45,458 nucleotides of DNA from Chitinophagales bacterium (GTDB lineage: Bacteria; Bacteroidota; Bacteroidia; Chitinophagales; CAIODY01), in contig CANFST010000020.1 in assembly GCA_947449695.1 (NCBI GenBank), positions 1-45,458 of the forward strand. Direction: 5' to 3'. Positions within the stretch are counted from its first letter, which is position 1, and every line of letters starts with the position of its first letter. The notes beneath the pieces were generated by a model, which saw nothing but the letters and a program-made list of their open reading frames with translations, made no database searches and was not told where the DNA came from. Positions 1 to 45,458 of this stretch are shown in pieces. The position numbers were made by a program, and so were the translations under genes.

Positions 1-927
1 GAAAATTGTATCAGGACGGGTTGTGAATACATTAATGGTTAATGGTGAATTGTTAATTGTAAATGCAATTTGAGCACCTTCCGAACGACCAATCCAGTTG
101 CGTTGCATTTCTTTCATTGGTTCGCTCCAATCCAATATTTCCAAGCCTTGCAACAGTCTATCAGCGTATTCAGTAATTCTTAAAAACCACTGACGCATTT
201 TCTTTTTCACCACAGGATGTCCGCCACGTTCGCTAACGCCATTCACCACTTCATCATTTGCCAATACAGTTCCTAAAGCTTCACACCAATTCACTTCTGC
301 ATCGGCTAAATAAGCCAAGCGGAATTGCATTAAAATATCACCTTGTTGCTTTTCTGAAAATGATTTCCATTCAGCAGCTGAAAAACTATTTTCGATTTTT
401 GATTTTTGATTTTTGATTGAACAGCCAACAGTTTCAAACTTTGAAATCAAAGTAGAAATATGTTCTGCTTTGTTGGTTTCAGGATTGTACCACGAATTGA
501 AAATCTGTAAGAAAATCCACTGCGTCCATTTGTAATATTTAGGGTCAGAAGTTTTGAATTCACGACTCCAATCATAACTCAAACCAATTTTATCTAACTG
601 CTCACGATAACGGGCAATATTTTTTTCGGTCGTAACCGCAGGATGCTGACCAGTTTCAATCGCATATTGTTCGGCAGGCAAACCAAATGCATCATAACCC
701 ATCGGGTGCAATACATTGAAGCCTTTATGACGCTTGTATCGAGCATAAATATCAGAAGCAATGTAGCCCAGCGGATGCCCTACATGCAAGCCTGCACCGC
801 TTGGATAAGGAAACATTTCAAGCACATAATATTTTGGTTTATCGCTTTTGTTTTCGGTGCGATAAATATTTTTTTCAGCCCAAAGACTTTTAACTTTTTC
901 TTCTATTTCGGCAAAATTCAATTCCAT
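1..927 (-). CDS. leuS: Leucyl-tRNA synthetase, N-terminal 309 codons (runs off the left edge)
   Basis: Class Ia synthetase that charges tRNA-Leu with leucine in the cytoplasm. The start ATG (minus strand) is at 927 and the frame stays open to base 1, so only the N-terminal third is present. Near residues 40-55 the protein reads [16 protein letters not shown], with the canonical HVGH (HIGH) ATP-binding motif, followed by [19 protein letters not shown], typical of bacterial LeuRS. The last visible residues, FTTRPDTIF, open the CP1 editing domain. Two short stretches look inserted: KNQKSKIEN (about 388-422) and [10 protein letters not shown] (about 22-57). Both are made of near-repeats in the DNA and resemble in-frame micro-repeat insertions. 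Family assignment is near certain; the KMSKS motif lies outside the window. Confidence 0.97.
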
Positions 928-947
928 TATAGTTCAATAAATTTGGG

Positions 948-955
948 CGAAGATA
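948..955 (-). promoter_or_regulatory. Candidate -7 box of leuS
   Basis: The minus strand reads TATCTTCGCCC about 20 bases upstream of the leuS start. It matches the Bacteroidota TAnnTTTG -7 box except for C in place of the third T. The same TTCGCC form precedes accD, dxr and ileS in this window. No clear -33 TTG at the right distance is seen. Confidence 0.4.
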
Positions 956-1003
956 ATTTTATGAAATTGTAATTAGAAATAAATGATAATTTTGAATTGT
1001 AAC

Positions 1004-2164
1004 TCAATTCAATTTTCTCAATTTTTCAGCGGCTTGTTCTAATGTTTGTTTCTTTTTAGCAAAACAAAAACGTAATAATTTATTATCCTTAATTCTGTGA
1101 TAAAATGCTGAAACTGGCACTGCTGCAACACCATATTCTTTCGTTAATCTAATTGCGAAATCTTTATCCGATTCATCACTGATTTTACTGTAATCAACAC
1201 ACTGAAAATAACTGCCTTTTGTTGGTACAAAATGGAATGGTAAATCTTTAATAATTTCTAAAAAATGATTTCTTTTTTCTTCATAAAACTTTGGTAAATA
1301 CAAATAATTGTCAGCGTTTTTTAAATAATCAGCCAATGCATATTGAATTGGTGTATTTGTGCTGAAAACATTGAATTGATGAATCTTTCTGAACTCTTTC
1401 ATCAAATTTTCGGGAGCAATAATGTAACCAACTTTCCAACCTGTGGCATGAAATGTTTTTCCAAAAGAATATACCGCAAAACTTCTTTCTACCAGCTTTG
1501 GATATTTCAAAACGCTTTCGTGTTTTTGATCATCAAAAATAATGTGTTCATATACTTCATCACTCAACAAAATAATGTCGCTGCGGTCTATTATTTTTTG
1601 CAACTGCAACATATCATCTGTTGAAAAAATACTTCCACCTGGGTTATGTGGTGTATTTATTATCATCATTCGGGTTTTATGATTAATTCGTTTTTTCACT
1701 GCTTCCCAATTTACTTTGAAATCAGGTGATTCTAATTCAATATAAACCGGAACACCTCCGCTGAGTTCAATCGCAGGGGCATAACAATCATATGCAGGTT
1801 CAAAAATTATTACTTCATCATTCGGATGAATAACAGAGGTGATAGCAGAAAAAATAGCTTCCGTTCCGCCAGGAGTAACCGTGATCTCTGTTTCAGGATT
1901 TATATTAACACCATATAAATTATTGCATTTCTCAGCAATCGCTTCTCTTAAATTAATTACACCAGGCATTGGTGCATATTGATTCATCCCTTTTTTAAAG
2001 TATTGATGAATAAGGCTTATCAGTTTTTCATCTACTTCAAAATCAGGAAATCCTTGAGAAAGATTTATTGCTTGGTGCTCAGCAGCTAAAGCCGACATGA
2101 CTGTGAAAATTGTTGTACCAACATTAGGTAATTTGCTTCGTATCGAAGATGGGTAACTATTCAT
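1004..2164 (-). CDS. PLP-dependent aminotransferase, class I/II (methionine/kynurenine aminotransferase-like)
   Basis: Fold-type I aminotransferase that moves an amino group between an amino acid and a 2-oxo acid. The N-terminus (SKLPNVGTTIFTVMSALA, then INLSQGFPDF) is typical of the YbdL/kynurenine aminotransferase I subgroup, which favours methionine and aromatic amino acids. NTPHNPGG and the SFGKTFHATGWKVGY block are present. The lysine of that block, residue 236 from the chosen start, should carry the PLP Schiff base. The frame also has an ATG at 2224, but the family begins close to MNSYPSSIRSKLP, so I chose the ATG at 2164. Full length is 386 residues. It is divergent from accD and shows no operon partner. 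Class is certain; exact substrate is inferred from subgroup resemblance. Confidence 0.88.
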   Translation of the reverse strand: MNSYPSSIRSKLPNVGTTIFTVMSALAAEHQAINLSQGFPDFEVDEKLISLIHQYFKKGMNQYAPMPGVINLREAIAEKCNNLYGVNINPETEITVTPGGTEAIFSAITSVIHPNDEVIIFEPAYDCYAPAIELSGGVPVYIELESPDFKVNWEAVKKRINHKTRMMIINTPHNPGGSIFSTDDMLQLQKIIDRSDIILLSDEVYEHIIFDDQKHESVLKYPKLVERSFAVYSFGKTFHATGWKVGYIIAPENLMKEFRKIHQFNVFSTNTPIQYALADYLKNADNYLYLPKFYEEKRNHFLEIIKDLPFHFVPTKGSYFQCVDYSKISDESDKDFAIRLTKEYGVAAVPVSAFYHRIKDNKLLRFCFAKKKQTLEQAAEKLRKLN

Positions 2165-2246
2165 TGCAACAAAGAAAACTAAAAAGGCGGAATTGGAAAA
2201 CTGCTTATTGATTTTTACTGGCAAAATCCTTTCAAAAAAATCTTGC

Positions 2247-2254
2247 TATATTCG
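2247..2254 (+). promoter_or_regulatory. Candidate -7 box of accD
   Basis: TATATTCGCC lies 36 bases upstream of the accD start and fits TAnnTTYG. No -33 element at the usual distance is obvious. Confidence 0.35.
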
Positions 2255-2290
2255 CCATTCAATTTTTAAAAATAAAATCAGAAAAGATAT

Positions 2291-3142
2291 ATGTCGTGGT
2301 TTAAAAGAAGAATACAAGGAATTACTACCAGCACCCGTGAAAAAAAGGAAGCACCTGATGGAATTTGGTTTAAATGCCCAGATTGTAAAAGTGCTATTTC
2401 AATGGTGGATTTAAAGGATAATCTATATGTGTGCCCGAAATGTGAATATCACAGCAGAATTGGGTCAAAAGAGTATTTTGAAATCATCTTCGATAATAAT
2501 GAATTCAATGAGTTGATGACGAATATGATTGCAAAAGATTTTTTACATTTTGTTGATTTGAAACCTTACAACCAAAGATTAAAAGATACTATTAAGAAAA
2601 CTCATTTGAATGATGCAATGCGAAGCGCACATGGTAAAGTAGCTGGCTACGATTTAGTGATATGTTGTATGGATTTTGGCTTTATTGGCGGTTCGATGGG
2701 AAGTGTAGTGGGAGAAAAGATTTCTAAAAGTATTGATTATTGTTTAGAGCACAAATTGCCATTAATGATTATAAGTAAATCGGGTGGTGCAAGAATGATG
2801 GAGAGTGCTTTTTCATTAATGCAAATGGCGAAAACTTCAGCTAAATTAACTTTAATGGCTGAGGCTGGCTTACCTTATATCTCTTTATGCACCGACCCAA
2901 CAACTGGCGGAGTTACTGCCAGTTATGCTATGTTAGGTGATTTTAATATTGCTGAACCAAAAGCTTTAATTGGTTTTGCAGGACCAAGAGTAATTAAAGA
3001 AACTATTAAAAAAGATTTACCTGAAGGATTTCAGACTTCTGAATTTTTATTAGAAACTGGCTTTTTAGATTTTATTGTACATCGAAAACAATTAAAACAA
3101 AAGTTAGGACAATTGTTGGCAATGTTTGTAACTACACCTTAA
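2291..3142 (+). CDS. accD: Acetyl-CoA carboxylase, carboxyltransferase subunit beta
   Basis: Beta half of the carboxyltransferase that moves CO2 from biotin to acetyl-CoA to make malonyl-CoA, the first step of fatty acid synthesis; it works with AccA in the cytoplasm. The 283-residue length is usual for the family. The N-terminal zinc ribbon has all four cysteines (C29, C32, C48, C51: CPDC and CPKC). The crotonase-like body follows with [25 protein letters not shown] and [16 protein letters not shown], and FAGPRVIK near the end. The ATG at 2291 places the start directly before the conserved MSWFKR. accA is not adjacent. The two downstream genes follow closely (18 and 8 bases) and may be cotranscribed. 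Confidence 0.97.
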
Positions 3143-3160
3143 TTTTCAAGTTTGTCAAAT

Positions 3161-3790
3161 ATGAATAGTTCGGAAAAAATATTGGTTTTAGCCCCCCATA
3201 CTGATGATGGTGAATTTGGCTGTGGAGGCTCAATTGCAAAGTTTGTAGAAAATGGTTTCGAAGTAAATTTAGTTGCATTTTCAACCTGTGAAGAATCTGT
3301 TCCTGCTCATTTGCCTAAAGATATTTTAGCTAAAGAAGCAAAAAAATCTGCTGAAAAATTAGGGATTAAAAATCTAGTTCTTCTTAATTATAAAGTACGC
3401 TATTTTTCCGAAAATCGTCAAGCAATTCTGGAAGATATGGTAAAGTTGCGAAAAGAATTTTCCCCAACTTTAGTCTTGATGCCTAATTCAAATGATATCC
3501 ATCAAGACCATCAAGCCATACATAACGAAGGTAAAAGAGCTTTCAAAACTACGAAAATGCTTGGTTATGAATTGCCATGGAATAATTTCACAATGACTAC
3601 TAATTTTCATACAGTAATTTCAGAGCAACAAATTCAAAAAAAAATAGAAGCAGTAAAGTGTTATGAAAGTCAGGCTCATCGGGACTATTATAGCGATGAA
3701 TTTGTGAAATCATTGGCTTATACTCGTGGCACACAAATAGGAGTTCACTTTGCTGAGGCCTTTGAGGTAATTCGTTGGATTAATTTTTAA
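3161..3790 (+). CDS. PIG-L / LmbE family deacetylase
   Basis: Predicted zinc-dependent N-deacetylase of the PIG-L superfamily, which removes acetyl groups from N-acetylglucosaminyl-type substrates. The zinc motif appears as PHTDDGEFGCGG (usual form H-P-D-D-E) at the N-terminus, with a second metal motif around NDIHQDHQAIHNEGKRAF. About 209 residues, normal for the family. A TTG at 3152 is an in-frame alternative start; I prefer the ATG at 3161 because it starts right before the first beta strand (KILVLAPHTDD). It is followed after only 8 bases by a WbqC-like gene, and the two probably form a pair acting on a sugar. The physiological substrate cannot be read from the sequence. A BshB-like role in bacillithiol synthesis is an alternative that nothing here supports. 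Confidence 0.88.
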   Translation: MNSSEKILVLAPHTDDGEFGCGGSIAKFVENGFEVNLVAFSTCEESVPAHLPKDILAKEAKKSAEKLGIKNLVLLNYKVRYFSENRQAILEDMVKLRKEFSPTLVLMPNSNDIHQDHQAIHNEGKRAFKTTKMLGYELPWNNFTMTTNFHTVISEQQIQKKIEAVKCYESQAHRDYYSDEFVKSLAYTRGTQIGVHFAEAFEVIRWINF

Positions 3791-3798
3791 ATAAAACA

Positions 3799-4494
3799 TT
3801 GTTGAATAAAATTTGCTCTATCCATCAGCCTAATTTTATGCCGTGGTTAGGTTATTTTTCTAAAATAGCTCAATCCGATGTTTTTATTATTTTAGATAAT
3901 GTAGAATATCAAGTTGGAAATGCTAATTCTATTACAAATCGGGTTAAAATTAAAACACAAAGTGGAGAATTATTTTTCACAGTTCCTGTTAAAAAAGGGA
4001 ACTTGAAAAACATTAATCAACAATTAATTGATTGGAATCAACCTTGGCTAAAAAAGCAATGGAAGACAATTGAAATGGCTTACGCAAAGGCTCCATATAA
4101 AAACCAGGCATTAGAGTTTTTTCATCCGATTCTTCATCAGCAATTTGAAAGTTTATCGGCTTATAACACAAATATAATTCATCAGATATGTGCAGAGTTA
4201 AAAATTAAAACACAACTTTTTATTGCATCTGAAGTTCTTAATATCAGTGACGAAAAAAACCAACGATTAATAGATTTATGTAAAAATTTTGATTGTAATA
4301 TTTATTTATCTGGCAATGGTGCAAAAAAATATAACGATGAAAAGTTATTTTCAGAAAATGGTGTAAGTATTACCTACACTGCTTTTCAGCATCCAACCTA
4401 TCCGCAACTTCATGATGAGTTTATAGCAGGCTTATCAATTTTAGATACCTGGATGAATTGCGGAAAAAGTTTTTTAATAGAGCTTTATCAATAA
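3799..4494 (+). CDS. WbqC-like family protein
   Basis: Member of the WbqC-like family, found in surface-polysaccharide and sugar-modification loci; the biochemical role is not settled. The N-terminal signature SIHQPNFMPWLGYFSKIA is clear, followed by DVFIILDNVEYQ and NRVKIKT. The protein is 231 residues, with no signal peptide or membrane segment. Translation must start at TTG (3799 or the adjacent 3802), because the conserved block begins five residues later and no ATG lies between. It directly follows the PIG-L deacetylase, which suggests a joint pathway on an amino sugar. A terminator shared with the convergent tRNA-Asn lies just downstream. Confidence 0.85.
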   Translation: MLNKICSIHQPNFMPWLGYFSKIAQSDVFIILDNVEYQVGNANSITNRVKIKTQSGELFFTVPVKKGNLKNINQQLIDWNQPWLKKQWKTIEMAYAKAPYKNQALEFFHPILHQQFESLSAYNTNIIHQICAELKIKTQLFIASEVLNISDEKNQRLIDLCKNFDCNIYLSGNGAKKYNDEKLFSENGVSITYTAFQHPTYPQLHDEFIAGLSILDTWMNCGKSFLIELYQ

Positions 4495-4506
4495 TGGGTT
4501 TATTAG

Positions 4507-4541
4507 AAAAAAAAAGGGCTTCAAGGAAATCCCTGAAACCC
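4507..4541 (-). terminator. Rho-independent terminator of tRNA-Asn
   Basis: Imperfect hairpin: GGGCTTCAAGG (4516-4526), loop AAAT, then CCCTGAAACCC (4531-4541), with two mismatches. Nine A residues at 4507-4515 give a U-tract on the minus-strand transcript. It sits 13 bases past the tRNA 3' end. The stem could also stall transcripts leaving the WbqC-like gene on the other strand. Confidence 0.8.
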
Positions 4542-4554
4542 TCTATAAATCTTG

Positions 4555-4628
4555 CTCCTGCTTCTGGACTTGAACCAGAGACCCTCTGATTAACAGTCAG
4601 ATGCTCTAACCAACTGAGCTAAGCAGGA
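4555..4628 (-). tRNA. tRNA-Asn (GTT)
   Basis: The minus strand gives a full cloverleaf: acceptor TCCTGCT/AGCAGGA, D arm with AGCTCAGTTGGTTAGAGC, anticodon loop CTGTTAA with anticodon GTT, and T arm with GGTTCAAGTCC. The discriminator is G and the CCA end is not encoded. Length is 74 bases. Confidence 0.97.
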
Positions 4629-4648
4629 ATGCTTTTTTAATTGGTGCG

Positions 4649-4678
4649 CAAAGATAAAATCGAATTTTAAATTTGCAA
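4649..4678 (-). promoter_or_regulatory. Promoter of tRNA-Asn
   Basis: The minus strand has -33 TTG (4678-4676), a 19-base spacer, then -7 TATCTTTG (4656-4649), which matches the Bacteroidota consensus TAnnTTTG. The expected start point falls about 10-15 bases before the mature tRNA. Confidence 0.75.
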
Positions 4679-4739
4679 CATTGAAGTAATATTTTTTTCA
4701 TAAAAAATAAAAATTAGTTTTGTTTAAAAAATTATTGAT

Positions 4740-5204
4740 TTGAAAAACCGCCTTTTATTTTTTTATTTCCTAGCTGTAATTGCTTTGCATAGCTGCAAAA
4801 AAGATAAACAGACTGATGCTAATCCTGCTATAGGCTTTTCTCCAAGTATTGAATTAATAAGTATTTCCCCAACTACTATTCATCAATTTTCAGATTCTAT
4901 CAAATTTGAAATTAAATACACAGATGGAGATGGCAATGTCGGTGATTACAATGCAGATTCAACTTCATTAATTATAGCGGATAATCGTAATTCATCATTG
5001 TTAAATAAATTTCATATTCCACCTGTAAGTCCTCAAGGCAGTAATTTAGTTGTGCAAGGTAATTTTTTGTCAATTTTAAAATCTATAATTTTATTAAATA
5101 GTGCATCATCAAGTGAAACCACTACTTTTTCTATTAAATTAAAAGATAGGGCTGGCAATTGGAGTAATTCCATCACAACACCTATAGTTACTATTCTTCC
5201 CTAA
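4740..5204 (+). CDS. Predicted lipoprotein of unknown function
   Basis: 154 residues. A short hydrophobic signal (RLLFFYFLAVIALHSC) ends in a lipobox whose cysteine, C19, is followed by KKDK. The mature part is beta-rich, with KFEIKYTDGDGNVGDYNADS and KLKDRAGNWSNSI, reminiscent of immunoglobulin-like or calcium-binding D-G-D-G-N loops. Start codon is TTG at 4740; the next methionine would remove the signal peptide. It stands between tRNA-Asn and dxr, 93 bases before dxr. Proteins of this plan occur in Bacteroidota, but I know of no assigned function. Outer-membrane anchoring is inferred from the lipobox. Confidence 0.75.
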   Translation: MKNRLLFFYFLAVIALHSCKKDKQTDANPAIGFSPSIELISISPTTIHQFSDSIKFEIKYTDGDGNVGDYNADSTSLIIADNRNSSLLNKFHIPPVSPQGSNLVVQGNFLSILKSIILLNSASSSETTTFSIKLKDRAGNWSNSITTPIVTILP

Positions 5205-5255
5205 TATTTTATTTTAAATCAAATTCTAAAATAAAATTGTCAAATATTAAATTGG

Positions 5256-5263
5256 TATTTTCG
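5256..5263 (+). promoter_or_regulatory. Candidate -7 box of dxr
   Basis: TATTTTCGCC lies 34 bases upstream of the dxr start. A TTG at 5237-5239 is 16 bases upstream of it, somewhat closer than the usual 19. Confidence 0.4.
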
Positions 5264-5297
5264 CCACTTCATATTTTTAAATAAACATCTATTTCAA

Positions 5298-6458
5298 TTG
5301 AAACATATCGCCATTCTTGGAAGTAGCGGCAGCATTGGTACGCAAGCATTAGAGGTGGTTGAATTGCATCCTGATAAATTTTGCGTTGAAGTACTTACGG
5401 TAAACTCAAATGCAGAGCTTTTAATTCAACAAGCAAAGAAATTTAAACCCAATGCTGTGGTAATAGTTGATGAGACTAAATATCAATTTGTAAAGGATGC
5501 ATTGCAACACGATTTAATTAAAGTATATACAGGCGAATCTGCTTTAGAGCAAATTGTCCAAATGGATTCAATTGATATTATACTCACTGCATTAGTTGGT
5601 TACGTTGGGTTAAAACCGACAATTGCAGCCATCAAAGCAAAGAAAAATATTGCTTTAGCCAATAAAGAAACATTAGTGGTGGCTGGTAAATTAGTTACTC
5701 AATTGGCACAAGAAAATGGAGTAAATATTTACCCGGTTGATAGTGAGCACTCTGCTATTTTTCAATGTTTGGCAGGTGAGTGGAATAATAAAATTGAAAA
5801 AATTTATCTCACAGCAAGTGGCGGTCCGTTTTTGGGTAAAGATATTTCTTATTTAGAAACTGTAAAAAAAGAACAAGCGCTTAAACATCCCAATTGGACA
5901 ATGGGTGCAAAAATAACTATTGACTCTGCAACTTTAATGAATAAGGGTTTGGAGGTAATAGAAGCAAAATGGTTATTTGTGTTAACACCTGAACAAATTG
6001 ATGTAATCGTGCATCCTCAAAGTATTATTCATAGCATTGTACAATTTGAAGACGGAAGTATGAAAGCTCAAATGGGTTTACCTGATATGAAGTTGCCTAT
6101 TCAATACGCATTAGGTTTTCCTGAGCGATTGAAAAGTGATTTTCCTCGTTTTGATTTTTTAAAAAATCCACAACTTACTTTTTTGAAACCAGATATGAGC
6201 ACTTTTCGTAATTTGGCTTTAGCTTATGAAGCCATGCGTATTTGCGGTAATATGCCATGTGTTATTAATGCTGCAAACGAAGTGGCTGTTGATGCTTTCT
6301 TAAAAGACAAAATTAGTTTTTTAAATATTACTGATGTAATTGAAAAATGTTTAGAAAAAATATTCCTGATTCAAAACCCAACATTATCTGATTACATCGA
6401 AACAAATTCTGAAACCCGAAAAATGGCTTTGGAAATGGTGTCGAATCTTAAAAGTTAA
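5298..6458 (+). CDS. dxr: 1-deoxy-D-xylulose 5-phosphate reductoisomerase
   Basis: Second step of the non-mevalonate isoprenoid pathway: NADPH-dependent conversion of DXP to 2-C-methyl-D-erythritol 4-phosphate; target of fosmidomycin. The NADPH-binding N-terminus reads HIAILGSSGSIGTQALEVV. The metal and substrate region follows: PVDSEHSAIFQC, LTASGGPFLG and the long block from NWTMGAKITIDSATLMNKG to LEVIEAKWLF. 386 residues, full length. Translation starts at TTG (5298), two residues before the conserved IAILGS. The 3' end overlaps the convergent threonine aldolase gene by 11 bases. Presence of this gene indicates that the organism makes isoprenoids by the MEP route. Confidence 0.97.
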   Translation: MKHIAILGSSGSIGTQALEVVELHPDKFCVEVLTVNSNAELLIQQAKKFKPNAVVIVDETKYQFVKDALQHDLIKVYTGESALEQIVQMDSIDIILTALVGYVGLKPTIAAIKAKKNIALANKETLVVAGKLVTQLAQENGVNIYPVDSEHSAIFQCLAGEWNNKIEKIYLTASGGPFLGKDISYLETVKKEQALKHPNWTMGAKITIDSATLMNKGLEVIEAKWLFVLTPEQIDVIVHPQSIIHSIVQFEDGSMKAQMGLPDMKLPIQYALGFPERLKSDFPRFDFLKNPQLTFLKPDMSTFRNLALAYEAMRICGNMPCVINAANEVAVDAFLKDKISFLNITDVIEKCLEKIFLIQNPTLSDYIETNSETRKMALEMVSNLKS

Positions 6459-7473
6459 AACTTTTTAAAGCTTCCGTAATCCTTGTTAAATCACTATCAT
6501 CTACATCCAAATGCATAGCAAATCGAATTGTTTGAACACCTGCTGGAACAATTTTGATTTGATGATTCTCAAAATGATGAATGAAATGTGGCATTGAGAT
6601 TTGCACTTTTAATTTGAAAATTATCAGGTTGGTTTCAACAGTAATTACATCATCAACATAATCTAAATGCTGAATAATTTGTTCTAAATATTTTGCCTTT
6701 TTATGGTCATCTGCTAGTCTAACTATGTTATTATTTAAGGCAAAGATGCCAGCCGCAGCTAAATATCCAGCTTGTCGCATACCACCTCCAAACACTTTTC
6801 TTATGCGCCTAGCTTTGTAGATAAAATCTTTGTCGCCAATTAAAACTGAACCCACTGGGCATCCTAAACCTTTACTTAAACATATAGAAATTGAATTAAA
6901 AATGGCACCAATTTCTTGAGTTGTATTTTTAGTTTCAATTAATGCATTAAAAATTCTAGCTCCATCCAAATGTAATGGTAACTTTTTATCATCACATACT
7001 TTTTTGATTGATTGCATTTGTTCTAAACTCCAAATGCTACCACCTCCTTTATTCACAGTATTTTCAATACAGACCAAACTTGTTTTTGGGAAATGAACGT
7101 TATCATCATTTATATTTTGTATAACATCTTCAGCTGTGAATCTGCCTTTATCGCCAAACAGATAACGAACCTGAACACCACTATTGAATGCTATTCCACC
7201 ACCTTCATAGTTGTAGATATGTGTTGTTCTGTCGCAAATCAATTCATCGCCTGGTTGTGTATGTACTTTAATTGCAATCTGATTAGTTTGAGTTCCGCTA
7301 CTACAAAAAAGAGCTGCCTCTTTGTTAAATAATTTAGCTGCTTTTTCCTCTAATGCATTTACTGTTGGGTCATCTGCAAATACATCGTCGCCAACTTCAG
7401 CCTCAAACATGACTTGCAACATGGCTTTTGATGGCTTAGTAACTGTGTCGCTTCGTAAATCAATTATTTTCAT
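6448..7473 (-). CDS. ltaE: Low-specificity L-threonine aldolase
   Basis: PLP enzyme cleaving L-threonine or L-allo-threonine to glycine and acetaldehyde. The N-terminus IDLRSDTVTKPSKAMLQVM is the family signature, followed by GDDVFADDPTVNALE, the ALFCSSGTQTNQIA cofactor loop and LHLDGARIFNA with the PLP-contacting Asp. Lysine 201 in ICLSKGLGCPVGS is the expected Schiff-base residue. 341 residues, full length. The gene starts 3 bases downstream of the stop of the M1 peptidase gene, so the two may be cotranscribed. Its end overlaps dxr tail to tail by 11 bases. Confidence 0.93.
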   Translation of the reverse strand: MKIIDLRSDTVTKPSKAMLQVMFEAEVGDDVFADDPTVNALEEKAAKLFNKEAALFCSSGTQTNQIAIKVHTQPGDELICDRTTHIYNYEGGGIAFNSGVQVRYLFGDKGRFTAEDVIQNINDDNVHFPKTSLVCIENTVNKGGGSIWSLEQMQSIKKVCDDKKLPLHLDGARIFNALIETKNTTQEIGAIFNSISICLSKGLGCPVGSVLIGDKDFIYKARRIRKVFGGGMRQAGYLAAAGIFALNNNIVRLADDHKKAKYLEQIIQHLDYVDDVITVETNLIIFKLKVQISMPHFIHHFENHQIKIVPAGVQTIRFAMHLDVDDSDLTRITEALKSFNF

Positions 7474-7476
7474 TTA

Positions 7477-9447
7477 TTATTCTATTATTAACTTTTGATA
7501 AAAAATCAGATTGTTATTGTTTATCATTTCAACTAAATAAAAACCCTTTGCTAAAAAACTTACATCAACTTTTTCTAAAATACCATAAACACTATCTGAT
7601 GAATTATGAATAGTAAATGTATGTTGCAATTTCCCTGCTAAATCATAAAAGTTAAGTTTTGAAATATTGTATTTTTTTTGATTGAAATAAATTTCATCAT
7701 GGGTTGGATTGGGTGAAAGTTGCAAGGAAGAATTGTAATTAAATTTAGCCTCTGGTGAAAGTTCAACATCAAATCGTGCAAGTAACTTTGTGCGTTGGTC
7801 AAATAGGAATTCACCTAAATTGTAAGGGTAAATAATTTTGTAATCTTCAATTGGCTTAGTGTTCATAAATACAAAATCGCTATCCTGCTGATAACCATGT
7901 TGCCATGTTCTTATAGTAATATCAATTGGGGAGCTCCAAAATATTTCATTAGGTAGATTTGAAATAAATTGGGTACGAATAAAAATTGTGTCATCTGTTT
8001 TCCAATATCTGACTCTATAGGTTGGTAAGTTTTTACCATAATAGTAAATAAGAAAAAATGTATCTAAAGATTTCCCAAAATGGTTTTCAAGATGTGATTT
8101 TAAGATATTAGTGGTTGTAAAATTGTATTGAATTTGTGGCTCATTGATGTAATCTTTAATCGCATTAAAAAAAGATGAATCACCCATTTGCCAACGCAAG
8201 GTATGAAGCAGCCATGCTCCTTTCAGATAAGAAAAGCTACTGCTGAAAATTCTGCTGACCTTAGTAGTATCATCGCAATAAACTGAACCAGGTTTGTCAT
8301 TCCATATTGCACCTCTCGAGGCCCATTGCCATCCAATCCAATCTTCTTTATTTAAAAATTCATCACTCAATGCAGCGCAATAAGTAGCAAAGCCTTCATT
8401 CAGCCATATTTCACTCCAGCTATGACAAGTTGATTTATCACCAAACCATTGGTGCGATAATTCATGTGCAATTAACCCAAAACCAAAATTGCTAACAAAA
8501 GTTTGTGTTTGATGTTCCATGCCGCCACCCCAGCCAAATTGAGCATGACCATATTTTTCTTTACGAAATGGATATGGGCCAAATTTGCTTTCATAAAATT
8601 TTAAAATATTTACAATTTCCTTACTGTTCGCTTTGTCAATAGAATCGTCTTCGGGATAAATAAAATTTTGAATTTGTAAACTATCGGTTCCATTAATATC
8701 CCAATCATTATATTCTTCATAATTAGTACATGCTATTGCAATCAGATAAGATGCAATAGGATAGCGGTGTTTCCAATGCGTAAAATTCGTAAAGTTGTTT
8801 TGATGTATGATGCTTTTTCTTATTCCATTTGACACTGACTTAAATGAATCGGGAGCAGTGATATAAACATCAATAGAATCTAATTTGTCATTTAATGATT
8901 GTTTGCATGGCATCCAATCACTTGCACCATATGGTTCACTTAAAGTCCAGATAATGCCACTACCATGGTGAGTTTGTTGTTGAAATGCTCCAAATCCATT
9001 ACTACCAATTGGTTTTCCGTGATAAAAAATCGTAATAGAGTCTATTTGATTTATTGGCAGAAAACTTAAAAAATTTATTTCTAGTAAGTCATTTGGCATT
9101 TGTTGAAACTGACTTGTATGCTGATGATACAAGACGCTGTCAACAATTAATGTGTCAGAACAATCTAAAATCATTTTAGAAAAAAATGGAATACTTGGCT
9201 TAAAATAATAATCAATTCTTCCAGCTATTTTCCAGATTCGTGGATTAATATCAAATTGATATTTTCCATAGACTAAATCATAATCGTTATTGGTATGTGT
9301 TCCAATATTTTTTTTTAGATTAATATATTGTTGTTCTTGTATAGATAAATCAATGGTTTTACACAAGTCGAAGTTTTTAGTAGCTTGCGATAAAACAAGT
9401 TTAGAATAAAAAAAAGAAAACAATAATATAGGATAGAAAAATTTCAT
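7477..9447 (-). CDS. Secreted M1-family metallopeptidase with type IX secretion tail
   Basis: Zinc aminopeptidase of the M1 (aminopeptidase N) family, exported and probably surface-bound or released. A signal peptide covers about residues 1-20 (FFYPILLFSFFYSKLVLSQ). The zinc site is HELSH (328-332) with the third ligand E351 in WLNEGFATY, giving the exact HEXXH-x18-E spacing. The upstream exopeptidase motif reads GGMEHQT instead of the usual GAMEN, so substrate-end recognition may differ. The C-terminus (LSPNPTHDEIYF ... GKLQHTF ... FLAKGFYLVEM) is a classic type IX sorting domain, which would direct it through the T9SS. 656 residues. It precedes ltaE by 3 bases. Confidence 0.92.
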   Translation of the reverse strand: MKFFYPILLFSFFYSKLVLSQATKNFDLCKTIDLSIQEQQYINLKKNIGTHTNNDYDLVYGKYQFDINPRIWKIAGRIDYYFKPSIPFFSKMILDCSDTLIVDSVLYHQHTSQFQQMPNDLLEINFLSFLPINQIDSITIFYHGKPIGSNGFGAFQQQTHHGSGIIWTLSEPYGASDWMPCKQSLNDKLDSIDVYITAPDSFKSVSNGIRKSIIHQNNFTNFTHWKHRYPIASYLIAIACTNYEEYNDWDINGTDSLQIQNFIYPEDDSIDKANSKEIVNILKFYESKFGPYPFRKEKYGHAQFGWGGGMEHQTQTFVSNFGFGLIAHELSHQWFGDKSTCHSWSEIWLNEGFATYCAALSDEFLNKEDWIGWQWASRGAIWNDKPGSVYCDDTTKVSRIFSSSFSYLKGAWLLHTLRWQMGDSSFFNAIKDYINEPQIQYNFTTTNILKSHLENHFGKSLDTFFLIYYYGKNLPTYRVRYWKTDDTIFIRTQFISNLPNEIFWSSPIDITIRTWQHGYQQDSDFVFMNTKPIEDYKIIYPYNLGEFLFDQRTKLLARFDVELSPEAKFNYNSSLQLSPNPTHDEIYFNQKKYNISKLNFYDLAGKLQHTFTIHNSSDSVYGILEKVDVSFLAKGFYLVEMINNNNLIFYQKLIIE

Positions 9448-9479
9448 GGTTGAATAAAAATACTAACTCCGATAGTAAT

Positions 9480-9764
9480 TTAATTATTTTTTTTTCTGCT
9501 TTCTGCTTTTTGTATTTGTCTTTTGATGATTAATTCAGTTATAATGCTTGCAGCATTTTTTTTTTGTAAAGCAGTCATGGCAGCGTTTTCATTAATATCA
9601 ATTCGATATAATATGTTTAATAATTTTTCTGAATTATTCTTTATCAAGAAATTAATCTCTTCTTCGAGTAATTTTTTTATAGTTTCCCATTCATCATTGG
9701 TTGAAACAGGTAATTCAAATAATTTGTTGATCGCATCTTTTGGTGTTTCATTCCATTCTTCCAT
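9480..9764 (-). CDS. Small protein of unknown function
   Basis: 94 residues, charged, without signal or membrane segment. It is predicted to be mostly helical, with EWNETPKDAINKLFELPVS at the start, a run EWETIKKLLEEEINFLIKNN and a basic end (IKRQIQKAESRKKNN). I do not recognise the family. It lies between the cytochrome c gene (a terminator separates them) and the M1 peptidase gene, 32 bases upstream of the latter, and could share its transcript. The ATG at 9764 is the only reasonable start. Confidence 0.6.
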   Translation of the reverse strand: MEEWNETPKDAINKLFELPVSTNDEWETIKKLLEEEINFLIKNNSEKLLNILYRIDINENAAMTALQKKNAASIITELIIKRQIQKAESRKKNN

Positions 9765-9783
9765 AAAAGTTATTTTTGAAACT

Positions 9784-9813
9784 AAAAAGCGAAGAAATCT
9801 TTCTTCGCTTTTT
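9784..9813 (-). terminator. Terminator of the cytochrome c gene
   Basis: Perfect 14-bp stem AAAAAGCGAAGAAA / TTTCTTCGCTTTTT with a two-base centre, closed by A and T runs on both sides. It lies 7 bases past the stop of the cytochrome c gene. The symmetric A/T flanks would let it work in both directions. Confidence 0.85.
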
Positions 9814-9820
9814 AATATAA

Positions 9821-10153
9821 TTATTTCACCCCACTCATTGTAATCACATACTTCAAAATAGAAGCTTGCGTTTCATCGCTGATGTGTTGCAAATTTGGTT
9901 TTTCATTATTCTTCTTACACATCCAAGGTACAATTTTGTTCCATTTTTCTTCAGTTTCCGAACTTGGTCTTTTTAAACCATGGCATTGAGTACAATATTT
10001 TTCGTAATCGTTTTTACCTTGTTGCAATTGAGCCAAAGAATAGTTTGGATATTTTGAAGCAACTCTTGCAACATCTGATTGTGTTGGTGGAATTAGCTTT
10101 ACAGAGCAAGCTGAAAAAATTATAGCTGTGAAAAATAAAATTGTTTTTTTCAT
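9821..10153 (-). CDS. Lipoprotein monohaem cytochrome c
   Basis: Small c-type cytochrome, probably an electron carrier on the periplasmic side. A signal peptide ends in a lipobox (IIFSAC), and the mature part has a single haem-binding CTQCH motif. A later methionine (in YVITMSGVK) could be the axial ligand. About 110 residues. The frame also has an ATG two codons earlier (10159); I prefer 10153, giving MKKTILFFTAIIFSAC. The partner enzyme is not encoded nearby, so its electron-transfer role is not known. A strong terminator follows. Confidence 0.85.
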   Translation of the reverse strand: MKKTILFFTAIIFSACSVKLIPPTQSDVARVASKYPNYSLAQLQQGKNDYEKYCTQCHGLKRPSSETEEKWNKIVPWMCKKNNEKPNLQHISDETQASILKYVITMSGVK

Positions 10154-10204
10154 TTGCAAATGTTTTGAATTGATTGTAAATGTAAAATTGTTTTCGAAGA
10201 TTTC

Positions 10205-11797
10205 TTAATGTCCTCCATCATGCACTTCGCCCGGCTTGATTTTATAAATTCTTGCCATGAAAACAAAAGGAATAATGATTACTAAAATTAATGCTAACGA
10301 TTGAAAAATATTGATGTAAGTAATCATGCTGGCTTGTTTAAAAACTTGTCCATAAATCATAGAAAATGCACGAGATTGATTGGCTACCATATCAGCACTA
10401 CTATTCGCCATAGCTACAGTGAAAGCTTTTATTCTATCTAAATATTGAATATTATCAGAAGCTACATTGCTGATTAAATCGTTGTAATGTTGGGCTGTAG
10501 TTTTTTCTAAAACCACACCCATCACCGCAACACCAATACTACCGCCGAGTTGACGAATCATATTGTTCAAACCTGATGCTTGTTGAATGTCTTTGCCATG
10601 CAATCCACCCAAAGTTAAATTGGTTAAAGGCACAAACAATAAGCCCATTCCCAAGCCACGAATCATCAATGGCCAGAAGAAATTTCCAGGACTTGTGGTG
10701 GGTGAAATTAAAAACGAACACCACCACACAAAGCTTGCTGTTAATGCAAATCCGATAGCAATTAATATTTTTGAAGGCACACCTTTTTGCAAAAGTCTTC
10801 CTACCATGGGCATACAAAATCCCGTGAATAATGCGCCGGGCGTAAACATCAAACCCGTATCAGTAGCGGTAAAGCCCAACCATGTTTGTACAAAAATTGG
10901 GATAATAAACACTGTTGAAAATAAAACAGCACCCAATAAAAAGCTCAACGAAACACCAATGCCCACATTGCCTCTGGTAAAAACTCGAAGGTCAACAACA
11001 GGATGTTCAGTGGTTAATTCTCTCCAAACAAATCCCACAATCCCAATGATGGAAGTAACAAAAACACCAAGAATGAAGCGACTTTCAAACCATTCATTTC
11101 TTTCGCCTTGTTCTAAAAATAATTGCAATGAGCCTATTCCTAAAATCAATAAAAATATTCCGAGCCAGTCAATTGATTTTTGCTTGACGACAAATGGATT
11201 GTCTTTTACGAAAATCAATGTTAAGAAAAATGCAATCAACCCAATTGGCACATTCACATAAAACAACATCGGCCATTCAAAATGGTCAATGATATATCCA
11301 CCCATCAGCGGTCCTAAAGTTGGTCCTAAAATAACACCCATTCCAAACATCGCACTTGCCATTCCCAATTTTTCTTTCGGATAAATTTCAGTTAAAATAG
11401 TTTGCGAAGTAGTCATCAATGCGCCGCCACCAATGCCTTGAATGAATCGCCAAAAAACTAATTCCCAAATCCCTGATGCATGGCCACACATAAATGAGCC
11501 AAAAGTGAACAACAAAACCGAGCCAGCGAAATACCATTTTCTTCCAAATTGCGAAGCTAAAAATCCTGACATCGGAATCACAATAATATTTGCAATCGCA
11601 TACGATGCAATCACCCAACTAATTTCACTCACTGTTGCACCCAAATTGCCCATCAGTGTTTTTGTAGCTACATTCACAATCGTGGTATCCACCAATTCCA
11701 GCAGGGCACAAAGCACCACCGTAATCGTAATGATAACACGTCGGTAGCCATATTCCACCAAAGCATTCGTATCGTAATTTATTTTTGCTGTCGCCAT
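10205..11797 (-). CDS. emrB: MFS multidrug exporter, DHA2 family (EmrB/QacA type)
   Basis: Inner-membrane proton/drug antiporter and motor of the efflux system. 530 residues with about 14 hydrophobic segments, the DHA2 layout. Recognisable motifs are LVDTTIVNVA in helix 1 (with the DHA2 acidic residue), FGRKWYF (motif A) and MGVILGPTLGPLMGGYI (motif C, the antiporter motif). It is the last gene of the tetR-tolC-emrA-emrB operon, 31 bases downstream of emrA; a palindromic AT element lies in that gap. Substrates cannot be told from sequence; the family handles hydrophobic drugs, dyes, bile salts and fatty acids. Confidence 0.93.
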   Translation of the reverse strand: MATAKINYDTNALVEYGYRRVIITITVVLCALLELVDTTIVNVATKTLMGNLGATVSEISWVIASYAIANIIVIPMSGFLASQFGRKWYFAGSVLLFTFGSFMCGHASGIWELVFWRFIQGIGGGALMTTSQTILTEIYPKEKLGMASAMFGMGVILGPTLGPLMGGYIIDHFEWPMLFYVNVPIGLIAFFLTLIFVKDNPFVVKQKSIDWLGIFLLILGIGSLQLFLEQGERNEWFESRFILGVFVTSIIGIVGFVWRELTTEHPVVDLRVFTRGNVGIGVSLSFLLGAVLFSTVFIIPIFVQTWLGFTATDTGLMFTPGALFTGFCMPMVGRLLQKGVPSKILIAIGFALTASFVWWCSFLISPTTSPGNFFWPLMIRGLGMGLLFVPLTNLTLGGLHGKDIQQASGLNNMIRQLGGSIGVAVMGVVLEKTTAQHYNDLISNVASDNIQYLDRIKAFTVAMANSSADMVANQSRAFSMIYGQVFKQASMITYINIFQSLALILVIIIPFVFMARIYKIKPGEVHDGGH

Positions 11798-11802
11798 TTT
11801 TT

Positions 11803-11820
11803 AATTAGTAATTACTAATT
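11803..11820. repeat. 18-bp perfect palindrome between emrB and emrA
   Basis: AATTAGTAATTACTAATT is its own reverse complement and is followed by further near-palindromic AT sequence up to the emrA stop. It fills most of the 31-base intercistronic gap. It resembles the AT-rich micro-repeats inside leuS and ileS. A weak RNA hairpin here could set the relative amounts of EmrA and EmrB, which is inference. Confidence 0.6.
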
Positions 11821-11828
11821 GATAATTA

Positions 11829-12914
11829 TTAATTGAATTTTACTTCCACCACACAATTCATCCCTGGGCTCAAACGATATTTTTCTTTATCAAAATTTTT
11901 AAGCAAAATTTTTACAGGAATTCTTTGCACCACTTTCACAAAATTTCCTGTTGCATTATCTGTTGGCATCAATGAAAACTTGCTACCAGCACCATCTTGA
12001 ACGCTTTGCACTTCACCTTCTAATTTCAAACCATCAAACGCATCCACTTCAATATTTGCCGCCATTCCACTTTTAAATAAAGCAGTTTGAGTTTCCTTGA
12101 AATTAGCAACCACCCAAATATTTTCAGCGTCTACAATGTACATTGTATTTTGACCAACATTCACCAATTGCCCAACCTGCAAGGCTTTGCGACTTACAAA
12201 ACCATTATATGGCGCAGTGATAACCGCATAACTCAAATTCAATTTTGCCATTTCCAATTCCGATTTTCTTTGTTGTACCAGCAACTCAACTGGCTTCATT
12301 TGGCTGCCCACACTATTCGCTTGCAAGCTTGAAGCAGTAGATTGATTTTTTGCAGTGTTCAATTGCATTTGCGCCACTTTCACCATTTTATCAGCTGATT
12401 CCTTATCCGCTTTTGCGTTGTCAAACTGTTGCTGGGTAGCACTTTTCAAATCTAATAATTTTTCGTAGCGATTAAAATCTTGTGTGGCTTTCCACAATTT
12501 TATTTGTGCAGCATCTAAGTTTGCTTGCGCTGTTGCTATTGCAGAATTAGAAACGGTAGCCGTTTCATCAGCCGCTTTTGTACTAATGCCACTCACATGC
12601 AAATTGGCTTCAGCGCTGGCTAAAGCAATTTCTGCTTGTTTTACTTTTAATTCTAAATCGGCTACATCAAGCATCGCTAGTGTGTCACCAGCTTTTACTT
12701 GTTGATTATCTTTCACAAAAACTTTTGCTACAAAACCTGAAACACGAAATGACATTGGCACCACATTCGTTTCCAATTGCGCATTATCGGTGTTTTCGTA
12801 GTGCATCGAATAATTTACTTTTTTCACTACATAAAAAAGAATTGCAAGCACAACAACGCCAGCAACTATGGGCAATACTTTATTTTTCTTTTTTGGTGAT
12901 TCGTTATTTTCCAT
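11829..12914 (-). CDS. emrA: HlyD/EmrA-type periplasmic adaptor (membrane fusion protein)
   Basis: Links the inner-membrane pump EmrB to the TolC-type channel across the periplasm. One membrane helix near residues 13-27 (VLPIVAGVVVLAILFYVV) follows a lysine-rich cytoplasmic tip. Then come the first half of the biotinyl-lipoyl domain (VSGFVAKVFVKDNQQVKAGDTL), a long alpha-hairpin rich in A, Q and K (about 85-215), and the second lipoyl half (ITAPYNGFVSRKALQVGQLV). A beta-barrel ends in RLSPGMNCVVEVKFN. 361 residues, the usual length. It sits 41 bases downstream of the tolC gene. Confidence 0.93.
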   Translation of the reverse strand: MENNESPKKKNKVLPIVAGVVVLAILFYVVKKVNYSMHYENTDNAQLETNVVPMSFRVSGFVAKVFVKDNQQVKAGDTLAMLDVADLELKVKQAEIALASAEANLHVSGISTKAADETATVSNSAIATAQANLDAAQIKLWKATQDFNRYEKLLDLKSATQQQFDNAKADKESADKMVKVAQMQLNTAKNQSTASSLQANSVGSQMKPVELLVQQRKSELEMAKLNLSYAVITAPYNGFVSRKALQVGQLVNVGQNTMYIVDAENIWVVANFKETQTALFKSGMAANIEVDAFDGLKLEGEVQSVQDGAGSKFSLMPTDNATGNFVKVVQRIPVKILLKNFDKEKYRLSPGMNCVVEVKFN

Positions 12915-12955
12915 TTTTATTATTGTTTTAGAATTGAATTTTGAGTTTTAAAATT

Positions 12956-14272
12956 TTATTTTTCGATAGAACGCATGTATTTGTAATAAGCCAATAATGC
13001 ATCACACTTGGCTTGTACTTGATTGATTTGCGATTGAATCATTTGTGTGTCAGCATCAATTAAATCGCTGAATAAAGCTGTTTGATTATCGAATCTATTT
13101 TTAAAAATGCGGTCGTTTTCTTTTGCTTGAACTAACGCTTGCTCAGCCAGTTTTAACTTTTTTTGTTGCAGCAAATAGTTTTTTTGAGTGGTGAATATTT
13201 CTTGTTTCAAGCCATCATTTATTTGTTCCATTGCTAATTGTGACATTTTCAAGTTGCTCTTTGCTTCATTCACATTTGTTCTTGTGGTGAATAATTGTGT
13301 CAAATTCCAATTCAACGTTACACCAATATCCCAAGTGTTTTTCAGTTTCCATTCCATCGGAAATACACGTTGATTAGGCTGATTATAATAGTAATTAAAC
13401 CCAGCAGAAATGACTGGATAATAACTTGCTTTTGCAATTTTTACAGAACTCATTGCTGCATCACTTCTCCATTTTGCACTTAACCATTCACTTCTTTGAG
13501 TAGATTGAAATGCAGCGTCAATAGGCACTTCGCGATTGGTGCTTAAATCAGCATCGTTTAGTTCCAGCAATGTGTTTTCTGGCAAGCCCAATAAAATATT
13601 TAAGTTGTAATTTAATGTGGCAACCATATTTTCGACTTCCGATTTTGAAATTTCTAAATTCGATTTTGTTAACTCTGCTTTCAAAACATCATTGTCTAAA
13701 GCCATTCCAACCTTTTCAAAATTTTTCACATCATCAATTCTGGCTTGCATCATTTTTAAATTTTCATCCAATAATTTTTGTGATTCAATCGCTTTGAATA
13801 AATTAAAATAAACATTAGCCACTTGCAATTTTAAATCAGCTGCATCTTTTGTTGCATCTGCTTTTCCAGATTCAATTTGTGCATTAAACATGGATGCATA
13901 ATTGTAGGTTCTAAAGCCAGTAAAAATAGGTTCTTGGACCGATGCACGATTATAAAATTGGTCAAGAATCTGAGGATTTAAAACAAAACTTCTCCCAAAA
14001 AAGTTAATTGGGGGCAACTCTTGAATATTGTTGCTAATTCGAGTATAATTGTCCATTAAGCTAACTGACGGAATCAACGAATTGTACAATTCATTTTTGT
14101 GTAATTGATTCACATCGTTTTTTAGTTTTGAAATTTTTAGAGCTGGACTATGCTGCGAAGCCATATCCATTGCTTGTTGCAAGGTGATGGTTTGCTTTTG
14201 TGCCATTGCAAAGTTTGCAAACAACACCAAAGCAACTATCGAAAATAAAAGGTGCTTAAAAGTAAAGTTCAT
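12956..14272 (-). CDS. tolC: TolC-family outer membrane channel
   Basis: Outer-membrane factor that forms the exit duct of the tripartite pump. A signal peptide (HLLFSIVALVLFANFAMAQ) precedes the TolC repeat, whose first half starts ITLQQAMDMASQHSPALK. Long helical stretches follow, with the second repeat around DVKNFEKVGMALDNDVLKAE. 438 residues. Its ATG overlaps the tetR stop by one base (TAATG on the minus strand), so the two are translationally coupled. Ends with MRSIEK, normal for the family in Bacteroidota. Confidence 0.92.
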   Translation of the reverse strand: MNFTFKHLLFSIVALVLFANFAMAQKQTITLQQAMDMASQHSPALKISKLKNDVNQLHKNELYNSLIPSVSLMDNYTRISNNIQELPPINFFGRSFVLNPQILDQFYNRASVQEPIFTGFRTYNYASMFNAQIESGKADATKDAADLKLQVANVYFNLFKAIESQKLLDENLKMMQARIDDVKNFEKVGMALDNDVLKAELTKSNLEISKSEVENMVATLNYNLNILLGLPENTLLELNDADLSTNREVPIDAAFQSTQRSEWLSAKWRSDAAMSSVKIAKASYYPVISAGFNYYYNQPNQRVFPMEWKLKNTWDIGVTLNWNLTQLFTTRTNVNEAKSNLKMSQLAMEQINDGLKQEIFTTQKNYLLQQKKLKLAEQALVQAKENDRIFKNRFDNQTALFSDLIDADTQMIQSQINQVQAKCDALLAYYKYMRSIEK

Positions 14273-14904
14273 TATTTAGTTAATTGATTTTTAAGTAAAT
14301 TTTTTAAATGTTCTTTCATTCTTTCTTTGTAAATATCGTTCATGCATTCTTCAGCACTTGATGCACCAACTAATTTATAGCAAGTAGCATTACCATTCAT
14401 ATACATCATCAATGTTCCGAAAACCGTCATGATTAATAGCTCTACATCTGATTTTCGGAATATTTTTTTCTTCACACCTTCATCTACAATGGTTTTGATA
14501 ACTGAAAAATTATCCATCATTTTTCCCGAAACAAACTTTGATAAACTTGCTCTTTTATTGCTACTGATTTCTTTGAAAATAATTTGCACCATGGCTTTAT
14601 TAGTGAAAAAACGTTCGACATAAACATCTACAATCGCATAAAGTTTTTCCCAAGGTGTTGATTTTGGATTTTGCAAAATGGCAACATCAGTTTTTAACTG
14701 AATGGTATTTCTATCCAAAATTTCTTTATACATATCTTCTTTTGAACCGAAATAGTATGAAATCATGGCTAAATTAACACCGCATTCATTCGCCAAAAGC
14801 CTTGTACTGACGCCGTCATAGCCTTTTTGTGCAAATTGTTTTTTTGCACATTCTAATATCTGTTCTCTTTTTTCTACGCCTTTATTTGATGTATTTGTTG
14901 CCAT
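14272..14904 (-). CDS. TetR-family transcriptional repressor of the efflux operon
   Basis: 210 residues. The N-terminal helix-turn-helix (about 12-58) reads REQILECAKKQFAQKGYDGV, then STRLLANECGVNLAMISYYFGSK, which is the clear TetR pattern ending in YYFGSKEDMY. The rest is an all-helical ligand-binding domain without a recognisable subfamily. It is the first gene of the tetR-tolC-emrA-emrB operon, coupled to tolC by a one-base overlap. Two palindromic boxes lie directly upstream on the operon promoter, so the protein most likely represses its own operon until a drug or metabolite binds it. The inducer is unknown. Confidence 0.93.
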   Translation of the reverse strand: MATNTSNKGVEKREQILECAKKQFAQKGYDGVSTRLLANECGVNLAMISYYFGSKEDMYKEILDRNTIQLKTDVAILQNPKSTPWEKLYAIVDVYVERFFTNKAMVQIIFKEISSNKRASLSKFVSGKMMDNFSVIKTIVDEGVKKKIFRKSDVELLIMTVFGTLMMYMNGNATCYKLVGASSAEECMNDIYKERMKEHLKNLLKNQLTK

Positions 14905-14925
14905 CTCTGATTCAAAATTTCTCTA

Positions 14926-14967
14926 CAAAGTTAAACGTTCGTTTAACTTAATCAAACGTTTGTTTAA
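14926..14967 (-). promoter_or_regulatory. Efflux operon promoter with two TetR operators
   Basis: On the minus strand: -33 TTTG (14956-14953), a 19-base spacer and -7 TAACTTTG (14933-14926), a full match to the Bacteroidota promoter. Operator 1 is GTTAAACGTTCGTTTAAC (14930-14947), with 8-bp arms around TT; it covers the spacer and part of the -7 box. Operator 2 is TCAAACGTTTGTTTAA (14952-14967), which covers the -33 box. Both contain AAACGTTYGTTTAA and their centres are 21 bp apart, two helical turns, so two dimers would sit on the same DNA face. Confidence 0.85.
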
Positions 14968-15049
14968 TTTTCTTTCAGCAAAAGTATTGGCTATTATAAA
15001 ATGAGGAAAACGAAATTAGGCGAATGGTAAAAGGAAGTCGGTGAGTTAA

Positions 15050-15688
15050 TTAGCTAAACATGATTTTTATTTTTTCAATAAAATTCAAAAAAAGTTCAGG
15101 CTTAAAAATTCCTGTAAAAACAAAGCCATATAGTGCCCCCCAAAAATGTGCATCATGATTAATTCGTCCAGTATCTCGTCGGCTTAAAAAGAATTCAACT
15201 GCTAGATAAATTGCTCCAAACACAATCGCAGGCATCTGAATTCCCATCATGCTAATGGTTGATTGTGGCTCAATTAATATTGTAGCGTATAAGATGGCTG
15301 CCACAGAGCCGCTTGCACCAATACTTGCATAAGCATAATTGTTTTTTTCTTTTAAAAAAGTTGGAATATTTGCAGCTGCTATACCCGTTAAGTATAAAGC
15401 CAAAAATAACAAATCGCCTTTCCCATCGAAATATATTTTATAAATACTGTTTAGATAATTCCCAAATGAAAAAAAAACATACATGTTTAAGAACAAGTGC
15501 ATGAAATCAGCATGTAAAAATCCGGAAGTTATAAATCTATGCCATTCTTTTGGATTTCGGGAAATTGCATACGGTGAAAATTTATTTTTATCAAAGAATT
15601 CACGATTACTAAAACCAATGAATGAACATAAAAGCGTAAGGCCAATAATGATATAGAAATAAGGTTTATCTGATAAGTGTAGAATCAT
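15050..15688 (-). CDS. Rhomboid-family intramembrane serine protease
   Basis: Six-helix membrane protease that cleaves substrates inside the bilayer. 212 residues. The catalytic dyad is visible: Ser126 in SIGASGSVAAIL and His181 in NHDAHFWGALYGFVFTG. The upstream RFITSGFLHADFMHLFLNMYVFFSFG block is the rhomboid loop 1/helix 2 signature with HxxxN. It lies 3 bases downstream of the stop of the DUF5686 gene and is surely cotranscribed. Substrate unknown; a link to export or maturation of the neighbouring barrel protein is possible but only inferred from the operon. Confidence 0.92.
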   Translation of the reverse strand: MILHLSDKPYFYIIIGLTLLCSFIGFSNREFFDKNKFSPYAISRNPKEWHRFITSGFLHADFMHLFLNMYVFFSFGNYLNSIYKIYFDGKGDLLFLALYLTGIAAANIPTFLKEKNNYAYASIGASGSVAAILYATILIEPQSTISMMGIQMPAIVFGAIYLAVEFFLSRRDTGRINHDAHFWGALYGFVFTGIFKPELFLNFIEKIKIMFS

Positions 15689-15691
15689 ATT

Positions 15692-18184
15692 TTACCAACT
15701 ATGTTTTAAAATGTTATATTTTTCAATGCCAATTTTTAATTGCAATGGATGATGGGTTTCATTAGCTGCCGAACCTACCAGATAAAATCCGATTTTAAAT
15801 TTGTCTAAGCCAACACGAAAAATTTTCTCTAACCCTACAAATAATTCAGCATATTGCAAATTGCGTTCAGGTGCGTACAAAATTCCACCACCGCCAACTT
15901 CTAGCAATTTTAACTTTTTAATGAAAGGAATCTTGTTGATTATTGCACCATTGAATTCTTGCAACACATGCAATTCGTAATACCAATTAAACAAAGCGAA
16001 AGAAGAATCTAATGCTTGAAAATTTCTTGTAGGGCTTGAGAATAAAAAAGGGTCACCTTTTCGCATAAATTTATCATCTACAAGTTGTAAATTTTTTGTG
16101 TTTACAAATTTACCTGTAGAAAAATTAACAGTTAAAATACCTGCTAATCCTAATGTTCGGCGTTGTCGCAAACCAAATTCTAGGTAATCAAAGTTAGTAG
16201 TGCTATTAAAAACACCTTCAATTCCTTTGCGCCATAAACCATAAAATGTTGGATAACGTGAGCCTAAGATTATTTTCTGCAAAGGCTCATGCAAATATTT
16301 TTGCGCTGGGGTGTAATCGAATTCAATGCGATTGTAAAAAGCGTTGTAGGATGGAAATGTTCGAATGGTTTGGTTAGCAAAATCAGATTTTACAGTATCT
16401 GATTTTAATACATTCTCAAAAGCATGAGTCAGTTTATAATTGCTTAAATCGCTGCGCATCGAAAATTGCAATTCATTGATCAAGTAAAATCCATTCAGCA
16501 ATTCGGTTGAATGTGTTATATCCAGTTTGTTATCCTGATAAAAATTACCTCTTTGAAACAAATTCAAATAAGCATCATTGTAGTTGATTAAATCAAAATT
16601 ATGTCCCACCTCAATGGTGTAAAACGAACGATGATATGGGTTGTACATCTTTGAGAAAATAACCGTTCCTCTAAAATCTTTATTCAACAAGCCATAAGTG
16701 ATGTTAGAATTGATGTTGATGAATTTCTTATTGGCAAACCGTTTTTGATAACTTACATAATCGCCCAATCGCATTCCACCGATAAATAGAAAATTCGGAA
16801 TCATTAAGAGTAGTGGACTGATTTCAATTGTTCGTTCTTTTATGTGATTGTTAAAAGTTAAGCCATTCCAAGCAATGCGCCCAAAAGTAATTTTGTTGGT
16901 AGCCTTATCTATGCTATCTAAATATTTATTGCTGTGTGTGATTTGATAAATGCTATCATTGTGTCGGATAAATTTGATTTCCTTTGGTTGCAAAGGCTCG
17001 GTTCTGATTTGTTTCCAAAACAATGAATCGTGTAAATAAGCCGAATCAGTTGTGTAGCCAATTTCATTGCCAAAGAATTTTTTTGGAAATTTTTTCTGCA
17101 ATTCATAGTCCTTGTAGCTCACACTGGTATTGCTTTTCAACTTGCCTTCGTCAGTATTAGAATAATAAGTGAAGGTTTGATTTTGCAACAACCATTTGTT
17201 TTGTTGAAGTTCAAAATTCTGAACCACTTTAAAATAATCATACTGCGGTAAGTGGTACGATGGAAATTCTAATTCTAACTTTTTAACTACCCAAATACTA
17301 TCCATAATGATGGCAGTGCCGCTCACTAAAGCGTTGCCTAATTTGCTGGGTGAAATTTTTATTTTGTAATAATGATGCCCTCCTTCATCATACGTTTGCA
17401 ATAATTTGAAACGATACGCAATTAAGCCGCTGTAGCTGAATGGCGAAAGAAATGGGGTGGTGGAAATGCCTTTGGCGTAAATCAGGTTTTTGTAAAAGTT
17501 AAAATCTCCATCGGTCGTATTCAGATAAAATAATCGTTTTGTGTCACCATATTTTTTTATGCCAGTTTTGATTTGTTTAATTTTGTCGGGATATGAAAAG
17601 TTGTATTGAATTGCCACTTCAGCCATGTTCAGCCCGGCATATTCATCCATATTCTTTTTCTTTGAGGTATCAATTTTCTGCGGCGAAAAAAACAAACTTA
17701 TTTTGTTTGAATCACGTTTCGATTTTTCATTTTGCTCAATGGCTTTAATGTATAAATTGCACGAATAATTTTTATCAGGAAATTCTAAAGAGTCTTTATG
17801 AGCAATCACTTTGCGTATTATTTCAGCACCTCTGTCTTTTTTTGATGCTGAAATCTTCACAACATTTAATTGCGTATTAGATGCATTTTCAAGTAAAATA
17901 TTTTGTTTTAAATTTATTTTATCTAATACAACTGTTATCACTTGAGTTTTATAGCCAACCAGCGAAACTATTAAATCATACTTTCCTTCTTTTAAAGTAA
18001 ATTCGTAATTTCCTTTCGCATCTGCAATTTTACCGAGTTGCTCTTCTTTTACTTCAATGCTGGCATAGGGTAGAGGTTCTAAATTAGTATTAGTAATAGT
18101 TCCAAATACTTTAATAGGTTGTGCAAATGCATTATTCAGCAATAAAAAAATAATAAAAGAAGGAAATAGCCAACGCAAAATCAT
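15692..18184 (-). CDS. DUF5686 and carboxypeptidase-regulatory-like domain protein (outer-membrane barrel)
   Basis: 830 residues. A signal peptide (about 1-21) is followed by a carboxypeptidase-D regulatory-like beta-sandwich at about 22-105 (VFGTITNTNLEPLPYASIEV, then KGNYEFTLKEGKYDLIVSLVGYKTQ). A long DUF5686 region follows. The C-terminal part has many alternating aromatic strands and ends in HPLQLKIGIEKYNILKHSW, consistent with an outer-membrane beta-barrel closing on an aromatic residue. It lacks a TonB box and plug, so it is not a SusC-type receptor. Function is not established for the family. It is the first gene of an operon with the rhomboid protease, and divergent from the metal regulator operon. 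Confidence 0.85.
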   Translation of the reverse strand: MILRWLFPSFIIFLLLNNAFAQPIKVFGTITNTNLEPLPYASIEVKEEQLGKIADAKGNYEFTLKEGKYDLIVSLVGYKTQVITVVLDKINLKQNILLENASNTQLNVVKISASKKDRGAEIIRKVIAHKDSLEFPDKNYSCNLYIKAIEQNEKSKRDSNKISLFFSPQKIDTSKKKNMDEYAGLNMAEVAIQYNFSYPDKIKQIKTGIKKYGDTKRLFYLNTTDGDFNFYKNLIYAKGISTTPFLSPFSYSGLIAYRFKLLQTYDEGGHHYYKIKISPSKLGNALVSGTAIIMDSIWVVKKLELEFPSYHLPQYDYFKVVQNFELQQNKWLLQNQTFTYYSNTDEGKLKSNTSVSYKDYELQKKFPKKFFGNEIGYTTDSAYLHDSLFWKQIRTEPLQPKEIKFIRHNDSIYQITHSNKYLDSIDKATNKITFGRIAWNGLTFNNHIKERTIEISPLLLMIPNFLFIGGMRLGDYVSYQKRFANKKFININSNITYGLLNKDFRGTVIFSKMYNPYHRSFYTIEVGHNFDLINYNDAYLNLFQRGNFYQDNKLDITHSTELLNGFYLINELQFSMRSDLSNYKLTHAFENVLKSDTVKSDFANQTIRTFPSYNAFYNRIEFDYTPAQKYLHEPLQKIILGSRYPTFYGLWRKGIEGVFNSTTNFDYLEFGLRQRRTLGLAGILTVNFSTGKFVNTKNLQLVDDKFMRKGDPFLFSSPTRNFQALDSSFALFNWYYELHVLQEFNGAIINKIPFIKKLKLLEVGGGGILYAPERNLQYAELFVGLEKIFRVGLDKFKIGFYLVGSAANETHHPLQLKIGIEKYNILKHSW

Positions 18185-18278
18185 GCAGTCAAAAATACTA
18201 TGAAAAACTATTTTATTTGAAAATAATGAAGCTTTAACATTTTAAAAATTACAAAAAAGAGATTGGTATAAATTTATT

Positions 18279-18294
18279 TTTAGATTTGCCTAAA
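18279..18294. promoter_or_regulatory. DtxR/MntR-like operator overlapping a -7 box
   Basis: TTTAG-atttgc-CTAAA is an inverted repeat. Its core TTAGATTTGCCTAA resembles the DtxR-type box TTAGGTTAGCCTAA. The same bases contain TAGATTTG (18281-18288), a perfect TAnnTTTG -7 box 31 bases before the regulator gene. Binding of the metal-loaded regulator would block RNA polymerase directly. A TTG at 18263-18265 is a possible but short-spaced (15 base) -33. Confidence 0.65.
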
Positions 18295-18318
18295 TATTAA
18301 TTTATACTAATAAAAATT

Positions 18319-18975
18319 ATGGCTAATACAACTGCGGAAGAAAATTATATAAAAGCAATTTTTCATTTAAGTAAAAATGAAAAGACCGCTATTAATACCA
18401 ATGCCATAGCTAATGAATTGGATACTGCTGCTGCCACGGTGACTGATATGGTAAAAAAACTTGCCGATAAAAGATTAATAAAGTATGAACCATATAAAGG
18501 CGTTATGTTGAGTAAAAGTGGTTTATCTATTGCTGGTAAAATTGTTAGGAAGCATAGACTTTGGGAAACATTTTTGCTTGAAAAGCTAAATTTTAAATGG
18601 GATGAGGTACATGAGATTGCTGAACAATTGGAACATATTCAAAGTGATGAGTTAATTAACAGACTAGATGCTTTCCTTAACTATCCTAAAACTGACCCTC
18701 ATGGAGATGTTATTCCAGATGAAAATGGAAATTTTAATTTAATAGCTACTCAATCGCTAAAAGAGTCTAGTAAACATGCTGTACACGTTTTGATGAGTGT
18801 TGCAGACCAATCGGTTTCATTTTTGAAAATGCTGGATAAATTGAAAATTAAAATTGGTAGTAGAATAAAAATTATTGAAGTACATCAGTTTGATGGTTCG
18901 ATGCAAGTGAAAATTGATAATCAGTCTGTTGTTAATATTTCAGAACAATTAGCTAAAAATTTAATTGTGAAATGA
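18319..18975 (+). CDS. mntR: DtxR-family metal-dependent transcriptional regulator (MntR-like)
   Basis: 218 residues with the DtxR plan. An N-terminal winged helix (TAEENYIKAIFHLS, then NANAIANELDTAAATVTDMV type block, about 1-70) is followed by the dimerisation and metal domain with RKHRLWETFLLEKLNFKWDE and VHEIAEQLEHIQSDELINRL. PKTDPHGDVIPDENG is the conserved Asp/His/Pro loop. A C-terminal FeoA/SH3-like part starts near SVSFLKMLDKL. It overlaps the Nramp transporter gene by 4 bases (ATGA), so it most likely controls manganese or iron uptake and its own expression through the box at 18279. Mn versus Fe cannot be settled from sequence. Confidence 0.93.
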   Translation: MANTTAEENYIKAIFHLSKNEKTAINTNAIANELDTAAATVTDMVKKLADKRLIKYEPYKGVMLSKSGLSIAGKIVRKHRLWETFLLEKLNFKWDEVHEIAEQLEHIQSDELINRLDAFLNYPKTDPHGDVIPDENGNFNLIATQSLKESSKHAVHVLMSVADQSVSFLKMLDKLKIKIGSRIKIIEVHQFDGSMQVKIDNQSVVNISEQLAKNLIVK

Positions 18976-20417
18976 AAAGCAAATTAGACATGTCAAAATC
19001 ACTTGATGAGGTTAATAGCACTATAAAAACTAAAGCAACTGGAAGTTTTATTAAAAAATTTTTAGCCTTTAGTGGTCCAGCATATTTAATTAGTGTTGGT
19101 TATATGGATCCGGGCAATTGGGCAACCGATATAGCAGGTGGAAGTCAGTTTGGTTATCAGCTATTATGGGTTTTATTGATGAGTAATGGGATGGCTTTAT
19201 TATTACAAACATTATCAACCAGATTAGGATTGGTAACTGGGTTGGATTTAGCGCAGGCATCAAGAAAATATTATCCTAAACTGCTAAACATTCCATTGTT
19301 TTTACTGGCTCAAGTTGCAATTATCGCTTGTGATTTGGCAGAAGTGTTAGGGTTTGCTATTGGCTTGAAACTATTAACAGGTTTAAGTTTGATGAACGGG
19401 GTAATCATCAGTATTTTAGATACTTTTATTATTTTATTATTGCAGCAATATGGTATTCGAAAATTAGAAGCATTTATAATTTCTTTAGTTGCAATCATTG
19501 GTCTATCTTTTTTAATTGAATTGTTCTTTTCTCAACCAGATTTGCATCAGGTAGCAAATGGATTAATGCCTTCTTCACTTTCACCCGATGCTTTATTAAT
19601 AGCAATCGGAATTATAGGAGCTACAGTGATGCCACATAATTTGTATTTACATTCTGCATTGGTTCAAACTCGAACTATTAATCGAGATGATAAAGCACAT
19701 CTTAAAACGGCATTGAAATTCAATTTTATTGATTCATTGTTCGCTTTAAATTTAGCTTTTTTAGTAAATGCTGCAATTTTGATTTTAGCAGCATCCGTTT
19801 TTTATATTCATGGGATGAATCAAATTGCAGATATTGTTGATGCACACCGTTTATTGCAATCTTTATTAGGCAGTAAAATAGCTCCTGTTTTATTTGCAGT
19901 TGCTTTAATTGCAAGTGGTCAAAGTAGCACTATTACTGGTACTTTGGCTGGGCAAATTATCACGGAAGGTTACTTGGACTTAAAAATGAAACCTTGGTTA
20001 AGGCGATTTTTGACTAGGAGCCTTGCAATTTTACCTGCAATAGGCACATTGATTTTTTGGGGTGAAAGCAAAATTACTTCTCTTCTTATTTTAAGTCAAG
20101 TTGTATTGAGTATGCAATTAGGTTTTGCAATTATCCCACTTATACATTTTGTAAGCAATAAAACATGGATGAATGAATTTGTAATTAAAAATTGGGTAAA
20201 AGTATTGTCGTGGTTTTGTGCAACAATTATTTTGGTTTTAAATATTCAATTAGTGGCAACCAATTTATCTGCTTGGTTGAAGCAAGATGATGGTTTTTGG
20301 ATTTCTGCATTCAAGTATGGTTGCCTGCTCCTCGTAATTGCTGCATTTTGCTTATTATTGTACATCATCATTTATCCGCTTTTAAGGAAAAAACAATCCG
20401 AAAATGATATTAAATAA
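18972..20417 (+). CDS. mntH: Nramp-family divalent metal ion transporter
   Basis: Proton-coupled importer of Mn2+/Fe2+ in the inner membrane. 481 residues with about 11 transmembrane helices. The metal-binding DPGN motif is at residues 46-49 (GYMDPGNWATDIAGGS) and the helix 6 MPHN motif at 220-223 (ATVMPHNLYLHSALVQT); these two supply the canonical Asp, Asn and Met metal ligands. SGQSSTITGTLAGQIITEG is the typical loop near helix 8. The start overlaps the regulator's stop by 4 bases. Its own 3' end overlaps the next gene by 14 bases, so all three genes form one operon. Confidence 0.95.
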   Translation: MKSKLDMSKSLDEVNSTIKTKATGSFIKKFLAFSGPAYLISVGYMDPGNWATDIAGGSQFGYQLLWVLLMSNGMALLLQTLSTRLGLVTGLDLAQASRKYYPKLLNIPLFLLAQVAIIACDLAEVLGFAIGLKLLTGLSLMNGVIISILDTFIILLLQQYGIRKLEAFIISLVAIIGLSFLIELFFSQPDLHQVANGLMPSSLSPDALLIAIGIIGATVMPHNLYLHSALVQTRTINRDDKAHLKTALKFNFIDSLFALNLAFLVNAAILILAASVFYIHGMNQIADIVDAHRLLQSLLGSKIAPVLFAVALIASGQSSTITGTLAGQIITEGYLDLKMKPWLRRFLTRSLAILPAIGTLIFWGESKITSLLILSQVVLSMQLGFAIIPLIHFVSNKTWMNEFVIKNWVKVLSWFCATIILVLNIQLVATNLSAWLKQDDGFWISAFKYGCLLLVIAAFCLLLYIIIYPLLRKKQSENDIK

Positions 20418-20796
20418 ATTTAAAATTGGCGATGTAAAAACTTTTAGCCATATAGTTACTCAATTAGATGCAGCTACATTTGAAAGTGGTAATGTTCATA
20501 TGGTTTATAGCACTTTTGCTTTAGCTCGTGATACTGAATGGTGTTGCAGACTTTTTGTATTAGACATGAAAGAACCAGATGAAGAAGGTATTGGTACATT
20601 TATCAATGTTCAACATCAATCTCCTGCATTAATTGGGCAACAGGCCAATTTTACTGCAACTTTAAAATTAGTCGATAAAAATTTGATTGTATGTAGTTTC
20701 ATTGTTAAAGTTGGAGATAGAATAGTTGCTATCGGTGAGCAAGGACAAAAAATATTAAAAAAAGATAGGATTGAATTGCTTTTCAATAGCCTCTAA
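20404..20796 (+). CDS. Hotdog-fold thioesterase-like protein (FlK-like)
   Basis: 130 residues, one hotdog fold. GIGTFINVQHQSPALIGQQANFTATLKLVDKN matches the pattern of FlK-type acyl-CoA thioesterases (V-G-T-x-x-x-V-x-H-x-x-x-T/S-P-x-G), including the histidine. SFIVKVGDRIVAIGEQGQKIL matches the following strand pair. It overlaps the end of mntH by 14 bases and is therefore part of the metal-uptake operon. Why a thioesterase-like protein is coupled to a metal transporter is unclear. Substrate unknown. Confidence 0.7.
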   Translation: MILNKFKIGDVKTFSHIVTQLDAATFESGNVHMVYSTFALARDTEWCCRLFVLDMKEPDEEGIGTFINVQHQSPALIGQQANFTATLKLVDKNLIVCSFIVKVGDRIVAIGEQGQKILKKDRIELLFNSL

Positions 20797-20849
20797 ATTA
20801 AATTTTAAAATAATTAGCTGAAAAGTTTTTATAAATAAAATTTCAAACA

Positions 20850-20857
20850 TACATTTG
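20850..20857 (+). promoter_or_regulatory. -7 box of tRNA-Phe
   Basis: TACATTTGCGC matches TAnnTTTG and ends 14 bases before the mature tRNA. No -33 TTTG is evident at the usual distance. Confidence 0.55.
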
Positions 20858-20871
20858 CGCTCCGAAAAAAT

Positions 20872-20947
20872 GGTGCGGTAGCTCAGTTGGTAGAGCAATG
20901 GACTGAAAATCCATGTGTCGCCGGTTCAACCCCGGCCCACACCACCA
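20872..20947 (+). tRNA. tRNA-Phe (GAA), CCA encoded
   Basis: 76-base cloverleaf: D arm GCTCAGTTGGTAGAGC, anticodon stem ATGGA/TCCAT with loop CTGAAAA (anticodon GAA), T arm GCCGG-TTCAACC-CCGGC. The acceptor strands GGTGCGG and CCACACC leave one C-A mismatch at position 5:68. Discriminator is A and CCA is encoded. A terminator follows at once. Confidence 0.95.
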
Positions 20948-20950
20948 CGT

Positions 20951-20983
20951 AAAAAAGCCCTCACTAATTGTTAGGGCTTTTTT
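20951..20983 (+). terminator. Terminator of tRNA-Phe
   Basis: Stem AAAAAAGCCCT / AGGGCTTTTTT with a short internal loop, starting 3 bases past the encoded CCA. The downstream T-run fits plus-strand termination; the matching A-run allows the reverse too. Confidence 0.85.
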
Positions 20984-21118
20984 ATTCCATTTTCTTTTTA
21001 AGTGGTTTAATTTTATTTTATGGACACTATTTCCAGAAACTGTTAATTTTACTTATAGTTTAATTACTTCAACTGTATTTAGATACCTTTATTTTGTGAA
21101 CACAAAATTACAAACGCG

Positions 21119-23329
21119 ATGAAAGTTCGTTATAAAATATTGGTGCTAATTGCGGCATTCCTTCTTTTTTTCATTGGTTCTATAATCGTTTTTAATATTT
21201 CAATTGGCGATAGAAGCAACGTGATACTTGAACAACGTTTGTTAGAAACCAGAGAAGATTATTCAAAAGCATTAAATAACAGCCTTACTCCAATAAAAAT
21301 ATTTATTGATGAAGATACCAGATGGGATGAAATGATAGATTTTGTAAACGGTAAGAAAGATACTACCTGGCTAAAAGAGAGTTTTATTAACTCAGCTCTA
21401 AAGTTGGGAATTAATTATGTTGTTGTTTTGGATAAAAACTTTCAAGCTAAATATGCTAAAGATTTAACTAATGGGAAATTGGATGTATTAGGATTAACTT
21501 TTGATGACTATTTAAAGCACTTGAGCGAACATCAAAGCACTAATTTTTTTATAAGCCATAATAATCAGTTAATTCGGGTAGTGGCATCACCTGTTCAACC
21601 AAGTACGGATGAGGATAGAAAAACTACACCTCAAGGATATGTAATAGTTGGTGAGCCAATTAATGAAAGTAAATTATCAACTATTCAAAAACTATTAACT
21701 GGTGTGCAATTAGAACTTAATTTATCTGAAATAATTGATTTGAATCCACCATCATTAAATACTAAAACAGGGGATATAATTTATTCTGAATCTGTAACTG
21801 ATTTTAACAAAAAGCAGGTTGCAATAATTACCATAAAGAAAAATACACCTATTCTTACAAAGTTTAATCAAGTCTTTAAAGATTCTCTCTGGATATTTAT
21901 CAATGGTTGTATCATATTAATGATGATACTTTTTTATTTAGTAAACAGATGGGTAAATAAACCATTAGCTAATATTGAATATGCTTTGAACACTGGCAAT
22001 AATTCTTCTTTACAATCGCTACAGCAAGATAAATCAGAATTTGGTGAGGTGTCAAGATTAATCAATCAATCGAATCAACAAAAAGAGGTTTTACAACAAG
22101 AAATAGAAATCAGAAGGAAATCGGAACAAGCACTGCAAAAAGCTTTGGAGGAAGTTAAAATTGCTAATTACGAAAAAGATAAAGCTGAACAAGCAGATTT
22201 AGCTAAATCGCTTTTCCTTTCAACCATGAGTCATGAAATTCGAACACCAATCAATGGTGTAATCGGGATTGCTCACTTATTGTTAGCTGAGCATCCTACT
22301 GCAAGTCAGGAGCGTTATCTTAAATTATTAGAGTTTTCTGCAAAGCACTTAAAATCTTTGGTTGATGATATATTAGATTTTTCTAAAATCGAATCGGGCA
22401 AAATTGAATTTTCGAAATCAACTTTTAATTTATCATCTCTTGTTCAGGATATTTATTTAACTCACCAACTCAGAGCACTTGAGAAAAAAATAGAATTAAA
22501 AGTAGAACATGATGATAGTTTAAGAAACTATTTGATTGGCGATAACTTAAGACTAAGTCAAATACTTACCAATCTTTTGTCGAACGCTATCAAGTTTACA
22601 GAAAAGGGTTTTGTGAGTATTAAATACGAAGTCGTAGAATCAACTCCAACCGAAAAGATTATTCATTTTACCGTAAAAGATACTGGCATTGGTATTAGCG
22701 AAGAACATATTGACACTGTTTTTTCTCACTTTACACAAGCCAATATGGAAATTAATAGAAAATATGGTGGTACTGGTTTGGGATTGGCTATAAGTCAGAA
22801 GTTAATTGAGTTGCAAGGGGGAAATATTTCAGTAGATAGCCAATTAGGTGTGGGTTCTACCTTTCATGTCAGCATGAAATTTGCAATTGCTGGTTCATTA
22901 ACTAATGAAAATAAAATAAACACTTCATCGTACAAAAAAGACCTTGATAAAATGAATGTGCTGGTTGCTGAAGATAATAATATCAATGCTTTTGTGGTAA
23001 AACAATTTTTGTCAAAATGGAATGTTGGACGAATGGACTTTGCTATGAATGGGCAAGAAGCATTAGATAAGATAAATATGAACGATGATTATGATATTGT
23101 ACTGATGGATTTGCAAATGCCAATTGTAGATGGATACGAAGCAACCAGACAAATACGAGCTCATTCAAAAGATAGCATTAAAAATATTCCGATCATTGCG
23201 CTAAGTGCAGATGCATCATCGGATACAAGAGAAAATACAAAAAATTTAGGTTTTAATAGCTACATCACAAAACCATTTGACCCAGATGAATTGTTTCGTG
23301 AGATGATTAAAACTACAGTTGGGTTGTAA
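21119..23329 (+). CDS. Hybrid sensor histidine kinase with CHASE4-like sensor and receiver
   Basis: 736 residues. One membrane helix (about 5-27) leads to a periplasmic sensor with CHASE4 features (DEDTRWDEMIDFVNGKKDTT, NYVVVLDKNFQ), then a second helix (about 258-280, FINGCIILMMILFYLV). A coiled coil follows, then the HisKA domain with phospho-acceptor His372 (STMSHEIRTPINGVIG). The HATPase domain has NLLSNAIKFT (N box), DTGIGIS (G1) and GGTGLGLAISQKL (G2). A C-terminal receiver carries Asp664 in DIVLMDLQMP. The protein should autophosphorylate and relay to its own receiver, but there is no HPt domain or output regulator nearby. It ends 3 bases from the convergent copper ATPase gene; the signal is unknown. 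Confidence 0.93.
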   Translation: MKVRYKILVLIAAFLLFFIGSIIVFNISIGDRSNVILEQRLLETREDYSKALNNSLTPIKIFIDEDTRWDEMIDFVNGKKDTTWLKESFINSALKLGINYVVVLDKNFQAKYAKDLTNGKLDVLGLTFDDYLKHLSEHQSTNFFISHNNQLIRVVASPVQPSTDEDRKTTPQGYVIVGEPINESKLSTIQKLLTGVQLELNLSEIIDLNPPSLNTKTGDIIYSESVTDFNKKQVAIITIKKNTPILTKFNQVFKDSLWIFINGCIILMMILFYLVNRWVNKPLANIEYALNTGNNSSLQSLQQDKSEFGEVSRLINQSNQQKEVLQQEIEIRRKSEQALQKALEEVKIANYEKDKAEQADLAKSLFLSTMSHEIRTPINGVIGIAHLLLAEHPTASQERYLKLLEFSAKHLKSLVDDILDFSKIESGKIEFSKSTFNLSSLVQDIYLTHQLRALEKKIELKVEHDDSLRNYLIGDNLRLSQILTNLLSNAIKFTEKGFVSIKYEVVESTPTEKIIHFTVKDTGIGISEEHIDTVFSHFTQANMEINRKYGGTGLGLAISQKLIELQGGNISVDSQLGVGSTFHVSMKFAIAGSLTNENKINTSSYKKDLDKMNVLVAEDNNINAFVVKQFLSKWNVGRMDFAMNGQEALDKINMNDDYDIVLMDLQMPIVDGYEATRQIRAHSKDSIKNIPIIALSADASSDTRENTKNLGFNSYITKPFDPDELFREMIKTTVGL

Positions 23330-23332
23330 AAG

Positions 23333-25432
23333 TTATTTGCGCCATCTTAATCTTAACGAATTGCCAATAACAACTACATCGCTGCAAGCCATACTCAGTG
23401 CACCGATCATGGGGTTCAAAAATCCGAAAGCCGCCAATGGAATGGCGAATATATTATAAGCAAAAGCCCAAAAAAGATTTTGCTTGATGGTTTGATGCGT
23501 TGCCTTGCTGATAATAAATGCTTGCATCAAGCTATTAAGATTGTTATTCAGCAAAATGATTCCTGCGGTTTCTTTCGCAACTGAAGTAGCATTACTTAAT
23601 GAAATACCAACTGTTGCCGCTGCTAATGCAGGGGCATCATTAATGCCATCACCAATCATTGCAGTTTTTCCTTGTTGTCTGAATTGATGAATAACCTTTA
23701 GCTTTTGTTCAGGTAATTGTTCCGAATATATTTGTGTGATGCCTAATTCATGAGCTATTTTTTCGCACCTGCTTTTTCTATCGCCGCTTACTAAAACTGG
23801 TTCGATATTATTTTTTTTGCAAAATAGTATTAAGTCTACCGCACCATTTTTTATGGTTTCATCTAAGCTAAATTCAGCAACAATGGTTTCATTTTTGGAT
23901 ACGATGATATTTTTTTTGTCACTTAAAGAATTTACCCAATCAGCTTTTCCAATTTTGAATTGATTGTTTTGTGAATCAATACCCAATATGCCTTTGCCTT
24001 TATATTCTTCAATTTTTGTAAATCTAATTTCGGTTGAATTTTGAAATTTTGCTGCCAGAAACTTTGCAAGCGGATGTGAGGAATGTTTTTCAAGTGAAAA
24101 AATTATTGATTTAGCTTCATCTGAAATATGGTTTAAATCTTCCATTGAGGAAGGTACGGTTAGGGTTCCTGTTTTGTCTAGCAAAAGAAATTTTGCCTGC
24201 GCAAGCAATTCCATTTGAGTTGCACCTTTAACCAAAATTCCTTTTCGGGCAGCTTTCCCTAAACCCACAACCACAGCTGTAGGGGTAGCTAAGCCCATTG
24301 CACAGGGACATGAAATAACAACCACAGCAATACTTTGCAATAAACATTCCTTGATTGCAACATGAAAAATAAAAAATGATATAATAAAAGTGAGTACCGA
24401 GATGCCAGCAACAACTGGCACAAACCAGGCACTTATTTTATCAGCTAAGCGCTGCACAGGAGGTAAATCATTTTGAGCTTGCTTAATTAATTTTATAATA
24501 TTTGCCAATGCAGTTTGATTTCCAACAGCAGTGGCTGAAAAAATTATGGAACCATTTTCAATGATTGTTCCTGCATTAACAATATCATTTTTGTTTTTTT
24601 GAACAGGCATTGATTCACCATTTAACATTGATTCATTGATAAGTGCTTCGCCTGAAAGTATCAACCCATCAACTGGTACAACATCGCCAGTATTCACTTG
24701 TAATCGATGCCCGTTGATAATTTCAGTGATTGGAACGGTTTTTATCTCTTCCTTTTTGGTGTCGAAATTATACCAAAGCATTTTTGCATGATCTGTTTGT
24801 AAGTTTAATAACTTCTCCAAATCGACATTGGTTTGCTTGACACTTTTCTCTTCTATATAATTTCCTACTAAAACCAAAGTGATAATTGTAGCACAGGTTT
24901 CGAAGAATAAATATTTTTCGGGTTGATTTTCAAACATCCCTATTAAGCTATAAATAAAAGCTGCTGACGAACCCATAAAAATCAACACATCCATATTGGG
25001 GATTCCAGCCCTTAAACTATTAAAAGCACTTTTGCCAAATACTTTTAACCCGATATAAAAAACAGGAATGCATAATATTAATTGTGTTATTGCCTGATGC
25101 AACAGGTGCCAATCAATAAACATGTGCAGCAACAAAGGCAAGGTGAAGATGATTGCAACAATTAAATCTTTTTTGAGTGAATCACTATGCGAATGATGTT
25201 CATGCCCATGATTTGAATGATTGTTCGCAACAGTATATCCTATGCCCGATAAGCCTTTGGCTATTTTATCTAAATCTGTTTCAGCAGATGAAACAAAGCT
25301 GGCTTCTTTGTTGGTGAAATTCACCTGCACACTTTTTAATCCGTTTTGTTCTAAATATTTTTTTACATTTAAAGAACAATTATGACAAGTCATACCCTCA
25401 ATTTCCCAATCTATATGTTGTTCTTTTTCCAT
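23333..25432 (-). CDS. copA: Copper-translocating P1B-type ATPase
   Basis: Exports monovalent copper across the inner membrane with ATP. An N-terminal heavy-metal domain has C16 and C19 (GMTCHNC). It is followed by a histidine-rich linker around residues 70-85 (HSNHGHEHHSHSD), which may bind extra metal. The membrane CPC motif is at 375-377 (SCPCAMGLATPTAVVVG), the phosphorylated Asp419 is in DKTGTLT, and the hinge is GDGINDAPALAAA (D595). 699 residues, full length. The CPC motif with an HMA domain is typical of CopA-type Cu(I) pumps; silver is an alternative. No CopZ or copper regulator is adjacent. Confidence 0.95.
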   Translation of the reverse strand: MEKEQHIDWEIEGMTCHNCSLNVKKYLEQNGLKSVQVNFTNKEASFVSSAETDLDKIAKGLSGIGYTVANNHSNHGHEHHSHSDSLKKDLIVAIIFTLPLLLHMFIDWHLLHQAITQLILCIPVFYIGLKVFGKSAFNSLRAGIPNMDVLIFMGSSAAFIYSLIGMFENQPEKYLFFETCATIITLVLVGNYIEEKSVKQTNVDLEKLLNLQTDHAKMLWYNFDTKKEEIKTVPITEIINGHRLQVNTGDVVPVDGLILSGEALINESMLNGESMPVQKNKNDIVNAGTIIENGSIIFSATAVGNQTALANIIKLIKQAQNDLPPVQRLADKISAWFVPVVAGISVLTFIISFFIFHVAIKECLLQSIAVVVISCPCAMGLATPTAVVVGLGKAARKGILVKGATQMELLAQAKFLLLDKTGTLTVPSSMEDLNHISDEAKSIIFSLEKHSSHPLAKFLAAKFQNSTEIRFTKIEEYKGKGILGIDSQNNQFKIGKADWVNSLSDKKNIIVSKNETIVAEFSLDETIKNGAVDLILFCKKNNIEPVLVSGDRKSRCEKIAHELGITQIYSEQLPEQKLKVIHQFRQQGKTAMIGDGINDAPALAAATVGISLSNATSVAKETAGIILLNNNLNSLMQAFIISKATHQTIKQNLFWAFAYNIFAIPLAAFGFLNPMIGALSMACSDVVVIGNSLRLRWRK

Positions 25433-25528
25433 TTCAATATTTAGTTATCAAAAGTAAAACACTTTGAGCGCAAAATGTTTCAGAATATGTTAACCGCCGC
25501 TTTATATTTCATCAATCATCCGTTGAAT

Positions 25529-25909
25529 TTACTTCTTTCGTTTGGCTGCTTGTTTTGCTTCATTTTGTTTCATTCTTATTTTAACAATTTTCTTAATCAA
25601 GGTAATCGGTAGTGGCTTATTAAAATCGAATTGAATGGTGCCTTTTGAAGTTTTATAATTCTTTAGTTCTTCTTTTAAATCAGCTATCAAACTGCTATTG
25701 GCCGGAAACAAACTGCAATGGTTTTGAAACCCGGCATAATAAACCAATATTCTGCCTTTATATTTTAAGGCAGGCATATTATAACTGATTATTTCATCTG
25801 CATCTTTAGCAACAGCATTTATTATTTGCCTCATTTTGGCTAACATTACTTTCGCTGAATCATTCTGGAATGAAATGTATTCATCAATATTGGCTGGTTC
25901 TGCCATCAT
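25529..25909 (-). CDS. DUF1801 / YdhG-like protein
   Basis: 126 residues, a single small alpha/beta domain. NIDEYISFQNDSAKVMLAKMRQII, then DEIISYNMPALKYKGRILVYYAGF, then HCSLFP and the G-T-I-Q-F-D-F-N-K-P-L-P strand, form the characteristic DUF1801 pattern. The fold resembles that of frataxin-like iron chaperones, but its role is not established. The C-terminus is lysine-rich (KQAAKRKK). Single gene between copA and miaB; two adjacent ATG codons (25909, 25906) are possible starts. Confidence 0.85.
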   Translation of the reverse strand: MMAEPANIDEYISFQNDSAKVMLAKMRQIINAVAKDADEIISYNMPALKYKGRILVYYAGFQNHCSLFPANSSLIADLKEELKNYKTSKGTIQFDFNKPLPITLIKKIVKIRMKQNEAKQAAKRKK

Positions 25910-26020
25910 ATGGTTTATAATTTTATCACTAAGATAAGCAGCAGATTTATTATTAATAGCCGATCCATCAATTAATTTTTATTGGATATTGCTATCTTTG
26001 CCGACTTTCACAAAAGCATT

Positions 26021-27511
26021 ATGAACAGCCACAAACAGCCATTTGAACTAAATATTAATAAAGAACATGACGAAAGCCGTCAAGGTGAAGCTTTTCAGTT
26101 TGCTGATGATAAACTGAATGTGAACGCTACCAGCAAAAAGTTTTATGTTGAAAGTTATGGCTGTGCTTTGAATTTTAACGATAGCGAAATTGTAGCTACT
26201 ATTTTAAATCAGAACGGATTTGGTATTACTACTGATTATTATGAAGCCGATTTGATTTTAATTAATACTTGTAGTATCAGAGAGAATGCTGAGCAACATG
26301 TACGCAACCGGTTAAAACAATTTAACGATATTAAAAAGCGCCAGCCCGAAGTATTGATTGGTGTATTGGGTTGCATGGCTGAGCGATTGAAAGATAAATT
26401 ATTAGAACAAGAGCACCTGATTGATATGGTGGTAGGGCCTGACGCTTACCGAACTTTGCCCGATTTAATCAGAACTGCCGAAAGCGGACACAAGGCTGTA
26501 AATGTATTGCTGAAAAGGGAAGAAACCTATGCTGATATTTCACCAACCCGATTAATCAGCAATGGGGTGAATGCGTTTGTAACCATTATGAGAGGTTGCA
26601 ACAATATGTGTAGTTTTTGTGTGGTGCCTTATACCCGTGGCAGAGAACGCAGCCGCGATGCTCATTCAATTGTAAATGAATGTACCAAACTATTCAACGA
26701 AGGGTTCAGAGATATTACTTTGCTGGGGCAAAATGTTGATTCGTATTACTGGAATGATGATGCTCAAATCAATGAAACGCAATCGGCTTTGATGCCCGAA
26801 GACAGAACTCAGCATTTGCAGGGCTCGGTTAATTTTGCACAATTGCTCGAAATGGTGGCGCTAATCAATCCGCTGCTTCGTGTTCGGTTTAGTACATCGC
26901 ACCCCAAAGATATTACGGATGAAGTATTGTTTACCATGAAAAAACATCACAATATTTGTAAGCAGATTCATTTGCCAATTCAGGCAGGCAACAGCCGCAT
27001 ACTGAAGCTGATGAACCGTACTTATGATGCTGACTGGTACAAAGCCAAGCACGACAGAATTAAAGAAGTGATGCCCGAATGTGCTGTTTCAACTGATATT
27101 ATCACTGGCTTTTGCAGCGAAACCGATGAAGAACATCAGGATACGCTGGATATGATTGATTATTGCAAATTTGATTTTACTTATCACTTTAAATACAGCG
27201 AACGAAGCGGCACACCTGCCCAAAAGAAATATGCCGATGATGTGCCCGATGAAGTGAAACAAAAGCGATTAGATGAAATTATTGCCAAATGCCGCAGCTA
27301 TTCATTGCGCAAAAACCAGCTGGCGGTGGGTAAAGTGTTTGAAGTATTGATTGAAGGACCATCTTACAAAAAACCTGACCAGGAGTGGTGGGGGAGGAAC
27401 ACCCAGAACCAGATGATTATTTTCCCCAAAGGCAATTTTGCCAAAGGCGATTATATTCATGTATTAGTAACCAAAGCTGGCACCGGCACCCTGTGGGGTG
27501 AAGTGGTATAA
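26021..27511 (+). CDS. miaB: tRNA-2-methylthio-N6-dimethylallyladenosine synthase
   Basis: Radical-SAM methylthiotransferase that adds a methylthio group to i6A37 of tRNAs reading UNN codons. 496 residues. The N-terminal cluster domain carries C48 ([12 protein letters not shown]), then [10 protein letters not shown] and [11 protein letters not shown]. The radical-SAM cysteines are C193, C197 and C200 ([22 protein letters not shown]). A C-terminal TRAM domain ends with TGTLWGEVV. The frame extends upstream to a TTG (25982), but the ATG at 26021 is the better start. An N-terminal extension of about 37 residues precedes the first domain, longer than in E. coli MiaB. The usual GCQMN is GCALN here, still with the cysteine. 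Confidence 0.94.
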
Positions 27512-27524
27512 GCAGCAATATTGA

Positions 27525-28223
27525 TTATTTTGCCAGATCCCGATTCGCTTTTTCAAAATCATGAGGTATGCCGATATCAATAAAATAAGTATCGCTGATA
27601 AAACCTTTAAAGTGCAACAGATTTAAGTGGGTTTCTAAAAAATCTTTTTCAAAACTGAATTTATCCGGAAACTGATAGCTATCGAATAGCTGTTTATTCA
27701 TTAAATAAATGCCCCCGTTTATCAGGCCAGCATGGGTAGGTTGTTTTTCTTTAAAAGCTGTAATGTTGTTCAGGTCGTCTATCAACACTATACCATATCG
27801 GTCAAAGTTTTTTAATGGCTTTAAGGCAATCGTCAAATCTGCCATTTGCTGCTGATGAAATGCATCCATTGCCGATAGGTCAGCATTAAATAAGGTATCT
27901 GCATTCAATATAAAGCATTGCTCACCCTCCACCTGTTTCAATGCATTTTTTATGCCTCCGCCAGTGCCCATGGGTTCGTTTTCGATAGCAAAGGCCATTT
28001 CAAAATCATCTTTCCACTCCCACAAATATTCCTCAATCAACTGGTGTTTGTAGCCCAGCGAAAATATTAATCGGCTGATGCCCTGTTGCTTCAGCGATTG
28101 CAATACATGGTATAAAAATGGCTGACCTGCTACCATAGCCAATGCTTTAGGTACATCACTCACCACGGTTTGCAATCGGGTTCCGAGTCCGCCTGCCAAT
28201 ACAATTGCTTCTTTTGTCAGCAT
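27525..28223 (-). CDS. Sugar nucleotidyltransferase (HddC / NDP-sugar pyrophosphorylase-like)
   Basis: Transfers a nucleotide to a sugar 1-phosphate to make an NDP-sugar. The N-terminal AIVLAGGLGTRLQTVVSDVPKALA is the nucleotide-binding signature with the catalytic G-x-G-T-R-L and P-K. ENEPMGTGGGIKNAL and FILNADTLFNAD (metal-binding Asp) follow. The end, SDTYFIDIGIPHDFEKANRDL, closely resembles HddC-type D-glycero-D-manno-heptose 1-phosphate guanylyltransferases. 232 residues, with no C-terminal left-handed helix. No heptose or LPS genes adjoin it here; the true sugar is inferred only from resemblance. It is convergent with miaB, 13 bases apart. Confidence 0.85.
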   Translation of the reverse strand: MLTKEAIVLAGGLGTRLQTVVSDVPKALAMVAGQPFLYHVLQSLKQQGISRLIFSLGYKHQLIEEYLWEWKDDFEMAFAIENEPMGTGGGIKNALKQVEGEQCFILNADTLFNADLSAMDAFHQQQMADLTIALKPLKNFDRYGIVLIDDLNNITAFKEKQPTHAGLINGGIYLMNKQLFDSYQFPDKFSFEKDFLETHLNLLHFKGFISDTYFIDIGIPHDFEKANRDLAK

Positions 28224-28421
28224 CTTTTTTTATTAAAATGAAATAACCATTTACTTTAATACAATATCTGCTAGGCTAAAAATGAGCCCTGCTTTCCAAC
28301 TGACAAATTAATAGCTTTTTTTATTAATCAGATTAAAAATAATACTGTTTTTTGCAGCGGACTAAAAACAAACCCCCCGTTCGCTACTGCACAAATCAAC
28401 ACTGCAAACTTGCTGGCAAGG

Positions 28422-28447
28422 GTTGTCGGTGGGCAAACACCGACAAC
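28422..28447. repeat. Left boundary hairpin of the composite element
   Basis: Perfect 10-bp inverted repeat GTTGTCGGTG / CACCGACAAC around the loop GGCAAA. The segment CAAACACCGACAACGGCT (28434-28451) recurs in reverse orientation at 28780-28797. Confidence 0.85.
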
Positions 28448-28545
28448 GGCTGAGATTCAATTCGCCATTCGCAATAAAAATAAAGCACCAATTTCCTCTT
28501 ATTGGGCGATTACAAATATTTTTTATCATTTTATAGTCATGGTTT

Positions 28546-28725
28546 GGGCATCTGCCCAAGCGTTAGGGGCTGCCGCCCAGAGCTTGTGGGCATCCGCCCA
28601 ATCAATGTGGGCTGCCGCCCAAAATAAATTTCCATCCGCCCAAGTATTGTGGGCATCCGCCCAAATTTTAGGGGCATCTGCCCAAAAGTTGTGGGCGTGC
28701 GCCCAAATTTTGTGGGCTGCCGCCC
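28546..28725. repeat. Nine-unit 21-bp tandem array of GGGCnnnnGCCC palindromes
   Basis: Units start at 28546, 28567, 28588, 28609, 28630, 28651, 28672, 28693 and 28714. Each is a 12-base palindrome plus a 9-base variable spacer. Eight have GGGC and GCCC arms around ATCT, TGCC, ATCC or GTGC; unit 5 has a decayed left arm (TTCC) but keeps GCCC. Spacers differ in sequence yet all are 9 long. A GGGC at 28504 is exactly two units upstream, perhaps a relict. In RNA each unit could fold into a 4-5 bp hairpin; in DNA, 21 bp equals two helical turns. Period and palindrome are direct observations; function is unknown. Confidence 0.9.
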
Positions 28726-28737
28726 AATGCACTTTTT

Positions 28738-28844
28738 AGCCATTGTTGGTGTTCAGTGTTATTGGGTTGAATTGCGTAGAGCCGTTGTCGGTGTTTGTTC
28801 ACCGACAACTCCATTTGAATCGTTGGTGAACAAACACCAACGAT
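28738..28844. repeat. Right boundary hairpins of the composite element
   Basis: Three related pieces. AGCCATTGTTGGTGTTCAG starts at 28738. GTTGTCGGTG-TTTGTT-CACCGACAAC (28784-28809) is an inverted copy of the left hairpin. ATCGTTGGTG-AACAAA-CACCAACGAT (28819-28844) is a diverged copy in the left-hand orientation. All share ACACCRACRAYGGCT or its complement, and base changes in the third hairpin are matched on both arms. Confidence 0.85.
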
Positions 28845-28954
28845 GGCTAAAATCAGAAATAATAGTATAGTTTTCTTGCCACTGAGGCTTGACGAGCAAT
28901 TTGAAAGTTCGGTTGTTTCGGCTGCGTTCAACCATTGATTCTTATAAATACAGA

Positions 28955-30265
28955 TTAATACAGCGGCTTGCCTTGGTAATAGTTCAGAATTTTTATTTTG
29001 AACAGATAATCGTATTTGGCATTCGATAAATCAGCCAACGATTTAGCATAATTATTCTTTGAAGTATTGAAGTCAAAATAATTAATCACACCAGCATCAT
29101 ATTTCTTTTGATTGGCTTCAAAAGCAGTTTGCATAGCCAGTGCAGATGCTTTGGTAGCTTCTAATTTGGCTGCTGCCGCTTTTACATTCAAAATAGCATT
29201 AGCCACATCTTGCTGCAATTGTTTTTCAGCAATTTGCAAATTGAGTTTAGCATTCAAAGCCGAAATCTTACTTCTGTTCAAAGCCGCATGATTCTGAAAA
29301 CCATTATAAAAAGGCACATTTAAATCAAAGCCGAATGTTTTACCCAGGTTATTATTCAGCTGAGTGTTAAACATATCTTTGTATAGGTTAGAATAACTGG
29401 TCCTTACACTGCCCAGCAAACTTAAAGTAGGAAACAAAGTGCCTCTGTAATAAGAAACATTTCTTTCGGCAGATTTAACCCGCCATTGACTGCTGATGAT
29501 AGATGGTTGTGATTGATGTGATATTTCGTAGGTGGAACTGAAATTCAAATCAACATCATTGGCATCCACATTTTTAGTAGAGATGCTATCGATAGCAATA
29601 TTCTGATTCACATCAATACTCAGCCATTTTTTTAAATTCAATACTGCCACATCGTAATTGTTTTGAGCAGTTACAATGTTCAAATCATCATTGGCTAAAG
29701 TGGCTTCAATATCTTTAATACTGATTTCAGCCATAGCACCAGCAGTAATTAATTTTTGAGTTTGATTTTTTTGTTGCTCAGTAATGCTCCTTTGACGTTG
29801 TGCAATTTTCAATTGCTCGGCAGTATTCAGAATGTTCAGATAAAAAGCAGCCACATTCAATGCAATATCATTTTCCATTTTGGCTACATCAAATTTGGCA
29901 GCGTTCAAATCCGATTCCGATTGTTTTAACTGCTGATATTTAGTTAATCCTGCAAAAACAGGTAAAGAGCCATTAAAGCTAAATTGATTTTGAGAATAAG
30001 AACTTTGCTCATAAATATTAGTAGTAAAATTCAATGAACGACCATAACTAAAATATTGAGTAGCCTCTCCATTCACATTTGGTAAATAAGATAACTTGGC
30101 TTGGGTATTATTTATTTTAGCAGTTTGAGTAGTTAATTTAGATTGTTGCAATTGCAGATTATGTTCAATTGCATAGTTAATGCATTGTTGCAAACTCCAT
30201 CGCTGTTGAGCATTTGAAGCGATTTGCAAAGTGATAAAAACTGAAATCAAAAATAGTTTTTTCAT
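28955..30265 (-). CDS. TolC-family outer membrane efflux protein
   Basis: Outer-membrane channel subunit of a tripartite exporter. The signal peptide KKLFLISVFITLQIASNAQ is followed by WSLQQCINYAIEHNLQLQQSK, the first TolC repeat, and long coiled helices. The second repeat region includes NAKLNLQIAEKQLQQDVANA and the end reads ILNYYQGKPLY. The frame extends to 30304, but the methionine at 30265 gives a normal signal peptide and about 436 residues. Only weakly similar to the TolC at 12956. No adaptor or pump gene lies next to it within the window. Confidence 0.88.
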   Translation of the reverse strand: MKKLFLISVFITLQIASNAQQRWSLQQCINYAIEHNLQLQQSKLTTQTAKINNTQAKLSYLPNVNGEATQYFSYGRSLNFTTNIYEQSSYSQNQFSFNGSLPVFAGLTKYQQLKQSESDLNAAKFDVAKMENDIALNVAAFYLNILNTAEQLKIAQRQRSITEQQKNQTQKLITAGAMAEISIKDIEATLANDDLNIVTAQNNYDVAVLNLKKWLSIDVNQNIAIDSISTKNVDANDVDLNFSSTYEISHQSQPSIISSQWRVKSAERNVSYYRGTLFPTLSLLGSVRTSYSNLYKDMFNTQLNNNLGKTFGFDLNVPFYNGFQNHAALNRSKISALNAKLNLQIAEKQLQQDVANAILNVKAAAAKLEATKASALAMQTAFEANQKKYDAGVINYFDFNTSKNNYAKSLADLSNAKYDYLFKIKILNYYQGKPLY

Positions 30266-30365
30266 TAAAATTCGTATTGCTGATGACAAAAATAACAAGT
30301 TCATGATTAATAATTCATTTAATTCTGATTCTGCAATTAACCATAATTCGTATTATTGTCTAATA

Positions 30366-30399
30366 AAAAAAGCCTTGCTGATTTTAGCAAGGCTTTTTT
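30366..30399 (-). terminator. Terminator of the DksA-like gene
   Basis: Perfect stem AAAAAAGCCTTGCT / AGCAAGGCTTTTTT with a six-base loop, 20 bases past the stop at 30420 and upstream of the TolC gene. A and T runs on both sides. Confidence 0.85.
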
Positions 30400-30419
30400 A
30401 TATATAAGTCAGGAAATAA

Positions 30420-31274
30420 TTATCCTTTTCCCATTTCTTTTGCTTCTAAACTTTTAGTTGCATGAGGTACTGCTCTCAATCTTTCTTTAGAAATTAATTT
30501 ACCAGTTACAGTACAGATGCCATAAGTTTTATTTTCAATACGCATCAATGCTTTTTCTAAATGTTCAATAAATGAACCAGCACGAGAAGCCATTTGGTTC
30601 AAATACTCACGTTCTAAAGTGCCAGCACCATCTTCCATTCCACCAAAACGGTTTTCAGTATCAGCTGTTCCATTTTCACCTGATTTGGTGATTTGCTCAG
30701 TGATATAATGTAATTCTTGTTTTGATTTTTCTAATTTTTCATTGATGATGGCTTTGAATTCTTCTAACTCTTCATCTGAATATCTCGAACGAGTAATATC
30801 TAATGTTGAGCGTTTCAAAGGTTGTGTACCAACTTTTTTAATTTCACGAATTTTTAATTCAGGAATAACTTCTTCTGCGGCTTTTTTCTGTGCCAATTGT
30901 TTTTTCAATAGTAGTTTTTCTTCTTTTTTCGACATTGCTTTTTCAACTTTTTTAGGAGTTGGTTTGGCAACTGGTTTAGAAATTTTCTTTTCAACTTTTT
31001 TAGGAGCCACTTTTTTTACAACAGGCTTAGCTATTTTTTTAACTACCACCTTTTTAGCCACTGGTTTTTTGGCAACAGGCTTTTTAGTTGCAACCTTTTT
31101 AGCAACAGGTTTTGCTGCTTTTTTAGCCACTGACTTTTTTGCTACAACTTTTTTAGCCACTGGTTTGTTTACTTTTTTAGCTGCAGGTTTTGATGCTTTT
31201 TTAGCCACAGGCTTTTTGGCAACTGGCTTAGAAGCTTTCTTTACCGATTTTTTCGGTGCTGGTTTTTTAGCCAT
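30420..31274 (-). CDS. DksA/TraR-like protein with histone H1-like lysine-rich N-terminus
   Basis: 284 residues in two parts. Residues 1 to about 115 are a low-complexity run of K, A, P and V in repeats such as KKPVAKK and KPAAKK, like histone H1 tails, and should bind nucleic acid. The C-terminal part is DksA/TraR-like: a helical pair around YSDEELEEFKAIINEKLEKS, then MASRAGSFIEHLEKALMRI, and a final segment NKTYGICTVTGKLISKERL in place of the zinc finger. Only one of the usual cysteines is left (C254), so it probably does not hold zinc in the normal way. DksA proteins bind RNA polymerase. It lies 7 bases downstream of ileS and may be cotranscribed. Whether it tunes transcription or compacts DNA is open. 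Confidence 0.85.
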   Translation of the reverse strand: MAKKPAPKKSVKKASKPVAKKPVAKKASKPAAKKVNKPVAKKVVAKKSVAKKAAKPVAKKVATKKPVAKKPVAKKVVVKKIAKPVVKKVAPKKVEKKISKPVAKPTPKKVEKAMSKKEEKLLLKKQLAQKKAAEEVIPELKIREIKKVGTQPLKRSTLDITRSRYSDEELEEFKAIINEKLEKSKQELHYITEQITKSGENGTADTENRFGGMEDGAGTLEREYLNQMASRAGSFIEHLEKALMRIENKTYGICTVTGKLISKERLRAVPHATKSLEAKEMGKG

Positions 31275-31281
31275 ACACTTT

Positions 31282-34200
31282 TTAATTTAATTGGTGAACA
31301 ATTATTTTTAGCGGAATTTCATTGATTTCAATTGTAGTTGTTGATTTAATATCTTCTGTAAAACCAATATTCTCTGCTAAAATTTCGGCGCAAATATAAC
31401 TTTTATAATCAGTTAATGATTTTTTTACTAAAGAATTTTCTTCTAATTCAACGTTAATTTTATCGGTGATACTAAAGTTGCTATCCTTTCTTAACTTCTG
31501 AATCTGGTTGACCAACTCACGGGCAATCCCCTCATTTTCAAGTTGTTGTGTTAAGTTAATATCCAGAGCAACAGTTAATAGACCTTTGTTTGCAACTTGC
31601 CAGCCAGGAATGTCTTCTGCAGTAATTTCTACATCAGAATCGTTAATCATTATTGGAGAATCGTTAATTGTTAAAATGATAAAGCCAGCTTTTTCAATTT
31701 CTGATATTTGATGTTGGGTAAAATTGGCAATTTGTGCAGCACCTTCTTTCATGTTTTTACCCAACTTGGCACCCAAGGTTTTGAAATTGGCTTTGATTTT
31801 CTTTTTGATAATGCCTTCAGTTTCAGTAATCATTTCCAATTCTTTCACATTCACTTCGCTCAAAATCAAATCCTGAACTTTTGTTAATTGAGTTTTGAAA
31901 TCATCATTCAAAATAGGAACAATTATTTTTTGCAACGGCTGACGAACTTTGATGTTTACTTTCTTTCTTAAGGATAAAACCAAAGATGAAATATCCTGTG
32001 CCATTTGCATACGCTCTTCCAAAGCTTTATCAATTGCTGATTCATTAATAGCAGGGAAATCGGTTAAATGAACTGATGATGCATTTAATTTTGAAGTGGT
32101 ATCGTTCAGGTTTTTATATAACCATTCAGCAAAGAATGGTGCAACAGGACTCATCAATTGGCTCAAAGTTTCCAAGCAAGTGTACAAGGTTTGATAAGCT
32201 GCAATTTTATCTTGTTCATATTCACCTTTCCAGAAACGGCGGCGGCACAAGCGAACATACCAATTACTCAAATGTTCATCCACAAATTCCTGAATGGCTC
32301 TTGCTGCTTTTGTTGGTTCATATTCGTTGTAAGCCGATTTTACATCTTTAATTAAGGAGTTTAATAAAGAAATAATCCAACGGTCAATTTCAGGTCGTTC
32401 GCTTAATGGCACTTCAGTTTCTTTATAATTAAAGCCATCTACATTGGCATACAAAGCAAAGAAACCATAGGTATTATATAGTGTACCGAAAAACTTACGA
32501 CGGGTTTCATCAACGCCTGCAAAATCAAATTTCAGATTATCCCAAGGATTGGCATTTTCAACCATATACCAACGGATAGCATCAGCACCATATTTTGGAA
32601 TGGCTTCAAATGGGTCAACTGCATTGCCTAAGCGTTTGCTCATTTTCTCACCATTTTTATCTAAAACCAAACCATTGCTGATTACATTTTTATAAGCAAC
32701 ACCAGGAAATTTCGCTGGGTCAATTTCATTCAACATCACAGCTATTGCATGTAAAGTGTAAAACCAACCACGGGTTTGGTCAACGCCTTCAGCAATAAAA
32801 TCAGCAGGATAATTTTTATTGAAAGTTGTATTGTTTTCAAATGGGTAATGCCATTGCGCAAGCGGCATAGCGCCACTATCAAACCAGACATCTATTAAAT
32901 CGCTTTCACGTTTCATGGGTTTGCCCGATGCAGAAACCAAAGTCAATCCATCCACAAATGGTTTATGCAAATCCATTTTCGATTTTAATTCTTCTATGGA
33001 AGATTTTTCAAAACCTGCTGCGATTGATTTTTCAATTTCAGTATGCAACTCTTCTAAACTTCCAATTACTATTTCTTCAGTGCCATCTTCTGTTCTCCAG
33101 ATTGGTAATGGTGTTCCCCAAAATCTACTTCTACTCAAATTCCAATCATTAGCATTTTCCAACCAATTACCAAAACGGCCTGTACCAGTAGCTTCGGGTT
33201 TCCAGTTGATGGTTTTATTCATTGCCACCATTTTCTCTTTCACTTTGGTTACAGCAATAAACCAACTATCTAACGGATAATAAATCACAGGTTTGTCAGT
33301 ACGCCAGCAATGAGGGTAGCTATGTTCGTAGTTTTCTTTTTTGAATAATTTTCCTTCCTCCTGCAATTTCAAAACTATTCGGGTATCAACACTTAAATAG
33401 CTTTTCAATTCTTTCACTTTTCCTGCGGCTTCTAATATTTGTTTCTGCTTCGCAAATTCAGTTTTCTTTTCGTCATCAGTTAAATAGGCTTCCTTAATGT
33501 ATTCTTCACCGAATAAATAAACATCATCTTTTACACCTGCTAAAAACTTACCACGTTTATCAACCATCGTTAAAGCACCGATGTTATTTTGTTTAGCAAC
33601 ACGGAAGTCATCAGCACCAAAACTTGGCGCAATATGCACGATACCAGTTCCATCTTCGGTAGTTACAAAATCGCCACAAATCACTCTCCATGCATCATTT
33701 GGGCCTTCTAAGTTAGCTTTAGTGTTAGCTTCGCAAGGCAATAATTGTTCGTAACGAATACCTTCTAAATCTTTTCCTTTGAATTCAGCAATGATTTTCG
33801 CTAAAGGTTTTTTATACTTTTTATGTATTGCCATTCTTACTGACATCCATTCAGTCGCAGATTTTGACAAAAGAAAATCCATATCATAGGAGTTTTCTTC
33901 AAAAGAAATTATACCATTATTTAGTATTCCAATTCCTTCACTTTCATTAAGTTCATCTGCATCAATAAAATACCTTTTAAATAATTGCTTGGATAAAATG
34001 TAAGAAGCTTCAACGCCACTAAATGGATTGTAAGAATTAACCAAAACATAATCAATTTTTTCCCCAACAGCCAAAGCTGTGTTTGATGGCAATGTCCAAG
34101 GTGTTGTAGTCCAAGCTAGAAAGTAAGCACCCTCTAATTCTTTAATTGATAATTGTTCTTTGCTAATTGCAAATTGTGCCACCGCAGTTGTGTCTTTTAC

Positions 34201-34812
34201 ATCTCTGTAGCAACCTGGTTGATTCAATTCATGACTGCTCAATCCTGTGCCAGCAGCTGGCGAATAAGGCTGAATAGTTAAGCCTTTGTATAAAAAACCT
34301 TTATTGTAAAATTGTTTCAGAATCCACCACAACGATTCAATGTATGTGTTTTCATAAGTGATGTAAGGCGATTTCATATCCACCCAATAACCCATTATTC
34401 TGGTTACTTCTTCCCACTTATCCTGATATTTCATTACCTCTTCACGGCATTTTTTGTTGTATTCTTCTACCGTGATTTTTTTACCAATATCTTCTTTGGT
34501 AATGCCCAAACTCTTTTCAACACTCAATTCTACAGGTAACCCATGTGTATCCCAACCAGCTTTACGATTCACCTGTTTGCCATTCATGGTTTGGTATCGA
34601 CAAAAAATATCTTTAATCGTACGAGCCATTACGTGATGGATGCCAGGCATTCCATTAGCACTTGGCGGACCTTCATAAAATACAAAACTTTCAGCACCTT
34701 CACGATTGCTGATGCTGCGTTCGAATATTTTTTCTTCCTGCCAGAATTTTAAAACCTGTTTATCTATTTCTGGTAAACTTAATTGCGTTGTTGATGGATA
34801 TTTATTGATCAT
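31282..34812 (-). CDS. ileS: Isoleucyl-tRNA synthetase, type 2, with GIHH in place of HIGH
   Basis: Class Ia synthetase charging tRNA-Ile. 1176 residues, longer than type 1 bacterial enzymes and in the range of type 2 (eukaryote-like) ones. The N-terminal ATP motif reads PSANGMPGIHHVMARTIKD: residues 57-60 are GIHH where the family has HxGH. The CP1 editing domain (YFLAWTTTPWTLPSNTALAVG) and the KMSKR loop (NGEKMSKRLGNAVDPFEA) are intact. The anticodon-binding domain includes DEHLSNWYVRLCRRRFW. Short stretches such as TINDSPIMIND (about 31636-31676) look like micro-repeat insertions. GxHH is known from a subset of type 2 enzymes and is linked there to extreme mupirocin resistance. Confidence 0.96.
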   Translation of the reverse strand: MINKYPSTTQLSLPEIDKQVLKFWQEEKIFERSISNREGAESFVFYEGPPSANGMPGIHHVMARTIKDIFCRYQTMNGKQVNRKAGWDTHGLPVELSVEKSLGITKEDIGKKITVEEYNKKCREEVMKYQDKWEEVTRIMGYWVDMKSPYITYENTYIESLWWILKQFYNKGFLYKGLTIQPYSPAAGTGLSSHELNQPGCYRDVKDTTAVAQFAISKEQLSIKELEGAYFLAWTTTPWTLPSNTALAVGEKIDYVLVNSYNPFSGVEASYILSKQLFKRYFIDADELNESEGIGILNNGIISFEENSYDMDFLLSKSATEWMSVRMAIHKKYKKPLAKIIAEFKGKDLEGIRYEQLLPCEANTKANLEGPNDAWRVICGDFVTTEDGTGIVHIAPSFGADDFRVAKQNNIGALTMVDKRGKFLAGVKDDVYLFGEEYIKEAYLTDDEKKTEFAKQKQILEAAGKVKELKSYLSVDTRIVLKLQEEGKLFKKENYEHSYPHCWRTDKPVIYYPLDSWFIAVTKVKEKMVAMNKTINWKPEATGTGRFGNWLENANDWNLSRSRFWGTPLPIWRTEDGTEEIVIGSLEELHTEIEKSIAAGFEKSSIEELKSKMDLHKPFVDGLTLVSASGKPMKRESDLIDVWFDSGAMPLAQWHYPFENNTTFNKNYPADFIAEGVDQTRGWFYTLHAIAVMLNEIDPAKFPGVAYKNVISNGLVLDKNGEKMSKRLGNAVDPFEAIPKYGADAIRWYMVENANPWDNLKFDFAGVDETRRKFFGTLYNTYGFFALYANVDGFNYKETEVPLSERPEIDRWIISLLNSLIKDVKSAYNEYEPTKAARAIQEFVDEHLSNWYVRLCRRRFWKGEYEQDKIAAYQTLYTCLETLSQLMSPVAPFFAEWLYKNLNDTTSKLNASSVHLTDFPAINESAIDKALEERMQMAQDISSLVLSLRKKVNIKVRQPLQKIIVPILNDDFKTQLTKVQDLILSEVNVKELEMITETEGIIKKKIKANFKTLGAKLGKNMKEGAAQIANFTQHQISEIEKAGFIILTINDSPIMINDSDVEITAEDIPGWQVANKGLLTVALDINLTQQLENEGIARELVNQIQKLRKDSNFSITDKINVELEENSLVKKSLTDYKSYICAEILAENIGFTEDIKSTTTIEINEIPLKIIVHQLN

Positions 34813-34861
34813 GGATAAAAATTAAAAAGCTATTTTAAAAACAGCTATTAAAATTGAGCGG

Positions 34862-34869
34862 CGAAATTA
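34862..34869 (-). promoter_or_regulatory. Candidate -7 box of ileS
   Basis: The minus strand reads TAATTTCGCCGC 50 bases upstream of the ileS start, fitting TAnnTTYG. No -33 TTG at about 19 bases is seen. Confidence 0.35.
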
Positions 34870-34901
34870 GCAAAAAGCTTTCAATCATAAGGTTTGAAAA
34901 C

Positions 34902-34938
34902 AAAAAAGGTTGCTCCATTTTCAGAAACAACCTTTTTT
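34902..34938 (-). terminator. Terminator of the coiled-coil protein gene
   Basis: Stem AAAAAAGGTTG / CAACCTTTTTT with a 15-base loop, 18 bases past the stop of the gene ending at 34957. Flanked by A and T runs. Confidence 0.8.
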
Positions 34939-34956
34939 AATTTTAATAAAGAACAA

Positions 34957-35340
34957 TTACATCACCTTACTCAAAAAATTATTGAACTCATATCGGGTTT
35001 CAGTAAAAGTTGCGACAAAACCAATTACGTTATTTTTCAACTGATTTTGGTCATTCAAAATTTTTGCACTGATTTGCTGTGGTTTTTCAACAGCCATTTT
35101 TTCGATATTTTCTTTTGAAAGGTTTACTGCATGACGAACTTCATCATTCCTTTCTTTTAGTAAGATGAATTTATTTTGAAAATGCTCAACACTTGCTAAT
35201 ACTTCTTGAGATGTGTAATTAGTGGCTACTTTCGTCAAACGATTTTCTAAAATAACAATTTCAGCTTTATAAAATTCTAATTCCTTTAACCAATCGTTGT
35301 ATTGATGATGTAAGGTATTGATAGATTCTTTTGTGTTCAT
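34957..35340 (-). CDS. Small coiled-coil protein of unknown function
   Basis: 127 residues, no signal peptide or membrane segment. Nearly all helical by composition, with long heptad-like stretches (WLKELEFYKAEIVILENRLTK, and LASVEHFQNKFILLKERNDE). I do not recognise the family. It starts 26 bases downstream of the universal stress protein stop on the same strand and ends with a clean terminator, so it is probably the second gene of that operon. A role in stress response would be inference from the neighbour only. Confidence 0.65.
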   Translation of the reverse strand: MNTKESINTLHHQYNDWLKELEFYKAEIVILENRLTKVATNYTSQEVLASVEHFQNKFILLKERNDEVRHAVNLSKENIEKMAVEKPQQISAKILNDQNQLKNNVIGFVATFTETRYEFNNFLSKVM

Positions 35341-35366
35341 GTATTTTTGTTTTTGATTTTTTGAAA

Positions 35367-36200
35367 TTATTGATGAGCAATGAAAACGGGCATTTTTAAA
35401 TTCATAATTATTGGATTAGAAATGCTATGATGAAAAAATCTTGAAACTGAACTTCTACCATAAGCACCCATTACAACTAAGGTATTATGCGAATGACGTT
35501 TGATATATTTTATCAATTCTACATCAGGCAAACCATGTAATACTTCGGTTGCCAGATTGCTGAAATGCCTATGCAACAAGTCTTTGATATTAGAGTTATC
35601 AGCTAAATGATTGCCTGAGTTTTCATTTACAGTTACCACAGTTGTTGGGGTATCAGCTAAATGCGGAAAAGAATAACTAAACATTTTTATTGCATAAATG
35701 CTTGATGGATAACCATCGTAGCACAAAATCACTTTTTGAATCGGCACCCAATCTTTAGGAACAATTACAACAGGACAATGCGAATCGTGTAAAACATCTT
35801 TCAAGAAAACTTTTGAACTATCACTGGCAAAATTGAAAAAACTCATTTCCGAACTCACTACTAAAAAATCGGCAAATGCAGTTTCATGCAATAATTCATC
35901 CAATGGAATGCCTTTATCAATATGGATTTTATGATGCACCCCATTCTCTTTGCAAAGTGATTCAAAATGCTCAATGGTTGATTTTATTTTCTCCTTGCCT
36001 AATTCCCTTTCCGCTTCAATTGCAGTATAATCAATCACTGGTTGATCCCAAGCATACCCATACACATAATTTGAAAAACGCAAATCGTGCAACAAAACTC
36101 CAACTAACAAACCATTGCAGTTTTTTGCAAAGTGCATGGCATATTGCATGGCTTCTTCATCTAATTTGGTAGCATTAAAAGCAACTAAAATCTTTTTCAT
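35367..36200 (-). CDS. Universal stress protein, two UspA domains
   Basis: About 277 residues with two tandem Usp folds. The first starts KKILVAFNATKLDEEAMQYAM and ends near DSHCPVVIVPKDW. The second starts QKVILCYDGYPSSIYAIKMF and ends with VVMGAYGRSSVSRFFHHSIS and MPVFIAHQ. The second domain keeps the G-x2-G-x9-S type nucleotide-binding loop; the first is degenerate. The frame extends three codons upstream, but I chose the ATG at 36200 (MKKIL). On the minus strand TACATTTG (36228-36221), a -7 box, lies 20 bases upstream. Usp proteins are induced by starvation, oxygen or membrane stress; the signal here is unknown. Confidence 0.9.
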   Translation of the reverse strand: MKKILVAFNATKLDEEAMQYAMHFAKNCNGLLVGVLLHDLRFSNYVYGYAWDQPVIDYTAIEAERELGKEKIKSTIEHFESLCKENGVHHKIHIDKGIPLDELLHETAFADFLVVSSEMSFFNFASDSSKVFLKDVLHDSHCPVVIVPKDWVPIQKVILCYDGYPSSIYAIKMFSYSFPHLADTPTTVVTVNENSGNHLADNSNIKDLLHRHFSNLATEVLHGLPDVELIKYIKRHSHNTLVVMGAYGRSSVSRFFHHSISNPIIMNLKMPVFIAHQ

Positions 36201-36409
36201 AAAAAACAATTTTGCTGGTTCAAATGTAAGATTTATAAAGCATTTCAGTCATGAGGAAAGTCAATGAATCAAATGATTGAAGTCACAACTGAACTGATTT
36301 TGAAATCAAATTCCTATATAATAATTGGGATTTGATATTGTCATCAGTTTCTTTGAAATACAACAATCCTCAACATTTACCATATTTGCACTTGTTAGCT
36401 TTCAAACCA

Positions 36410-38755
36410 ATGAAATATTTTTTGTCTTTTCTTTTTATTTTTTGTTTATATGATTTAATGTATTCTCAGTCAAGTACTAATCTGAACATTATCCCCAAGC
36501 CCAATTCTATTCAGCTTTTTAAAGATGAATTTGTTTTGGGAAATAATACTTTTATTGTTACGCTTGATGATATTCCTAAAGATGATGAGCAATATTTTAT
36601 TTACGAATGCAAAAAAAGATTTGGCATTAAGCCAGTTCATGGGTTAAGTTATAATCTCGAAAAGCCAAGTGTGATAAGAGTTTCAAGAGATTTATCTACA
36701 TCTAAAACTAACGGTGGATATTCATTATACGTTTCACCAAAATTAATTTCTATCACAGGTTATGGCAATGATGGAATTTTTAACGCCTTACAATCCTTAC
36801 TGCAACTGACTTCTAAAGAAAATGATTCCTCACTCACTGTGCCTTGTTGTTTAATTGAAGATGCACCAAAGATGGAATGGAGAGGAATGCATTTGGATGT
36901 ATCGCGGCATTTTTTTACTAAAGAAGAAGTGAAAAAATACTTGGATTTGTTGGCTTATCACAAGATGAATGTGTTTCATTGGCATTTAACTGATGACCAA
37001 GGCTGGCGCATTGAAATCAAAAAATATCCTTTGTTGACAGAGGTTGGAAGCAAGAGAGATCAAACAATGGTGGGCAAAGATTTTGCTGCCATGAGTGGCG
37101 ATGGTAAGCCTGTGGGTGGCTTTTATACACAACAAGACGTTCAAGAAATTTTGGGTTATGCTGCTAATCGTCACATAACTGTTGTGCCTGAAATTGAAAT
37201 GCCAGGTCATTCGCAAGCCGCACTTGCTGCTTATCCGCAGTTTAGCTGCAGCGAAAGAAAAGGTGATGTTTTAACCAAATGGGGTGTAAGCGAAAATGTA
37301 TTTTGCACCAAAGATTCTACGTTAAATTTCCTGAAAGATATTCTGACTGAAGTGATGGATTTATTCCCATCGCAATACATTCACATTGGTGGTGATGAAG
37401 TACCGAAAACTGCTTGGAAAGCCTGCCCACGTTGTCAACAACGAATGAAAGATTTTCATTTGAAGGATGAAAATGAATTGCAAAGCTGGTTTGTAAAACA
37501 GATTGATTCGTTCCTCACATTAAAAGGCAGAAACACGATTGGTTGGGATGAAATATTAGAAGGTGGCTTAGCAAAAAATGCTGCTGTGATGAGTTGGAGA
37601 GGCAATGAAGGTGGTATTGCAGCAGCCAAACAGCATCATAAAGTAGTGATGTGTCCAGGTTCGCATTGTTATTTCGACCATTATCAAAGTTCGCCACTGA
37701 CGCAGCCTTTAGCCATAGGTGGTTATTTGACAGTTCAAAAAGTTTATTCTTTCAATCCAATCCCTGATTCTTTAAAAGGTGATGAACGCAAAATGATTTT
37801 GGGTGGTCAAGGCAATTTATGGACAGAGTACATTCCTGATTTCGACAAACTTACTTTCATGGCTTTGCCCCGAATGAGTGCATTGAGTGAAGCTTTGTGG
37901 ACGAATGAAGAAAACAAAAGCTGGTCATCTTTTCAACAACGATTATTGCATTTGTTTAAATATTGGGAAACACAAAAAGTTAATTTCAGCAAAGCCTTGT
38001 TTGATGTTGAAAGTAAAGTTGTTCCGATAGATGGTGGTGTGGAAGTAAGCCTTCAATCAGCATTTGCCGAAGGAAAAATAAAATATTCTACTTGCGATTC
38101 ATGCAGATTCAAAACCTATTCTTCGCCATTAAAACTGACAAAAAGTGTGAAGCTATCTGCATTTTATGAGAATAAAGATTGGAACATGAAGAGCGATTTG
38201 TGGAAACAAAAATTCATTATTCACAAAGCAACAGGCAAAAAAATAGAATTAAAAAATCAACCTGCTGAGGCATATAATACAGGCGGGGCAACAGCTTTGG
38301 TAGATGGGATAAAGGGTGTAACACCATGGTATGGCAAAGAATGGTTAGGATTCAGTGGTACTGATTGCGATGCATTGATTGATTTAGGAACTGAAAAAGC
38401 GATTTCCAAAATTAAAATCGGATTGCTGAACGAAGAAAATAGCTGGATTTATTTACCCGATTCTGTTTTCATCACTTGTAGCTTAGATGGTGAAGTTTAC
38501 ATTCCGTTTTTCACACAACATTTATTGCAAACTGAGGAGGATAAAAAACAACAAAGGCAAGAGTGGACTTATGTGCCGGATACCCATCAAAACGAACATT
38601 TACTAACAGATGCACCACAGCCAAAAATAAATGCGATTGGTTTTGCTGCCCGATACATTAAAATTCGCATCAAAAACAAAGGCATTATTCCGCAAGGAAA
38701 AAATGGGGCAGGGGAGAAGGCCTGGTTGTTTGTAGATGAAATTGAGGTGCGATAA
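36410..38755 (+). CDS. Beta-N-acetylhexosaminidase, glycoside hydrolase family 20
   Basis: Exported enzyme that removes terminal N-acetylglucosamine or N-acetylgalactosamine by substrate-assisted catalysis. A signal peptide (KYFLSFLFIFCLYDLMYSQ) leads to a GH20b N-terminal domain and the GH20 barrel. Key motifs are WRGMHLDVSRHFF, FHWHLTDDQGWRIEIKKYP and the catalytic pair Asp329-Glu330 in HIGGDEVPKTAW. After the barrel (ends near LSEALWTNEENKSW) come beta domains, including a discoidin-like GGATALVDGIKG ... WLGFSGTDCDALIDLG module. The open frame begins at a TTG (36332), but the ATG at 36410 gives the signal peptide and 781 residues. Fits chitin or glycan recycling. Convergent with the next gene, 10 bases apart. 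Confidence 0.94.
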   Translation: MKYFLSFLFIFCLYDLMYSQSSTNLNIIPKPNSIQLFKDEFVLGNNTFIVTLDDIPKDDEQYFIYECKKRFGIKPVHGLSYNLEKPSVIRVSRDLSTSKTNGGYSLYVSPKLISITGYGNDGIFNALQSLLQLTSKENDSSLTVPCCLIEDAPKMEWRGMHLDVSRHFFTKEEVKKYLDLLAYHKMNVFHWHLTDDQGWRIEIKKYPLLTEVGSKRDQTMVGKDFAAMSGDGKPVGGFYTQQDVQEILGYAANRHITVVPEIEMPGHSQAALAAYPQFSCSERKGDVLTKWGVSENVFCTKDSTLNFLKDILTEVMDLFPSQYIHIGGDEVPKTAWKACPRCQQRMKDFHLKDENELQSWFVKQIDSFLTLKGRNTIGWDEILEGGLAKNAAVMSWRGNEGGIAAAKQHHKVVMCPGSHCYFDHYQSSPLTQPLAIGGYLTVQKVYSFNPIPDSLKGDERKMILGGQGNLWTEYIPDFDKLTFMALPRMSALSEALWTNEENKSWSSFQQRLLHLFKYWETQKVNFSKALFDVESKVVPIDGGVEVSLQSAFAEGKIKYSTCDSCRFKTYSSPLKLTKSVKLSAFYENKDWNMKSDLWKQKFIIHKATGKKIELKNQPAEAYNTGGATALVDGIKGVTPWYGKEWLGFSGTDCDALIDLGTEKAISKIKIGLLNEENSWIYLPDSVFITCSLDGEVYIPFFTQHLLQTEEDKKQQRQEWTYVPDTHQNEHLLTDAPQPKINAIGFAARYIKIRIKNKGIIPQGKNGAGEKAWLFVDEIEVR

Positions 38756-38765
38756 AAGAGATAGA

Positions 38766-39659
38766 CTATTGTTTTACATCTGTCACTTTACCATCTTTAA
38801 TGATAAAACTTCCACCCGAATCGTATTTGTATTTAATACTACCATCCTTTAAATCGACTGTTTCATCGGGGTCGCCCCAGCTTAATACAGCTTGTTCACG
38901 AGTCATACCTTTATAAATCTGTTTGTTCATTACATCGTGCCAGGTATCACTTTCCCAATTGTATAATTTGTGTGGATCGTGTTTAAAAAAGAATTTACTT
39001 AATAAATTCTTGTTGTGCAATGATGCCTCCACATTGGTATTGTTAACGTTGATGTTTAATACGCCTACTTCACCCATCTCATCTGTTAAAGAAATTTCAA
39101 AAGGTGCATTATCATCCATGCTCATGCTTACTCTTGTAACCCTTACTTTTTTAAATTTATGTCCATATTTTATGATGAGTTGTTCTTTTTCTTCATCTGA
39201 ATAATACCAATAATCTACTTTCATCCAGAATATTTTTCCGATTAAAAACCGCTCAGTCTTTTCTATATCATCTACTAAAGCTACTCTTGATAAGGTATGA
39301 TGGAAAGTACGTCCGATATATTCTTTGTGATTTTTATCTAACATTTTCACTTTCACTCTGTATTCGCCTGCACTATCAGGCGTTACACTTTCTACCAATG
39401 CTTCATGGTCATAACATTCAGCGTAAGTTGGTCTGCCTTTAAAGCCACTGCCACCAGTAAAAGAAACATAATCAAAATCAATTTTCGAATTATAGGTTCT
39501 GAGAAAAGTAATTTTTTTACCAACCCATTCTGTAATATTGGTATGAGCTAAGGTATCATCAGCTTCAACTAGGTTTTTTTTGGATGAGCCTTTTTGACTT
39601 TGTTTTGCAACAACTGCCAAGCCAATTAAAACAAATAAAAACAATAAAAATTTACGCAT
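38766..39659 (-). CDS. Exported protein of unknown function with SmpA/BamE-like C-terminus
   Basis: About 297 residues. A signal peptide or anchor (RKFLLFLFVLIGLAVVA) precedes a beta-rich body with ITEWVGKKITFLRTYNS and a tyrosine-rich region KVDYWYYSDEEKEQ. The last 60 residues contain IYKGMTREQAVLSWGDPDETV followed by short strands (KYKYDSGGSFIIKDGKVTDV). That is the pattern of the SmpA/OmlA (BamE) fold, where G-M-T-x-x-x-V/A-x-x-x-x-G-x-P is the hallmark. Such domains often bind outer-membrane assembly partners. The start was moved seven codons in from 39680. Single gene; function not known. Confidence 0.7.
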   Translation of the reverse strand: MRKFLLFLFVLIGLAVVAKQSQKGSSKKNLVEADDTLAHTNITEWVGKKITFLRTYNSKIDFDYVSFTGGSGFKGRPTYAECYDHEALVESVTPDSAGEYRVKVKMLDKNHKEYIGRTFHHTLSRVALVDDIEKTERFLIGKIFWMKVDYWYYSDEEKEQLIIKYGHKFKKVRVTRVSMSMDDNAPFEISLTDEMGEVGVLNINVNNTNVEASLHNKNLLSKFFFKHDPHKLYNWESDTWHDVMNKQIYKGMTREQAVLSWGDPDETVDLKDGSIKYKYDSGGSFIIKDGKVTDVKQ

Positions 39660-39738
39660 TATTGGTTTGAATTTTACCATGCAAATCTAATAGAATAAAC
39701 ATTACCCAAAGGTTAATACATAAAAATAAGTGAATGCG

Positions 39739-39770
39739 TTTGCGAATTTTATTTTACTGATGTATGTTTG
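39739..39770 (+). promoter_or_regulatory. Promoter of sucC
   Basis: -33 TTTG (39739-39742), a 20-base spacer, then -7 TATGTTTG (39763-39770). Both boxes match the Bacteroidota consensus. The sucC ATG lies 26 bases downstream. Confidence 0.8.
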
Positions 39771-39796
39771 AGCATTCAAAAAAATAATAAAACAAA

Positions 39797-41008
39797 ATGA
39801 ATTTACACGAATATCAAGCTAAAGCTTTGTTGCAAAAGTTTAATGTACCTGTTCAGGAAGGCATTGCCTGCACTACTGTTGACGAAGCAGTTAATGCTTA
39901 TGCGCAAATCAGCAAAGAAACCAATTCGAAATTTGCAGTAGTAAAAGCGCAGATACATGCCGGGGGCAGAGGTAAAGGTAAAATAGTGGGTAGCGAACAA
40001 CGTGGGGTTCAGGTGGCTAAAAGCGCTGATGATGTAAAAACTATTGCAACCAATTTATTAGGTGGCACATTGGTAACTATTCAAACGGGCGAAGCAGGCA
40101 AAGTGGTGAATAAAATATTTGTGGCTAAAGATGCTTACTATAGCGGTGCTAGCGAAGTGAAAGAATTTTATTTAAGCATATTGTTAGACAGAGCTGAATC
40201 GAAAAATGTGATTATGTACAGCACCGAAGGTGGAATGGATATTGAAGAAGTGGCACATAATACACCCGAAAAAATATTTAAAGAGTGGGTTCAGCCTGGT
40301 GCTCAGTTAGCTGCCTTTCAGGCTCGTAAGATTGCTTTCAACCTGGGGTTGAGCGGCGATGCTTTCAAATCGTGTGTAAAATTTGTAACTAATTTATACA
40401 ACGCATTTGTTGGGTTAGATTGCTCTATGTTAGAAATTAATCCCTTGTTCAAAACTGCCGACGATAAAATAATAGCTGTTGATTGTAAAATGAATGTAGA
40501 TGATAATGCTTTAATTCGTCATCCGGATGTGGAAGCATTGAGAGATTTTGCTGAAGAAGATCCTACCGAAGTAGAAGCAGGAAAATTCAATTTGAATTTT
40601 GTGAAATTAGATGGCAATGTGGGCTGCATGGTAAATGGTGCAGGCTTGGCAATGGCTACTATGGATATGATTAAATTGAGCGGTGGCGAACCTGCTAACT
40701 TTTTAGATGTAGGCGGCACAGCCAATGCTACCACAGTAGAGGCTGGTTTCCGTATTATTTTAAGAGACCCTAATGTAAAAGCTATACTGGTAAATATATT
40801 TGGTGGTATTGTACGTTGCGACCGTGTGGCACAAGGTGTAGTAGATGCTTATAATAATATTGGCGAAATAAAAGTGCCTATCATAGTAAGATTACAAGGC
40901 ACCAATGCCGAAGCTGCTAAAGAACTGATTGAAAAATCAGGATTAAAAGTGGAATCAGCCATTCAGCTGGAAGAAGCTGCTACCTTAGTGAAGCAGGCTT
41001 TAAACTAA
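39797..41008 (+). CDS. sucC: Succinate-CoA ligase, ADP-forming, beta subunit
   Basis: Beta subunit of the citric-acid-cycle enzyme that makes ATP or GTP from succinyl-CoA. The ATP-grasp N-terminus reads NLHEYQAKALLQKFNVPVQEG, followed by KAQIHAGGRGKGKIVG and GLDCSMLEINPLF. The C-terminal ligase-CoA domain has MVNGAGLAMATMDMIKLSGGEPANFLDVGGTA and ILVNIFGGIVRCDRVAQG. 403 residues, full length. The alpha subunit gene sucD is not next to it: a terminator and tRNA-Arg follow, as is often seen in Bacteroidota, where the two genes can be separate. Confidence 0.97.
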   Translation: MNLHEYQAKALLQKFNVPVQEGIACTTVDEAVNAYAQISKETNSKFAVVKAQIHAGGRGKGKIVGSEQRGVQVAKSADDVKTIATNLLGGTLVTIQTGEAGKVVNKIFVAKDAYYSGASEVKEFYLSILLDRAESKNVIMYSTEGGMDIEEVAHNTPEKIFKEWVQPGAQLAAFQARKIAFNLGLSGDAFKSCVKFVTNLYNAFVGLDCSMLEINPLFKTADDKIIAVDCKMNVDDNALIRHPDVEALRDFAEEDPTEVEAGKFNLNFVKLDGNVGCMVNGAGLAMATMDMIKLSGGEPANFLDVGGTANATTVEAGFRIILRDPNVKAILVNIFGGIVRCDRVAQGVVDAYNNIGEIKVPIIVRLQGTNAEAAKELIEKSGLKVESAIQLEEAATLVKQALN

Positions 41009-41027
41009 ACTAAGTATAAAAATAATT

Positions 41028-41060
41028 AAGGCAAGAAGTTATTGATTTCTTGCCTTTTTT
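41028..41060 (+). terminator. Terminator of sucC
   Basis: Perfect stem AAGGCAAGAA / TTCTTGCCTT with a nine-base loop, then a T-run. It lies 20 bases past the sucC stop. Its last T begins TAATTTTG (41060-41067), a -7 box that could start tRNA-Arg. Confidence 0.85.
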
Positions 41061-41076
41061 AATTTTGCGAAATACA

Positions 41077-41148
41077 GGTTTCGTAGTTCAATGGATAGAA
41101 TAGGAGTTTCCTAAACTTTTGATACCAGTTCGATTCTGGTCGAAACCA
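41077..41148 (+). tRNA. tRNA-Arg (CCT)
   Basis: Cloverleaf of 72 bases: acceptor GGTTTCG/CGAAACC, D arm GTTC/GAAT, anticodon stem GGAGT/ACTTT with loop TTCCTAA (anticodon CCT), variable TGAT, T arm ACCAG-TTCGATT-CTGGT. Discriminator A, CCA not encoded. The antisense strand of its 3' half forms the end of the serine recombinase gene, with the recombinase stop codon touching the anticodon (41111-41113). That arrangement marks it as the likely attachment site of the element on its right. Confidence 0.95.
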
Positions 41149-42670
41149 CTCCACGGGAAAGTACACCAAAATCGGAGTGCTTTTCTTTTTTAGAATTATT
41201 GAAAGCCTTACTCTTACTGCATATTAAGGCAACCACAGGTTCTACTTTTAGAGTTCGAACTTTTTGTTTATCAAAAATCAACTTTTCGGGAAAAATCGAA
41301 CTCAATATTCTTCTTTTAGTTGCTGTATCCCTTTGTTCATAATAGTTTTCGAGGTTTACAAGGAGTTCGACACAACCACTAATTTGTTTTTCAAGATTCA
41401 ATAATCCTTTGTTTAAAGAAGACAATTCTAAGGTTAATCTAGTGATTTTTTCTTCAATTTGATTTCGCATTTCTTTATATTCATTCGAAGTAAACTCACC
41501 ATCTAGCATCATGTCTTTTGCGTTAGCTAATCGCTGTTTTTGTTTTTGAATTTCTTTATTAATTATTTCAATTTCTACCTTACTGTTTTTATCTTTTTCT
41601 TTCAGTTTGTCCTTTAAGATGGCTGCAAAAAGATTCGCACTACTTGGGTTGACTTTAATTTTTTTGAGTAGTTGGATAAAGGATTCATTGACCACCTCGG
41701 CTTTCTGTCTTTCCTTGCAACCTTTTGAACAGTGATAATAAGAAAACAATGTTCCCATCATTCCTCTTGATTTAGAAGCTGTTAAAGTCTTGCCACATTG
41801 CGGACAGAGCAAAAATCCTCTCAAAGGAAATTCATCTCTGACAGTGGTAAATGAAGTAGGCATATTCTTCTTTCTGCCATCTAAAATATCTTGTACTTTG
41901 TAAAACGTTTCTTCATCAATAATTGCTTTGTGCTTTCCAGCTACCCATTCAGCAGGTTCTTGTTTGTAAGCTGGTACAAATATTTTTCCGATATAAACTT
42001 TGTTTCGGAGTAATGCCCAAAAACTATTTCGATTGCTAATTAAGCCTTGTTTATTTAGTTTGTACCGCAATTCTTCGATGTTGTAAGTCCCTGTTGCAAA
42101 TTCTCTAAATGCTGTTTTTACAAGTTGTTCTTTTTTCCCACCTTCAGGTGCAATAATTGGTCGATTATTTTCATCACGAGTATTCTTGTAACCTACAGGA
42201 CAACCACCGAGCCATCTGCCATCTTTTTTTGCCCTTCTGATGCCGTGAAAAATATTTAAAGCTCTGCGGTCATTATCAACTTCGGGTGCAGTTAAATAGA
42301 TTGCAAGCATCACTTTTTGTTCAGGAATTTCTAAGTCCAAAGGTTGTTCGGCAGCTCTTGCTTCCACTCCTAATTTTTTGAGTTTTGATAACTCTGCATA
42401 GGCTTCTGGTGCATTTCTTGAAAATCTATCCCACTTTAAAAAGTAGATGTAATCAACTGCTCCTTTATTATATCGAAGGAAGTTCATTATCTTCTTCCAT
42501 TCAGGTCGTTGAAATGATTTGCCACTTTCATCATCGTGGTAAAAACCTACCACATCAATGTTTAGGTTTTCGCAATAACGATAAAGTTTTTCCTTTTGGT
42601 CAGTAGGACTATAGCCATTGTTTTGTTCATCAGTGGAAACACGGGTGTATATAATTGCACGTTTCTTCAT
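41111..42670 (-). CDS. Large serine recombinase (integrase) with zinc ribbon and coiled coil
   Basis: 519 residues. The N-terminal resolvase domain begins KKRAIIYTRVSTDEQ, with catalytic Ser12, and continues FLKWDRFSRNAPEAYAEL and the LAIYLTAPEVDNDRRALNI helix. The recombinase domain has GRWLGGCPVGYKN, and the zinc ribbon CPQCGKTL ... HCSKGCKER. A coiled coil of about 80 residues (KEKDKNSKVEIEIINKEIQKQ ...) completes the large-serine-integrase plan. The last 13 residues (GVVSTRIELVSKV) and the TAG stop are encoded by the antisense strand of tRNA-Arg. The gene therefore runs into the target site, as expected when the element is integrated there. A 45-codon gene lies 26 bases upstream. Confidence 0.93.
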   Translation of the reverse strand: MKKRAIIYTRVSTDEQNNGYSPTDQKEKLYRYCENLNIDVVGFYHDDESGKSFQRPEWKKIMNFLRYNKGAVDYIYFLKWDRFSRNAPEAYAELSKLKKLGVEARAAEQPLDLEIPEQKVMLAIYLTAPEVDNDRRALNIFHGIRRAKKDGRWLGGCPVGYKNTRDENNRPIIAPEGGKKEQLVKTAFREFATGTYNIEELRYKLNKQGLISNRNSFWALLRNKVYIGKIFVPAYKQEPAEWVAGKHKAIIDEETFYKVQDILDGRKKNMPTSFTTVRDEFPLRGFLLCPQCGKTLTASKSRGMMGTLFSYYHCSKGCKERQKAEVVNESFIQLLKKIKVNPSSANLFAAILKDKLKEKDKNSKVEIEIINKEIQKQKQRLANAKDMMLDGEFTSNEYKEMRNQIEEKITRLTLELSSLNKGLLNLEKQISGCVELLVNLENYYEQRDTATKRRILSSIFPEKLIFDKQKVRTLKVEPVVALICSKSKAFNNSKKEKHSDFGVLSRGVVSTRIELVSKV

Positions 42671-42696
42671 GATTTCATGATTATAAATTTTTAATT

Positions 42697-42834
42697 CTAC
42701 TTTTTTGCTTCCATTGCCTCAATTGCAATATCAGCAAGGGTGGAAAGCCAAGCTCTTATTTGCTGGATTTCCTCATCTGTTAATTTGTTTGCCTCTTCGC
42801 CTAAAATCGTTCGGCATTCTTTTATCGATAACAT
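42697..42834 (-). CDS. Small 45-residue protein upstream of the recombinase
   Basis: Reading frame on the minus strand starting with ATG at 42834 and ending with TAG at 42697: MLSIKECRTILGEEANKLTD, then EEIQQIRAWLSTLADIAIEA and MEAKK. It looks like a compact helical protein; L-T-D-E-E-I-Q-Q-I-R-x-W-L resembles a helix-turn-helix or regulatory helix. It lies 26 bases before the recombinase start on the same strand and is probably cotranscribed. A perfect small palindrome sits 4 bases before its start. It may regulate or assist the recombinase, for example as a directionality or repressor factor; that is inference. I do not recognise the family with certainty. Confidence 0.6.
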   Translation of the reverse strand: MLSIKECRTILGEEANKLTDEEIQQIRAWLSTLADIAIEAMEAKK

Positions 42835-42838
42835 GATT

Positions 42839-42851
42839 CGCACTAGGTGCG
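42839..42851. promoter_or_regulatory. Palindrome CGCAC-TAG-GTGCG before the recombinase operon
   Basis: Perfect 5-bp arms around TAG, placed 4 bases upstream of the 45-codon gene's ATG. It overlaps the ribosome loading region and could act as an operator or an RNA hairpin that limits translation. Confidence 0.4.
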
Positions 42852-42920
42852 ATTGAAAACCTTGTCCAAAGGGGTTCAGTCATGATGATGAATAAAGCCG
42901 TATCTACGGGTATATTTCTG

Positions 42921-43880
42921 TTAAATTCTCTTTCTGTTTTCTACATATAGAGTATTGTCATTTCTGTATTTTAATACGATTTGTTCATACTCTTTTAATC
43001 CAAGTATTTTTCGGAGTTCTTTTGCTTTTGCTCCATTTATTTCTTTGCTCAACTTTGCTTCAATTATTATTTCCTTTTCAATACCACCTTTCTTGATAAG
43101 AATTTCTTTATAGTCATTATTGCGCAGTGCCTCTATTACTTTCATCTCTTTAGGACTAATAAATCCCCACTCGAAAAGATTGTTTTCGTTTTTAGGATTC
43201 CCCATAAATTCTTCCACATAACCATTCAATGGAATATTAAAATGAGGTGCTGATAATTGCTCTAACAAATGTTCGGTTGTATTTTCAATCAATTCAGGAA
43301 TTGCAAAAGAACACATCATGGAATCTTCGGTTTGAGTTATTAAAATGGAAACCCTTTTATTCTTTAAAACAACTGTTGAAATTAGTGAACCCAATAAAGT
43401 TGTAAGATGTTTTTCTTCTGGTTCTAAAGAACTTGATACTTCCGTTAAATAGGCTGAAACGTTTTTTACTACTTCTTTATTTTCTTCAGATAAATGTTCA
43501 GTTGCCACAACAATTTCACCCTCTATTCCATCTATCGGCTGACCGCTTAGTAACTTAGCCATATCAGCTTCTAAATATGATTTGATATGCTTCATATTTT
43601 CAACCGACATCCCGAATGTTCGCATGGATTGTAACATCTTTACCCATACAAAATCATAGAGGTTTAAGCGAACCCATTCTCTCTTAACGTCTTTTTCCAC
43701 TTCTGTATATTCTCCTACTAAACCTTTAGACCGCCAATATAAATAGGCTTTAGTTCCTACTCCTGTTACATTTAATGCTGCTCTTCGCTCAGTTATTCTT
43801 GGATACAACAATTCTAATGAAGGCATTAGTCCAGTTTCCTGAATAATCTGAAGTCCTTTGTTGGAAGCATCTGAATTCAT
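42921..43880 (-). CDS. MerR-like helix-turn-helix protein of the mobile element
   Basis: 319 residues. Residues of about 32-110 resemble a MerR winged helix: TERRAALNVTGVGTKAYLYWRSKGLVGEY, then the R-x-x-L-x-D-F-V-W-V-K-M-L-Q-S-M-R-T-F-G-M-S-V-E-N-M-K block, where L-R-x-x-G-x-S-x-x-x-I/M-K is the MerR hallmark. The middle (about 120-220) is unassigned. The C-terminus (IIIEAKLSKEINGAKAKELR, KILGLKEYEQIVLKYRND) is an unknown alpha/beta domain. It is transcribed toward the recombinase, 86 bases before the 45-codon gene, and may control the element. No cysteines in a metal-sensing pattern. Assigned only from the HTH pattern. Confidence 0.65.
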   Translation of the reverse strand: MNSDASNKGLQIIQETGLMPSLELLYPRITERRAALNVTGVGTKAYLYWRSKGLVGEYTEVEKDVKREWVRLNLYDFVWVKMLQSMRTFGMSVENMKHIKSYLEADMAKLLSGQPIDGIEGEIVVATEHLSEENKEVVKNVSAYLTEVSSSLEPEEKHLTTLLGSLISTVVLKNKRVSILITQTEDSMMCSFAIPELIENTTEHLLEQLSAPHFNIPLNGYVEEFMGNPKNENNLFEWGFISPKEMKVIEALRNNDYKEILIKKGGIEKEIIIEAKLSKEINGAKAKELRKILGLKEYEQIVLKYRNDNTLYVENRKRI

Positions 43881-44134
43881 CGTTTTTTATTTAGGAAACA
43901 AATGTAGTTAATTTTAAAATAAAATCAAAATGTTTCTTTAAATTTGTTTTCGGATTTAGCTATCTAAACAAAAAACAGTCTCACTAAAATCATTTGAAAT
44001 ATCATTTTTTACAACAAAAAATTAGAGAAACTAAGAAAGAAAATGCGATTTCTTTATTAGAAATTATTCGCAAAACAACTGTTAAATAGCCGAAAAATAG
44101 CCGTAAATTAATTGTAAAAACTAACCTTAAAAAA

Positions 44135-44584
44135 ATGAGAAAAAATAAAAAACATAACTCAAAAGCCACTAAAATCAAGTGTATTCATTGTAAAAAGGAT
44201 TTCTCAGCCAATAGAAATGATGCAAAATTCTGTTCTAACCTTTGCAGAGTACAAGAACGTTTAACAAGAATTGAAAAAGGCTATACAATTTCGTTGGTGA
44301 CTGACAATAAAAAAGAATTAGAAAAACTGTTGAAATCAGAAGAGCCAAAATTCTTATTAAATATTCTTCCGACTGATAATGATATTAGCAGTTTAAGGAA
44401 TGAAGTTAGTAAAAACGAAGAATCAAAGATTAGTTGGAAATTTGAAACAAAAGGGTATCTGCTTTATTGTTTTCCGCATTTAAAAAAGAAGCCTTTTGAA
44501 TTGTATTGCACTAAAGAACAAAATTTTAAAACCAATGCAATATTTAACCCCAAGTTAATAGTTTCTAAAATAGTCGTAAGATGA
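44135..44584 (+). CDS. Zinc-finger protein, probably frameshifted
   Basis: 149 residues as read. The N-terminus is basic (RKNKKHNSKATKIK) and followed by a treble-clef-like zinc finger IKCIHCKKDFSANRNDAKFC, then SNLCRVQERL, with the C-x2-C ... C-x3-C arrangement seen in small DNA- or RNA-binding fingers of mobile elements. The remainder (GYTISLVTDNKKELEKLLKS, KISWKFETKGYLLYCFPHLK) is unassigned. It stops at TGA just where a second frame opens and continues for 40 codons, so the original protein was probably near 190 residues. Divergent from the MerR-like gene, within the element. Confidence 0.6.
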   Translation: MRKNKKHNSKATKIKCIHCKKDFSANRNDAKFCSNLCRVQERLTRIEKGYTISLVTDNKKELEKLLKSEEPKFLLNILPTDNDISSLRNEVSKNEESKISWKFETKGYLLYCFPHLKKKPFELYCTKEQNFKTNAIFNPKLIVSKIVVR

Positions 44585-44702
44585 GGTAATAAAAAATGGT
44601 GAATTTCACTTAACAGGAAAAAACGGAGAAGTTGACCACCAATTTTTATTTTTAGCTGATCACTCAATTCCATTTAAAATCGATAACTCCTATTTTATTT
44701 AA
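44580..44702 (+). pseudogene. Out-of-frame 3' remainder of the zinc-finger gene
   Basis: Starting at GAT (44580) a different frame reads DEVIKNGEFHLTGKNGEVDH, then QFLFLADHSIPFKIDNSYFI and TAA at 44702. It overlaps the TGA of the preceding gene. Composition and residue pattern look like a real protein end, and no start codon of its own is present. One base too many, or two too few, near 44577-44580 would explain the break. Sequencing error, a recent mutation or programmed frameshifting cannot be told apart here. Confidence 0.5.
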
Positions 44703-44804
44703 AGCGAATAAAATAAATACTCTAAAAGCCTAAAAGTCAAACTAATACAGAACAGATTTTTTCAGTTGTTTTATATACAATCTGAATTTAAAATTGGTGG
44801 TCAA
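44632..44804. repeat. 15-bp inverted repeat spanning the end of the broken gene
   Basis: TTGACCACCAATTTT (44632-44646) and its exact reverse complement AAAATTGGTGGTCAA (44790-44804), 143 bases apart. The left arm lies in the out-of-frame coding tail and the right arm beyond its stop. Another pair, TTTTTTCAGT near 44757 and ACTGAAAAAA near 44809, surrounds the right arm. Confidence 0.7.
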
Positions 44805-45153
44805 TTGCTACTGAAAAAAGATAGTCAATTATTCTGATTTTTCAACTTAATGGTTAAGATAGAATTTATCTCATTTTGATATGGAGTTTTATAAAAATAG
44901 AAATAGTTGGTGTAAAAATAATATGGCTCAAAGGTATTTTGAAATGCCAATTTATGGGTAATCTTTAAGCATTTTATTAAAAAAACATCAAAAAATACAA
45001 ACAAGTTGGTATTGTCTATGACTATTTGAATTACTTACTTTTGCAATCTATAGTTGCTTTAATTGGTTAACTTTTCAAATCGAAATATTAGCTAGTAAAT
45101 TGTAACATAGCAAACTGACAAATTTACTAACTGATTATTTAGCTTATTCCTTT
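44703..45153. other. About 450 bases without a recognisable gene
   Basis: Very AT-rich. The longest start-to-stop frames are under 30 codons (one at 44881-44961) and look random. The region holds the right arm of the 15-bp inverted repeat and, at 45036-45043, TACTTTTG followed by CA, a candidate -7 box 110 bases before the histidine kinase gene. Confidence 0.6.
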
Positions 45154-45458
45154 ATGCTAATTCAAACAAATGTCACCTTAACTAATTTTTATTTTGGATG
45201 TATTGCTTTTGTAATTATACTTTTGATTATTATGGTAATTTTCACACGGCTTCAAAAAAAAAATAATCTATTTTACTTACAAATGGAATTAGCAAAACAA
45301 CATGCCGTTTTTGTTGCCTTACAGAGAGCCGAAGAACAAGAAAGAGTAAAACTTTCACAAGAGTTGCATGATAGTATTGGTGCAAGATTATCAGGGGTGA
45401 AAATGTTGTTAGAAGGTTTTGTACATAATGTTAATGATGAAACAAAAAAGGAAGAAAA
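45154..45458 (+). CDS. Sensor histidine kinase, NarL/DegS type, N-terminal 101 codons (runs off the right edge)
   Basis: Starts at ATG 45154 and stays open to the window edge. A single membrane helix (about 12-31, FYFGCIAFVIILLIIMVIFT) is followed by a cytoplasmic coiled coil. A HisKA_3 dimerisation domain comes next, with EEQERVKLSQELHDSIGARLSGVK, where the His of ELHDSIG is the phospho-acceptor. This short-linker type usually has two or more membrane segments or a tetratricopeptide sensor; here the extracellular part is almost absent, so it may sense within the membrane or through a partner. Its response regulator would lie beyond the window. Whether it belongs to the element or the chromosome cannot be seen. 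Confidence 0.88.
   Translation, partial: MLIQTNVTLTNFYFGCIAFVIILLIIMVIFTRLQKKNNLFYLQMELAKQHAVFVALQRAEEQERVKLSQELHDSIGARLSGVKMLLEGFVHNVNDETKKEE

Follow-up and report, generated by a model that had tools for sequence, protein, structure and literature searches.

A 21-bp-period array in a Chitinophagales bacterium is an orphan copy of the arrays found before genes of an unnamed Bacteroidota protein family

In iteron and cooperative operator arrays, the sequence of the repeated site is matched to a sequence-specific protein, and REP and BIME elements represent palindromic repeats located between genes. BoxA elements often precede long non-coding RNAs, and their occurrence before CRISPR arrays is cited in the same source (PMC7862264); the gammaproteobacterial boxA consensus is GYTCTTTAANA (PMC5725501). 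Here, we report that an array in the genome of a Chitinophagales bacterium (contig CANFST010000020.1 of assembly GCA_947449695.1; the window, i.e., the whole stretch analyzed, comprises 45,458 nucleotides) belongs to a two-part unit that recurs in Bacteroidota, in which an array of 21-bp units, preceded in some loci by a promoter-like box and a boxA, is followed by the gene for a protein of approx. 225 amino acids.

The first-pass annotation had described the array in the window as nine palindromes separated by spacers that vary in sequence and never in length. Nine 21-bp units are indeed found in register; however, intact palindromes are present in eight of them, as the fifth unit lacks its left arm. 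Exact GGGCNNNNGCCC copies start at positions 28546, 28567, 28588, 28609, 28651, 28672, 28693 and 28714, i.e., with steps of 21, 21, 21, 42, 21, 21 and 21 bp. The spacer length of 9 bp is constant as claimed, but the spacer sequence is not free, since spacers start with AA in 8 of 9 units and end with TTGT or TTAG in 6 of 9, and only approx. three spacer columns vary fully. The arms of the intact units reach TGGGC/GCCCA in 6 of 8. The observed number of GGGCNNNNGCCC copies in the window was 8, as compared to 0.06 expected from dinucleotide-shuffled windows (8 was reached by 0 of 100 shuffles), and three copies in the array region were obtained in 0 of 20000 base shuffles. TRF yielded periods of 21 and 42 for this array, and Rfam at gathering scores detected tRNAs and nothing else in the window. 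The features in and around the array are listed in Table 1.

Table 1. Positions, in the window, of the orphan array and of the sequence features surrounding it
Feature	Start	End	Strand	Method	Remarks
Palindrome GTTGTCGGTG-6-CACCGACAAC	28422	28447	.		5' of the window array
Similarity to the C7 copy	28455	28664	+	blastn	92% identity; residual leader 5' of the array and first units
66-aa open frame across the array	28539	28739	+		heptads, e.g., LWASAQS
Tandem array of nine 21-bp units, eight with exact GGGCNNNNGCCC palindrome	28546	28725	+		orphan copy of a gene-leader array
Degenerate fifth unit TTCCATCCGCCC	28630	28641	+		left arm gone, register kept; C19 copy similarly defective in its fifth unit
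Truncation joint	28728	28737	+		C7 and C19 arrays continue with TGCACTTTTACACG... and the gene start; window departs after TGCACTTTT
Stretch that also truncates the C19 copy	28734	28923	+	blastn	190 bp, 98.9% identity
Palindrome GTTGTCGGTG-6-CACCGACAAC	28784	28809	.		second occurrence, 3' of the window array
Related palindrome ATCGTTGGTGAACAAACACCAACGAT	28819	28844	.		present at the C19 copy too

Three related arrays were found in this genome (3.14 Mb, 99 contigs), i.e., one each on contigs C7 and C19 and the one in the window. The C7 array is followed within approx. 50 bp by a gene start, MPHNGPFPSAEADRNDYY, with an in-frame TAG after 121 codons; the product is an unnamed protein with a predicted helical bundle and FN3 fold. 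The C19 array is followed only by the first 50 codons matching the C7 gene and then by a different stretch, and the window array is cut even earlier than the C19 copy. On the other side, the window and the C7 upstream region are alike (92%) from position 28455 on and diverged further 5'; one would expect a promoter to lie in this 5' flank of the C7 copy. The window array is a copy stripped of its gene and of the 5' flank seen in C7, and, because of this truncation, it is probably not a working site and most likely inert. The initial comparison with iteron or cooperative operator arrays is supported in part, in that the period and the dyad fit phased duplex sites, but it probably does not hold for the window array itself. 

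Exact GTTGTCGGTG-6-CACCGACAAC sites number five in the genome, four of them beside the truncated window and C19 copies and one on contig C88; the repeated palindromes around the orphan array resemble a small composite mobile or recombination-prone block. In a comparison within the genus, the sugar-nucleotide neighbour gene was found in two relatives but the TolC-like gene was not present in the flanks compared, so that an empty site at the window locus could not be demonstrated. Arrays away from the gene were searched for with the window type, in this genome (G000) and its family. An orphan 21-bp array with GGGC-type units was also seen at positions 2313-2440 of locus L044 (G001:C126), where no family gene was seen beside the array and where the preceding coding stretch is presumably integrase-like. 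Elsewhere in the window, an ORF at 30420-31274 on the reverse strand contains a long Lys/Ala/Pro repeat (AKKPVAKK...), followed by a C-terminal part that we take to be DksA/TraR-like, and at 41077-42670, near the contig end, an ORF presumably encoding a serine-recombinase-like protein adjoins a tRNA gene; the two may belong to an integrated element.

The association between arrays and genes was investigated at 90 gene places from searches of the order and the class and at 12 later places (11 phylum-wide places outside the class and one other). Eight fragments or second pieces were left out of the class-search places (G000:C19, G000:C52, G356:C1:223772, G468:C1:1044, G613:C104:66020, G405:C55:37527, G532:C76 and G468:C97), as were the truncated G234 loci L042 and L043, the latter of which has an array, from the order-search places. 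TRF found a tandem array upstream at 90 of all 102 places, with a period that was a multiple of 21 at 82 places, 41 or 104 at three more and 7-15 at five, counts that are inflated by orthologous loci since related genomes are not independent; adjacency of array and gene is given by construction, as the places were located via the gene. Downstream regions, by comparison, showed TRF arrays at 17 of 70 places (multiple of 21 at 2 of 70), and gene bodies at 2 of 101 (multiple of 21 at 0 of 101). When no period was preset, the 700 bp upstream gave a best self-match lag (lags of 8-90, match of at least 0.5) that was a multiple of 21 in 79 of 89 cases, as compared to 2 of 33 downstream under the same thresholds, and the best lag was likewise a multiple of 21 at all 12 later places. 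With the period preset to 21, 81 of 90 gene places scored above shuffles in 1000 bp of upstream sequence (3 shuffles per place), as did the window, and 714 of 716 steps were exactly 21 by this method, which favours 21. Most copies of the gene examined thus have an array of their own at the 5' side.

Members of the linked protein family were found in 6 of 348 genomes of the order (E 1e-4), in 23 of 395 genomes of the class (E 1e-3) and in 4 of 395 genomes of the phylum (E 1e-6, with another alignment), the bacterium's own genome being counted each time; they include proteins of an uncultured Bacteroidetes bacterium (L133) and a Cytophagales MAG (L135). Several copies often occur in one genome, and the copy numbers are lower bounds, as at most seven candidates were scored per genome. 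The protein is mostly basic (median pI 9.26, n = 78; at least 9 in 46 and at most 6 in 4 members). The full-length AlphaFold model built from 3 sequences (pLDDT 80.5, pTM 0.45, other models lower) shows a helical bundle and an FN3 domain, and the N-terminal half modelled alone, again from 3 sequences, reached a pTM of 0.80. The C-terminal half is modelled as an FN3 beta-sandwich, with FN3 chains at the top of the VIA-align list (7jgu, Z 9.8, rmsd 2.2 over 87 residues). For the N-terminal half alone, Foldseek and VIA-align returned helical bundles, none of them distinctive (best Foldseek E 1.5, best Z 8.5), and no DNA-binding fold was found in either half. Sequence searches against Pfam, NCBIfam, PHROGs, PADLOC and PDB gave no convincing family and weak matches only, e.g., DUF5017 (0.0094), phrog_11729 (0.0018, in 1 of 6 members) and PRTase_III-A (0.0048, in 1 of 16). 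Neither tblastn of plasmid and phage collections with one family member nor a search of viral contigs with two members as queries gave a match.

Clustering of neighbour genes in short flanks revealed no family in more than three genomes, barring frames derived from the arrays and one orthologous group in four genomes. Two types of ORF recurred in upstream flanks, one at 5 loci in 3 genomes (L049, L088, L121, L050 and L111), which we take to encode a LuxR-type response regulator, and another at 3 loci in 3 genomes (L065, L081 and L094), presumably LytTR-like. These regulator-like neighbours are possible candidates for proteins that bind the arrays.

While the period is constant, the sequence of the units is not. 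The mean similarity of consensus units was flat at 0.37-0.39 below 40% protein identity and increased to 0.56 above 85%. The earlier suggestion that spacing rather than sequence is conserved was therefore well founded, as the 21-bp period is kept before relatives of the linked gene with mostly unrelated units; GGGCNNNNGCCC, in contrast, which had been taken for the conserved element, proved to be one among dozens of unit sequences upstream of these relatives. We compared the arrays of nine pairs of loci, in which the following array alignments were observed. For L081/L094 (gene DNA 88%, 5' flank 87% identical) the alignment was 0.55, as compared to 0.61 for shuffled arrays, and for L078/L084 (gene 81%; 5' flank 83%, with promoter-like box and boxA conserved) it was 0.65 vs. 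0.66. Values of 0.56 vs. 0.60 shuffled were obtained for L087/L060 (gene 70%) and of 0.65 vs. 0.62 for L051/L071 (gene 74%) and L054/L085 (gene 70%). Arrays were still alignable in L099/L109 (gene 79%; 0.74 vs. 0.60 shuffled) and weakly so in L047/L048 (gene 81%; 0.70 vs. 0.63 shuffled), they aligned well in L078/L080 (gene 96%; 0.90), and those of L046/L047 matched at 1.00, with unit numbers of 8 and 11. As judged from these alignments, the whole array can be replaced, and the number of units can change, with the period kept, in some pairs and not as a general rule. In each of L118 and L119 (G613), a single array switches between two unrelated unit families and may have been caught in the middle of a replacement.

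We also assessed whether the units share a dyad, using column permutation, which keeps composition and conservation and breaks order, as the null. A dyad was detected at P < 0.05 in 43 of 82 arrays and at P < 0.01 in 25 of 82, and the other 39 of 82 showed no significant dyad under this null. Across the 82 arrays, complementarity was raised at separations 5, 7 and 9 (0.67, 0.60 and 0.56, respectively, as compared to approx. 0.42; sd 0.02-0.03) and was not raised at separations 1 and 2. The best arm geometry was 3 bp around 4 (z 12.8), with 3 around 2 close behind (z 9.6). The 12 later arrays, 8 of which showed a dyad at P < 0.05, gave a broader and weaker profile, with separations 4-7, 9 and 10 up by one to two sd or slightly more. 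Registering the arrays on the dyad revealed a weak symmetric consensus, with a central G..C and a GAAAnTTTC linker (z up to 5.7). The features that persist across copies are the 21-bp step and a dyad with arms of approx. 3 bp around 4 bp.

Upstream of the arrays, GTTCTTT was the commonest 7-mer within 150 bp (18 of 81 loci). The wider motif G[TC]TCTTT occurred in this region at 19 of 81 loci on the gene strand and at 2 on the reverse strand, as compared to 5 and 6 further upstream, 0 and 1 in arrays and 1 and 2 in gaps; the motif was chosen from the same data in which it was counted, and orthology or close paralogy links several of the loci. It was found in 1 of the 12 later loci, and none was seen before the C7 copy. 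The motif also stands in the 16S leaders of genomes G432, G611 and G477, which carry GTTCTTTGA and GTTCTTTGAAAATA, and no 16S match was obtained in the five other genomes queried (G000 included). As 19 of 81 arrays stand behind the boxA of the lineage's own rRNA on the gene strand, some arrays are probably transcribed. A -7-like box was found 5' of boxA in 6 of 19 boxA loci (1.4 expected); in L078, L080 and L084 it is TACTATTG, located 15 bp ahead of boxA. Another 11 sites (5.0 expected) lay between the array and the start codon, at 11 of 81 loci including L052, L055, L072 and L076, so that the array may escape transcription in some loci. The position of the array relative to the promoter thus seems to vary.

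We hypothesize that the array is a helically phased DNA-binding array that acts as duplex DNA and controls its own gene, a reading to which we assign a probability of approx. 0.45. As 21 bp represent two helical turns, all dyads would be placed on one face of the DNA, and a symmetric protein might bind along the array cooperatively; this protein could be the product of the neighbour gene or else another chromosomal factor. The neighbour protein is the first candidate for the binder because it is linked and mostly basic, with no recognised DNA-binding fold. Such a binder would read geometry, together with the weak G..C and GAAAnTTTC features, more than exact sequence. In boxA loci, the bound filament would stand between promoter and gene and might control the passage of RNA polymerase, and boxA-dependent antitermination might help the polymerase to traverse the untranslated stretch. 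Intrinsic DNA curvature as the selected trait was rejected, as the arrays showed no curvature signal (calculated with dinucleotide wedge values).

An alternative with a possible, though lesser, claim, which the first-pass annotation had also raised as a string of nine hairpins, is that the array acts as RNA, with a small hairpin every 21 nt in an untranslated leader. The family protein or some other factor would read the shape of these hairpins, and the RNA could serve either in leader control or as a structured molecule in its own right. The placement of arrays 5' of the gene, the gene-strand boxA matching that of 16S, the hairpin-like geometry of approx. 3-bp arms around 4 nt and the turnover of sequence, which is compatible with recognition of shape, all agree with this explanation, and arrays also outfold their column-permuted versions, with z below -1.64 in 36 of 82. 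The antisense strand, however, folds equally well (40 of 82; mean z -1.93, as compared to -1.90 on the gene strand), and the consensus hidden in the units is a symmetric one. Moreover, on the gene strand the arms contain G-U less often than A-C (44 vs. 73 in 44 arrays; 112 vs. 156 across the full set of 82), which indicates no preference for RNA pairing and nothing more, as base composition alone predicts a mild A-C excess; and no covariation was found in the arms of the 43 arrays with a dyad, where complementary double changes accounted for 56 of 140, as compared to 540 of 1503 at other axes. The strand symmetry and this lack of covariation favour duplex DNA over RNA hairpins, and the same-face phasing that the first-pass annotation had proposed for B-DNA fits the absence of RNA-strand bias in the dyad features. 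It is rather unlikely that the arrays are functionless satellites readily formed by slippage at this spot, the gene being what is kept. The difference of 8 and 11 units between near-identical orthologues, the possible complete turnover of unit sequence and the persistence of the window copy without a gene are what slippage might produce, but it offers no evident reason for a constant 21-bp period with unrelated sequences across families, for the placement at the 5' side (downstream 2 of 70) or for a common dyad geometry. A single copy with a period varying freely among relatives, as foreseen for a simple satellite, was looked for in this genome and its relatives; the search instead gave the three copies here, and the period was fixed elsewhere.

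A coding role, in which the 21 nt represent 7 codons of a heptapeptide-repeat or leader peptide, appears improbable. One frame is open from a common ATG in the window, C7, C19 and G001:C53 copies, and a gene-strand frame is open in 57 of 82 arrays (44.1 expected, sd 3.9); yet the excess is equally large on the opposite strand (61 vs. 47.2 expected, sd 3.8), and the G234 copies carry stops in the heptad frame. The coding reading was rejected as a general rule, as every gene-strand frame is closed in 25 of 82 arrays. Least probable of all is a guide-array system of the CRISPR or TIGR-Tas kind, in which guides from the array would serve the neighbouring protein: the array does lie beside a single protein gene, boxA precedes some arrays as it does CRISPR arrays (PMC7862264), and TIGR arrays have short spacers and in some cases tandem stem-loops (PMC12045711), but the units are diverged copies of one sequence rather than independent spacers, the protein, whose model combines a helical bundle with FN3, matched no nuclease or Nop entry in either Pfam or NCBIfam, and plasmid and phage collections gave no tblastn match to the one member used.

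The presence of a period-21 array before most family genes, with a new sequence each time, suggests a gene-plus-array unit of a kind not described so far. A bolder and quite tentative reading is that these units form a new class, in which a helical bundle and FN3 protein has a private, self-renewing and helically phased array before its gene and reads the geometry of this array; unit sequence would then be free for wholesale replacement, as in satellite DNA. If so, one genome could hold many distinct gene-array pairs, each an addressable nucleoprotein switch or structure in cis, and the window would show an array stranded from such a unit. Selection on geometry is strongly suggested by a period that stays constant while the sequence changes freely, a combination seen here in dozens of arrays linked to one protein family, and these arrays open to direct test the question whether phasing alone can be the trait under selection in a bacterial array. 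They also provide a starting point for an unnamed, multi-copy protein family of Bacteroidota, and a caution that, when stranded as orphans, arrays of this kind can resemble puzzling intergenic palindromes.

Word matching in the open-access literature, by which synonyms are missed, found no description of 21-bp arrays before such genes. Like other FN3-domain proteins, e.g., those in PDB and phage tail proteins, the family protein has an FN3 fold in its C-terminal half; unlike these, it belongs to no named sequence family that we found, has a helical N-terminal half and is encoded behind an array. The window copy, bracketed by a repeated palindrome, is reminiscent of REP and BIME elements, whereas the array has a fixed period and lies 5' of members of one gene family, and REP-like palindromes flank only the truncated copies seen. 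With TIGR-Tas systems (PMC12045711), our loci share a palindromic array of short units beside one protein and repeats that vary between loci; they differ in that the unit listings show one diverged repeat with drift rather than two short spacers per unit, the contigs are chromosomal, and no Nop domain was matched (all 16 members searched lacked a Pfam match at E 0.01, and all 4 searched lacked one in NCBIfam). CRISPR arrays with a boxA leader (PMC7862264) resemble our loci in that a repeat array lies near a protein gene, with boxA ahead of it in a subset of loci, but here the array lies 5' of the gene, the unit is 21 bp, the protein has no Cas-like match, and, rather than near-identical repeats with unrelated, independent spacers, whole 21-bp units are mutually diverged copies. 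Closest are iteron and cooperative operator arrays, which likewise have tandem sites at whole helical turns, with dyads on one face, beside a gene that they possibly control; the helix-phased spacing is fixed here as well, 82 of 90 upstream TRF arrays having a multiple of 21 as their period. One conserved site sequence was retained in the closest pairs and not in two pairs with genes 81-88% identical, and, unlike in iteron and operator arrays, the units are unrelated between most paralogues and replaceable between close orthologues, while the period is kept.

Follow-up and report, generated by a model that had tools for sequence, protein, structure and literature searches.

The window, i.e., the whole stretch of 45,458 nucleotides that was analysed, represents the entire contig C20 of a 3.14-Mb Bacteroidota draft genome in 99 contigs. 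A gene for tRNA-Arg(CCU) was located on the plus strand (41077-41149; called by ARAGORN as tRNA-Arg(CCT)), downstream of a succinyl-CoA-ligase-type beta subunit gene (39797-41008). On the minus strand, an open reading frame with domain matches to large serine integrases (LSR), 519 amino acids in length (41111-42670), ended inside this host target gene. The antisense overlap covers 41111-41149, 39 nt that correspond to 12 sense codons (VVSTRIELVSKV) and a TAG stop codon. The initial annotation of this DNA had recognised the antisense codons and the TAG, only its count of 13 codons was one too high; rightly, it had the stop codon (41111-41113) touching the anticodon (41110-41112), as two bases are in common. 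The T-arm motif (A)GTTCGA of the tRNA is found at 41127-41133. Comparison of elements placed the crossover zone at the discriminator base A73 and at C74 (41148-41149), where the element DNA would start; this junction falls within the open reading frame, thus the att site was placed within the integrase gene, at its 3' end. The adjoining element arm (41150-41193, plus strand), delimited by a position profile and hairpin folding, presented a GGA at 41156-41158, a hairpin and a T-run. Further inside the integrase coding sequence lies an inverted repeat (41252-41302) with the left motif AGTTCGA at 41252-41258, 104 bp from the discriminator base (+104), and the right motif AAATCGAACT at 41293-41302 (+145).

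The integrase matched the resolvase domain PF00239 (E 7.4e-22) and, above the Pfam cut-off, the Recombinase domain PF07508. The zinc ribbon PF13408 reached 23.2 bits, just under its cut-off of 25.3, with Cys pairs visible in the translation. The catalytic-domain motif YTRVSTDEQ was intact, and the PHROG integrase family phrog_95 was matched with an E-value of 2.5e-79. The resolvase, Recombinase and near-threshold zinc ribbon domains indicate a member of the large serine integrases, and together with the ARAGORN call they confirmed the earlier assignment of a serine integrase inserted at tRNA-Arg(CCU). The window holds about 4 kb of the element: the integrase, a gene for a 319-aa protein of unassigned family (42921-43880, minus strand) and a small open reading frame with weak HNH-type matches. 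For the 319-aa protein no match was obtained in Pfam, PADLOC, PHROG or NCBIfam. The contig end at 45458 falls inside the element, the right-hand end is therefore on another contig. By eye, the contig break (45279-45458) lies inside an apparent sensor histidine kinase gene of the element. A related element in genome G757 encodes, besides CTnDOT-type TraJ and TraM, a Fic protein and a further LSR; because of TraJ and TraM, at least some family members are regarded as ICEs.

An empty tRNA-Arg locus, the comparison suggested in the initial annotation, was available in the same genus: an unoccupied tRNA-Arg of genome G001 (L083) was 100 % identical to the window tRNA over the full length, and its sequence departs from the window directly 3' of CCAC. 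A further copy of tRNA-Arg(CCU) was not found elsewhere in the window's genome, so the occupied gene is the only copy found. The gene order around tRNA-Arg varies within the genus, and the empty counterpart of the window locus was not identifiable from it. In another same-genus draft, a contig break is located in the variable loop of tRNA-Arg(CCU) (G002:C226:1-50, L084), possibly caused by an element that some members of the population carry. In the window's own genome G000, no fewer than three other LSR genes run antisense into tRNA genes, for Met, Val and Ser(UGA); they are located at C41:6073-7620 (L037), C1:135443-136963 (L045) and C2:46998-48458 (L051). Downstream of tRNA-Lys(UUU), five genomes listed under one genus (L234, L235, L237, L238, L239) all carried different genes, including by eye restriction- and AAA-type proteins. 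This region is an integration hot spot, and since every genome differs there, synteny at tRNA-Lys did not lead to attR. All of the listed tRNA genes for Lys and Arg that were unoccupied (L234-L259) encode A73-C74, mostly without the final CA of CCA.

Relatives of the window integrase, defined at E <= 1e-60, were present in 63 of 395 genomes of the class and in 53 of 398 genomes of the order; over all samplings, matches occurred in roughly 10-16 % of the genomes. The 3' end of a called tRNA or tmRNA was overlapped by 71 of the 91 family genes examined, and all 71 overlaps were antisense. The same arrangement in so many relatives is far beyond chance. The initial annotation had called the pairing of a serine integrase with a tRNA gene unusual; in agreement, the literature describes it as rare (PMC3218068), but within this LSR family the antisense overlap with the t(m)RNA 3' end is the rule and not a one-off. 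The 20 genes without a called t(m)RNA comprised contig ends, a frameshifted gene, inner members of LSR pairs, apparently missed tRNAs and non-tRNA junctions. Sixty-six distinct family junctions involved tRNAs for Arg, Met, Lys, Leu, Glu, Asn, Ala, Val, Pro and Phe as well as tmRNA, and a single reading frame was common to all 66 and to 8 distant junctions. More distant LSRs in the same genomes (22-29 % identity) likewise overlapped a t(m)RNA in 8 of 18 cases. In a sister LSR group (L276-L288, about 31-39 % identity), several genes stop 200-450 bp short of the tRNA. In a tree built from 90 genes, 53 changes of target label were required, the minimum being 20, which reveals frequent target switching. 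A pattern search of viral contigs yielded no relative of the integrase, and among the best matches listed from phage and plasmid records were only distant LSRs with less than 30 % identity. Loci fetched after the rules had been set, other classes of the phylum included, served as held-out set: 14 of 18 overlapped a t(m)RNA, all 14 antisense and 12 of these in the expected frame.

Junctions were profiled by counting positions from the discriminator base as 0 (41148 in the window) on the raw sequence; as no alignment step was involved, the register is free of insertions and deletions. On the tRNA side, the T-arm GGTTCGA occupied positions -21 to -15, followed by A or G at 0, C at +1 and usually A at +5. 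C74 was invariant in the 66 distinct junctions, and A73 was present in 63 and replaced by G in three. The arm side showed GGA at +8 to +10, then a hairpin and finally, at +39 to +43, a T-run, the positions of GGA and T-run being ungapped. Compared to shuffled sequence, the arm hairpin had a z below -2 in 73 of 74 arms. With this strong fold and the T's at its end the arm resembles an intrinsic terminator that would serve the tRNA. Its sequence tracks the clade of the integrase rather than the target. The initial ~45 bp of the element double as junction arm, putative tRNA terminator hairpin and integrase codons. Paired LSR genes about 3.3 kb apart in one ICE were seen in L191-L194; the junction motifs were kept in the tRNA-side copy and lost in the inner copy.

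We consider it likely, for the explanation as a whole, that the window presents the attL of an element inserted by the LSR behind tRNA-Arg(CCU), with a junction at A73-C74, recognition of the T-arm and a host-encoded integrase tail. The LSR would insert the element immediately behind the tRNA, and the window would contain its tRNA-side end. The T-arm heptamer GGTTCGA, present in nearly all tRNAs and in tmRNA, would form one half of attB at 14 bp from the crossover, while a GGTTCGA copy at 19 bp from the crossover would be the matching half of attP. The arm entering behind the tRNA would fold as a new terminator and every tRNA base would be kept, and for these two reasons the function of the target would be preserved. 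The integrase gene runs across the junction; its tail would therefore be encoded by the host once the element is integrated, and would necessarily be a different one in the circle or with a new target.

Related elements at different targets allowed a comparison of tails. The G757 element, located at a tRNA-Arg-TCT, is 96.7-96.8 % identical to the G742 element at a non-tRNA site and 82-86 % identical to the G433 and G704 elements at tRNA-Lys. Across G757, G742 and G433/G704 three integrase tails were observed, ...GLEPRTHTLKVYCSTN, ...GFEPMTYSLEGCRSIQLSYRTKWAQK and ...NPLVRFSNTIIFQFRKIAALKRVA. These differing tails on closely related elements are direct sequence evidence that the flanking DNA sets the integrase tail, as the initial annotation had claimed for the C-terminus; that the tail would also differ in the circle follows by extension from this attL comparison. 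The tails comprise about 10 to 87 residues, and both their length and their sequence vary freely. In the window integrase the C-terminal end is predicted to be disordered, based on the low confidence of residues 474-519, the only feature used, and cautiously, of an AlphaFold model that was poor overall (mean pLDDT 59.5). According to the initial annotation, integrase activity could change between the integrated and the free state; in view of its variable length and the predicted disorder, however, the tail may simply be tolerated.

The internal repeat was conserved. GGTTCGA occurs again inside the integrase gene at +104 to +110, with +104 as the best position in 79 of 81 sequences, and an inverted partner ATATCGAACC is located at +145 in 73 of 81. 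The Arg codon in the left motif was CGA in 78 of 81 sequences, in comparison to 13 % of the Arg codons in the same genes. The 34 residues between left motif and tRNA had a mean pairwise identity of 25 % and a length that hardly ever varied. In the inner LSR of the G433/G704/G742/G757 element, the Arg-Thr residues are kept and the motif is absent. CGA bias, fixed spacing and the loss in the inner paralogue therefore place the constraint at the DNA level and tie it to the junction. The most distant tRNA-overlapping LSRs kept the left motif and had no partner. Among the held-out loci the left motif was best placed at +104 in 12 of 14. Of the exceptions, L304 had a degenerate motif; in L305 the entire repeat lies closer by 11 bp, roughly a helical turn, with a corresponding change of reading frame. 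This shift would suit a helical rather than a codon constraint. It is possible, if somewhat doubtful, that the overlap arises passively from the element end and that both tail and internal repeat are without function. The free variation and predicted disorder of the tail agree with such a passive origin, yet the conservation of the repeat on the DNA, its fixed spacing despite 25 % protein identity and its loss in the inner paralogue do not. At least the repeat is thus not passive, even if the tail may be. The repeat was also considered as attP itself and rejected, as it is intact in integrated copies, and truncated LSRs checked for a split at the repeat centre revealed none. As its most likely function we tentatively propose that GGTTCGA...ATATCGAACC is a putative accessory integrase-binding site: the att site would be read mainly on the T-arm side, and a helically phased second dimer could aid or direct recombination. 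To our knowledge, serine integrases are not known to need such an accessory internal site.

The predicted recognition of the T-arm by the inserting LSR was followed at targets within and outside tRNA genes. The tRNA targets read GGTTCGA-N14 before the crossover. Non-tRNA junctions were of two kinds, the first with a longer spacing: GGTTCGA-N19-AC in G050 and G091, and GTTCGA-N19-AC in G742. The N19 junction of G050 is located 53 kb from a tRNA-Arg(CCG), at the end of a tandem element behind that tRNA. A newer element should sit between the tRNA and the older element, thus the inner junction of a tandem should show the attP half of the newer element. For serine integrases, an offset of the zinc-domain motif by 5 bp between attP and attB has been described (Rutherford et al., PMC3783163). 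GGTTCGA would accordingly correspond to the zinc-domain motif, an analogy that fits the 5-bp shift at three N19 sites only. A mirrored GGTTCGA was not present in the element-side half, so that attP is not the usual symmetric site.

The second kind consisted of four other non-tRNA junctions in which the spacing is N14 and a tRNA 5' half is lacking (L016, L017, L203 and the first element of G091), for which broken tRNA genes are the simplest reading, secondary sites being the other. Since L016, L017 and L203 keep a tRNA-like 3' end from exactly GGTTCGA on, they could also speak for a crossover in the T-loop with GGTTCGA as core, where the tRNA 3' end would belong to the element, as it does in classic tyrosine-integrase islands. 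We regard this as unlikely. The elements of L017 and L018 share 97.4 % identity over 3386 bp, and this identity ends at AC; on the far side of AC, L018 has tmRNA and L017 a different T-arm-like sequence, and the stretches between GGTTCGA and AC are not alike. With identity only from AC on, this pair led us to reject the T-loop crossover. G757 and G742 behaved likewise apart from GG and T just before AC: divergence begins 1-2 bp from the AC point, the base two positions before A73 differs, and GG and T agree, hence this pair by itself may also allow a crossover a few bases upstream. For G433/G704 divergence starts at or within a few bases of AC. Furthermore, a second copy of the tRNA 3' end was not found within 80 kb in complete genomes of relatives. 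Unoccupied sites retain the same tRNA end. From a crossover at A73-C74 it follows that the tRNA would be entirely host DNA and the tail past the junction host-encoded. The att site, which the initial annotation had spread over 41105-41148, would consequently be confined to the last tRNA bases. A second copy of part of 41105-41148, proposed there as a test, was then the wrong test: only few bases are shared, and a long duplication was neither expected nor found in relatives. Neither attR nor an excised circle was found for the window's element, which the contig end cuts off, or for any relative in the fetched DNA. A 27-kb right boundary common to G757/G742 and G433/G704 was considered as attR and rejected, as it more likely lies inside a larger ICE. 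That the serine integrase is only resident or decayed and another, tyrosine integrase placed the element is very improbable: tRNA 3' ends are classic tyrosine-integrase targets and the far end of the window's element lies beyond the contig, but every overlapping LSR gene itself spans the junction, always in antisense, and its frame and DNA motifs keep register with the crossover, the motif YTRVSTDEQ is intact, and no recognisable tyrosine integrase was present among the tested open reading frames of the incomplete window element.

LSR-mediated insertion behind t(m)RNAs shares single traits with known systems. Streptococcal ICEs in rumA also have the att site within the serine integrase gene and exchange its C-terminus on integration, with direct repeats of 2-21 bp (PMC4701971); in contrast, their target is a protein gene that is altered, whereas here the t(m)RNA stays intact, and fixed frame, terminator arm and internal repeat are found only here. 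Serine recombinases in tRNA genes are described as rare in PMC3218068, which cites Mycobacterium AICEs in tRNA-Leu and the filamentous phage phiRSM1 in tRNA-Ser, the latter at the 3' end. Those are described there as rare single-target cases, while the present family is phylum-wide, uses at least ten amino-acid types of tRNA and tmRNA, and follows the antisense rule. The integrases of LI/A118, Bxb1 and phiC31 agree in domain order and in the 5-bp attP/attB motif shift proposed here, but have symmetric compact att sites, and their model includes no internal repeat ~100 bp away (PMC3783163). The tRNA sites listed for Mycobacterium abscessus belong to tyrosine integrases (PMC10654092), as does the 10K island in tRNA-Arg of Riemerella (PMC6764341). 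Unlike in tyrosine-integrase tRNA islands, the gene adjoining the tRNA is here an LSR, and the long direct repeat of the tRNA 3' end is absent from the relatives' fetched DNA. TraJ and TraM homologues in a relative's element are shared with CTnDOT-type conjugative transposons; CTnDOT uses a tyrosine integrase, unlike this LSR family. In the open-access papers searched, we came across neither the internal repeat nor a serine-integrase family specialised on t(m)RNA 3' ends. LSRs in tRNA genes, as rare cases, and C-terminus exchange, in rumA ICEs, are already known; what appears to be new is an LSR family of this architecture with t(m)RNA 3' ends as its dedicated targets.

Owing to the short junction, such elements would escape island finders that rely on repeats. 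The integrases offer themselves for placing cargo behind a Bacteroidota tRNA without harming the tRNA, and the system lends itself to a direct test for the control of a serine integrase by an internal DNA site. The T-arm is common to nearly all tRNAs, which makes target switching easy. The working rule that tRNA genes are the territory of tyrosine integrases is overturned, as one LSR family of the Bacteroidota targets t(m)RNA 3' ends.
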